A DNA stretch of 43,440 nt from contig NZ_VEEP01000002.1 in NCBI RefSeq assembly GCF_007678455.1, forward strand, positions 1-43,440, given 5' to 3'. This document shows, in pieces, positions 1-43,440 of this stretch. The notes under the pieces were generated by a model. The model made no database searches. It was not told where the DNA came from and saw nothing but the letters and a program-made list of their open reading frames with translations. The translations under genes were made by a program, and so were the position numbers. The DNA is from Cytobacillus oceanisediminis 2691. Lineage in GTDB: Bacteria > Bacillota > Bacilli > Bacillales > Cytobacillaceae. Positions within the stretch are counted from its first letter, which is position 1. Every line of letters begins with the position of its first letter.

Positions 1-29
1 CCTGAGCCAGGATCAAACTCTCCAAGAAA
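1..29 (-). rRNA. rrs: 16S ribosomal RNA, 5' end only
   Basis: Read on the minus strand the first bases give GGAGAGTTTGATCCTGGCTC, the universally conserved 5' start of bacterial 16S rRNA (the 27F primer site). Only about 29 bases of the gene are inside the window; the body lies to the left. The mature 5' end is placed by analogy with Bacillus 16S. Synteny with ygxA-ygzB-perR suggests the counterpart of B. subtilis rrnD. Confidence 0.95.
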
Positions 30-172
30 GAGTTATGAGTTAGCTCATAAGTTAAAACGTTGGCTCATGTCTTCTATTAATAGAAGCATGATAATTTATT
101 GTTTGTTGACGCTTGTTTGTTTAGTTTTCAAAGAGCAAGTTAGTTAGCATGCCGCCCAGAAGCGACTTTACT
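30..172 (-). other. rRNA operon leader with boxA and hairpins
   Basis: This is the transcribed leader between promoter P2 and 16S. On the minus strand 137-123 reads TGCTCTTTGAAAACT, a typical Bacillus rRNA boxA for Nus-dependent antitermination. Two hairpins follow: CTTCTATTAATAGAAG near 70-85 and TATGAG-TTAG-CTCATA near 35-50. They probably form the 5' half of 16S processing structures. Boundaries are approximate. Confidence 0.75.
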
Positions 173-201
173 AATATACCATCAGGCATTTTTCCTGTCA
201 A
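173..201 (-). promoter_or_regulatory. rRNA promoter P2 (sigma-A)
   Basis: On the minus strand: -35 TTGACA (201-196), a 17-base spacer, then -10 TATATT (178-173). It is close to consensus and sits just upstream of the boxA leader. Confidence 0.85.
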
Positions 202-299
202 CACTTTCTTCTAAAAATGTTTTTCAGTGAAAAATACTTTTAAGTTGTAAACCGTCTGCCGCGAAAATGTTTTTGCTGTGTTCCGCAGCGACGGTTATT

Positions 300-328
300 A
301 ATATACCAAGTATTTTTTGAATGGTCAA
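300..328 (-). promoter_or_regulatory. rRNA promoter P1 (sigma-A)
   Basis: On the minus strand: -35 TTGACC (328-323), a 17-base spacer, then -10 TATATT (305-300). With P2 it makes the tandem promoter pair usual for Bacillus rRNA operons. Its -35 begins only 18 bases beyond the ygxA stop codon, so ygxA transcription may run into the rRNA operon. Confidence 0.8.
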
Positions 329-345
329 TAGGTTTTTTCGTTTTT

Positions 346-1221
346 TCAGGATAACTTTTCAGCAACCTTATAATATCTGTGATAAATACCCTGTCCTTTC
401 GTTTCTACGTTTACTACTTCAATGATTTTCTTATCAATCAAATACTCTACAAGGATTCCCAGGTCAACAGAATACGGTAAAAGTTCTGGATGGGACATCA
501 GGTCACTGAATGCCCAATACTCTTCACCTTCCATCACTTCCACTAAATGATGGCTCCCTACTTTTGTCCTTTTGTGGATCAGGAATTCGCTTGCCAGGAA
601 CAAGAGCTCAAGCCTTTTTTCTATTGTTTCTTCACTGCAAATTAACTCTTCGTATAACTTATAGATTTCTGGCTCGATCTGCTTCACTTGATGCCAGACG
701 GTCACTTCGGGATGAAAGCCATTCTCTATCACTGCAAGTCTTGCAAGATGATGCAATGAATGCACAACATAATTGTAGGCATCCAAATAGTTAAAGTTAT
801 CAAATAGCATCTTGCCATCTGAGTACCTTCTGATCAACTTGGCAAACTCAATTCCCATTTTTATTTTGCGTCCGAAAAACGGAAATTCTTTAAGTTCATG
901 TTTTAAATCAGCGATTTTTTCATTTCGATCAAAAATTATCTTCCCATTGTAAAGCCAATCAAAAATCTTTTTATTGCTGCCAGTTAGGAGCCAATCATTG
1001 ATCTGCTTTTCGGTTACAATATGCATGGCGGCTTTTTTATCCTGATAGGAATAATGTTTAACAAACACAGGTTCTTCATTTTCTTTCACTATAATAAGCA
1101 AAATGACATCAAATGTATCGGTCGCAGCGAGCGCTTTATGTCTCTTCTCCACCGCCACCACTCCTACGGTGTTAGGGTGGCTTGCACGTTCTTGATAAAT
1201 CGAACGAAGGATATCCTCCAT
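346..1221 (-). CDS. ygxA: Nucleotidyltransferase-like protein YgxA
   Basis: The 291-residue product matches B. subtilis YgxA, a protein encoded beside the rrnD operon and assigned to a nucleotidyltransferase-like family with a C-terminal winged-helix-like part. Its biochemical function is not established. The start is the ATG at 1221 (MEDILRSIYQ), preceded by GGAGGAGTTTATT; the longer frame to 1263 has no ribosome site. It lies immediately upstream of the rRNA promoters, as in B. subtilis. There are no membrane segments, so the protein is presumably cytosolic. No terminator is visible before the rRNA promoters. Confidence 0.85.
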   Translation of the reverse strand: MEDILRSIYQERASHPNTVGVVAVEKRHKALAATDTFDVILLIIVKENEEPVFVKHYSYQDKKAAMHIVTEKQINDWLLTGSNKKIFDWLYNGKIIFDRNEKIADLKHELKEFPFFGRKIKMGIEFAKLIRRYSDGKMLFDNFNYLDAYNYVVHSLHHLARLAVIENGFHPEVTVWHQVKQIEPEIYKLYEELICSEETIEKRLELLFLASEFLIHKRTKVGSHHLVEVMEGEEYWAFSDLMSHPELLPYSVDLGILVEYLIDKKIIEVVNVETKGQGIYHRYYKVAEKLS

Positions 1222-1378
1222 AATAAACTCCTCCATTTGTTTGTTAGCATATATGTTCGACAATTATATAAAATCTCCTGCATTTCATCTAGACAATTTT
1301 CGACATCGGTGTTTACTTTTTATGATTATCTTGCCGGAAATAGTATGATATAGTTAGATTTTAGGGAGGGAAACTTCA

Positions 1379-1723
1379 ATGGGTAAATATTCAAGTAAAA
1401 TAAATAAAATCCGCACCTTTGCGTTAAGTCTTATCTTCATTGGCTTCATCGTTATGTATGCGGGTATCTTCTTCCGCAGCTCATTTGTGGTCATGACAAT
1501 TTTTATGATCCTTGGATTGCTGTTTATTATTGCCAGCACGGTTGTCTATTTTTGGATTGGACTGTTATCGACAAAGACAGTTCAGGTAGTTTGCCCTAAT
1601 TGCGGGAAACAAACGAAAATGCTTGGCAGGGTGGATATTTGCATGTATTGCAACGAACCGTTAACTCTAGATGCCTCTCTGGAAGGCAAGGAGTTCGATG
1701 AACAATACAATCGAAAAAAATAA
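1379..1723 (+). CDS. ygzB: UPF0295 family membrane protein YgzB
   Basis: This 114-residue protein closely resembles B. subtilis YgzB. Two hydrophobic segments (about residues 15-35 and 40-62) are followed by a small zinc-ribbon-like tail with CPNCG and CMYC pairs and the conserved end [12 protein letters not shown]. The role is unknown; by sequence it is a small membrane protein with a cytosolic metal-binding tail. The start ATG follows TTAGGGAGGGAAACTTCA. It is divergent from ygxA and convergent with perR, with a shared terminator hairpin behind it. Confidence 0.9.
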
Positions 1724-1725
1724 AA

Positions 1726-1758
1726 AGAGAACTCGGTTTTTTGCCGAGTTCTTTTTTT
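1726..1758. terminator. Terminator between ygzB and perR
   Basis: GAACTCGG and CCGAGTTC flank a short T-rich loop. A run of T follows on the plus strand, and A/T tracts on the other side allow leftward termination too. It separates the convergent ygzB and perR genes. Confidence 0.85.
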
Positions 1759-1845
1759 ATCCCACAATGCTTACATATGAAGCAGCAGAATCATGTACGC
1801 AGACAAAAAAAGAAAACTGATAGCTTATGCCATCAGCCGTAAGTA

Positions 1846-2283
1846 TTAATGGACTTCCTTTGCGGAACATTCCGGACAAGTTCCGTATATTTCCATTCTA
1901 TGGTGCCCAACATTAAAACCTGTTACATGGGAAGCTAAATGCTCTACTTCGTCAAGGCCAGGGTAATGGAAGTCAACGATTTTCCCGCATTGATCACAGA
2001 TGACGTGATAATGATGGGAAGTAACAAAGTCAAAACGACTGGAGGCATCCCCATATGTCAGTTCTTTGACCAATCCAACTTCACGGAATACTCTCAAATT
2101 GTTATAAACCGTCGCTACACTCATATTTGGAAATTTACCTTCAAGCGCTTTATAAATCTCGTCTGCTGTAGGGTGCGACATTGAGTTTATTAAATATTCG
2201 AGTATCGCATGACGTTGCGGAGTAATACGGACTCCTGTATCCTTCAAGGTATCCAGGGCTTCTTTTAAATGACTCTGTACCAC
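1846..2283 (-). CDS. perR: Peroxide-sensing Fur-family repressor PerR
   Basis: PerR represses peroxide-defence genes and is inactivated by metal-catalysed histidine oxidation. Taking the GTG at 2283 as start gives 145 residues, the B. subtilis PerR length, and puts the ligands at the same numbers: H37, D85, H91, H93, D104, plus structural Cys pairs C96/C99 and a C-terminal CPEC. The ribosome site GAGG lies 9 bases before that GTG; the in-frame ATG at 2289 is too close to it and the GTG at 2298 has none. The helix-turn-helix is about residues 52-70. An upstream PerR box implies autoregulation. Confidence 0.95.
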
Positions 2284-2321
2284 CGCCATGCACCTCACTT
2301 TTTCAGATTATAATTCTTATT

Positions 2322-2336
2322 TTATAATGTTTATAA
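2322..2336. promoter_or_regulatory. PerR box upstream of perR
   Basis: TTATAATGTTTATAA matches the PerR operator consensus (TTATAAT-N-ATTATAA) at 14 of 15 positions. A weaker second copy starts at 2308. Both lie 25-55 bases upstream of the perR start, as expected for an autoregulated perR gene. Confidence 0.75.
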
Positions 2337-2397
2337 TTAGTGTACTAATTTTATTCCTCTTTTGTCAATATTGCTACACCACAAACATTTACAACTC

Positions 2398-2949
2398 TCA
2401 ACCTTGATGCAAGGTTTGTTCTTTTGCTCCCAGGTGCATATTCACATATCTTGCGGCGACAAACAGGAAGTCGGATAGTCGGTTTAAATAGGACAGGACA
2501 AGCGGGTTAACCTCATCTCCCAGCTCAACAGCCTGGCGTTCCGCTCTTCTGGCAACCGTCCTTGCTACATGAAGCGCGGCACCTGCCTGGTGTCCCCCAG
2601 GAAGAATGAAGTTCGTCAACTGCGGAAGCGCTGCATCCCAATCATCGATTTTCTTCTCTAGTTCTTCTATATCCTTTGCTTCAAGTACCCATTTTACTTC
2701 TTTGCCAGGAGGAGTGGCCAGTTCAGCACCGACATGGAACAAAACTGTCTGGATCTTATGGAAGATTGCCTGCATTTCTTCTTTATCGTTAAAAAACTCT
2801 CCATTCAGGTAACTGAGTGCCAGGCCTATCATTGAATTTGTCTCATCACATGTCCCGTAAGCTTCAACACGCATATCATTTTTTGCTACCCTTGTTCCAT
2901 AAATAAGAGAGGTTGTTCCTTTGTCCCCTGTCTTAGTATAGATTTTCAT
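2398..2949 (-). CDS. yvqK: Cob(I)alamin adenosyltransferase, PduO type
   Basis: The 183-residue protein transfers the adenosyl group of ATP to corrinoid, giving adenosylcobalamin. PduO-family features seen: N-terminal KIYTKTGDKGTTSL for ATP binding, the AYGTCDETNS segment, and the C-terminal helix with RRAERQAVEL and NRLSDFLFVAARY. Length is typical of the single-domain YvqK group. It is 3 bases downstream of the dehydrogenase gene and so probably co-transcribed, though the two activities have no obvious link. No cobalamin riboswitch is seen upstream. Confidence 0.9.
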   Translation of the reverse strand: MKIYTKTGDKGTTSLIYGTRVAKNDMRVEAYGTCDETNSMIGLALSYLNGEFFNDKEEMQAIFHKIQTVLFHVGAELATPPGKEVKWVLEAKDIEELEKKIDDWDAALPQLTNFILPGGHQAGAALHVARTVARRAERQAVELGDEVNPLVLSYLNRLSDFLFVAARYVNMHLGAKEQTLHQG

Positions 2950-2952
2950 TAA

Positions 2953-3903
2953 TCAGTACCCCCTGTCCATGTCGATTACATTGATAAACTCTGTGGCTTT
3001 ATTAAGATATGTATGAAGATTTTGTTTGAAAATTTCAAAGGACCTTGGCAAATAATTTTTGGTCAAGCTTGAAATATGAGGAGTTACGGTTACATTGTCC
3101 ATTGTCCAGAATGGATGACTTTCCTTCAAAGGTTCTTCATAGAAAACATCCAGATAAGCATGCGCGATCTTATTTTCCTGAAGTGCGGCCAATAACACCT
3201 CATCTTGGACCAAGTCACCACGGCCAATATTGATAAACACAGCTGTGTCTTTCATTAAGACAAAATCGTTCAAGTCGAGGAAATGCTTCGTTTCTTGCGT
3301 ACTTGGCAATACCGAAACAATGAAATCCGCTTTAGGCAAAGCTTCCCTGAAGTTTTCCATCGTATAGTTTTCGTCTGTCCAGTCGGCTTGGCGGCCGCTC
3401 CGATTCACACCAATCGTTTGCATATTAAAAGCTTTTGCCAAACGGGCCACTTCTCCCCCAATCGCCCCTATACCTAGAATGAGCAATGTCTTGCCGTACA
3501 ATTCTCCCATTGGCAATTTACGTTCCCAAGTTTTGCTTTGTTCATTTGACCATAACGACTTCATTTGTTTAACATGCTGCAGCATCATGCCGACGGTAAA
3601 CTCAGCCATCGGAATTTTATGGATCCCCCGCACATTTGTAACAAGGATTCCGCGTTTTTTACACGCTTCAAATGGCATTTTATCCAGACCGGCAGACATG
3701 ACCATAATCCATTTGAGCTTGTCTGCTTTGCCAATCAGCTCTTCCGTCAAATCTTCACCATAGGTAAGGAATATCTCTGCATCCAAAAATAAATCTTCCT
3801 TGATTCCTTTATGGAATTCGAAGCTCACCTGAGGGAATTCCTTTTTCACCTCTTCCTGCAATCGTTCAGCCGGAAGAATCGAGGAGTAAATATTCATTTT
3901 CAC
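2953..3903 (-). CDS. D-2-hydroxyacid dehydrogenase family protein
   Basis: This NAD(P)-dependent oxidoreductase of the D-isomer-specific 2-hydroxyacid dehydrogenase family (316 residues) has the dinucleotide motif GIGAIGGEVA near residue 143. Catalytic residues are recognisable as Arg in INIGRGD, Glu in YEEPL and His in VTPHISS. The substrate cannot be named; glyoxylate/hydroxypyruvate reductases and phosphoglycerate-dehydrogenase-like enzymes share these motifs. The start is either the GTG at 3903 or the ATG two codons in; the GAAGGGTTGG stretch could serve both. It is the first gene of a two-gene unit with the adenosyltransferase. Confidence 0.85.
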   Translation of the reverse strand: MKMNIYSSILPAERLQEEVKKEFPQVSFEFHKGIKEDLFLDAEIFLTYGEDLTEELIGKADKLKWIMVMSAGLDKMPFEACKKRGILVTNVRGIHKIPMAEFTVGMMLQHVKQMKSLWSNEQSKTWERKLPMGELYGKTLLILGIGAIGGEVARLAKAFNMQTIGVNRSGRQADWTDENYTMENFREALPKADFIVSVLPSTQETKHFLDLNDFVLMKDTAVFINIGRGDLVQDEVLLAALQENKIAHAYLDVFYEEPLKESHPFWTMDNVTVTPHISSLTKNYLPRSFEIFKQNLHTYLNKATEFINVIDMDRGY

Positions 3904-4033
3904 CCAACCCTTCGTTCTAGTTTCGTACTATTAATTGTATTAATTTTCACTTAATTAAACAACTTCCAAGCCTGAAAAATGAAAAGCCGGCGCTACATTT
4001 CGAAGAATGGGAATTCGAACCTGTTTTCCCCAT

Positions 4034-4060
4034 AAAAAAGGCGGGCTATTTAAGCCCGCT
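4034..4060 (-). terminator. Terminator of the TetR-family gene
   Basis: On the minus strand AGCGGGCT-TAAAT-AGCCCGC is followed by TTTTTT. It lies between the TetR gene and the dehydrogenase gene, so these two are separate transcripts. Confidence 0.85.
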
Positions 4061-4155
4061 AAAGTGTTTGAGGAGGTATGCCCTAATACAATGATATTCA
4101 GTTACAGCTGAAATGAATGGACAGTAGCCTGTATTGATAAAAATAGGCGGAAAAA

Positions 4156-5022
4156 TTATCCCTTTAGATGATATTTTTTTGCGATAGCTTCACGATAGAA
4201 ATCAAGCGATGGCTCGTCATTGAGGTTTGACAGCATTCCCTGGATTACCGGGATTCGGGGTGCATCTCTTTCGATCTCACTCTCGAGGACATCCAGTGTG
4301 ATTAGCAAGTCATCTCTATTTTGAAGATCAGCAACTGCTTCTTTCATTTTAGTGATGACCTTTTTAATGTCCTTGCTATCTGTCAGGAAGTATGCCTTGG
4401 TCTTTGTTATCAACTCATCGATTTTTTCTTTTGTTGCCAGTGGCTCCTCTCCCTGCAGTCCATCAACCAATGAATCCACTCTTCTTAGAATGTATCCCAC
4501 TAATTCATCAATCTTGAATCCTTCAGGATTGAATAGAAGCAACTTTATATAAGAATTAAAAAATCCCTCGAGCATTAGCGCCATATCCCATAAATGCGCT
4601 TCAGCACTTTTACCGTAGATTGCCCGCAGGCTGCCTTGATAAAACATTTGTGCTTCGTAATACTTGCGGATCATCAATTCCTTTACCTCTTCATTCAAGG
4701 GAATTGCCTGTTCTCTGGATTGCATGATGATGAATTCCTTATGCTCGAGCATGGTATTGAATAATGCTGTCAACTGCAAAGCAAACTTTTCCCTGGGCGG
4801 CAGATTATCATTTTCAAACCCTTCAAGTTTCTTCTGGATATAATCAAAATAATATTCAAGAATTGCGATCAATAAAGCTTCTTTGGATTTGAAATAAAGA
4901 TAAAAAGCGCCCTTGGAAATTCCGCTTTCCGTGACGATCTCCTGGATTGAGGTAGAAGCGAACCCTTTCGTCGCATAAAGCTTAATCGCTGCTTCGATGA
5001 TTGCTTTTTCTTTTTCCTTCAT
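4156..5022 (-). CDS. TetR/AcrR-family transcriptional regulator
   Basis: The N-terminus (AIIEAAIKLYATKGFASTSI ... ISKGAFYLYFKSKEALL) is a classic TetR DNA-binding domain. The protein is 288 residues, well above the usual 190-220; the extra C-terminal 70-80 residues look helical and charged. The start ATG at 5022 is chosen because GGGGAGG lies 8 bases upstream. The ligand and target are unknown. A TGAC...GTCA inverted repeat at 5053-5066, between the AT-rich promoter area and the start, may be its own operator. Divergent or exporter neighbours that would give a clue are absent. Confidence 0.85.
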   Translation of the reverse strand: MKEKEKAIIEAAIKLYATKGFASTSIQEIVTESGISKGAFYLYFKSKEALLIAILEYYFDYIQKKLEGFENDNLPPREKFALQLTALFNTMLEHKEFIIMQSREQAIPLNEEVKELMIRKYYEAQMFYQGSLRAIYGKSAEAHLWDMALMLEGFFNSYIKLLLFNPEGFKIDELVGYILRRVDSLVDGLQGEEPLATKEKIDELITKTKAYFLTDSKDIKKVITKMKEAVADLQNRDDLLITLDVLESEIERDAPRIPVIQGMLSNLNDEPSLDFYREAIAKKYHLKG

Positions 5023-5115
5023 CTTTATTGCCTCCCCAATATAAACATCGATTGACTGACTGGTCATGGTAATAATTATACACCCTATTATAACTTATAA
5101 CCGGCATCAAAACAG

Positions 5116-5143
5116 CAATAAAGACAGCCGTTTCTGGCTGTCT
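5116..5143 (-). terminator. Probable terminator of bcp
   Basis: AGACAGCC-6-GGCTGTCT hairpin 7 bases past the bcp stop. On the minus strand it is followed by the short tract TTTATT, so it is a moderately convincing terminator. Confidence 0.6.
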
Positions 5144-5149
5144 CCATGT

Positions 5150-5617
5150 TTACAGGTTTTCTTTAATGAATTCAAGCGCCTCTTCCACATGGCCCTTTAC
5201 TTTAACTTTTCTCCACTCTTTGGCAAGATTGCCGTCCTTATCAATGATGAATGTAGACCTTTCGATGCCCATGTATTCTTTGCCAAAGTTTTTCTTCAGC
5301 TGCCAGACGCCATAATCCTCAGCTGCTTTATGGTCTTCATCCGCAAGAAGAAGGAAAGGCAATCCATGCTTTTCAATGAATTTTTCATGCCGGTTAATCG
5401 GATCTGGGCTCACCCCAAGAATGACAGCATTTAACCCCTCGAAGCTTTCATGATGATCCCGGAAATCACATGCTTCTGTTGTGCAGCCGGGTGTCATATC
5501 TTTCGGGTAAAAATAAAGCACCACATTCTTCCCTTCAAAATCGGAAAGTTTTACAGTTTCTCCATTGCTTGCCGGCAGCTCAAACGCCGGTGCTTTTTCA
5601 CCTATAGCCAGTGCCAT
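5150..5617 (-). CDS. bcp: Thiol peroxidase of the Bcp/PrxQ family
   Basis: This 155-residue peroxiredoxin reduces hydrogen peroxide and organic peroxides using thioredoxin. The active site reads YFYPKDMTPGCTTEACDFRD, giving peroxidatic Cys45 and resolving Cys50, the atypical 2-Cys arrangement of PrxQ. It is the counterpart of B. subtilis ygaF. The start at 5617 (MALAIGEKAPAF) has GGAGGG 7 bases upstream; the longer frame to 5680 is unsupported. It lies 77 bases downstream of the channel gene on the same strand. No PerR box was found in front of it. Confidence 0.93.
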   Translation of the reverse strand: MALAIGEKAPAFELPASNGETVKLSDFEGKNVVLYFYPKDMTPGCTTEACDFRDHHESFEGLNAVILGVSPDPINRHEKFIEKHGLPFLLLADEDHKAAEDYGVWQLKKNFGKEYMGIERSTFIIDKDGNLAKEWRKVKVKGHVEEALEFIKENL

Positions 5618-5694
5618 TATGTATCCCTCCAAAATTTGATCTATTAACATTAGCCTATCTAATTTCGGGTTGGAATACAAATCAAAGGAACACT

Positions 5695-6102
5695 TCAGGA
5701 CCGTTTTTGATCAAACATGGCCCTTGTTACAAACGCTGCAGGAATCGTATAACCAATCAGCGCCTCCAAAACAGCGATCGCCCTCCCGACCCCGACTGGA
5801 GCAATATCCCCATATCCTACAGAAAACAGAGTAATGGCACTGAAGTACATACTCGTTGACATCCTCTCATACGACGAAGTGCTTGGCCGCATGCTCTCAT
5901 CGGATAGTACCCAGATTCCTTTCAAATCAAGCAAATAATACAATAATCCAAAGCCAGCCATCACCGTCCCATAAATCAGCGCAAGTGTGACAAAGTTTTC
6001 GAACGAGACCTGCTTGCCTTTAATTTTATGAGGAATGAATAATGTCCGCAAACTCAAAAATATAGCTAAAACAATCAAAAAAATTGAAATGTAAAATTGC
6101 AT
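5695..6102 (-). CDS. Small potassium channel-like membrane protein
   Basis: The 135-residue protein has three hydrophobic segments (about residues 2-20, 36-58 and 104-122). Before the last lies a pore loop with TLFSVGYGDIAP, matching the K+ selectivity filter (consensus TVGYGD with Ser for Thr). It belongs to the Ion_trans_2 type and would act as a tetramer in the membrane. There is no RCK/TrkA nucleotide-binding domain, so gating is unknown. The start ATG at 6102 is preceded by GAGG at 7 bases; a TTG two codons earlier is less likely. The 53-bp array lies upstream, beyond a terminator. Confidence 0.8.
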   Translation of the reverse strand: MQFYISIFLIVLAIFLSLRTLFIPHKIKGKQVSFENFVTLALIYGTVMAGFGLLYYLLDLKGIWVLSDESMRPSTSSYERMSTSMYFSAITLFSVGYGDIAPVGVGRAIAVLEALIGYTIPAAFVTRAMFDQKRS

Positions 6103-6235
6103 TTTCAAGCCTCATTTCATGCCTCTCTCCCTTCACTATACGCTGGCGAAAATAGGAGTATGACAGCAAGTACACTCTGATGAGATCCATGCTTCTGACT
6201 ATTTTCGGCATTTCAAGTCAGGACCTGTCTGAAAT

Positions 6236-6277
6236 AATAAAAAAGACCGCAGCAAGGTTAATGCTGCAGTACTGTCT
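6236..6277 (-). terminator. Terminator at the left edge of the 53-bp array
   Basis: On the minus strand AGAC...GCAGC-loop-GCTGC..GTCT is followed by TTTTTT. It is the first U-tract terminator seen downstream of the ABC-2 operon, so it probably ends a transcript that has crossed the repeat array. Confidence 0.75.
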
Positions 6278-6290
6278 TTAAGGAATGAGA

Positions 6291-7522
6291 CCCTTATGGA
6301 GCTGCTTTGGACTTTATAAGGGTATCTTTCTCCTGGAATGGTACCCTTATGGAGCTGTTTTGGGCTTCATAAGGGTATCTTTCTTCTGTAATAGTACCCT
6401 TATGGAGCTGTTTTGGGATTCATAAGGGTATCTTTCTCCTATAATAGTACCCTTATGGAGCTGGTTTGGACTTTATAAGGGTATCTTTCTCCTGTAATAG
6501 TACCCTTATGGAGCTGGTTTGGACTTTATAAGGGTATCTTTCTCCTGTAATAGTACCCTTATGGAGCTGGTTAGGGCTTCATAAGGGCATCTTTCTCCTG
6601 GAATGGTACCCTTATGGAGCTGATTTGTGCCTCATAAGGGGATCTTTCTCCCGTAATAGTACCCTTATGGAGCTGATTTGGACTTCATAAGGGCACCTTT
6701 CTCCTGGAATGGTACCCTTATGGAGCTGCTTCGGACTTCATAAGGGTATCTTTCTCCTGGAATGGTACCCTTATAGAGCTGATTTTCACTGCATAAGGGT
6801 ATCTTTCTTCAGTAATAGTGCCCTTATGGAGCTGATTTGGCCTTATAAGGGTATCTTTCTCCCGTAATAGTACCCTTATGGAGCTGGTTAGGGCTTCATA
6901 AGGGCATCTTTCTCCTGGAATGGTACCCTTATGGAGCTGATTTGTGCCTCATAAGGGGATCTTTCTCCCGTAATAGTACCCTTATGGAGCTGATTTGGAC
7001 TTCATAAGGGCACCTTTCTCCTGGAATGGTACCCTTATGGAGCTGCTTCGGACTTCATAAGGGTATCTTTCTCCTGGAATGGTACCCTTATAGAGCTGAT
7101 TTTCACTGCATAAGGGTATCTTTCTTCAGTAATAGTGCCCTTATGGAGCTGCTTTGGCCTTATAAGGGTATCTTTCTTCAGTAATAGTGCCCTTATGGAG
7201 CTGCTTTGGCCTTATAAGGGTATCTTTCTCCCGTAATGATACCCTTATAGAGCTGCTTTGGACTTCATAAGAGCACCTTTCTCCTATAATTGTACCCTTA
7301 TGGAGCTGTTTAGGGCCTCATAAGGGTATCTTTATCCTGTAATAGTACCCTTATAGAGCTGCTTTGTGCCCCATAAGGGTATCTTTTTCCAGTAATAGTA
7401 CCCTTATGGAGCTGCTTTGTGCCTCATAAGGGCACCTTCCTCAATCAGCAGTACCCATATCAAGCTGTTTTGGACTCTAAAAGGGCATCTTTCCCCAGCA
7501 ACGATTCCCTCATGGTGCTGAA
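6291..7522. repeat. Tandem array of ~23 palindromic 53-bp repeats (array A)
   Basis: Units begin with CCCTTAT at 6291, 6344, 6397, 6450, 6503, 6556, 6609, 6662, 6715, 6768, 6821, 6873, 6926, 6979, 7032, 7085, 7138, 7190, 7242, 7295, 7348, 7401 and 7454 (degenerate), plus a partial unit at 7507. The period is 53 bp, with three units of 52. Each unit has CCCTTATG, a 16-base linker with GAGCTG, CATAAGGG, then TATCTTTCTCC and about 8 more bases ending GTA. The arms form a stem of 8-11 bp. The period is not a multiple of 3 and there are no unique spacers, so it is neither a protein repeat nor a CRISPR. Confidence 0.95.
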
Positions 7523-7532
7523 ATAATTAAAG

Positions 7533-8318
7533 TCAGTTCCCAGCACCACGGTATCTTTTAACGCCTTCATTCCAAATGAACACTGACAGGCTGAAAAAGG
7601 CGAGCCCGATTACTGGTGTCAAAAATGAATAACCATACCACTCATCTCGTCCGAGGAAATAGGCAGCGGGATAGACTCCGACGAAGGCGAATGGCAAAAT
7701 CCATGTCAGGACAAACCGGATTGCCTTGTTATAGATATCAACAGGATAGCGGCCGTAGTTCCCGATATTGTACATCATCGGCATGATGGATGTGCGGGCA
7801 TCTGCCCAGAAGCTTATGCAGGCGATCATCACGAAAATGCCGGCATAAACAAGAACACCGCCCAGGACAAATAAAACAAATAAGAATGGATCAGACCAGC
7901 TTACCTCAAGGCCAAGCCGGCTTCCGGCATAAAACATGACAGCTAGGCCAGTGATGGCTCCGAACAATGATTCCAGTTCCATCCGTTCAAGGATGATTTG
8001 GAACAGGCTGTGGATCGGCCTTGTCAGGATCCGGTCAAGTTCCCCTTTTACTATATAACGTTCATTGAAATCCCAAATATTGAAGAAGGAAGAAAAAAGT
8101 GCGTAAGGCACAAGGAAAAACCCGTATATAAAGATGATTTCATCCCGGCTCCAGCCGTTCAGGAATTCGGTATGATCGAATACCACGAGGATAAATATCA
8201 GATTGACCGCCTGGAACAATAAATCCGAAAATATTTCAACGACCAGATCTGCCCGGTATTCGAGCCTTGTTTTCATATACTGGGCGACATACTGAAAAAA
8301 CATGCTAACGTAAAACAC
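7533..8318 (-). CDS. ABC-2 family transporter permease (second subunit)
   Basis: This 261-residue protein has about six hydrophobic segments and the look of the ABC-2/DUF990 permeases that pair with a second permease and an ATPase. Conserved-looking features include RADLVVEIFSDLLFQ early and GELDRILTRPI after the first pair of helices. It starts with GTG at 8318, preceded by GGGAGGGTGACAA, overlapping the end of the previous gene's ribosome region; the gap to that gene is 3 bases. It is the last gene of the three-gene exporter operon. The substrate cannot be inferred. Confidence 0.85.
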   Translation of the reverse strand: MFYVSMFFQYVAQYMKTRLEYRADLVVEIFSDLLFQAVNLIFILVVFDHTEFLNGWSRDEIIFIYGFFLVPYALFSSFFNIWDFNERYIVKGELDRILTRPIHSLFQIILERMELESLFGAITGLAVMFYAGSRLGLEVSWSDPFLFVLFVLGGVLVYAGIFVMIACISFWADARTSIMPMMYNIGNYGRYPVDIYNKAIRFVLTWILPFAFVGVYPAAYFLGRDEWYGYSFLTPVIGLAFFSLSVFIWNEGVKRYRGAGN

Positions 8319-8321
8319 TTG

Positions 8322-9113
8322 TCACCCTCCCTGTATAATCAATTGTTTTTTTGCTATGACCCAAAGAATCTGGGTTGGGATCACCAATATCAACACCCAT
8401 GCAGCCTGAAGCATAAGACCTTCGACTGCCTCGCTCCCTGTTAAGCCATTCGTGAATATCATGCTAGGAATATAGCTGATTCCCTGAAAGGGAAGAAACC
8501 TCATAATTTCCTGGGCCCAGCCAGGAAAGAAGCTGATTGGCAGCAGCAATCCTGAAAACAGGTCGATGAGGACACGCTTGGCCCTAATCAGGCCAGTATT
8601 ATTATATAAGAAGAAAGTAGTGATTCCCGTCAGCAGGTTCAATTGTGTGTTGATGAAAAAGCTTAGCACAATCGAAATTGCGAACAATCCCCAGGTCGCG
8701 GCGTCAGCTGAAAATTCCAATGGGAAAATCAACGCGACAATTACCATCCCAGGAACGGAAAAGAAGAACAATCTAAATATCCCTTCTCCCAGTCCCTGCA
8801 TCGTTTTCATGCCGAGATAGCTATATGGCCTGATCAATTCAACGGCTACCTTGCCTTCCTTGATTTCCGTCGCCATTTCCCGATCGATATTATTGAAATA
8901 AAACGCCCTTGCCATCCAGGCAACCGCCACATAAGTCGTCATTTGCACAGCACTCAAGCCTTCTATTTCACTCTTTCCTCCATAAATCGCATTCCAAAGA
9001 AAGTAGTAAGCTCCGATATTGATACTGTAAATCAAGATTCCCGTATAATAATTCGTCCTGTACGCCAGCATCATCAAAAAACGGATGCGGATCATTTCAA
9101 GATATTTATCCAT
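8322..9113 (-). CDS. ABC-2 family transporter permease (first subunit)
   Basis: The 263-residue membrane protein has about six hydrophobic helices and the segments MTTYVAVAWMARAFYFNNID and EIKEGKVAVELIRPYSYLG, typical of the permeases encoded with DUF990-type partners. The start is the ATG at 9113, which overlaps the last 8 bases of the ATPase gene (ATGGATAA), the arrangement of translationally coupled subunits; the frame extending to 9170 is not needed. It likely forms a heterodimeric membrane channel with the next permease. Confidence 0.85.
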   Translation of the reverse strand: MDKYLEMIRIRFLMMLAYRTNYYTGILIYSINIGAYYFLWNAIYGGKSEIEGLSAVQMTTYVAVAWMARAFYFNNIDREMATEIKEGKVAVELIRPYSYLGMKTMQGLGEGIFRLFFFSVPGMVIVALIFPLEFSADAATWGLFAISIVLSFFINTQLNLLTGITTFFLYNNTGLIRAKRVLIDLFSGLLLPISFFPGWAQEIMRFLPFQGISYIPSMIFTNGLTGSEAVEGLMLQAAWVLILVIPTQILWVIAKKQLIIQGG

Positions 9114-10119
9114 TGATCGCCATCCCTTTATCATAGATATTGCGGATGATCTCTTCAGTGGATGGCTCATTGATTTTTACATCCCTGACCTTATAGGCAG
9201 CGACCGTCAGTGCAATCACCTGGGACACAGTTTCCTCATCATCCCCAGTCATCGCGGTAAAGACCTGACTCTTCTCATCCAGTTCCCACTTTATACCCAG
9301 ATTGGCTGTCAACGACTCGAGATGGTTAATGTCAGCAGGTTCAAGGAACTCAAAACTGATTTCCTTTCCTTCTCCCCATTTCTCCTTCAGACTTTTCAGG
9401 GCGCCATCATAGATAATATTCCCTTCATCAAGCATGATGACCCGCTCGCACAGTGCCTCGATATCAGTCAAATCGTGCGTTGTCAACAGAATCGTCGTAT
9501 TGTACTTCTCATTTATTTCTTTTAAAAACTCTCTTATTTTCAGCTTAACGAGCACATCCAAACCAATAGTCGGCTCATCAAGGAAAAGCAGCGGCGGGTT
9601 ATGGATCAGCGCGGCGGCAAGTTCACAGCGCATCCTCTGCCCAAGCGAAAGCTTCCTTACTGGCTTATCGAGCAACGGTTCCAGATCAAGCGTTTTAATC
9701 ACATGGTCCATATGCTCGTTATACTGAGCATCCGAAACTTTATATACTTTTTTCAACAGACGGAACGATTCCTGGACAGCGATATCCCACCAGAGCTGGG
9801 AACGCTGGCCAAACACAACACCAATCGTCTGGACGAACCTTTCCCTTTCTTTATGAGGATTCATGCCATTTACAATGACACTTCCTGAAGTCGGAGTGAG
9901 GATTCCGGTCAGCATTTTAATTGTCGTCGATTTCCCGGCGCCATTTTCACCGATGTAACCGACCATCTCTCCCTGTTTGACGGTAAAGTTGATATCGTTC
10001 ACTGCAGGAACGATTTTATAATTACGTGTAAAAAGATCACGGAAGGCTCCCGATAATCCGGAACGGCTCGAATATGCCTTGAATTCCTTCCGCAGTCCAT
10101 TCACTTCAATTGCGTTCAT
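9106..10119 (-). CDS. ABC transporter ATP-binding protein (ABC-2 exporter)
   Basis: The 337-residue ATPase has Walker A GENGAGKST (about 56-64), signature LSLGQRMRCE, Walker B LLFLDEPTIGLD and the H-loop TTHD. A C-terminal extension of about 100 residues follows the nucleotide-binding domain, as in NatA-like exporter ATPases. It energises the two [19 protein letters not shown]. The start ATG has AAAGGAGG 8 bases upstream. It is the first gene of the operon and divergent from gsaB, with 244 bases between the two starts. Exported substrate unknown. Confidence 0.9.
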   Translation of the reverse strand: MNAIEVNGLRKEFKAYSSRSGLSGAFRDLFTRNYKIVPAVNDINFTVKQGEMVGYIGENGAGKSTTIKMLTGILTPTSGSVIVNGMNPHKERERFVQTIGVVFGQRSQLWWDIAVQESFRLLKKVYKVSDAQYNEHMDHVIKTLDLEPLLDKPVRKLSLGQRMRCELAAALIHNPPLLFLDEPTIGLDVLVKLKIREFLKEINEKYNTTILLTTHDLTDIEALCERVIMLDEGNIIYDGALKSLKEKWGEGKEISFEFLEPADINHLESLTANLGIKWELDEKSQVFTAMTGDDEETVSQVIALTVAAYKVRDVKINEPSTEEIIRNIYDKGMAING

Positions 10120-10363
10120 GTTGATTTCCTCCTTTGGTCACTCAAACAGTTTAGCCAATCCTCCTGGCTAAAACAAATGCTATGCCTGATTACCCTTTTC
10201 GTGGTCTCGGATAGTTCAATCAGAAAACATGTTGAATAACGAAGGAATTGCGAGTCTAAAACAAAGCTTCTTTTTCGTTGGAAATGAACGAAAAGTGAAA
10301 CAATCGGTAAAAAATAAAATTAATGATAAAATAGTTAGGCAGTCATATTTAGGAGGTTTAATG

Positions 10364-11659
10364 ATGCAAAGAACGAATTCTGAGCGAATACATAATGAAG
10401 CACTTGAACATATCGTCGGAGGCGTAAATAGCCCGTCCCGTTCCTACAAGGCAGTCGGCGGCGGTGCCCCTGTTGTGATGGAACGGGCCCAGGGGGCATA
10501 CTTCTGGGATGTGGACGGCAATCAATACATCGATTATCTGGCGGCATATGGCCCGATTATCACGGGGCATGCCCACCCGCATATTACCGAGGCAATCAAA
10601 AGAGCTGCCGAAACAGGGGTATTATATGGCACGCCAACTCCTCATGAGGTTAAATTCGCAAAAATGCTGAAGGAAGCAATGCCCGGGATGGATAAAGTGC
10701 GTTTTGTGAATTCAGGTACCGAAGCAGTCATGACGACAATCCGAGTAGCACGGGCATATACCGGGCGCGATAAAATCATCAAGTTTGCCGGCTGCTATCA
10801 CGGCCACTCAGACCTGGTATTAGTTGCTGCAGGTTCTGGTCCATCCACTCTTGGGACGCCTGATTCAGCTGGTGTGCCTAAAAGCATTGCACAGGAAGTC
10901 ATTACAGTGCCATTCAATGATATTGAACCTTTCAAGGAGGCACTTGAAAAATGGGGCGACCAAATCGCGGCAGTTTTAGTGGAGCCGATTGTCGGCAATT
11001 TTGGAATTGTCGAACCTAAACCTGGTTTCCTAGAGGAAGTGAAGGAGCTTACCCATCAGGCTGGATCGCTGATCATTTTTGATGAAGTCATCACCGCCTT
11101 CCGCTTTATGTACGGCGGAGCTCAGGACTTGCTGGGAATCACACCTGACCTTACAGCAATGGGCAAGATCATCGGCGGAGGCCTGCCAATCGGCGCTTAC
11201 GGCGGCCGTGCTGAAATTATGGAAAAAGTCGCTCCACTTGGCCCTGCTTATCAAGCGGGCACGATGGCTGGCAACCCGGCTTCCATCCTTTCCGGCATTG
11301 CCTGCCTGGAAGTCCTGAAACAGGATGGTGTATATGATTACCTAGATCAGCTTGGCGCGATGCTCGAAGAAGGAATCACAGCTTCAGCAAGCAAGCACGG
11401 GATCCCGATTTCGACCAATCGTCTGAAAGGTGCGCTCACCATCTACTTTACAACTGAAAAGATCGAAAACTATGAGCAGGCAGAGAACACAGATGGCGAA
11501 ATGTTTGCGCGTTTCTTCAACCTGATGCTTCAGCAGGGAATCAATCTAGCTCCTTCCAAATATGAAGCATGGTTCGTTACGATTGCTCATACACAGGAAG
11601 ATATTGAAGCCACCCTGCATGCAGTTGACCAGGCATTTTATTCAATGGCGAATGAATAA
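10364..11659 (+). CDS. gsaB: Glutamate-1-semialdehyde 2,1-aminomutase
   Basis: This PLP enzyme converts glutamate-1-semialdehyde to 5-aminolevulinate, the tetrapyrrole precursor. The 431 residues contain [17 protein letters not shown] near the start, HGHSD, and the cofactor lysine K268 in AMGKIIGGG. Bacillus commonly has two such enzymes (hemL in the hem operon and gsaB); this context next to ygaE/bcp/perR points to gsaB. The start is the second ATG of ATGATG, 7 bases from AGGAGG, and aligns with the B. subtilis N-terminus. A terminator follows directly. The ribosome site argues against the longer frame from 10229. Confidence 0.93.
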
Positions 11660-11679
11660 ATATACAACTTTCTATACAT

Positions 11680-11710
11680 AACAGGCATCGATTGGATGCC
11701 TGTTATTTTT
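11680..11710 (+). terminator. Terminator of gsaB
   Basis: AACAGGCAT-7-ATGCCTGTT followed by ATTTTT, 20 bases after the gsaB stop. Confidence 0.9.
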
Positions 11711-11805
11711 CATCCTATAAATGAAAACGTTTACATTGCTAGCTATTTTCCATTTACGACAATCCCTCTCCACATTCTTTTCATCCAAAAATATGTATAA
11801 ATAAT

Positions 11806-11833
11806 TGATTTCTGAAAATTCTTATGATATAGT
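11806..11833 (+). promoter_or_regulatory. Predicted sigma-A promoter for the glutamate synthase gene
   Basis: TTGATT (11806-11811), 16-base spacer, TATAGT (11828-11833), preceding the glutamate synthase gene by about 170 bases. It is the best match in the gap 11711-12003; no riboswitch-like structure was recognised there. Confidence 0.5.
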
Positions 11834-12003
11834 TGCTATTAATATTCTTAAAATTAGCCATTCAAGTGGCCGCTTTTAATCCCTTGCTTTAAATTCCCGT
11901 CAAAATGTTATACCCTCATGTACCAAGCTATCAAACGACAAATCATAGATTATTTTTTCAGGAGGTGAACCGGCTTAAAGGAACACTTTATAAGCCGAAA
12001 TTT

Positions 12004-15000
12004 ATGACAACACAATGGAGCCCTTCCAAATTCAAAGATTTCTCAAGATTCGAACACGATGCCTGCGGAATTGTAGCCAGCATTGAAAAAAAGAAGATCC
12101 CGACGCGCGAAAATATTTTTCACTGTATTGATGGCCTCGTCACCATGAACCACCGAGCAGGCTTTATCAATGGCGAAGGTGATGGAGTGGGTGTGCACAT
12201 CGATATTCCACGGGCGCTCTGGAAGGAAAAACTTATTGAAGCTGGTGTGGAATCCAGCGCTGTCGACAACGAAAGCTTCGTCGTCGGACATGTTTTTATC
12301 ACGAGGACCGATCAAGCTGAAGCAATCCAGGATGAACTTAAGGCAAAGCTTGAAGAGCAAAACATGATGCCGATCTTTTCATCTGTTGACGTAACAAATC
12401 CTGAAGCGCTTGGCCCGATTGCCATCCAGGAAAATCCTGTATTCTGGCAGTTCGCATGCCTTGCAGACGAAGTCGGACAGGAACTTTCAGGCAAATTGTT
12501 TAATATGATCATAGATTTCGAGAAAAACGATCAGGTTCATGTGGCTTCCCTAAGCCAATACCACGCTGTTTATAAGGTTATGGGCGCAGGCGACATACTG
12601 CCGAAATACTACCATGACCTGGCAAGCCCGCTTGTGGCATCCACTATGACTCTTGGGCACAACCGTTATTCTACTAATACTCTATCAAGCTTTTTCCGTG
12701 TTCAGCCCTTCAGCGTCCTTGGACATAACGGAGAAATCAATACAATTGCAAGACTCCGCGACGAAGCTCGAATGGTCAATGTCCCACTCGTCAAAGATGG
12801 CAGTGACTCACAGGATTTAAGCCGTACGCTGGAAACATTCATCTGCCGTGATGGCTACTCATTGTTCGAGGCAATGGACATGATGTTCCCGCCAATCATC
12901 AATGAAATCAAAGCTTATCCGGAGCATTTACAAGATTTATATACTTATATCCGCGAAGCATGGGGACACTTCGCACAGGGACCTGCCGGAATCATTTCGC
13001 GATTTGCCGACGAAGCAGTATTCAGTGTGGATGCTCTTGGCCTGCGCCCTCTCTGGATGGTTGAAACAGAAAGCTCATACCTGTTCTCATCAGAACCGGG
13101 AATCATTTCATCAACAGAGTACACAAATGACCCCAAGCCACTTGCACCGGGCGAGAAGGTCGGCCTGAAATGGAATGGTGACAAAATCGAAGTTTATGAA
13201 ATGGAGCAGTTCCAGAGTGCGGTTTACCAGCGTTTTTCCGGGCGTATTTCTTTCCAGGAAGCCCGTCATCGCCTACAAGGTGCAAATCTTGCAAAAACGG
13301 TAACAATGACATACCCGGATAAAATCCATAACGGACAATATAAGGCATTCGGCTGGGAGCGTGACCACGTCCAGCTCGTCGAACAGATGGCTGAAAAAGG
13401 GGCAGAGCCAATCCGCTCCCTTGGACATGACGCTCCGCTTGCTGCGATGAATCCAGAACGCAAAAATATCGCTGATTTTATTAAAGAAAGTGTCGCTGTC
13501 GTAACAAATCCTGCAATAGACCGTGACCGCGAGGCGGAACATTTTTCAACAAGGACTGTTCTCGGCAAACGCCCTTCGCTTTTCGGAAAAACAGAAACAG
13601 GAAAAGTCATCGAATTGCTCACCCCTCTGCTTATCGAAGGCAAAGCAGGCTATGAGGCTTCGTTGAAAAATGGCCAGCCAAGCATGGACCAGGTCATCCA
13701 ATGCTATCAGGATGACAAACTTGCTGCCTATCTGGAAACAGTTTTCCACAGTGACGAAACAGTCAAGGATGCGCTTGAGAAACTTGCTGCTGAGGCAATT
13801 GCTGCTGTGAAGGATGGCAAAACATTGCTTGTTCTTGACGATGCAATGGCCCACCAGGAAAATTCTCTGTGGCTCGATCCGCATCTGGTCGTCTCAGCGA
13901 TCGACCAGGCTCTTGTAAAAGAAGGATTGCGCCGCGACTGCTCACTGCTGCTTCGTTCCGCTTCCTTAAGATCGCTGCATGATATCATTGTTGCACTCGG
14001 ACTGGGCGCAGACGCAGTCAGCCCATATTATATGTTCATGACAGTACTCGATGAGTCCATCACACCGCTTGTGAATCTGTACAGCGCCCTTACGAAAGGC
14101 CTTGAAAAGGTTATTTCCACAATCGGTATCCATGAATTGCGCGGATACGGGCGTCTGTTCTCGGCAATAGGCCTGAATGATGAAGTTGCAGATTATTTAG
14201 TGATCGTGAACTTCTTTGGTTCTAATGAACTTGCATACAATTTCGAAGCAATGAAAGAAGACGCATTGAAGAGAGCTGAAGACTTCCAGAACGAAAAAGA
14301 ACGGATCGGCAAGACGTTCCACCTCTTTCCTCGTATCTGGAAAGCGATTGGTGAGGTTGCTTCTACCGGGGACTACAGTGTCTACCGGGAGAAAATTTCC
14401 GAACAGGAAGACAGCAACCCGACTACGATCCGCCATTTGACTGGATTGAAAAAGACTGACTCAAAGGTTTCACCAGAAGAAGTTGAAATCGGCGTAGGTG
14501 AACACAGCCTGCCGTTTGTCATCGCTTCAATGTCATTTGGTTCGCAAAACGAAATCGCATTCCGTGCATATGCTGAAGGCGCAGACCGTTTGAACATGGT
14601 AAGCATGAACGGCGAGGGCGGCGAAATCAAGGATATGCTTGGCAAGTACCCGCGCACGCGAGGCCAGCAGGTTGCCTCAGGACGTTTCGGTGTGAATGCG
14701 GAGCTGCTGAACTCTTCCAATCTTCTTGAAATCAAGATTGGTCAGGGCGCAAAGCCTGGTGAAGGCGGACACCTTCCTGGTTCGAAGGTTACAGCTAAAA
14801 TCGCGGAAGCAAGGAATGCCACCATTGGTTCTGATTTGATTTCACCATCAAACAACCATGATATTTATTCGATCGAAGACCTTGCGCAAATGATCCATGA
14901 GCTCAAGACAGCCAATGACCAGGCACGTGTAGCCGTTAAGGTTCCTGTCGTTCCGAATATCGGCACGATTGCAGTTGGTATCGCCAAGGCAGGGGCTGAT

Positions 15001-16473
15001 ATCATCACCTTGAGCGGTTTTGACGGCGGTACAGGTGCTGCCCGCATCCACGCACTCCAGTTTGTCGGCTTGCCTGCCGAAATTGGCATTAAGGCGGCAC
15101 ACAATGCCTTGCTTGAAGCAGGATTGCGCGACAATGTCGAGCTCTGGGCTGATGGCGGTGTGAAGAGTGCTCAGGATGTGATTAAATATATGCTCCTAGG
15201 TGCAAACCGCGTCGGCTTTGGTACGCTGTCAATGCTGGCCATCGGCTGTACAACTTGCCGAGGCTGCCATCTGGATACGTGCCATGTCGGGATTGCAACC
15301 CAAATCGACTCAGAAGCACAGGCAAAGGAACACGGATTGCGCCGATTTGTACCTCGCCAGTTCGACCTTGCTGTCCAGGGTATCATGAATCTATTCACTG
15401 CATTCGGGAATGAACTGAAGGCTCTGGCTGCTTCTGCCGGAATCAAAAATCTGCAGGAAGCAGTCGGCCGCTCCGACTTGCTGGAACAGATTAAAGGAAA
15501 TGACTTGCTTGATTTGACCTACCTGCTGAAGCCGCTTGAAATCGGCCAGATCATGCATCAAAAAGAAGCTGCTGCCGCGATGGCATCAGCACAGCTCCAG
15601 GTCGCTGCAGGCGCCGAGTATCTTGATGCAATCGACGAAGAGCTTCATCAGTCACGCGAATTCAGAGCTGTCACTGCCGAACAGCGTGTGCTGGCCAGCA
15701 GGGTTTCCTGCCACCGTGTCCGTGGACGTCTTGATGGATCCTATCGTAATCTGCAGCCAGTCTCACTTCGCTACAAAGGTTCCATTCTCGGAAACGGACT
15801 TGGCGCCTATAACACAGATGGCATCAACATAGAGATTGACGGCGGCGGCCAGGACGGAGTCGGTAAGACTTCATTCGGCGGTGCGATTTTAATCGCGAAA
15901 TCCCCTGGCAAGGATGGCGGTTTCTACAATGGTTCAGTCGGCAAAGGCTTTGGCTACGGAGCGCAGAAAGGATTGCTCGTCGCACAGGGCAATGCCGACG
16001 CCCGTGCTGGAATCCGTTTATCAGGAGCTGATATGATCATCGGCGGACTTGTGAAAAAGCCTATCCCTGAAAAAGAATTCGGCAACATTGGAACAAACGC
16101 CAATATCAAAGGATTTGCGTTTGAATACATGACGAATGGCCGCGGACTTGTCCTCGGTGATCCGGGACCATGGATTTGTGCAGGCATGACAGGCGGTGTC
16201 GTCTATCTGAGACATCAGCCGGAGATGGGCTTGACAAGAGAAGCCCTCACCCGCCGTATTGCCAAAGGCGCGAAGGTTTCCATCGACACACTAACCGCAA
16301 AAGGCGTACAGGATGTAAAAGAAATGCTTTCATCCTATACCGAGATGCTGGCACGCCATGGCCAGGAAAATGAAGCCAAAGAACTTGCATTAATAATGGA
16401 GCATCCAGAAGATCACTTTGTTCAGGTCGTTCCTGTTAAAGAGCAGGCAGACCCGGCCGTATCAACTGAATGA
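12004..16473 (+). CDS. gltB: Glutamate synthase large subunit-type protein
   Basis: The 1489-residue protein has the order of GOGAT alpha subunits: an N-terminal glutaminase with nucleophile Cys21 after a 20-residue propeptide (FEHDACG), a central domain, the FMN/2-oxoglutarate domain, 3Fe-4S ligands C1082, C1088 and C1093 (CX5CX4C) and a C-terminal GXGXG beta-helix. It would make two glutamates from glutamine and 2-oxoglutarate. No small NAD(P)H subunit gene (gltD) is adjacent, so its reductant partner is unclear. The start is uncertain: the ATG at 12004 has no good ribosome site, and AGGAGGTGA at 11961 lies too far upstream; the frame is open back to 11905. Confidence 0.88.
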   Translation: MTTQWSPSKFKDFSRFEHDACGIVASIEKKKIPTRENIFHCIDGLVTMNHRAGFINGEGDGVGVHIDIPRALWKEKLIEAGVESSAVDNESFVVGHVFITRTDQAEAIQDELKAKLEEQNMMPIFSSVDVTNPEALGPIAIQENPVFWQFACLADEVGQELSGKLFNMIIDFEKNDQVHVASLSQYHAVYKVMGAGDILPKYYHDLASPLVASTMTLGHNRYSTNTLSSFFRVQPFSVLGHNGEINTIARLRDEARMVNVPLVKDGSDSQDLSRTLETFICRDGYSLFEAMDMMFPPIINEIKAYPEHLQDLYTYIREAWGHFAQGPAGIISRFADEAVFSVDALGLRPLWMVETESSYLFSSEPGIISSTEYTNDPKPLAPGEKVGLKWNGDKIEVYEMEQFQSAVYQRFSGRISFQEARHRLQGANLAKTVTMTYPDKIHNGQYKAFGWERDHVQLVEQMAEKGAEPIRSLGHDAPLAAMNPERKNIADFIKESVAVVTNPAIDRDREAEHFSTRTVLGKRPSLFGKTETGKVIELLTPLLIEGKAGYEASLKNGQPSMDQVIQCYQDDKLAAYLETVFHSDETVKDALEKLAAEAIAAVKDGKTLLVLDDAMAHQENSLWLDPHLVVSAIDQALVKEGLRRDCSLLLRSASLRSLHDIIVALGLGADAVSPYYMFMTVLDESITPLVNLYSALTKGLEKVISTIGIHELRGYGRLFSAIGLNDEVADYLVIVNFFGSNELAYNFEAMKEDALKRAEDFQNEKERIGKTFHLFPRIWKAIGEVASTGDYSVYREKISEQEDSNPTTIRHLTGLKKTDSKVSPEEVEIGVGEHSLPFVIASMSFGSQNEIAFRAYAEGADRLNMVSMNGEGGEIKDMLGKYPRTRGQQVASGRFGVNAELLNSSNLLEIKIGQGAKPGEGGHLPGSKVTAKIAEARNATIGSDLISPSNNHDIYSIEDLAQMIHELKTANDQARVAVKVPVVPNIGTIAVGIAKAGADIITLSGFDGGTGAARIHALQFVGLPAEIGIKAAHNALLEAGLRDNVELWADGGVKSAQDVIKYMLLGANRVGFGTLSMLAIGCTTCRGCHLDTCHVGIATQIDSEAQAKEHGLRRFVPRQFDLAVQGIMNLFTAFGNELKALAASAGIKNLQEAVGRSDLLEQIKGNDLLDLTYLLKPLEIGQIMHQKEAAAAMASAQLQVAAGAEYLDAIDEELHQSREFRAVTAEQRVLASRVSCHRVRGRLDGSYRNLQPVSLRYKGSILGNGLGAYNTDGINIEIDGGGQDGVGKTSFGGAILIAKSPGKDGGFYNGSVGKGFGYGAQKGLLVAQGNADARAGIRLSGADMIIGGLVKKPIPEKEFGNIGTNANIKGFAFEYMTNGRGLVLGDPGPWICAGMTGGVVYLRHQPEMGLTREALTRRIAKGAKVSIDTLTAKGVQDVKEMLSSYTEMLARHGQENEAKELALIMEHPEDHFVQVVPVKEQADPAVSTE

Positions 16474-16489
16474 TTTAAGAAAGTGATAG

Positions 16490-16521
16490 TGGCCCCGTTA
16501 CTAAAACGGGGCCATTTATTT
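16490..16521 (+). terminator. Terminator of the glutamate synthase gene
   Basis: TGGCCCCGTT-loop-AACGGGGCCA followed by TTTATTTT, 16 bases after the stop codon. Confidence 0.9.
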
Positions 16522-16547
16522 TGGACACAATCCAGATTAGCCTGATT

Positions 16548-16665
16548 CAGGAATAAAGGCTGGATTTTAAGGAATATATTTTGGTTCTAAGGAATATAAT
16601 CCATTTTTAAGGAATATATCCGCTTTTTCAGGAATATCTCACAATAATTAAGGAATATCTCCAAT
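16548..16665. repeat. Short tandem array, 20-21-bp period (GGAATAT core)
   Basis: The core (A/C)AGGAATA(T) begins at 16548, 16569, 16589, 16609, 16629 and 16650, a spacing of 20-21 bp. Between cores the sequence is AT-rich, often CCATTTTT or CGCTTTTT. Six units lie in the gap between the glutamate synthase terminator and the ygaE promoter. No coding sense is apparent. Confidence 0.75.
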
Positions 16666-16745
16666 AAGTTTGTTTTACCGATATCCTCTCCAATGAAATG
16701 TAACCACTTTCATAAAAAAAGGCTTGTTTTTTGGTAAATTGACGC

Positions 16746-16774
16746 TTGAACTTCTTCCATATCCATTGTATAGT
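16746..16774 (+). promoter_or_regulatory. Predicted sigma-A promoter of ygaE
   Basis: TTGAAC (16746-16751), 17-base spacer, TATAGT (16769-16774). About 110 bases remain to the ygaE start, leaving an untranslated leader that begins with a palindrome. Confidence 0.6.
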
Positions 16775-16780
16775 ACATAA

Positions 16781-16798
16781 TTGTTTAGTTTTAAACAA
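16781..16798. promoter_or_regulatory. Palindrome downstream of the ygaE promoter
   Basis: TTGTTTAGTTTTAAACAA has 7-base inverted arms around GTTT. It begins 7 bases after the predicted -10 and so covers the likely transcription start, a position typical of repressor operators. The binding protein is unknown. Confidence 0.45.
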
Positions 16799-16882
16799 AA
16801 TGGTTTAAAGTATAAATAATTTCACGGTCTTTGCATTTAACGAATGAGATTTTTTGTCTCTAATGAAAGGAATTCACTCTAA

Positions 16883-17965
16883 ATGAAACTTGGTGCCCGC
16901 ATTTTAAAAACGGGAATTGCCATTACTCTTGCATTATTTTTATCGAATATTTTCAATCTGCCATCACCGGTATTTGCCGGGATTGCAGCGATTTTTGCCC
17001 TGCAGCCCACTGTATATCGCTCTTATCAATCAATCATTGAACATATCCAGGGCAATCTGATCGGTGCCGCGACCGCGGTCTTGTTCGTCATGGCGTTTGG
17101 CAACAGCATTTTCATTATTGGCCTTGCGGCGGTACTGGTTATTACGTTAAACCTTAAGCTGAATCTGGAAAAGACGATTTCACTTTCGATGGTAACTCTA
17201 ATTGCAATCATGGAGACGCCTGGCGATAATTTCATCCAATTTGCTGTGATTCGTTTCTCGACCATCATGCTCGGGGTTGTTTCTGCATTCATTGTCAATC
17301 TAGTTTTCCTGCCTCCGAAGTATGAAAACAAACTTTATTACAAGAGTTCCATTCTATCAGAGGAAATTACGAAATGGATCAGGCTGAGCACACGCCACGC
17401 CTCCGAGCACCAGCTCCTTAAGGCAGACATCGAGAAGCTTCGCGAAGGCATTATCAAGCTCGATCAGCTATACATGATGTACAAAGAAGAACGTGATTAT
17501 TTTAAGAAAAATACACTCGCTAAATCACGTAAACTCGTCATCTATAGACAGATGATCAACACGGTTAAAAAATCATTGGAAACACTGAGAAGGCTTCATC
17601 GATACGAGAATGAATTCAACCAGCTCCCGGTAGAATTCCAGGAAGTCATTCAGCAGCAGCTTGATTACCTGATCAATCATCATGAACAAGTAATGCTGAA
17701 GTATGTCGGAAAAGTCCGCCCTGAAACTTCCTATATCGCGGGTGAGGTCTGCCTGGACAAAAAACAGCTTTTTGAATTGTTTTTGGCGCAAAGAAATGAG
17801 CTGGATCAAACAAACAGCCAGATGCTGTACCACGTCATGCAATTAGTCTCGATCATCATGGAATACGGCGAGCAAGTTGAACACCTCGATAAACTCGTGA
17901 CAAGCTTCCAGTCCTATCATAAAGATGACGGCAATATCACGATCGAACAAAATACTGAAATTTAA
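16883..17965 (+). CDS. ygaE: Aromatic acid exporter family membrane protein YgaE
   Basis: The 360-residue protein matches B. subtilis YgaE, of the DUF939/ArAE_1 (FUSC-like) family. The N-terminal ~145 residues hold five or six hydrophobic helices with the family segment LPSPVFAGIAAIFALQPTVYRS. The C-terminal half is soluble, helical and charged, probably cytosolic. Transport of aromatic or other weak acids is suggested only by the family name. AAAGGA lies 11 bases before the ATG. Its own predicted promoter and palindrome precede it and a bidirectional terminator follows. Confidence 0.88.
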   Translation: MKLGARILKTGIAITLALFLSNIFNLPSPVFAGIAAIFALQPTVYRSYQSIIEHIQGNLIGAATAVLFVMAFGNSIFIIGLAAVLVITLNLKLNLEKTISLSMVTLIAIMETPGDNFIQFAVIRFSTIMLGVVSAFIVNLVFLPPKYENKLYYKSSILSEEITKWIRLSTRHASEHQLLKADIEKLREGIIKLDQLYMMYKEERDYFKKNTLAKSRKLVIYRQMINTVKKSLETLRRLHRYENEFNQLPVEFQEVIQQQLDYLINHHEQVMLKYVGKVRPETSYIAGEVCLDKKQLFELFLAQRNELDQTNSQMLYHVMQLVSIIMEYGEQVEHLDKLVTSFQSYHKDDGNITIEQNTEI

Positions 17966-17995
17966 AAGCAGCTGGATTATCAGCTGCTTTTCGTT
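17964..17995. terminator. Bidirectional terminator between ygaE and the dipeptide operon
   Basis: AAAAGCAGCTG-6-CAGCTGCTTTT, an 11-bp stem with A/T tracts on both sides, between the convergent ygaE and the last gene of the importer operon. Confidence 0.9.
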
Positions 17996-18007
17996 TTACA
18001 TATAGGA

Positions 18008-18907
18008 TTAGCTCTTCATTCTTGGATCCAGTGCATCCCTCAGGCCATCACCCATCAGGTTGAAACCAAGTACGGTCAGCATGATGGCAAGCCCAGGAAA
18101 AATCATTGTCCATGGTGCCTGGATCATATAATCTTTTGCATCTGCAAGCATCTTTCCCCATTCAGGATTTGGAGCGTCAGCACCAAGCCCAAGGAAGCCG
18201 AGTGCGGCCGCTTCAATAATCGCCGTCGCAATGGCCAATGTGCCCTGGACGATGATTGGCGCCATACTATTTGGCAGAATATGCTGGAACAGGATCCGGC
18301 TGTCCTTCATCCCGACCGCCTTCGCTGCCATGATATATTCCTCTTCCTTAACACTGAGTACCCTAGACCGAATCAACCTTCCAAAGTTTGGAATATTAAT
18401 GATTGCTATCGCTATGAGCGCATTCCTAAGGGAAGGTCCGAGAACAGCAACAATGGCAATTGCCAATAGAATGCTTGGGAATGCCAGCATGATATCAAAA
18501 GCTCTTGATATAATGGTATCTACCCATCGGCCATAGTAACCGGCAAGGATACCGAGCAGGCAGCCTACGATGATTGAACCCATTACCGCAAAGGTTCCTA
18601 CCCATAAAGAAATCCTTGCTCCAAAAACAACCCTGGAAAAGATATCACGGCCAAAGTCGTCTGTGCCGAACCAATGATCTGCTGAAGGAGCTTGGAGACG
18701 GACCTCCATTTTCTGGTCATTGATGCCCTCTGGCGTAATCAATGGAGCAAAGATTGCCAGCAAAATAAAGAACAAGACAATTACCGTTCCGACAACGGCC
18801 AGTTTATTCTTCTTGAAACTATACCATGCTTCTGCCCAGGGAGACGCCACTTTTTCCTCTGCCTGCACGGCCGGCGGCTGCATTTGTTTTTGAGTTGAAA
18901 TCTCCAT
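18008..18907 (-). CDS. dppC: Dipeptide/oligopeptide ABC importer permease (DppC/OppC type)
   Basis: The 299-residue inner-membrane permease has a short cytosolic N-terminus with a Pro/Gln-rich start, the family motif GTDDFGRDIFSRVVFGARISL, and the EAA loop EEEYIMAAKAVGMKDSRILFQH that contacts the ATPases. It has six predicted helices. It pairs with the DppB-type permease encoded 17 bases upstream. The start ATG follows AAGGGGAGAAATAG. It is the final gene of the five-gene operon, ending at the bidirectional terminator. The symbol is by family, not proven orthology. Confidence 0.9.
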   Translation of the reverse strand: MEISTQKQMQPPAVQAEEKVASPWAEAWYSFKKNKLAVVGTVIVLFFILLAIFAPLITPEGINDQKMEVRLQAPSADHWFGTDDFGRDIFSRVVFGARISLWVGTFAVMGSIIVGCLLGILAGYYGRWVDTIISRAFDIMLAFPSILLAIAIVAVLGPSLRNALIAIAIINIPNFGRLIRSRVLSVKEEEYIMAAKAVGMKDSRILFQHILPNSMAPIIVQGTLAIATAIIEAAALGFLGLGADAPNPEWGKMLADAKDYMIQAPWTMIFPGLAIMLTVLGFNLMGDGLRDALDPRMKS

Positions 18908-18924
18908 CTATTTCTCCCCTTCCA

Positions 18925-19929
18925 TCAACGGTATTTGATCCGAGGATCAATTGCTGCATACAATAAGTCCACTACTAGATTGATCAGTACAAAGATGAGC
19001 GCAATGATCAGGATGCCGGATTGGATTACCGGATAATCGCGGTAATTGATTGCTTCGTAAATATATCGGCCAATCCCCGGCCAACTGAAGATCGTTTCGG
19101 TAAGGATCGCGCCGCCAAGCAGAAGGCCTGTCTGCAAACCGATAACCGTCAATACAGGGATGATTGCATTTTTCAGGGAGTGTTTGTAAACGACCCAGAA
19201 CATGCTCAACCCTTTCGCTCTTGCAGTTCTGATAAAATCAGACCTCATGACCTCAAGCATTGTCGAGCGGGTGATCCTTGCGATGATGGCCATCGGAATC
19301 GTTGCCAGCGCCATGGCCGGCAGGACAAGATGCTTAAGTACCTCGACAAACTGGTCAGTTCTCCCCTGGATCAATGTATCAATAATATAAAAATTTGTGA
19401 TGGCATCGACCGGGTTCCTTACTTCTTCTCGCCCGGAGGTCGGCAGGATATCGAGATTGATGGCGAACATCCATTGTTCCATCAAACCAAGCCAAAAAAT
19501 CGGCATCGATACACCGACAAGCGCTAATACCATTGCACCGTAATCAAACCAGGAATTCTGGAACCACGCACTGATGATCCCCGCATTGACACCTATAAAA
19601 ATCGCAATCATCATCGCGACAAATGAAAGTTCCATCGTTGCGGCTAGATATGGCCAGACTTCATTGCTTATTTCCGACTTCGTCCTTAGTGATTGTCCTA
19701 AGTCCCCTGTCAGCAGCCCACCAAGATAATTAAAATATTGCATGTACCACGGCTGGTCGAGTCCAAGCTCTCTCGTTAAATCCGCAATGGCATCTTTAGT
19801 CGCCAACTGTCCGAGAATGACTTGGGCGGGATCGCCAGGGATTGCTCGGATCATGAAAAATACAATAAGTGATAGTCCCAACAGTACAGGAATTAGTGAA
19901 AAAATCCTTCTGACAGAATAGGCAAACAC
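18925..19929 (-). CDS. dppB: Dipeptide/oligopeptide ABC importer permease (DppB/OppB type)
   Basis: The 334-residue permease shows the DppB/OppB N-terminus (RRIFSLIPVLLGLSLIVFFM), FFMIRAIPGDPA, LGLDQPWYMQYFNYL, and the EAA loop DFIRTARAKGLSMFWVVYKH. Six membrane helices are expected. It forms the membrane pore with the DppC-type subunit. It starts with GTG at 19929, preceded by GAGGTGGGAAG. About 117 bases separate it from the binding-protein gene, longer than the other gaps in the operon; no terminator is obvious there, so differential mRNA stability is possible. Confidence 0.9.
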   Translation of the reverse strand: MFAYSVRRIFSLIPVLLGLSLIVFFMIRAIPGDPAQVILGQLATKDAIADLTRELGLDQPWYMQYFNYLGGLLTGDLGQSLRTKSEISNEVWPYLAATMELSFVAMMIAIFIGVNAGIISAWFQNSWFDYGAMVLALVGVSMPIFWLGLMEQWMFAINLDILPTSGREEVRNPVDAITNFYIIDTLIQGRTDQFVEVLKHLVLPAMALATIPMAIIARITRSTMLEVMRSDFIRTARAKGLSMFWVVYKHSLKNAIIPVLTVIGLQTGLLLGGAILTETIFSWPGIGRYIYEAINYRDYPVIQSGILIIALIFVLINLVVDLLYAAIDPRIKYR

Positions 19930-20046
19930 CTTCCCACCTCATTTCTTGTTGCATAGTAAAAAACTTTTTCTTATAAATTTAAAGCTGCCAAATTTTTTTA
20001 CCAATAGAAAAGGGAGAATGCATATGTTCTCCCTTTCCCCGATGCA

Positions 20047-21648
20047 TTATTTTTTGAATTCAACCGTTGAAAGAATATCAGATCCTGTCGGATGTGCCTT
20101 GAATCCAGTTACATCTGCTCTTCCCGCAAGTGCAGGCTCAGAGTGGACAAGCGGAATCCATGGAGCATCTTCTTTAATTAACAATTGAGCTTCCTTATAC
20201 AGTTTTTCGCGTTCAGCCTGGTCATTTGTAGACTGAGCCTTGATGAACAGATCATGCACTTTCGGGTTTGCATAGCGAGCATAGTTATTGCTGTCGATAT
20301 TATCCTGGTCTAAAAGCACATACAGGAAGTTATCAGCGTCACCATTGTCACCTGTCCAGCCAAGTAAGAAAGTATCTGCTTCTCCTGTGCGGGTCTTTTC
20401 AAGATATGTCGCCCACTCGTAAGAAACAATTTTCGCTTTTACGCCCACTTCAGCAAAATCTTTCTGAATCGCTTCAGCAACTTTCTTTCCATCTGGCATA
20501 TATGGTCTTGGAACTGGCATTGCCCATAGTTCAATTTCAAAACCATCTTCAAAGCCTGCTTCCTTTAAAAGCGCCTTAGCCTTCTCTGGATCATATTCAT
20601 ATGCTTCTACCGCATCGTTATATCCTGCAACTGTTTTTGGCATTGGGTTTTTGGCAGGCTCTGCAGCACCGGCATAGAAAGCGTCGATGAGCGCTTGCTT
20701 ATTAACCGCATGATTCAATGCCTGGCGTACTTTCTTATCCTTAAGCGGTCCGCGTTCGTTGTTCAGGCCAAGGTATGCCACGTTCAAAGAAGGTCGGTAG
20801 AACGTCTGCAGATCCTTGTTGTTTTCGATGGATTCAACATCACTGAAGTTTACGCCGTCAATGATGTCGACTTCTCCTGTGTTAAGAGCATTCAGACGAG
20901 CTGAGTTTTCTGGGATGACACGGAAGATGACTTCATCAAGCTTTGGAAGTCCCTTCTCCCAGTAATCTTCGTTTTTCACCAATGTTACTTTGTCATTGCG
21001 TTTCCATTCCTTAAACTTGAATGGACCAGTACCTACTGGATTTTCAATGAACTTATCACCATACTTCTCGATTGCAGCAGGGCTTGCAATCCCGAATGGT
21101 GACATCGCAAGGTTTTTGTAGAATGGAGCAAGGATACGGTTCAATGTGAATTCAACTGTATACTCATCCACTGCTTTTACTTCCTTGATTACATCACCAA
21201 ATTGCGAATTATAGTAGTAGAATTGTTCCTTATTTCCGGCCTTCCAGCGCTCGAAGTTGAATACGACTGCTTCGGCGTTGAAATCGGTGCCGTCATGGAA
21301 TTTAACACCTTTACGAAGTTTAAGTGTATGCTTCAAACCATCTTCGGACTCTGTCCATTCTTCTGCAAGACCTGGGTGAATTTCTGTATCCTGCTCACCG
21401 AATTCGATAAGAGTTTCATAGATGTTTTTTGTTACTTTAAATGCTTCACCTTCTGTAGTTACAGCTGGGTCAAGCGATGTTGAATCGCCGCCACGGCCAA
21501 ATACTAGAGTTCCGCCAGTCGATGATCCGCCTTCAGAACCAGATTCCCCGCCTGTTTTCTTGCCGCCGGAATCATTATTACAGCCGGCAAGCCCCATGCT
21601 AAGGATGAGGATAAAAGCAAAAAACATTAATCCAAAACGCCTTTTCAT
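20047..21648 (-). CDS. dppA: Dipeptide-binding lipoprotein (DppA-like, SBP family 5)
   Basis: The 533-residue extracytoplasmic binding protein has a lipoprotein signal peptide with lipobox LAGC (lipid-modified Cys23), then a Gly/Ser-rich linker and the family 5 peptide-binding fold. The stretch RPYMPDGKKVAEAIQKDF ... GWTGDNGDADNFLY strongly resembles E. coli DppA, which favours dipeptides (or haem/5-ALA in some DppA) over long oligopeptides. It delivers substrate to the DppB/DppC pore. GGGGGAAGAAT precedes the ATG. Gene order D-F-A-B-C is that of the B. subtilis app operon, but the binding protein is DppA-like. Confidence 0.9.
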   Translation of the reverse strand: MKRRFGLMFFAFILILSMGLAGCNNDSGGKKTGGESGSEGGSSTGGTLVFGRGGDSTSLDPAVTTEGEAFKVTKNIYETLIEFGEQDTEIHPGLAEEWTESEDGLKHTLKLRKGVKFHDGTDFNAEAVVFNFERWKAGNKEQFYYYNSQFGDVIKEVKAVDEYTVEFTLNRILAPFYKNLAMSPFGIASPAAIEKYGDKFIENPVGTGPFKFKEWKRNDKVTLVKNEDYWEKGLPKLDEVIFRVIPENSARLNALNTGEVDIIDGVNFSDVESIENNKDLQTFYRPSLNVAYLGLNNERGPLKDKKVRQALNHAVNKQALIDAFYAGAAEPAKNPMPKTVAGYNDAVEAYEYDPEKAKALLKEAGFEDGFEIELWAMPVPRPYMPDGKKVAEAIQKDFAEVGVKAKIVSYEWATYLEKTRTGEADTFLLGWTGDNGDADNFLYVLLDQDNIDSNNYARYANPKVHDLFIKAQSTNDQAEREKLYKEAQLLIKEDAPWIPLVHSEPALAGRADVTGFKAHPTGSDILSTVEFKK

Positions 21649-21741
21649 ATTCTTCCCCCTTGTTTTTTCGGACCGGTTTTATTTATCGGGTCCATGTTAT
21701 ATATCATCTATGCTGTTTTTCCTGCCAGCATTCCCTTTTGA

Positions 21742-22710
21742 TCAGGAATACAGATGGCAGGCAGCAAAATGACCTGGTTCAATCTCCCGCAGTGCGGGCC
21801 TGTCTGTCTTGCAGATTTCCATACACTCCTTACACCTTGTATGGAAGGCGCACCCCTGGGGTGGATTCGACGGACTTGGAAGGTCGCCAGTCAGCAGTAC
21901 CCCATCCCTTTTGATATCTGGATCTGGAATCGGCACCGCCGAAAGTAATGCCCTGGTGTAAGGATGCAGCGGTTTTTCGTACAGCTTATCCGCATCCGTG
22001 ATTTCTACTAGTCTGCCTAAATACATGACTCCCACTCTATCGCTGATATGTTTGACCACACCAAGATCGTGGGCGATAAAAATATAGGTCAGCTGGAATT
22101 CCTTTTGCAGGTCCTCCAGCAAATTCAATACTTGCGATTGAATGGATACGTCCAGTGCTGAAACTGGTTCATCAGCGATGATCAGCTTTGGCCTTGTCAT
22201 CAGCGCCCGGGCGATCCCGATCCTCTGGCGCTGGCCGCCGCTGAACTGGTGGGGATACCGTTTGGCATGGTAACTGCTGAGGCCGACTACCTCCAGCATT
22301 TCCCTGACCATTTGCTTTCGTTCCTTTTTCGTACCGATTCCATGGACGATGAGAGGTTCCTCGAGAATCTTTTCAACAGTATGCCGTGGGTTCAAAGACG
22401 CAAAGGGGTCCTGGAACACCATCTGCATATCCTTTCTGGCCTTGCGCATATCGCTATCAGAAAGGGTCACCAAATCCTTCCCTTCAAACACGACCTGCCC
22501 TTCTGTCGGATCAATCAGGCGCATCAGCATCCTGCCTGTTGTCGATTTCCCGCAGCCAGACTCTCCTACCAGACCGAGCGTTTCCCCTTTGTTCACCCAG
22601 AAGCTAATATCATCAACTGCTTTGACTGCCCCGGTCTGTTTTCCCAGGATCCCGCCTGTAATAGGAAAGTATTTTTTAAGACCATCAACTTTTAACAGTA
22701 CTTCTGCCAT
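21742..22710 (-). CDS. dppF: Peptide ABC importer ATPase (DppF/OppF type)
   Basis: The 322-residue ATPase has Walker A GESGCGKST, signature FSGGQRQRIGIARA, Walker B LIIADEPVSALD, and the C-terminal peptide-transporter extension (oligopeptide_HPY) with clustered cysteines CAFHTRCKECMEIC. It works as a heterodimer with the OppD-type ATPase. The start ATG at 22710 has GGAGGG 8 bases upstream and overlaps the end of the preceding gene by 26 bases, indicating translational coupling. Confidence 0.92.
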   Translation of the reverse strand: MAEVLLKVDGLKKYFPITGGILGKQTGAVKAVDDISFWVNKGETLGLVGESGCGKSTTGRMLMRLIDPTEGQVVFEGKDLVTLSDSDMRKARKDMQMVFQDPFASLNPRHTVEKILEEPLIVHGIGTKKERKQMVREMLEVVGLSSYHAKRYPHQFSGGQRQRIGIARALMTRPKLIIADEPVSALDVSIQSQVLNLLEDLQKEFQLTYIFIAHDLGVVKHISDRVGVMYLGRLVEITDADKLYEKPLHPYTRALLSAVPIPDPDIKRDGVLLTGDLPSPSNPPQGCAFHTRCKECMEICKTDRPALREIEPGHFAACHLYS

Positions 22711-23698
22711 CGGCTACTCCCTCCTTCTCATGCAACAGGCAGCGAACAGTATGACCTGGCCTGTCAGTTTCATAGAGTTCCGGGTCCACGCTCAGGCATC
22801 TGTCCATGACGAATTCGCATCTGGCCGCAAATCGGCAGCCGGTCTTGATTGAACCGGGCTTCGGCACATTGCCAGGTATCGAATATAAGCGTTCCTTTTT
22901 ATCCCGGATATCAGGAATCGATTTAAGCAGGCCAAGAGTATAAGGGTGCTTAGGGTTTTTGAAGATATCCCCGACAAGCCCTTCCTCAACAATCTTTCCG
23001 GCATACATGACAGCGACACGCTGGCATACTTCTGCTACGACACCAAGGTCATGAGTGATCATGATAATCGCCGTATCGAGCTTTTCATTCAAATCCTTCA
23101 TCAATGCCAGGATCTGCGCCTGGATGGTTACATCAAGTGCAGTTGTCGGCTCATCTGCAATCAGCACCCGAGGGTGGCAGCTGAGTGCCATCGCAATCAT
23201 GACCCTTTGTCTCATCCCGCCTGAAAGCTGGTGGGGGTACTCCTTGACAATTTGCTCTGCCCTGGGAAGGCCGACAAGCTTCAACATCTCCACTGCCTGC
23301 TGATATGCCGCCTTTTTGCCGAGCTTCTTATGTATTTTCAACGCTTCCACCAGCTGTTCACCAATTGTGAATAATGGATTCAACGAAGTCATCGGCTCCT
23401 GGAAAATCATCGCCACTTCATTTCCGCGGATTTCCCTCATCCTGGACTCTGAAGCGTGCACCAGGTCTTCGCCATTGAGAAGGATTTCGCCTCCAGCAAT
23501 TTTTCCCGGCGGCTGCGGAATCAGCTTCATGACGGACAAGGATGTCACGCTCTTTCCACTGCCCGATTCTCCGACTATTCCAAGGATTTCTCCTTTATTG
23601 ACCGAAAAGCTGACATCATCTACCGCTGGAACCTCACCATCTTTGGTGATAAATGATGTTCTTAAATTTTTCACTTCTAAAACCGGAGCATGTACCAC
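22685..23698 (-). CDS. dppD: Peptide ABC importer ATPase (DppD/OppD type)
   Basis: The 337-residue ATPase has Walker A GESGSGKS, signature [14 protein letters not shown], Walker [13 protein letters not shown] and the C-terminal extension with [14 protein letters not shown]. It is the first gene of the operon. The start is the GTG at 23698 with AAAGGAG 7 bases upstream; the frame open to 23794 has no ribosome site and would add an implausible hydrophobic extension. Confidence 0.92.
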
Positions 23699-24069
23699 TT
23701 GCCTACTCCTTTCTATTACCGAAATATTATTGCTGAATAAAAATAATTCTCTCTGTGTAAAACATTTTATATTAAATGCCCACAAATAGTCCACTGATTT
23801 TTCTTAATTATTTAAATATAGTAATAATTTTGAATAGTATTAGGGAATTGGTACTATTTGTATGTCAAAAGCTGATGAAATATGACACGAACGGTATGCT
23901 AAGAATTATGGGTAAAATGCTGAAAAACCGATTCTTTCAGAAAAGCTATTTTCACCTTGATTGTTGATTTTCTTTAATAAACTTGAAATCAATAGAATTA
24001 CAAAGCCTTAAGAAATTCTTCAAATAAAAAAACCGAAGCCAAATTGGCTCCGGTTCTCCTTCTTTTCAT
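23699..24069 (-). other. Intergenic region upstream of the dipeptide operon
   Basis: This AT-rich gap carries the operon's ribosome site at the left and the ygaD terminator at the right. The promoter should lie between, around 23720-23820, but no confident -35/-10 pair could be picked. A weak CodY-like stretch near 23730-23745 matches only about half of the consensus and is not called. The 63-codon open frame on the plus strand has no ribosome site. Confidence 0.5.
24024..24055 (-). terminator. Terminator of ygaD
   Basis: On the minus strand AACCGGAGCC-5-GGCTTCGGTT followed by TTTTTT, 15 bases after the ygaD stop. Confidence 0.9.
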
Positions 24070-25818
24070 TTAATTTTCCAGCTGCTGTACCTGGAACAAC
24101 CTATGATAGCCGCCCTGTTTTGCCATCAATTCTTCATGGCTTCCAACTTCGACGATTTCACCATGCTCAATCAGGACGATCCTGTCTGCATGGGTGATCG
24201 TGGATAAGCGGTGGGCTACTACGAAGGTTGTCCTGTCCTTCGCCAGCTTTTCAATCGCTTCCTGGATAAGATGTTCACTCTCAAGATCAAGTGCTGAAGT
24301 GGCTTCGTCAAGAATTAAAATAGGCGGATTCTTAAGGAAGACTCGCGCTATGGCGACACGTTGTTTTTGGCCGCCGGAAAGCTTGACTCCTCTTTCCCCT
24401 ACTTTGGTATCATAGCCTTCGGGAAGATTCATAATAAATTCATGGGCATTCGCGGCTTTTGCAGCCTGGATTACTTCTTCATCGCTTGCACCTGGCTTGC
24501 CCAAAAGTATATTGGATTTCACCGATTCACTGAATAAAATATTATCCTGTGCAACCATCCCGATTTTATCGCGCAATGAACGGACTTTGAATGAGCGGAT
24601 GTCCTTGCCGTCAAGAAGGATTTCTCCATCTGTGACATCGAAGAATCTCGGAATCAGGCTGACAAACGATGACTTCCCGCCGCCGCTCATTCCAACAAGC
24701 ACGATCGTTTCACCCTTTTCAACCTCTATATTCAAACACTTCAGTACCGTCTCCCCGTCTTCTTCATACGAGAAGCTAACATTTTTAAAAGAAATGTCAC
24801 CATGTACTTTTTTCAATTCCACTGCATCAGGAGAATCCTTAATATCATATTTCTCATCCATGAACTCGAATACCCGGTCCATTGAAGCAATCGACTGTGT
24901 CAGCGTCGTCGATGAATTCACCAGTCGGCGCAACGGATTGTACAATCTGTCAATATAGGCGATGAACGCTGCCATTTCCCCGATCGTGAGACTTCCGTGG
25001 AGTACCTGATAACCAGAAAAGCCGATGACAAGGAGCGGGGCTATATCAGTAATCGTATTGACCACAGCAAATGCTTTTGCGTTCCAGCTTGTATGTTCAA
25101 GCGCTTTTGTTAAAAAGTTTTTATTCTGCCGGTCAAACTGTGTCTGTTCATAATCCTCAATCGCAAAGCTTTTGATGACCGAAATCCCGGCCACTCTTTC
25201 ATGCAGATAGCTTTGTACTCCTGCAAGTGCCTGTGACCGTTCCCTCGTAAGCTTTCGAAGATTCCCAAAGAAGTATCTTACCGAAAAAGCGTAAAATGGA
25301 AACAGGATCAGGGAAACGAATGTTAACTTCACGTCCATCGTAAACATGATAGCAGCCGCTATCAAAATCGTAGCAACATCCAGCCACAGATTCATCAGTC
25401 CCGTAACAACGAAAGTCTTTGTCTGCTCGACATCATTGATCATTCTCGAGATGACCTCTCCGGCTCTCGTATTTGAATAATATTTATAACTGAGCCTCTG
25501 CATATGGGAAAACAATCTATCCCTTATATCATAGAGGATTTTGCTCGCTGTCCATTGCGCGAAATATTGACGATAGTATTCAATCGGCGGCCTGAGAACG
25601 ACAAAAACAACGATCATGATGCCCATGACCCAGAATAATTTGTCCGTTTTTTCACTCTTGGTCAAGGTATCGTTACCGATGACATCATCGAGCACGAATT
25701 TGATCAAAAGCGGAATCAATAATGGAATCGCAAATTTCAGGATTCCGATGATGATGGTGCCAATGATTTGCAGCCTGTATGGTTTGACGAATTTTAAGTA
25801 TCTGCGGATGCTGCCCAA
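24070..25818 (-). CDS. ygaD: ABC exporter half-transporter YgaD (MsbA/multidrug type)
   Basis: The 582-residue half-transporter has an N-terminal six-helix ABC membrane domain (to about residue 320) and a C-terminal ATPase with Walker [10 protein letters not shown], signature [14 protein letters not shown], Walker [13 protein letters not shown] and H-loop AHRLST. It likely works as a homodimer exporting lipids or drugs; substrate unknown. It corresponds to B. subtilis YgaD in the ygaB-ygaC-ygaD cluster. The start is a TTG at 25818 ([10 protein letters not shown]), with AAGGGGG 9 bases upstream. Confidence 0.9.
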
Positions 25819-25856
25819 TTTTTTAGTTCCCCCTTATGGAGCCTTGCTCGTGCACG

Positions 25857-25888
25857 AAACAAAAACCTGTTGAATCGAATCAACAGGC
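25857..25888 (-). terminator. Terminator of ygaC
   Basis: On the minus strand CCTGTTGA-6-TCAACAGG followed by TTTTTGTTT, between ygaC and ygaD. Confidence 0.85.
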
Positions 25889-25911
25889 TGAAGCTTGTCT
25901 TCCCTGTATGG

Positions 25912-26442
25912 TTAGCGGCGATAGGTTAAATACCGCTCATAATAAATGTCGATGAAATCTGGTGCAAAAGGTCCCTTCCTTTGCCTGATCCAGCGTTTGA
26001 GCTTTTCAACATTGTATTTCAGGATTTTGTCAATCACATCAGGGTACTGCATTTCCTTGCGGTGGCGCTCATATTCATCTTCATCGAGTAGATTAAACGT
26101 CATATCTGGAAAAACTTTAATATCGAGATCATAGTCAATATATTTCAGCGCTTCTCCGTCAAAAATAAATGGAGAACTAATATTGCAATAATAATATACG
26201 CCATCTTCCCGGATCATACCAATAACGTTGAACCACAGCTGAGAGTGGAAGTAACAGATTGCAGGCTCTCTCGTAATCCAGGTCCTGCCGTCTGACTCCG
26301 TGACGACAGTCCGGTCATTTCCGCCGATTACAAGGTTTTGTGTGCCCTTTAAAACGGTAGTTTCTTCCCAGACTCGATGGATGTGCCCATTATGCTTATA
26401 ACTATGGATTTGAATTGGTTCACCTTCTGTGGGTACGCCCAT
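25912..26442 (-). CDS. ygaC: Nucleoside tri-/diphosphate phosphatase YgaC (DUF402, Ntdp family)
   Basis: At 176 residues this is the same length as B. subtilis YgaC (UPF0374/DUF402). Homologues such as staphylococcal Ntdp hydrolyse nucleoside tri- and diphosphates. The DUF402 core is seen as [39 protein letters not shown] and [12 protein letters not shown]. Start at 26442 ([10 protein letters not shown]), with GGGGAG 6 bases upstream; the extension to 26481 is not supported. It is soluble and cytosolic. It sits in the conserved ygaB-ygaC-ygaD order. Confidence 0.9.
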
Positions 26443-26817
26443 GTTCTTCTCCCCTACTTTCCTTTCCCGGAAACTTTGCAACCTATCAATGTATATTTAT
26501 CTCGGTTTCTTTAAAACGACAAAAGGCAACAAAGAACGATTCCTATTTTTTATTATTATAACGGTTAACGAGAGAATTTAAAACAAAAGAGCCATCGATT
26601 TCCATCGATGACCCTTTAAAATTGCTTAAATTTTTATAAAAATTCATTTTTTTCGGATGGATTGCTCTTTTCCTGAACTTTTACCGCTTTCTCTTTCAAA
26701 TGTAAATTCCCGCTTCACGGGTTCTTCAAACTGCTTCACATGGCCGTTACGGAGTAAACATTTTCAACAAGAGGTCTGATGATAAGCAACAATACTAAAA
26801 GAGCCTTTATAAAAAAT
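26443..26817 (-). other. Gap between ygaC and ygaB with a possible gene remnant
   Basis: Contains a hairpin CATCGAT-TTCC-ATCGATG (26593-26610) with T tracts on the minus strand, a likely terminator of upstream transcription. Upstream of it, 26757-26644 on the minus strand is an open stretch of about 37 codons ending in TGA with protein-like composition (... GHVKQFEEPVKREFTFER ...) but only a GTG without ribosome site as start. It may be the tail of a decayed gene. Confidence 0.4.
26581..26616 (-). terminator. Probable terminator downstream of ygaB
   Basis: On the minus strand GTCATCGAT-GGAA-ATCGATGGC followed by TCTTTTGTTTT, about 200 bases beyond the ygaB stop. Confidence 0.65.
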
Positions 26818-27072
26818 TTAACGTAATGTAACAGCCAACTGCTGATACGTATGAATGACATCCTCCGTCTGCTTTTCGAACATCCGGTGGATTTCCTTCA
26901 GATCCTGCTTTTTACGGTCAATTTCCAAGCGAAGCTCCTCTAACTCTGCATTTTGCTTCAGGGCATCCAGCTGCTTTTCAATCTCCTGGCACCTTTCCAG
27001 TTCAGACTGCAAATACAGAAGCTTTTCCATTGTTTGCATTTGAGTAGATACCAATTCGTTAAATTTATCCAT
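26818..27072 (-). CDS. ygaB: Small coiled-coil protein YgaB
   Basis: The 84-residue protein is almost entirely charged heptad-like helix (LLYLQSELERCQEIEKQLDA ... ELRLEIDRKKQDLKEIHRMF), so it is probably a coiled coil. It corresponds by position and character to B. subtilis YgaB, of unknown function. There is no signal peptide or membrane segment. It lies between sspE and ygaC as in B. subtilis. Confidence 0.75.
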   Translation of the reverse strand: MDKFNELVSTQMQTMEKLLYLQSELERCQEIEKQLDALKQNAELEELRLEIDRKKQDLKEIHRMFEKQTEDVIHTYQQLAVTLR

Positions 27073-27196
27073 GCTTATCCACCGCCTGTAAAATTTATCT
27101 CCTAATTGTATTCTTTGGCAGCCGTTGAATTCCTTTGACTAGTTATGTAGAGGATTTGGAACCTTTGTCGAATTGTGGACTCCCGTTTTCAGGCAT

Positions 27197-27229
27197 GGAA
27201 AAGGCACTCTGCGAGTGAGAGTGCCTTTC
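27197..27229 (-). terminator. Terminator of sspE
   Basis: AAAGGCACTC-loop-GAGTGCCTTT with a short T tract on the minus strand, 13 bases past the sspE stop. Confidence 0.85.
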
Positions 27230-27241
27230 ATTTAGGTGATA

Positions 27242-27436
27242 TTAACCCTGTTGGCCAGAGTTTTGACCTTTGCGTGCTTCAGCCTGCTGGTTTTGCTGGC
27301 GTACTTCTTGAGCGTTTGTTTCGCTCGCGAATTCTGTGCCATATTGACCTTGTGCACCTTGAGCAGATTGAGCATTTTGTTGTCTCACCTGCTGAATGTT
27401 AGTTCCAGCTTGAGATTGGTTAGGTTGTTTTGCCAT
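27242..27436 (-). CDS. sspE: Gamma-type small acid-soluble spore protein
   Basis: The 64-residue protein is Gln/Asn/Ala-rich with the cleavage-site motif TEFASETNAQEVRQQN, the hallmark of gamma-type SASP, an amino-acid store of the forespore degraded by GPR protease at germination. B. subtilis SspE is longer with more repeat, so this is a short version. GGAGGTGATAA precedes the ATG. Expression is expected from a sigma-G promoter; a GCATT / GATAGTA pair about 60-85 bases upstream is only a tentative match. Confidence 0.92.
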   Translation of the reverse strand: MAKQPNQSQAGTNIQQVRQQNAQSAQGAQGQYGTEFASETNAQEVRQQNQQAEARKGQNSGQQG

Positions 27437-27514
27437 CGTTTATCACCTCCACGAAATATAGATTAACCATCTGTGGGGGTTACTATCCGACTAAATTTTA
27501 CCAAAATGCTCTCC

Positions 27515-28279
<765 letters not shown>

Positions 28280-28436
28280 CTATCCTCTTTCTGTTAAAAG
28301 CGGAATCATGATTTTGTTTCATTTTAGCTTTTTCAGGTATATATGACAATAAGTCTCCCAAAAGAGCCCTGATAAAAAACAGTACCTCAGAAAAGACTAA
28401 CATTAAGTTTAAACCTAAATGAAAGGATGATCACTT

Positions 28437-28661
28437 ATGTATGTTGGCCGTGATATGACTGAACTTTCGATGATGTCCAAGACTGACTGGAGAGACAGCG
28501 AGCTTGCGTTTTTCCATCACTCCCTGCAGCAGATGGTGCCATATTTAAATTCCGAAGGGCAGACCATCCACAGAGAAATTGTTGAAGAAATCGAGCGCAG
28601 GGGCGGCCTTAGCCGCGGTGAAGCTGATTACACCCATGGGACAAAAATCAGTTACGATTAG
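28437..28661 (+). CDS. yfhS: Hypothetical protein YfhS
   Basis: This 74-residue soluble protein (MYVGRDMTELSMMSKTDWRD ... SLQQMVPYLNSEGQ) resembles B. subtilis YfhS, encoded at the same place between mutY and fabL. Function unknown; YfhS has been linked to sporulating cells only by general context. AAAGGATGATCACTT precedes the ATG. It is divergent from fabL, and the palindromic element follows it. Confidence 0.75.
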   Translation: MYVGRDMTELSMMSKTDWRDSELAFFHHSLQQMVPYLNSEGQTIHREIVEEIERRGGLSRGEADYTHGTKISYD

Positions 28662-28670
28662 TAACAAAAA

Positions 28671-28780
28671 GCGTAAGCGCCTCGTTCAGCCCCGACAAGC
28701 GCTGGAGGGCCTGACACTGAAGTCGTTCTTTGACTTCATTGGCAGGACCGAAGCGTCTCGAGGGGCTAGGCGCTGAAGCT
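28671..28780. repeat. Long imperfect palindromic intergenic element (REP/MITE-like)
   Basis: Nested inverted repeats: AGCGCCT (28676-28682) with AGGCGCT (28768-28774); AGCCCC (28688-28693) with GGGGCT (28762-28767); and a central TGAAGTC (28718-28724) with GACTTCA (28732-28738). GC is higher than the flanks. From memory, very similar elements are dispersed in intergenic regions of related Bacillaceae; that needs a search. There is no transposase and no clear target duplication. Confidence 0.7.
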
Positions 28781-28842
28781 GGATTAGGAATACCACATGT
28801 AGTCATCCATATCGCATGATCAATAATTCCCGATAAACCATG

Positions 28843-28886
28843 AAAAAAAAGGCTGCTAACCACCTTAGTGATTAGTCAGCCTTTTT
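28843..28886 (-). terminator. Terminator of mutY
   Basis: AAAAAGGCTG-loop-CAGCCTTTTT with T tracts on both strands. Its right arm contains the mutY stop codon, and it can also terminate yfhS. Confidence 0.85.
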
Positions 28887-29978
28887 AACTTCAAGATACC
28901 GCTTCAGCATTTTTTGGTATGGAACCGGAAATGCATATTCCTGGATCTCCTGCTCAGTAACAAGTTTTAACTGCTGAGTTTCCGGAATAGCGCTATCAAA
29001 GCTGCCGCTGAATACATGAATATTCCAAATCAGATGGGAGAAAACATGGCCGATTTCGCCTATGGAATCATTTATCTTAGGAGAAAAACCATAAAGTTCT
29101 TCAAAATGTCCGGACAGCTGCTCTCGCTGCCTTTGGAATCCGAGGTCTAACTCTACAGTCGGGAACTCCCACAGGTTTGCCAGCAAGCCAGTTTCCGGTC
29201 TTTTCCTTATAAGGATCCTTCCACTTTGATCACTAAAGATCCCTGCGGCCAGCTGGATATTTTTCTGCTTCTTCTTTTTCGTTTTTACTGGAAGCTCAGT
29301 TTGTACCCCTTCATGGAACGCCTCACAATGGTCCCTGACAGGACAAAGAAGACATGAAGGAGAAGTAGGCGTACAAATTAGGGCTCCCAGCTCCATTAAG
29401 GCCTGATTGAAATAAGATGGGTTTTCATGCGATATGATTTCCCTCACAGCCGATTCGAAAATTTTACGGGATGCAGGTCTGGCAATGTCATCCCAAATCA
29501 GGAGGATCCTCGACAAGACCCTCATCACATTTCCGTCAACAGCAGGTTCAGGTTTCCCGTAGGCTATGCTAAGTATGGCCCCTGCCGTGTATGGGCCTAC
29601 CCCTTTTAACGAAGCTATCTCTTCCGGTGAATCAGGGACTTTGCCTCCGTAATGTTCATGGACTTCCTTCACTGCGGATTGTAAGTTGCGGACACGGGAA
29701 TAATAACCGAGACCTTCCCAGGCTTTCAGGACCTTTTCTTCATCCGCGGATGCAAGCGCCTCTATGGTTGGAAATCTTTCCAAAAATCGATTAAAATAAG
29801 GGATGACAGTATCTACTCTAGTTTGTTGGAGCATGATCTCAGATACCCACACTTTATAAGGATCCTGATCCTTTCTCCATGGCAGTTCTCGCTGCTCGCT
29901 AACAAACCATCCTATCAAGTCATCCTGAAAGGATTTTTTATCCATTTTATCTACACATTTCTTGATGTCAGTTGCCAC
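28872..29978 (-). CDS. mutY: A/G-specific adenine DNA glycosylase MutY
   Basis: MutY removes adenine mispaired with 8-oxoguanine. In the 368 residues are the catalytic Glu47 (SEIMLQQT), the helix-hairpin-helix [14 protein letters not shown] (about 124-137), catalytic Asp148 (VDGNVMRV), the 4Fe-4S ligands in [17 protein letters not shown] (C-X6-C-X2-C-X5-C) and a C-terminal NUDIX-like domain that reads 8-oxoG. The start is GTG at 29978 with GGAGGA 6 bases upstream; Met12 is an alternative. Counterpart of B. subtilis yfhQ. Confidence 0.95.
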
Positions 29979-30026
29979 TTTTGTTCCTCCAGGTGTTAAA
30001 CTTTCCGGAAATTTGGGAATATAATA

Positions 30027-30323
30027 TTAACGCTTCTGCTTAATCGCCATGAAGCCAATTCGTTCGAGTCCTCCCGGAACGAAATCCTCCAGCATTCCAA
30101 AAACAGAATGGTCCCGGGAAAGACGCATTTTTTTCATTGCATGATAATGGGCTTCAGTCGGCACAAAAAATGATTCAATGAATACATTCCGCTGGCCCGA
30201 CTGGCTGCATGAAAACATATTTGCTTCGAAATCAGGAAGCATCGCGGAAATTCGATGGATGGCCTCTTGATATTGGCCAAGCAGATTTTGTTTGACTTCG
30301 TATTGGATGATCATCTGAATCAT
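30027..30323 (-). CDS. Conserved hypothetical protein, small alpha/beta
   Basis: This 98-residue protein is not confidently recognised. The N-terminus IIQYEVKQNLLGQYQEAIHR and a second strand-like segment (NVFIESFFVPTEAHYHAMKK) suggest a dimeric alpha-beta barrel (ABM/ferredoxin-like) fold such as monooxygenase-like or MIASE-type proteins, but no catalytic residues can be named. GGAG lies 8 bases before the ATG. It is 48 bases upstream of mutY on the same strand, so it may be co-transcribed with it. Confidence 0.65.
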   Translation of the reverse strand: MIQMIIQYEVKQNLLGQYQEAIHRISAMLPDFEANMFSCSQSGQRNVFIESFFVPTEAHYHAMKKMRLSRDHSVFGMLEDFVPGGLERIGFMAIKQKR

Positions 30324-30468
30324 TACGCCAGCTCCTTTATGACTAGTAAAGGGACTTAATGGTTCAACCCTTTAAAAGTAAATGATTATTTGCATTGTGA
30401 CAAGACTTTTTACTTGCCAGTTCATTTATTTAGCTTTTATCAACTATCTAAAAAAGGAGGCGGTTTCC

Positions 30469-31455
30469 ATGGATACTGGTACCCATGTTGTCATGGGGTT
30501 CGCTCTGGGCGGGTTGGCGACGCTTGATCCTGCTGTCAGCGAAAGCAGCATCACAGCTAGCAGCGTACTGGTCGCTACACTCGTCGGGTCACAAATCCCT
30601 GATATAGATACCGTTCTGAAACTGAGAAATAATGCAGTTTATATACGGAACCATCGCGGAGTCACTCACTCTATTCCAGCTGTCCTTCTTTGGCCGCTGC
30701 TTATTTCCGGGACAATATACTTTTTTAATCCGGAAGCAAATTTGCTGCACTTATGGATTTGGACATTCATTGCTGTATTCCTTCATGTTTTTGTCGACAT
30801 TTTCAATGCTTATGGAACACAGGCACTAAGGCCATTTTCGTCGAAATGGGTCGCATTGGGGGTAATCAATACATTTGATCCGATTATTTTTGCGCTTCAT
30901 GTCATCGGTTTGTTCCTCTGGGCATTTGGAGCACACCCCGGATACACCTTCTTAACGATTTATGGAATCCTTGTGCTCTACTATATATACCGATTCGTTG
31001 TGAAGCATCGAATCAAGTGTGCTGTTGAGAAAATCGTTCCGGATGCGACCGATATCATTATCGCTCCGACAATGCGGTTCAACCATTGGCGTGTAGCCGT
31101 CATGAACAAGCACCAATTCTTCGTCGGCCGCGGATACAAACGTCATGTGCGGATTCTTGACCAGTTCAACCGTGTCCCAGTTCCCGAAACTCCGGTGCTT
31201 GAAGCAGCAAAAACAGATAAGAATCTATCCGCATTCCTTTCGTTCTCACCTGTTTACCGCTGGGAATGTGATGAATATGATGATTTTTACGAAGTCAGGT
31301 TCATTGATTTGCGCTACCGCAGCAACGGGCACTATCCATTTGTCGCAGTCGTGAACTTGAACAAGGATTTGGAAATCCTCAGCTCTTACACAGGCTGGAT
31401 TTACAGTGAGGAAAAACTAAGAAAGAAACTGGAGTTCATTCCAGGAGAAGGATAA
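30469..31455 (+). CDS. yfhP: Membrane-bound metal-dependent hydrolase YfhP (DUF457)
   Basis: The 328-residue protein belongs to the YdjM/DUF457 family. Family features seen: MDTGTHVVMGFALGG at the start, GSQIPDIDT, RNHRGVTHS and HVFVDIFNAYGTQ, whose His/Asp residues are the expected metal ligands between membrane helices. About four or five helices span residues 10-190; the rest is soluble. It corresponds to B. subtilis YfhP; the substrate is unknown. Start at 30469 with AAAGGAGG 8 bases upstream. Confidence 0.88.
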   Translation: MDTGTHVVMGFALGGLATLDPAVSESSITASSVLVATLVGSQIPDIDTVLKLRNNAVYIRNHRGVTHSIPAVLLWPLLISGTIYFFNPEANLLHLWIWTFIAVFLHVFVDIFNAYGTQALRPFSSKWVALGVINTFDPIIFALHVIGLFLWAFGAHPGYTFLTIYGILVLYYIYRFVVKHRIKCAVEKIVPDATDIIIAPTMRFNHWRVAVMNKHQFFVGRGYKRHVRILDQFNRVPVPETPVLEAAKTDKNLSAFLSFSPVYRWECDEYDDFYEVRFIDLRYRSNGHYPFVAVVNLNKDLEILSSYTGWIYSEEKLRKKLEFIPGEG

Positions 31456-31620
31456 GACCAATATTTATGAGCTGTACCTTTACTATTAGACACAAAACTA
31501 ACAATGGGGGTGCAGCTTTTGTTTGGCTGGAGTCACTCCAAAACTTTATGACTTCCTTTCCCATGTGGCTGAGGAGGTTTTTCTATTATTAGGTTGGCGG
31601 TTTAATTCCAGCTGCTAAGG

Positions 31621-31725
31621 GTGCAATGAATAAGACTGAACGTGCAATTATTCTGCTTGATGGTGCAATTAACGTCGATCACTGCGCCATTATGATGTTT
31701 TACCGTGCAATTATTCAAAAGCTTG
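31621..31725. repeat. Five-unit degenerate tandem array, exact 21-bp period
   Basis: GTGCAAT begins at 31621, 31642, 31663 and 31705, and a GCGCCAT variant at 31684, each exactly 21 bp apart. Most units continue with (T/G)A(A/T)T; the rest of each unit is diverged. It lies in the 403-bp gap between yfhP and yfhJ, which otherwise shows no promoter or gene I can support. Confidence 0.7.
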
Positions 31726-31816
31726 CTCAGAGATGCAAAATAGCTGAGCGCTAGAGATGGGATTATGAAACCCACAGTAGTTAATCACACTTAATTGAGC
31801 TAATCATGCCGATAAA

Positions 31817-31848
31817 AAACAAAAATCCCCTCTTAAACGGGGATTCTC
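31817..31848 (-). terminator. Terminator of yfhJ
   Basis: On the minus strand GAATCCCC-8-GGGGATTTTTG followed by TTTTTT, 11 bases past the yfhJ stop. Confidence 0.85.
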
Positions 31849-31858
31849 TTTGTCAGGT

Positions 31859-32113
31859 TTATTCCTCTTCCAATAAATGCTTATACTTAGGATTCCTGGC
31901 AACGAATTCGTGCAGCTGGCTGCCGTAATTTTCAATCCATTGGCGGACGACTTTTTCTGTCATTTCGCTGCCCATATATTTATGGCCTGCTTTGGCGTAT
32001 GTCGCTTCAAAGTCACTCCATAACAGCTCGACCCATCTCAAAGCCTGCTCATATGTGATGCCGTTGTTTTTTTCCTGAAGCAGGCTGGCCAGCGCTTCGT
32101 GTGTTTCCTGCAT
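31859..32113 (-). CDS. yfhJ: YfhJ / WVELL-family protein
   Basis: The 84-residue protein has the diagnostic segment [24 protein letters not shown] of the YfhJ (WVELL) family. Function unknown; it is soluble and mostly helical. The start is the ATG at 32113 (MQETHEAL), preceded by AAAGGGTGATCAGG; the longer frame to 32203 is not supported. It is divergent from sspK, as in B. subtilis where yfhJ neighbours sspK. Confidence 0.85.
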
Positions 32114-32230
32114 CCTGATCACCCTTTGCCAATTTTTAATATAGTTATGATTATGTGTCATTACTCGAATACTATGATTGCGTGCATCCATTCTGGAATG
32201 CACGTAATTTTACCCGTCACGGAGGGCATT

Positions 32231-32413
32231 ATGCGAAATAAAGTAACCAATTTCCCGAACCAGAACAATAATAAGCTTGAGGGCGAGCCTCGGGCAAAAG
32301 CGGAATACGCTTCAAAAAGAGCCGATGGCACGATCAATACCCATCCTCAGGAGCGCATGTATGCTTCCTCTCACCGTGAAGATGACACTTCAGCTGTCAT
32401 TAAGGACCATTAA
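32231..32413 (+). CDS. sspK: Small acid-soluble spore protein K
   Basis: The 60-residue product begins [20 protein letters not shown] and continues [18 protein letters not shown], closely matching B. subtilis SspK, a minor SASP made in the forespore under sigma-G. It is about 10 residues longer at the C-terminus. GGAGG lies 5 bases before the ATG. It is convergent with yfhH, with a shared terminator. Confidence 0.9.
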
Positions 32414-32458
32414 GCATCATCCTGTGGACAGCTTAAGCTGTTCCATCCTTTAACACAT

Positions 32459-32495
32459 GAGCAAAACCAGATTCTTAATTATTCTGGTTTTGCTC
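32459..32495. terminator. Shared terminator of sspK and yfhH
   Basis: AGCAAAACCAGA and TCTGGTTTTGCT form a perfect 12-bp stem. It overlaps the last codons of yfhH. Confidence 0.8.
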
Positions 32496-32813
32496 TGTTT
32501 CCGTTAAAAGGGAAATCGGCAGTGCTTCTTCTTTACCATCTCCGTTAAGACGTGCACCCCAGGCAAATACACCATTCATATAATCGATTTTAAAGTAGGC
32601 TCCCGGGTCTCCTTCGATGCCATAGACTTCACCTGGCTTAAAATCATCCGGGTTGAGCATATAGGATCTGGCCATGGCAATCTTCCGCTCATAAACGGCC
32701 AGTTCACTTGCCATTCCCATTTGTTCTGCTTTCCTTGCCTTGTCGCGGAGACTGGCGATTTCCTGGTTCAATTCATATTCGGTCATTTCGCTGTAACGTT
32801 TTTCTCTGCCCAT
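32475..32813 (-). CDS. yfhH: DUF1811 family protein YfhH
   Basis: The 112-residue protein matches B. subtilis YfhH: an N-terminal helical hairpin (MTEYELNQEIASLRDKARKA ... ARSYMLNPDDFKPGEVYGI) followed by a small beta domain (GAYFKIDYMNGVFAWGARL). Structural studies of this family suggested a nucleic-acid-binding-like beta domain, but function is unknown. AGGAGTGA precedes the ATG by 6 bases. Confidence 0.88.
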   Translation of the reverse strand: MGREKRYSEMTEYELNQEIASLRDKARKAEQMGMASELAVYERKIAMARSYMLNPDDFKPGEVYGIEGDPGAYFKIDYMNGVFAWGARLNGDGKEEALPISLLTETEQNQNN

Positions 32814-32902
32814 ATTGATTCACTCCTGGATAGTTCTTGCTTTTAACATTCAAGCATTTAAGATATAACTAAATTATAGCATGTTATCTTAAGGAGGCTA
32901 TC

Positions 32903-33580
32903 ATGAAAGCAATCATTGTGACTGGTGCCGGCACCGGCCTTGGAAAAGAGCTCTCACTGCTGCTGGCCAAACAGGATTACCATATGATTTTGACAGGAAG
33001 AACAGAAGATAAACTAAATGCCGTCAAGGAGCAGATTGAACAATCAGGGGGAAGTGCCACCGCAATCACGCTTGACCTTCGCAATCTGGAGGATATCAAG
33101 GAGAAAGCGTTGTTGATCAGCAAAAAACATGAATTGTACGGGCTCATAAATAATGCCGGCCTCGGATACTTCGGTCCGTTCTCCGAAAGCTCCGATACAG
33201 AAATCGAAGAAATGTTCCAGACAAATGTTTTTGGAACGATCCATATGACTAAGGCCATCCTTCCCTACCTTGAACTGAATCATGAGGGCCTTGTCCTGAA
33301 CATCGTCTCGACGGCCGGACTACGGGGGAAAAAGAATGAAGCTGTCTATTGTTCCAGCAAATTCGCCGTCAGAGGCTTTACCGAAAGCCTGCAGAAGGAG
33401 TACGAAGAAACAGACATCCGTTTCGTCGCTGCCTATATGGGCGGGATGAATACTCCATTCTGGGATGAAAGCGAGCATGTGGCAGACCCGGCTAGGTTTC
33501 GTTCTGCTGCTGAAGTGGCCGGAATCATTATCGATAATCTCGAAAAACCCGAAATTGTTATAGAATCGAAAAAATCATGA
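32903..33580 (+). CDS. Short-chain dehydrogenase/reductase
   Basis: This 225-residue classical SDR has cofactor motif TGAGTGLGKE, NNAGLG, catalytic Ser in IVSTAG and YCSSK with Tyr and Lys four apart. Substrate unknown. It is shorter than usual at the C-terminus. GGAGG lies 7 bases before the ATG. It occupies the place where B. subtilis has yfhI (an MFS transporter), so this locus is variable. It is convergent with recX and its stop codon lies within the shared terminator. Confidence 0.85.
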   Translation: MKAIIVTGAGTGLGKELSLLLAKQDYHMILTGRTEDKLNAVKEQIEQSGGSATAITLDLRNLEDIKEKALLISKKHELYGLINNAGLGYFGPFSESSDTEIEEMFQTNVFGTIHMTKAILPYLELNHEGLVLNIVSTAGLRGKKNEAVYCSSKFAVRGFTESLQKEYEETDIRFVAAYMGGMNTPFWDESEHVADPARFRSAAEVAGIIIDNLEKPEIVIESKKS

Positions 33581-33599
33581 CGCCAGTCATGATTTTTTT
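33569..33599. terminator. Bidirectional terminator between the SDR gene and recX
   Basis: AAATCATGAC-GCCA-GTCATGATTT with a T7 tract to the right and A-rich DNA to the left. Confidence 0.85.
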
Positions 33600-34410
33600 A
33601 TTTCTCATTCTCTTTTTCGGAAATGAATTCATCGATCATTTCCATTGGAAATCCCTTGCGGTACAATGCCATCTTCAGCTTCTGTCTGTATTCACGTTCT
33701 GAAAGCTTACTGTACTTGCTGTGCAGTTTTTCTCCTTGAATACGCAATGCATCCATTTCAGCATCGTCTTCTTTTTCAATCTCTGTCTCATCCAAAGCAG
33801 CATGTATGATCGAAAATGAATAACCTTTGCGCCTAAGCATCTGTTCAATTTTCTGCTTAAGGATCCTCGATGAGTCCTTCTTATTCTTCAAAGCATATTT
33901 TTCACTGAGTTTGATTGCTTTTTCCAACTGTTCATCGAATGAGACCTCATCGACCACTTTTGTGATCAAATCGGGAACAATCCCTTTCTCCTTCAGTTCC
34001 AGTTTAATGACTTCCGCGCCTTTATCCGTCGTATTCAGTTGTGTCCGGACAAAAGCGTTGGCAAATTCCTCATCATTCAGGAATTTAAACTCATATAATT
34101 TATGGATTGCTTCTTTTATGACGGAATCTGAGATTTCTTTTTTCTTAAGGTGTTCACGGACTTCAGACTCTGAGCGCATGCGGTGTGAAAGATAATTGAT
34201 TGCTGTATTATAGGCTTTCCGGATATCGTCCTGAAAAAGCATTTCCGTGACCGCAAAGTCATCCAGTTCCATTCCCTTTTTCAAATTATATTTTATTAAA
34301 ACATCTTCATCGACGCTGAACGCGTACTCTTCTCCCCTTCCGCTGTCGGTAAAAATGCTGTATCTGTCTTTATTGTGTTTTTGGACGGAGATTTTCGTAA
34401 TGGCTGGCAT
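33598..34410 (-). CDS. recX: RecA regulator RecX
   Basis: RecX binds RecA filaments and inhibits or modulates them. The 270-residue protein has the repeated three-helix RecX modules, e.g. YLSHRMRSESEVREHLKKKE, KFLNDEEFANAFVRTQLN, and the C-terminal REYRQKLKMALYRKGFPMEMI. The length is that of Bacillus RecX, longer than the ~160-residue proteobacterial form. AGAGGTGA precedes the ATG by 7 bases. It is divergent from yfhF, an arrangement shared with B. subtilis. Confidence 0.92.
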   Translation of the reverse strand: MPAITKISVQKHNKDRYSIFTDSGRGEEYAFSVDEDVLIKYNLKKGMELDDFAVTEMLFQDDIRKAYNTAINYLSHRMRSESEVREHLKKKEISDSVIKEAIHKLYEFKFLNDEEFANAFVRTQLNTTDKGAEVIKLELKEKGIVPDLITKVVDEVSFDEQLEKAIKLSEKYALKNKKDSSRILKQKIEQMLRRKGYSFSIIHAALDETEIEKEDDAEMDALRIQGEKLHSKYSKLSEREYRQKLKMALYRKGFPMEMIDEFISEKENEK

Positions 34411-34509
34411 TTGATTTTCACCTCTAAAGAAACTTTAACACATTCAAAGGAGGTTTATCATTTTAAAAGCAGTACTATATACATAAAAGGAAAACTTAGG
34501 AGGTTGACC

Positions 34510-35409
34510 ATGAAAATAGCCATAACCGGAGGAACAGGGCTTGTCGGCAGGGCTTTAAGCAGTGAACTTATCCGTAACGGACATGAAGTATTCATTTTAA
34601 CCCGGAATAGGAAAGATCAAGGCAGCCATAATCCAAAATTTGTTCAGTGGCTCAATGAGGCTGACAATCCGGAAAATGAGCTTGAAGGCATTAATGCAAT
34701 CGTGAATCTTGCAGGCGCAACTATTAATGACAGATGGACAGATGAGTACAAACAGAAGATCATGGACAGCAGGATTAAGGCGACCAGCGAAGTGAACAGG
34801 ATTATCGAGTCACTTAAAAATAAGCCTCCTGTCTTAATCAATGCAAGTGCAGTGGGTTATTACGGCACCTCGCTGACAGAAGTTTTCAACGAACAATCGG
34901 ATCCAGCTAATGACTTTCTGGCTGACACGGTCTGGCGCTGGGAGGCTGCCGCAACCCAGGCAAAAGAATTAGGCTCCCGGGTGGTGCTTTGCCGATTCGG
35001 TGTGATCCTGGATAAAAATGGCGGAGCCTTGCCAAAGATGATGCTCCCGTATAAATTTTTTGCGGGCGGAAAAGTCGGCTCTGGTACTCAGTGGCTCTCA
35101 TGGATTCATATTGAGGATGTCATTCGTGGAATTATTTATGCAATTGGGAATGACCAGTTGGACGGTCCAGTAAACTTTGTCTCTCCTTCACCAGTAACAA
35201 TGGATCAGTTTGGCCAAATTTTATCCAAAGTGTTGGGACGCCCCAATTGGCTCCCGGTTCCCTCCTTTGCCCTGAAAATCGCTCTTGGAGATATGAGCAT
35301 GCTTTTGCTGGAAGGCCAGAATGTCGTTCCCTCAAAGCTTCTAAAAGCCGGTTTTAAATTCAAGTATCCAGAACTTGAAAAAGCCCTTAAAGGAATTTTA
35401 GGAAAATAA
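34510..35409 (+). CDS. yfhF: TIGR01777-family NAD-dependent epimerase-like protein YfhF
   Basis: The 299-residue extended short-chain dehydrogenase starts with MKIAITGGTGLVGRALS (Rossmann TGGTGxxG) and contains SAVGYYG and the C-terminal DUF1731-like segment. It corresponds to B. subtilis YfhF. The substrate is unknown; relatives are annotated as sugar-nucleotide epimerases or SulA-like cell-division proteins. AGGAGG lies 7 bases before the ATG at 34510. Probably co-transcribed with the tiny yfhE gene 65 bases further on. Confidence 0.9.
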   Translation: MKIAITGGTGLVGRALSSELIRNGHEVFILTRNRKDQGSHNPKFVQWLNEADNPENELEGINAIVNLAGATINDRWTDEYKQKIMDSRIKATSEVNRIIESLKNKPPVLINASAVGYYGTSLTEVFNEQSDPANDFLADTVWRWEAAATQAKELGSRVVLCRFGVILDKNGGALPKMMLPYKFFAGGKVGSGTQWLSWIHIEDVIRGIIYAIGNDQLDGPVNFVSPSPVTMDQFGQILSKVLGRPNWLPVPSFALKIALGDMSMLLLEGQNVVPSKLLKAGFKFKYPELEKALKGILGK

Positions 35410-35474
35410 AGGTGTTTAATCCCTTTCAACAAGGAAATACTTATAAGGTACACACATTGAAAGGGTGAATTGGA

Positions 35475-35597
35475 TTGGATAAGAAAAAAAGGGATAAGAC
35501 AAAGAGTACATTATCAAGCATGCAGGAAGTTACATACAGCCGAGAATTCAAAAAAGCAGACAGAGCAGGCGGCTATGCAGCTGGAAAGAGATATTAG
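35475..35597 (+). CDS. yfhE: YfhE family small protein
   Basis: A 40-codon gene starting with TTG (35475) after GAAAGGGTGAAT. The product DKKKRDKTKSTLSSMQEVTY continuing SREFKKADRAGGYAAGKRY matches the conserved YfhE family. Very basic and probably spore-associated by analogy with neighbouring small proteins, but function is unknown. A strong terminator follows 30 bases later. Confidence 0.85.
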   Translation: MDKKKRDKTKSTLSSMQEVTYSREFKKADRAGGYAAGKRY

Positions 35598-35626
35598 GCA
35601 TTAAGGCGCTTCTTTTGGAGGAACAT

Positions 35627-35662
35627 AAAAGTACGGAAATAATGCATTTCCGTACTTTTAAC
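35627..35662 (+). terminator. Terminator of yfhF-yfhE
   Basis: AAAAGTACGGAAAT-5-ATTTCCGTACTTTT, a 14-bp perfect stem. Confidence 0.9.
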
Positions 35663-35682
35663 TTTTGAAAGGGGTTTTTCGA

Positions 35683-35868
35683 ATGGGAAGAGCACATGGA
35701 CACAAAACACGTGATCGCAATAAAGCATCCCTTCCACAAGTACCAAAAAACATGAAATCTGATGGCATTGATGTAGAATTCGATCGCGATTTAGCTGACC
35801 ACGATGATCTTGAAGCAATGGCACGTTCAAAAGCTGCAGACCAGCGTGCCAAAAGCAGAAGAAAATAA
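35683..35868 (+). CDS. yfhD: YfhD family small protein
   Basis: The 61-residue basic protein MGRAHGHKTRDRNKASLPQV ... FDRDLADHDDLEAMARSKAA matches the YfhD family of spore formers, usually beside yfhE. Function unknown. AAAGGGG lies 8 bases before the ATG at 35683. It has its own terminator just behind, and follows the yfhE terminator by only 20 bases, leaving little room for a separate promoter; one may overlap the hairpin. Confidence 0.85.
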   Translation: MGRAHGHKTRDRNKASLPQVPKNMKSDGIDVEFDRDLADHDDLEAMARSKAADQRAKSRRK

Positions 35869-35880
35869 CCCTCTCATATA

Positions 35881-35919
35881 GGAAAAAGCAGAATCAAAAT
35901 GATTCTGCTTTTTCCTTTT
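35881..35919 (+). terminator. Terminator of yfhD
   Basis: GGAAAAAGCAGAATC-5-GATTCTGCTTTTTCC followed by TTTT. Confidence 0.9.
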
Positions 35920-36054
35920 AAGGGAAGGGGGAATATCTACGGTTAGCAAATCAGGAACTTGAGTTTGTGAATTACTTCACTAACTTTCGATACTTCTAAT
36001 TTACTCCCAACCGCTTCATTAAACAAGTATTTTCACTAATTGTACAAAAATAAG

Positions 36055-36174
36055 TTACCCACATACATGTGAATATTGTTAATAAATTCTCTAAAAGCTT
36101 TTAATATTAGGGTTTATTTATCTATCGTAATTTAGCGATATTTCTGTGGATAATGTGGATAAAGCTGTGGAGTA
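36055..36174. promoter_or_regulatory. Cluster of DnaA-box motifs
   Basis: Two perfect DnaA boxes in direct contact: TGTGGATAA at 36145-36153 and 36154-36162 (complement TTATCCACA). A one-mismatch box TTACCCACA is at 36055-36063, and two-mismatch copies are at 36068-36076 and 36166-36174. They lie in an AT-rich 440-bp gap between yfhD and the SASP gene. No dnaA or oriC genes are nearby. The rest of the gap shows no gene. Confidence 0.6.
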
Positions 36175-36359
36175 CTTATAAATAATAGTTTTTGTTTGTT
36201 GATAAGTTTGAGGATAATTAAATTGGCTATAATATTTACCCTTTTATTAATGCAATAAAACCTATATCCCGTAATCTGAACGGTTCATTATTTAATAATA
36301 TTCTTCTTCATTACCAATACTAACGTGAGAATGTAATGATCATTATGGAGGGATCACTA

Positions 36360-36611
36360 ATGGCAAGAAGGAATAAGATCCTTGTACCGGAAGCCAGGAA
36401 GGCACTTGATGATCTAAAAGCACAGGTAGCCGGTACAATAAAAGCGGAGGATGCAAAATTTGAAACAGCCAAAGAGGTTGGCGTTCCCCTTAATAAGGGT
36501 TATAACGGTAATCTTTCAACCCGGGAAGCTGGAAAAGTTGGGGGAAAATTGGGTGGAAGCATGGTCCGGGAGCTCGTGAAAATGGCACAGGAAAATTTAC
36601 GGAAACAGTAA
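36360..36611 (+). CDS. Alpha/beta-type small acid-soluble spore protein
   Basis: The 83-residue protein has the SASP core: the GPR-protease site KFETAKEVGVPL, then NGNLSTREAGKVGGKLGGSMVRELVKMAQ, the DNA-binding helix-turn-helix of alpha/beta-type SASP that coats and protects spore DNA. The N-terminal segment (ARKALDDLKAQVAG) is the first helix region. GGAGG lies 8 bases before the ATG at 36360; the frame from 36336 is not used. It would be transcribed by sigma-G. The paralogue (A-D type) cannot be assigned. Confidence 0.9.
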   Translation: MARRNKILVPEARKALDDLKAQVAGTIKAEDAKFETAKEVGVPLNKGYNGNLSTREAGKVGGKLGGSMVRELVKMAQENLRKQ

Positions 36612-36638
36612 AGACTTCAAACATTTGTAAAAAAACAG

Positions 36639-36667
36639 TTGACATCTGCTGGAAAATGAAATATAAT
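36639..36667 (+). promoter_or_regulatory. Consensus sigma-A promoter of the candidate small RNA
   Basis: TTGACA (36639-36644), 17-base spacer, TATAAT (36662-36667): a perfect consensus promoter. It predicts a start near 36674. It drives no protein-coding gene on this strand before the terminator at 36915. Confidence 0.85.
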
Positions 36668-36673
36668 GAATAA

Positions 36674-36941
36674 GCTTCGCCAAAAGGAAGTAACTTGAGT
36701 CACAACCAATACTATGTAAACAATTAATGGCGTTCTGCTTTTATTTTTAGGTAACAACTTATTCACACTGGATCGGCTTCGGAGCCGTAAGGATGCAAGA
36801 GAGGTAGGGCTTGCGTCGTTTAGGTTAAAAATGGTCAAGTGGAATTTTGTACCGCGGCAAAGTTTATAAATGGATGATTTATTATACATCTTGTGGAGTA
36901 GCAAGTTACTTGAAAGCGAACCGATGACGGTTCGCTTTTTC
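36674..36941 (+). ncRNA. Candidate structured small RNA, ~265 nt, unidentified
   Basis: Bounded by a consensus promoter and an intrinsic terminator (AGCGAACCG-ATGA-CGGTTCGCT plus T5). The ends pair: AAGTAACTTG (36689-36698) with CAAGTTACTT (36902-36911), then CACAA with TTGTG and ATGTA with TACAT further in. Internal hairpins: CGGCT-TCGG-AGCCG (36774-36787) and GATGCAAG-10-CTTGCGTC (36792-36817) with purine loop AGAGGTAGGG. No open frame with a ribosome site occurs on this strand. It is not 16S-, tmRNA-, RNase P- or SRP-like as far as I recall them; a 6S-like closed rod is one possibility. Family unknown. Confidence 0.7.
36915..36941 (+). terminator. Terminator of the candidate small RNA
   Basis: AGCGAACCG-ATGA-CGGTTCGCT followed by TTTTTC. 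It may also serve the kinase gene from the other side, though the T tract there is poor. Confidence 0.88.
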
Positions 36942-36968
36942 TATTTGTCCGATTTTCTTTGAAAATCA

Positions 36969-38264
36969 TTACATGGCTTCATTCCCCTGAAGTGGATCTG
37001 CTCCTGCTGCATCCTTATTATACGTTGGCAGGATGATCGTGACTTCCGTTCCTACTCCTAAATCACTCTTGAATGCAATAGACCCGCCCATCGCTTCAAT
37101 GATTTTCGTTGAAACGGATGTACCAAGTCCGGTACCTTTATCTTTAGTTGTGTAAAAAAGTGTCCCAAGACGTGCCAGCTGCTCCTGATCCATCCCTTTA
37201 CCTGTGTCTGAGACGATGACATAAGATTCTGGCCCTGCCGATGCCTGGCTGACAAAGACCTCCCCGCCTTCTTCCGTGGCTTCGATTGCATTCTTTATTA
37301 TATTCACTAAAGCTTGCTTCAGCTGGTTCCGGTCGGCTTTTGCAAACACACCCCACTCAAGCTTTACGTTCACCTGTACCCCTTCTTTTGCGGCAAAGGC
37401 TTCCAGGAGGATGGTTACTTCTGTAATTATTTCAGCCAGTTCTGCGTCCTCCAGCTTTTCAAATTGCGGCTTTGCGAAATTCAGGTAATCATTAATGATT
37501 GACTCAGCCCTTCCAAGCTCAGTCAGAACCAGACTCAAATAGTAAAAGTTATCTCCCTTTTCCTGCTTGTGCATCATTTGCAGAAAACCTTTCACTACTG
37601 TCAGTGGATTCCTGATTTCATGTGCAATGGACGCTGCAAGTTCCCCCAATGTATTAAGCTTTTCAGCCCTGAGGATTTCTTTCTTCATCAAATCCTTTTC
37701 TATCAATGCCTCATTGAGGAAAGCTGCTACCCATACAGAGAAAATCTGTATCACACCAAAAATCGTTATGTTCATCAAGACCTTATTTGAATCTTCTGAT
37801 GCTGCTGCATTACTGAGAAAAGTATTAGTGATTAAAATGATAAGCATAGAAAGTGATGGCCAGAAACCAACAATAACCGCTGTCCTGACCCTCTTCTTAG
37901 CATCAAAGGTCCAAAAACTCTTCATGAACAAGAATGGAAACAATGCTGCCAAAAAACCGCTCGCATAACCGAGAAGGAGATCCCCTCCCATGAATGTCCT
38001 TGTTGCAAGATAAGTAAATAAGACCATCCCCCCTGCAATCGGCCCCCCATACAAAAAGGCTACTACCAAAGGGACATACCGAAGATCCCAGTATAATCCG
38101 CCCAGTTCATATGAAAACGCAAGCGAGAGAAACAGAGCCAGGCTTTGCAGGATTCCGCATAAATAAGGTGATTTCCCAACACTTTTGTTATCAAAAAGAA
38201 CACCATGAATAAAGATAGGCAGCAAAATGATCAAAACATTCAACAGGAGTTTCTCGACGAGCAT
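36969..38264 (-). CDS. KinB-like sporulation sensor histidine kinase
   Basis: The 431-residue membrane kinase has six hydrophobic segments in residues 1-185 with LRYVPLVVAFLYGGPIAGG (5TM-5TMR_LYT type). The phosphoacceptor His215 lies in ELAASIAHEIRNPLTVVKGF, then the N box NIIKNAIEA, G1 DTGKGM and G2 GTGLGTSVS. Architecture and length fit B. subtilis KinB (about 428 residues), which feeds the Spo0A phosphorelay, but kapB is absent and other YkoH/KinD-like orphans are possible. No response regulator is adjacent. GGAG precedes the ATG by 8 bases. Confidence 0.8.
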   Translation of the reverse strand: MLVEKLLLNVLIILLPIFIHGVLFDNKSVGKSPYLCGILQSLALFLSLAFSYELGGLYWDLRYVPLVVAFLYGGPIAGGMVLFTYLATRTFMGGDLLLGYASGFLAALFPFLFMKSFWTFDAKKRVRTAVIVGFWPSLSMLIILITNTFLSNAAASEDSNKVLMNITIFGVIQIFSVWVAAFLNEALIEKDLMKKEILRAEKLNTLGELAASIAHEIRNPLTVVKGFLQMMHKQEKGDNFYYLSLVLTELGRAESIINDYLNFAKPQFEKLEDAELAEIITEVTILLEAFAAKEGVQVNVKLEWGVFAKADRNQLKQALVNIIKNAIEATEEGGEVFVSQASAGPESYVIVSDTGKGMDQEQLARLGTLFYTTKDKGTGLGTSVSTKIIEAMGGSIAFKSDLGVGTEVTIILPTYNKDAAGADPLQGNEAM

Positions 38265-38392
38265 TTTATCTTCTCCAATCGAAGAGCGTTAAATAGTATA
38301 GCCCAAACGCAATATCCACTTTTAGAAATACGACAAAGTTTTCATGATTCCTCTATTCCCCGGGAAATTTGTCATATATTAGCATTGTGAAC

Positions 38393-38416
38393 ATAAAAAA
38401 GGAGCCCTGAGGCTCC
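38393..38416 (-). terminator. Terminator of the ABC exporter operon
   Basis: On the minus strand GGAGCC-TCAG-GGCTCC followed by TTTTTT, just after the yfiC-like gene. Confidence 0.88.
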
Positions 38417-38419
38417 CTG

Positions 38420-40219
38420 CTATGAATTCATTAACATTTTCTTTTCAAGCTGGCTTGTATAAAGTTCATGGTAAAAACCTTTTTGTGCCAGCAATTCGTC
38501 ATGACTGCCCTTTTCAATGATTTGTCCATTCTCTATAACGATAATCTGATCGGCATTTTTAATCGTATTCAAGCGGTGGGCAATGGTGAAGCTTGTTCTT
38601 CCCTTCAGCAGATGCTGGAGGGCTTCCTGTATTTTCAACTCAGTGATTGTATCAATGCTGCTTGTCGCTTCATCCAGTATCAAAATCGCAGGATCAGCAA
38701 GGATGGCTCTGGCAATCGATAGTAATTGCTTTTGCCCCTGGCTTATCCCGGCATCATCCTGGCTAAGCTCAGTATCATACCCTTCCGGCAATCGTTGAAT
38801 GAAGGAATGGGCATTTGCAGCCCTGGCAGCCTTCTCTACCTCCTCATCGGAAGCATCCAGTCTTCCATATCGAATATTCTCCCTGATGCTTCCCTGGAAC
38901 AAAAATGAATCCTGGAGGACGAATCCCATTTGTTTCCTCAGGCTGTCACGGGTGATTTTCTTACTGTCGTGCCCATCAATCATAATCATCCCCTGATCTG
39001 GTTCATAAAAACGCGAAATCAAGTTGATGATTGTCGACTTGCCAGCACCCGTAGGGCCAACCAATGCAATCGTTTGGCCAGGTTCTGCGTTAAAATTCAA
39101 ATCAGAAACGGTATCTCCCCCCTTTTCATAGGAAAAAGATACATCCTTGAACTCGACCTTTCCGGTGATGCCAAGGAGAGGTGCAGCTCCTTTTTCGTCT
39201 ACAGCCTCTTCCTCCGTATCAATGATGTCAAAGACACGATCGGCTCCTGCAACAGCTGACAGCAAGGTATTGAACTGATTCGACAGATCATTCAACGGTC
39301 TTGTGAATTGTCGGGAGTATTCGGTAAAGATAACAATTGTCCCAATCGTTACATATCCTTTTAAGGCGAAGAAACCGCCCACTCCTGCCACGATGGTAAA
39401 GCTAAGGTTATTGAGCATATTCATCAATTTCGGGATAAAGCCTGTAAATGTCTGTGCCCAGTAACCTGATTCCTTCAGTTGCTGATTTTTTATGCGGAAC
39501 TCTTCAATGACTTTTGGTTCCTGGGAAAAGGATTTGATGATTTTTTGTCCGGAAATTGTTTCCTCAATATATCCATTCATCTCTCCAAGCCTGCGCTGCT
39601 GTTCCTTATATAGTTTGCCGGTACGGCTCGTAATCCACTTCATCCCCATGAACATCAATGGAACGATAATCATCGTCACCAGGGTAAGCAAAGGACTCAG
39701 CCAAATCATGACCGCCAATGTTCCCGCAAGGGTAAGCACGCTCGAAAAAATCTGGATGACAGAGGAATTCAGGGTCGCGCTGACATTTTCGATATCATTG
39801 GTGACCCGGCTCATCAGCTCTCCATGCTGGCGTTTGTTAAAGAAATCAATCGAGAGCTTGTGAAAATGGCTGAAGAGCTGCCTCCTCATTATATAGACAG
39901 TCTTCTGAGCGATGCCGATCATCCAGTAGCTTTGGAACCACAATGTTAAGGAATGCATCACGTAAACTGCACCTAGGCCGATTAATAGCCAAGTGAAACC
40001 ATCAGCTGATTCTGTCGCAAAATACTGATCGATGCCCCATCCGATCAAGAATGGGCCCAGCAATCCAAGCGCTGAACTCGCCACCACCATTAACAGGACC
40101 AGGATCAGCAGGCTCCGTTGGCCTGCAAGATAGGACCAGATCCTCCTGATTGTCGGTCCAATCCCCTTAACCGTACTTTTATTGCTGCCTGCCTTGTTTT
40201 CTCTTTGCCTTTTTAGCAT
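38420..40219 (-). CDS. yfiC: Heterodimeric ABC exporter subunit, YfiC-like
   Basis: The 599-residue half-transporter has a six-helix membrane domain (about 25-330) then an ATPase with Walker A GPTGAGKST, Walker [14 protein letters not shown] and H-loop AHRLNT. Its signature is degenerate: ISQGQ instead of LSGGQ. Paired with the partner's intact LSGGQ, this subunit's own Walker sites make the one hydrolytic site. The ATG overlaps the last 7 bases of the partner gene (ATGCTAA), with GGGGAGGTGA upstream. Probably a multidrug or lipid exporter; symbol by resemblance to the B. subtilis yfiB-yfiC pair. Confidence 0.85.
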   Translation of the reverse strand: MLKRQRENKAGSNKSTVKGIGPTIRRIWSYLAGQRSLLILVLLMVVASSALGLLGPFLIGWGIDQYFATESADGFTWLLIGLGAVYVMHSLTLWFQSYWMIGIAQKTVYIMRRQLFSHFHKLSIDFFNKRQHGELMSRVTNDIENVSATLNSSVIQIFSSVLTLAGTLAVMIWLSPLLTLVTMIIVPLMFMGMKWITSRTGKLYKEQQRRLGEMNGYIEETISGQKIIKSFSQEPKVIEEFRIKNQQLKESGYWAQTFTGFIPKLMNMLNNLSFTIVAGVGGFFALKGYVTIGTIVIFTEYSRQFTRPLNDLSNQFNTLLSAVAGADRVFDIIDTEEEAVDEKGAAPLLGITGKVEFKDVSFSYEKGGDTVSDLNFNAEPGQTIALVGPTGAGKSTIINLISRFYEPDQGMIMIDGHDSKKITRDSLRKQMGFVLQDSFLFQGSIRENIRYGRLDASDEEVEKAARAANAHSFIQRLPEGYDTELSQDDAGISQGQKQLLSIARAILADPAILILDEATSSIDTITELKIQEALQHLLKGRTSFTIAHRLNTIKNADQIIVIENGQIIEKGSHDELLAQKGFYHELYTSQLEKKMLMNS

Positions 40220-41937
40220 CCTGCCTTCACCTCCCCGAACTGGGAGTTGTAGATTGCCTGATAAAGCGAAGAATGTTTGAGCAGGTATTGATGGTCGCCA
40301 TAGCCAATTAAAGCTCCATCTTCCAGCAAGAGAATTTTATCAGCTTCCTTGGCGGTGCTGATCTTTTGTGTAATGATGACTGTTGTACACTCATATTTGC
40401 TTATGGCTTGTAGCAGCTTTGCTTCTGTTTTTAAATCCAGCGCACTAGTGCTGTCATCGAGCAGAAGGATTTTGGGTTTTTTAATCAATGCACGAGCAAT
40501 GGATAATCGCTGCTTCTGTCCGCCCGAAAGGTTGACACCTTTCTGCCCGAGAAGCGTATCATATTTGTTCGGCAGTTTCTGGATTGTTTCGTGGATTTGG
40601 GCATCTGATGCTGCCTTGACCAACTCCTCTTCGGTCGCATCCTGCTTGCCCCAGGCGAGGTTCTCCTTGATCGATCCGGTGAACAGCAATGCCTCCTGAG
40701 GAACGTAGCCGATTCCCTCCCTGAGACTTTTAAGCTTAAGATCCTTAATATTCTTGCCATCGATTCGGATTTCTCCGCTTGTTACATCGTATAAGCGCGG
40801 GATAAGCTGGAACATTGCCGTTTTTCCCGCACCGGTCGCTCCAAGGACCGCTACGGTTTCTCCCTGATCGATCTTAAACGATAAATCTGCAAGAATCGGA
40901 ATATTGGTGTCTGGGAACTGGAATGAGACCTTATCAAACTCAATTTTACCTGCAGAAATTCCGTATACATCCTGGCTTCCAGCGGTATCTTCAAGATCGA
41001 CTCCCTCATTCAGTACTTCCGTTACACGCTCAGCCGATGCCCTGGAACGTGAGAATACCATTATGATCCATGAAAACATTGAAAAAGCAGCAGTAATCCT
41101 CGCAGCGTAGTTCACGATCGCGACCACTTCACCTACAGACACCCTGCCAGACTGAACGTCTATTTTTCCAAACCATAGAACCGCAATGACGCTTAAATTC
41201 ATGAATAGCAGCAGCACTGGAATCGTTGCTTCAGTCACCCTCAAAGCAAACACTGTTCGTTCTCTTAGTTTATTATTCGCTTTTTCAAATCTAGTACCTT
41301 CATAATTCCCCCTGGCAAAAGCTTTGATCAACCTCATGCCAACAAGGTTTTCCCTCATTACGCCATTCACTCTGTCAAGACGCTTCTGAACACTTTTAAA
41401 TAAACCTGCAGCCTTCCTCATGATCCAAATTAGGAAAATCAACAGTGGCGGGATGATGATGACAAACGGCAGGGCCAATTTCACATGAACCATCATGGCC
41501 ATGATGATTCCCCCGATCACAAGAAGTGGGGCACGCATCGCAATCCGCAGGCTCATGAAGAACGTATTCTGCAGCTGGGTCACATCATTGGTGATCCTCG
41601 TGATCAAAGAAGAGGAGGGGAAATGGCTGAAGTTTGTGAACGAAAAAGCCTGGACTTTCGCAAACAGCTTTTCTCGAAGGTCAAAGCCAAAACTCTGGCC
41701 TGCACGGGCAGCTATGAACGAGTTCGCAATACCCGATGCAAAGGCAAGAAAGGAGATTCCAAGCATGACTCCGCCCCATTTGATGACCGTGTCAAGATCC
41801 CTTGCGACAATCCCTTCATCGATAATCTTAGCAATCAAAAGCGGCTGGAAAAGTTCAACAGCCAATTCGATAAGCATTAAGCTTAGTGCAGCTGCGATTG
41901 GAATGCGATATGGTTTTACAAATGAAAATATACTCAT
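40213..41937 (-). CDS. yfiB: Heterodimeric ABC exporter subunit, YfiB-like
   Basis: The 574-residue half-transporter has a membrane domain to about residue 310, then Walker A GATGAGKTA, canonical signature [14 protein letters not shown] and a Walker B ILLLDDSTSALD in which the catalytic Glu is replaced by Asp; the H-loop region reads IITQKIS with Gln where His is expected. This is the degenerate-site subunit of an asymmetric exporter, complementary to the YfiC-like partner. It is the first gene of the pair; GGGGG lies 10 bases before the ATG. A perfect palindrome lies 24 bases upstream. Confidence 0.85.
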   Translation of the reverse strand: MSIFSFVKPYRIPIAAALSLMLIELAVELFQPLLIAKIIDEGIVARDLDTVIKWGGVMLGISFLAFASGIANSFIAARAGQSFGFDLREKLFAKVQAFSFTNFSHFPSSSLITRITNDVTQLQNTFFMSLRIAMRAPLLVIGGIIMAMMVHVKLALPFVIIIPPLLIFLIWIMRKAAGLFKSVQKRLDRVNGVMRENLVGMRLIKAFARGNYEGTRFEKANNKLRERTVFALRVTEATIPVLLLFMNLSVIAVLWFGKIDVQSGRVSVGEVVAIVNYAARITAAFSMFSWIIMVFSRSRASAERVTEVLNEGVDLEDTAGSQDVYGISAGKIEFDKVSFQFPDTNIPILADLSFKIDQGETVAVLGATGAGKTAMFQLIPRLYDVTSGEIRIDGKNIKDLKLKSLREGIGYVPQEALLFTGSIKENLAWGKQDATEEELVKAASDAQIHETIQKLPNKYDTLLGQKGVNLSGGQKQRLSIARALIKKPKILLLDDSTSALDLKTEAKLLQAISKYECTTVIITQKISTAKEADKILLLEDGALIGYGDHQYLLKHSSLYQAIYNSQFGEVKAGC

Positions 41938-41960
41938 AGAAAACGTACCCCCAGTTGACC

Positions 41961-41972
41961 AATAACGTTATT
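41961..41972. promoter_or_regulatory. 12-bp perfect palindrome upstream of the ABC exporter pair
   Basis: AATAACGTTATT is perfectly symmetrical and lies 24 bases before the yfiB-like start, where a MarR- or other dimeric regulator might bind. There is no regulator gene beside it, so the binding protein is unknown. Confidence 0.4.
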
Positions 41973-42036
41973 TCGTCTTCCGAATTTTTATACCTTCTAT
42001 CATACTCTTTTTGGTGAATTTTTTGAATTGAAAGAT

Positions 42037-42065
42037 AAAAAAACGATCCATTTTTTGGACCGTCA
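42037..42065 (-). terminator. Terminator of the sdpR-sdpI-type operon
   Basis: On the minus strand ACGGTCCA-loop-TGGATCGT followed by TTTTTT, about 45 bases past the sdpI-like stop. Confidence 0.8.
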
Positions 42066-42108
42066 ACATTTGTTCCTCCCCGACATCAAGTTCCTTTCTT
42101 TGGTATCT

Positions 42109-42741
42109 CTATAACTTTCTATTGAAAAGAACGTAAGAATAAATATAAGGCGCAATGACGGTAACGGCAATCACGCTGAAAAGCACTGCTTCCTTCCAAT
42201 AACCAGGAACGAAGGTAGCCAATATCATGGCCAGACCGCCAAAGAAAAAGATTTTTGAAGCAGCCCGATGTGTCTTTTTCCATACTTCATCACTGCTGAG
42301 TGTCCATGGAGTTCGAATGCCAATGAAAAAGTTAGACCGGACCTGAGGCATATAGTTTCCAAGGATCATAAAGATAATTCCGACAACCAGCGGGCCGATA
42401 CTGCCAAAAGGGACATCATACCCAATCGCATTTGCCAGCATCAGTATGTTGATGACAAAAAGGACTCCTATAATGGCATTTAATATAATGCGATAACTTT
42501 TCGAGAAGTACTTATAGTTTGTTTTCCTTGGATCTACTTTTGGCAAGAAAGCCATGGATATATACAGGATCACCATGATACCAAGTGTAGAGAACATTGC
42601 ATTGAGCTTAGAAGCAAAACCATTTGCTTCCCCGTTTACATCCCAGTGAATCGGCATTTGTTCAGGCAGCTTCGGAAACGCAATAATCCACGCAAGGATC
42701 AGGAGGCCGATCATAGTCAAAGGCAATACATGCTTTTTCAT
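42109..42741 (-). CDS. sdpI: SdpI-family membrane protein (DUF1648)
   Basis: The 210-residue protein has six hydrophobic helices, the DUF1648 motif LPEQMPIHWDVNGEANGF near the start, and the SdpI signature FFIGIRTPWTLSSDEVWKKTHR. In B. subtilis SdpI gives immunity to the SdpC cannibalism toxin and sequesters SdpR at the membrane. No toxin genes (sdpABC) are in the window, so an immunity or general stress role is inference. Start at 42741, 1 base after the regulator's stop codon, with AAGGGG upstream; the long frame to 42858 is a shadow. Confidence 0.85.
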   Translation of the reverse strand: MKKHVLPLTMIGLLILAWIIAFPKLPEQMPIHWDVNGEANGFASKLNAMFSTLGIMVILYISMAFLPKVDPRKTNYKYFSKSYRIILNAIIGVLFVINILMLANAIGYDVPFGSIGPLVVGIIFMILGNYMPQVRSNFFIGIRTPWTLSSDEVWKKTHRAASKIFFFGGLAMILATFVPGYWKEAVLFSVIAVTVIAPYIYSYVLFNRKL

Positions 42742-42742
42742 T

Positions 42743-43024
42743 TTATTTTTCCCCTTCCCGGTCTTTATTATTTTCTGTAAAGCTGAACGCCCAGCTGATG
42801 AGCTCCTGGAAGACAGTCGTATGAAGAGAATAAATGATGAACTGTCCCTGCTTCTCATCCTGGATCAAACCGGCATTCTTCAGCAGCTTCAAGTGTTGTG
42901 AGATACTCGGTTTTGTCATGTTAAACTGGTCTGCGATTTCTCCAGCAGTCATATCCCTATCCTTCAACAGATCGAGGATCTTTCTTCTGGTAGGGTCTGA
43001 AAGTGCTTTGAAAGCATCATTCAA
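42743..43024 (-). CDS. sdpR: ArsR-family repressor, SdpR-like
   Basis: The 93-residue winged-helix protein begins MNDAFKALSDPTRRKILDLL and has the recognition helix MTKPSISQHLKLLKNAGLI, typical of the SdpR subgroup of ArsR regulators; there are no metal-binding cysteines. It precedes the SdpI-type gene by 1 base, so the two form an autoregulated unit. A near-perfect palindrome in front of it (43057-43082) is the likely operator. Confidence 0.88.
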   Translation of the reverse strand: MNDAFKALSDPTRRKILDLLKDRDMTAGEIADQFNMTKPSISQHLKLLKNAGLIQDEKQGQFIIYSLHTTVFQELISWAFSFTENNKDREGEK

Positions 43025-43056
43025 GCTAAATACCTCCCTTTGTTTGAGATAATTTA

Positions 43057-43082
43057 AGTATTTAGTTATTTAACTAAATACT
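43057..43082. promoter_or_regulatory. Likely operator of the SdpR-like repressor
   Basis: AGTATTTAGTT and AACTAAATACT are 11-base inverted arms around ATTT, located 33-58 bases before the repressor start. Such AT-rich long palindromes are typical ArsR-family operators, so autorepression is likely. Confidence 0.75.
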
Positions 43083-43113
43083 AAATCATTTTCCTGATTT
43101 TTGCAATTCTTTT

Positions 43114-43147
43114 TCAAATTAAAACCGGCTGCACTTTGACAGCCGGC
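43114..43147 (-). terminator. Terminator at the left edge of the second 53-bp array
   Basis: On the minus strand AGCCGGCTG-loop-CAGCCGG followed by TTTTAATTT. It lies upstream of the SdpR-like gene and so must end a leftward transcript arriving from array B or beyond. Confidence 0.75.
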
Positions 43148-43194
43148 TCATTTATTAGGTTATTCAATAAGGTTACATTTAAGAGTTAATAGTG

Positions 43195-43440
43195 CCCTTA
43201 GGCAGGAATGTCCCTTCTCATAAGGGCACCTTTCTCTCTTTTTCGTACCCTTATACAAGTGTTTCCCTTCTCATAAGGGCACCTTTCTCTCCTTTTCGTA
43301 CCCTTATAAGGGAGTTTCCCTTCCCATAAGGGCACCTTTCTCTCCTTTTCGTACCCTTATAAGGGAGTTTCGCTTCCCATAAGGGCACCTTTCTCTCCTT
43401 TTCGTACCCTTATGCAGGAGTTTCCCTTTTCATAAGGGCA
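43195..43440. repeat. Second 53-bp palindromic array (array B), cut by the window end
   Basis: Units begin at 43195, 43248, 43301, 43354 and 43407, exactly 53 bp apart. Each is CCCTTA(T), a linker with GTTTCCCTT or similar, CATAAGGGCACCTTTCTCTCC and TTTTCGTA. It shares with array A the period, the CCCTTAT/ATAAGGG arms, the CTTTCTC block and the final GTA. The linkers are unrelated. The array continues past the window. Confidence 0.93.

Follow-up and report, generated by a model that had tools for sequence, protein, structure and literature searches.

The window, a stretch of 43,440 nucleotides from Cytobacillus oceanisediminis 2691 (contig NZ_VEEP01000002.1), carries a SigA-type promoter followed by an intrinsic terminator (Table 1), with an alpha/beta SASP gene upstream on the plus strand and a histidine kinase gene (36969-38264) downstream on the minus strand. 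Pfam confirmed both neighbors named in the initial annotation, which had also described a perfect promoter and a transcript of about 265 nt with a strong terminator; the promoter is indeed perfect, and the transcript stands as a prediction of slightly greater length. In a promoter scan of 35500-38500 the 12/12 score was unique to this site, and promoter-like sites of any quality numbered 6 where 7.0 were expected; because that number is not above expectation, the weight of the promoter lies in its perfect match and its conservation. Same-genus copies have similar terminator hairpins at equal distance. The fold of the window RNA (−76.1 kcal/mol, z = −2.61, with equal stability reached by 3 of 200 shuffles) is, taken alone, modestly better than chance. 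The ORF list contains no plus-strand frame of at least 40 amino acids within 36674-36941, and a coding function of the plus-strand RNA was rejected for that reason. Frames of 95 and 44 amino acids cross the element on the minus strand; the longer, with a TTG start (36617-36904), spans most of the RNA gene and is probably due to chance. Because the histidine kinase gene is convergent, the adjacent downstream gene is not a cis target for the window RNA. The promoter, the promoters of related copies, covariation, and the covariance model match described below support the proposal that 36639-36941 (plus strand) is an independent, SigA-driven gene for a noncoding structured RNA with a predicted transcript, as the initial annotation held.

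Table 1. Features of the RNA gene and its surroundings in the window
Feature	Position	Strand	Basis or remark
SigA-type promoter, TTGACA (36639-36644), 17-nt spacer, TATAAT (36662-36667)	36639-36667	+	12/12 match
Predicted RNA transcript, about 267 nt	36674-36941	+	Promoter plus terminator; start at ~36674 predicted
Outer helix P1, 5' strand AAGUAACUUG	36688-36697	+	Complementary to 36902-36911, 10 bp
Helix PX, 5' strand GUUCUGC, UGGC just before	36732-36738	+	Pairs with 36839-36845
Rfam RF01410 (BsrC) match	36743-36829	−	74.2 bits against gathering score of 38; antisense to the proposed RNA
Conserved three-way-junction core (predicted)	36754-36833	+	Covariance model R1, 91.5 bits, E = 2.3e-34
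Core closing helix, 36757-36761 / 36821-36825	36757-36825	+	Double changes in 5/5 family pairs; 84.6% of cells paired
Hairpin P2, CGGC-UUCGGA-GCCG (36774-36777 / 36784-36787)	36774-36787	+	Double changes in 5/5 family pairs; 95.8% of cells paired
Hairpin P3 (36792-36799 / 36810-36817)	36792-36817	+	Double changes in 6/8 pairs; 96.7% of cells paired
P3 loop, 10 nt, AGAGGUAGGG	36800-36809	+	Strong conservation
Helix PX, 3' strand GUGGAAU	36839-36845	+	Pairs with 36732-36738
Type A motif ACCGCGGC	36851-36858	+	In type A copies with small variation; also the classing criterion
Outer helix P1, 3' strand CAAGUUACUU	36902-36911	+	Complementary to 36688-36697
Intrinsic terminator, 12 pairs, 4-nt loop, T-rich tail	36912-36939	+	Terminator scan

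The sole gathering-level Rfam match across the whole window was to RF01410 (BsrC); over 36580-37000, five further matches at E ≤ 5 were all far under gathering (lowest E, 0.022). By score the element belongs to BsrC, though on the minus strand. By the strand of the model it does not, as promoters, pairing statistics, and a published transcript point the opposite way, nor does it by length, the model covering about 87 nt where about 267 nt are predicted here and 322 nt are published for Paenibacillus riograndensis. The element overlaps a known family and is hence not categorically new. The family had been called unknown in the initial annotation, and an Rfam hit was expected to remove its novelty; the hit exists but removes it only in part, being to a short model that, judging by the present evidence, represents the wrong strand. 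For 6S, T-box, tmRNA, RNase P, raiA, and OLE, there was no gathering-level match in the whole window and none at E ≤ 5 over 36580-37000, which agrees with the earlier failure to recognize tmRNA, RNase P, or T-box consensus sequences and leaves the suggested 6S, raiA, and OLE candidates without a match. A T-box would also call for an aminoacyl-tRNA or amino-acid gene downstream in cis, and the adjacent gene here is a convergent histidine kinase gene. The fragment GTACCGCGG, which had been likened to T-boxes, is present at 36849-36857 and contains ACCGCGG(C), a motif conserved in one subfamily, but no T-box match accompanies it.

RF01410 was matched in 130 of 151 genomes of relatives (the window's own counted), in 180 of 348 Bacilli genomes drawn as a sample from the class, and in all 44 genomes of one genus (that of G133). 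Covariance model R1, built from 56 sequences with the window's genus excluded, had matches in two genera of one family (f50), in 74 of 75 genomes of one and 98 of 100 of the other, and the exact core from one of these genera returned 20 records, all Paenibacillus. Phages gave no match to the element, and plasmids gave three short ones, without annotation. Lack of conservation in relatives, named at the outset as grounds against the gene, is thus refuted by a conserved family.

Covariation was assessed in 57 of 145 distinct cores, less than 90% alike and picked by an identity limit (alignment A1). Pairing held in 93.1% of 1026 helix cells, as compared with 79.2% in shuffles, and both sides had changed in 16 of 18 core pairs. 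Double-change cells numbered 168, whereas the shuffles, which ignore relatedness, gave 46.4. The covariation score was 0.519, as compared with 0.250 in these shuffles and at most 0.181 with slid partners, a control that is itself slightly favorable since the helix register was picked by eye on the same sequences. Across the family, the junction, the P3 loop, and part of the P2 loop are conserved, and the loops are purine-rich; the P2 loop reads NNNGGA in most copies and ACAAGGA in many CarD-linked ones. In the window, the first family pair of P2 is a U-U mismatch. The two internal hairpins of the initial annotation are present and backed by the covariation analysis on homologues that it had called for, and the predicted core is a three-way junction whose helices covary strongly across the 57 diverse sequences.

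Applied to the window, R1 gave one match at E ≤ 1, on the plus strand, placing the window RNA in the family. Among the core cells, G-U pairs outnumbered A-C mismatches by 129 to 10 (89 to 8 without the one mostly G-U pair), a count somewhat biased because the pairs were selected on the plus strand. Because RNA helices tolerate G-U and not A-C, the fold belongs to the plus strand. We consider the proposed identity, strand, and fold of the window RNA to be very probably correct. From the promoters, this ratio, and the published transcript, we judge that the strand of RF01410 is wrong and that, on this evidence, Rfam BsrC represents this element by a short model built on the complementary strand.

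A total of 163 loci were fetched and 158 kept, 41 as type A (the window included) and 117 as type B. Four were dropped because the core was unusable by motif search despite an RF01410 match there (L059, L085, L154, and L158), and L115 because it repeats L057; L014 was assigned to type B by hand, and L100 and L123, both inside the 117, are one B. subtilis place. The split was made on the motif NCCGCGGC 3' of the core, and hence the statement that type A has the motif is true by definition. The window has this motif, the PX helix, and its own promoter and terminator, as expected of type A. CCGCGG within the motif is a palindrome, and TACCGCGGC of the motif may be a complement of the 16S rRNA 530 loop, which could be chance.

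The comparison of promoters and terminators across copies used an earlier version of the list, with 28 type A loci and 61 others, among which L053, L060, L074, and L080 were later classed as type A. A same-strand promoter of at least 10/12 lay upstream in 24 of the 28 type A copies (window included), 11 of them perfect, with the −10 element ending 102-181 nt before the reference point, and in 7 of the 61 other loci. Opposite-strand promoters of that quality were found in 0 of 28 and 4 of 61, respectively. The genes neighboring type A copies differ between lineages.

Helix PX (AUUCUGC / GUGGAAU type) encloses the core in type A, and its strands pair better with their own partners than with partners swapped between copies; among 5000 permutations over 30 type A representatives, 13 reached the observed pairing. 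The type A alignment left out L055, L068, L074, L078, L080, and L084, in which the promoter was unclear or the 5' part odd. The complementary ends of 10 bp described earlier are also present as P1, for which 1 of 5000 permutations reached the observed pairing with 34 copies, and 458 of 5000 with 23 lineage representatives. As the latter result is not significant, P1 was rejected as a family-wide feature, and the putative helix is not proven beyond close kin. A CUUG at 36890-36893 may pair with CAAG of the P1 3' strand, forming a local hairpin (36890-36905) that would rival P1; several type A loci have similar CUUG/CAAG copies ahead of the terminator.

Published data from other species bear on strand and length. 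The passages on BsrC in a study of P. riograndensis SBR5, whose transcript set is based on 5'-end-enriched reads, list a transcript of 322 nt from 688067 to 687745 on the minus strand (PMC5670726, Table 4); in those passages the Rfam name is adopted and the strand goes uncommented. In G621, which is a different assembly from SBR5, R1 places the core on the minus strand at 687842-687921, and the promoter predicts a start at ~688066, about 1 base from the published one. The G621 copy is type B (it is without ACCGCGGC), and the scan found no terminator on the strand of the core.

In B. subtilis, R1 finds the core twice, at 474424-474503 (plus strand) and at 559890-559969. The RF01410 matches in that genome (G511; 474413-474499 and 559894-559980) fit the places given in the sections concerned of two papers, ydaG-ydaH (PMC3574147) and cspC-ydeB (PMC8208703). 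At the first place, a TTGTGT-17-TATTAT promoter preceded by TG was read by eye (L122, 1232-1260) and falls under the threshold of the promoter scan; it predicts a start at ~474266. The Hfq-bound bsrC peak reported there spans 474265-474410, starting within a base of this prediction and ending ahead of the core; according to the same section, the direction of Hfq peaks was inferred from other data, and bsrC tops the table of Hfq-enriched sRNAs at 53.6-fold (PMC3574147). The part of a tiling array study dealing with bsrC describes it not as its own transcript but as a segment joined with the upstream gene (PMC2784878). A 140-amino-acid ORF upstream of the core, which we take to be ydaG, lies on the same strand as the core. 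A dRNA-seq study of B. amyloliquefaciens FZB42 states, in its passage on BsrC, that no homologue was found (PMC4634765). These two surveys, neither of which saw bsrC as a separate transcript, weigh against the reading preferred here. The second B. subtilis core (L123) lies 3' of a CarD-like gene and faces a cold-shock protein (CSP) gene; the BSGatlas section on this place gives it, by Rfam, as an additional toxin-antitoxin sRNA bsrC, and also names the Rfam cspA thermoregulator (PMC8208703). Nothing in the present analysis speaks for the toxin-antitoxin label.

The surroundings of type B are distinctive. Of the 117 type B loci, 56 had a CSP gene in their flanks, as compared with 1 of 41 type A loci, within the fetched range of about 1.5 kb per side (shorter at a few loci) and with a profile trained on 10 loci that count among the 56. 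With 5 CSP genes in the 4.9 Mb of the window's genome, about 0.3% would be expected to lie this close by chance. Many type B loci are near relatives and so do not count independently; a single genus Bacillus arrangement, in which an opposing csp lies 3' of the core, accounts for 15 of the 56 rows (14 places). The core may precede the CSP gene, follow it, or lie opposite it. At nine loci the CSP gene shares the strand of the core and starts 132-287 nt downstream of it (L054, L062, L073, L128, L132, L133, L147, L149, and L162), and at 13 it lies immediately upstream of the core, again with both on one strand (L026, L038, L040, L042, L044, L049, L066, L075, L091, L130, L134, L135, and L146). DEAD-box genes lie closely 3' of the core at L021, L026, L040, L042, L072, and L130, and CarD genes 5' of it at many loci; these two labels are simple motif matches, with one representative of each confirmed by Pfam. 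The window copy has no adjoining CSP gene, and these counts suggest a cold-shock link as a correlation of the type B neighborhood. Between core and csp, six loci (L054, L062, L132, L133, L147, and L149) have a long A+T-rich hairpin of the type ATTCACAT-TTATAAAG ... CTTTATAATATGTGAAT with a T-rich stretch behind it; the 3' arm of this hairpin might pair with ATTCACA in the junction of the core as well.

The explanation that we prefer as a whole, and consider on balance probable, is that the window encodes a stand-alone type A RNA of a misoriented BsrC family, acting in trans with a shared partner. Flanked by PX and the ACCGCGGC motif, the core would present its conserved loops (mostly NNNGGA, and AGAGGUAGGG) and the junction UUCACACUGG to one conserved partner, which may be a protein, an RNA, or a small molecule. 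The same partner would read the core near CSP, DEAD-box helicase, and CarD genes, and the stand-alone copy would work in trans as a sensor or decoy of that partner, tied to the cold or translation-stress response. One common partner is probable because the loops and junction are conserved and the core recurs in varied surroundings, and the recurrent cold-shock neighborhood suggests a partner in the cold or translation-stress response. A cold-shock-linked trans role of the type A RNA is put forward tentatively, from gene neighborhoods. With similar reserve, a single three-way junction, a widespread Bacilli RNA class hidden by a wrong-strand fragment entry, might serve two settings, forming part of cold-shock, DEAD-box, and CarD transcripts in one and a stand-alone RNA under its own promoter in the other, and answering to a common signal or protein.

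A base-pairing sRNA or a ligand aptamer is nearly as likely as the shared-partner reading. As a base-pairing sRNA, the window RNA would use its P3 loop, which is strongly conserved and presented on a stable hairpin, to pair with C-rich stretches of mRNA, perhaps with the help of Hfq, in keeping with the Hfq enrichment of bsrC in B. subtilis. However, the junction and part of the P2 loop are conserved as well, beyond what a seed needs, and the Hfq peak stops short of the core, so that we regard this account, taken singly, as doubtful. We consider a riboswitch-like aptamer, acting in cis before CSP or DEAD-box genes and, in type A, as a free-standing sensor or sponge, to be unlikely. A three-way junction with a highly conserved junction and loops across many families would suit it, as would the nine type B loci with a CSP start closely downstream, six of which have the A+T-rich hairpin and T-rich sequence ahead of CSP; yet the window has no adjacent cis gene, type B neighbors are varied, and separate CSP promoters may lie between core and gene.

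The terminal GGA of most P2 loops raises the idea of an RNA that titrates CsrA through GGA in the P2 loop and junction, and ACAAGGA, found in many CarD-linked copies, resembles a CsrA site. The window's own genome has CsrA. The GGA is variable, though, being AGA in L141 and L142 and GGG in L136 and L140; G154 and G193 have the RNA without CsrA, CsrA-positive G165 has no RNA match, and the core-bearing G238, G248, and G403 are not among the CsrA matches listed. A CsrA sponge is thus very unlikely and was rejected on the variable GGA and the genomes without CsrA. That Rfam is right, with the functional RNA an 87-nt minus-strand BsrC and the plus-strand promoter driving something unrelated, is more improbable still: the score of the Rfam model and a C-rich minus-strand segment, CCCUACCUCUCU, able in principle to bind ribosome-binding sites speak for it, but they are opposed by the lack of any minus-strand promoter of at least 10/12 in the 28 type A copies, by the excess of G-U over A-C, by the P. 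riograndensis transcript on the strand of R1 (PMC5670726), and by the joining of the B. subtilis segment with an upstream gene (PMC2784878), presumed to be ydaG, that shares the strand of the core. Least probable of all is a conditional terminator or 6S-like RNA, for which the complementary ends and the 5' TTCGC that can meet GCGAA of the terminator (both segments present as first described, and unchanged in 7 of 9 same-genus copies, window included) are outweighed by the lack of a 6S match at E ≤ 5, the convergent downstream gene, and a pair that does not form in L082 and forms in L088 only through a G-U, grounds on which conditional termination, raised in the initial annotation, was rejected.

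By Rfam match and by R1, the window element is the same DNA element as B. subtilis bsrC (RF01410, ydaG-ydaH), but the window RNA lies on the opposite strand, is predicted at about 267 rather than 87 nt, has other neighbors, adds PX and ACCGCGGC as type A, and folds into a predicted three-way junction where the Rfam structure line has a single hairpin. The P. riograndensis SBR5 BsrC is likewise a separate transcript on the strand proposed here (PMC5670726); as read in G621, it differs from the window in being type B and in having no terminator on its strand by the scan. In the open-licence literature covered, which leaves aside the original papers naming bsrC (reportedly including Saito 2009), we found no study of BsrC function or structure and no report of its misorientation, greater length, three-way junction, two architectures, or cold-shock link. 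What appears to be new is thus the misorientation, length, three-way junction, A/B architectures, and cold-shock neighborhood of the known BsrC family. With RF01410 apparently modeled on the wrong strand, probes, knock-downs, and target predictions based on it would aim at the complement. The core is conserved about as a riboswitch is, in 180 of the 348 Bacilli genomes sampled; a reoriented model makes the family testable, B. subtilis itself holding two copies, and the recurring cold-shock, DEAD-box, and CarD neighbors supply a first functional hypothesis.

raiA and OLE exemplify long, conserved, structured noncoding RNAs whose function stayed obscure for years; the window RNA has no Rfam match to either and differs from them in size and fold. 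Like cspA-type leaders, some copies of type B immediately precede CSP genes, whereas the window has neither such an Rfam match nor an adjacent CSP gene. At L075, four successive CSP genes lie upstream of the type B core. At eight loci (L029, L030, L033, L034, L043, L047, L048, and L061) the type B core precedes a folD-like gene; seven of these are preceded by glpD (taken by eye), and six have a CSP match after folD.
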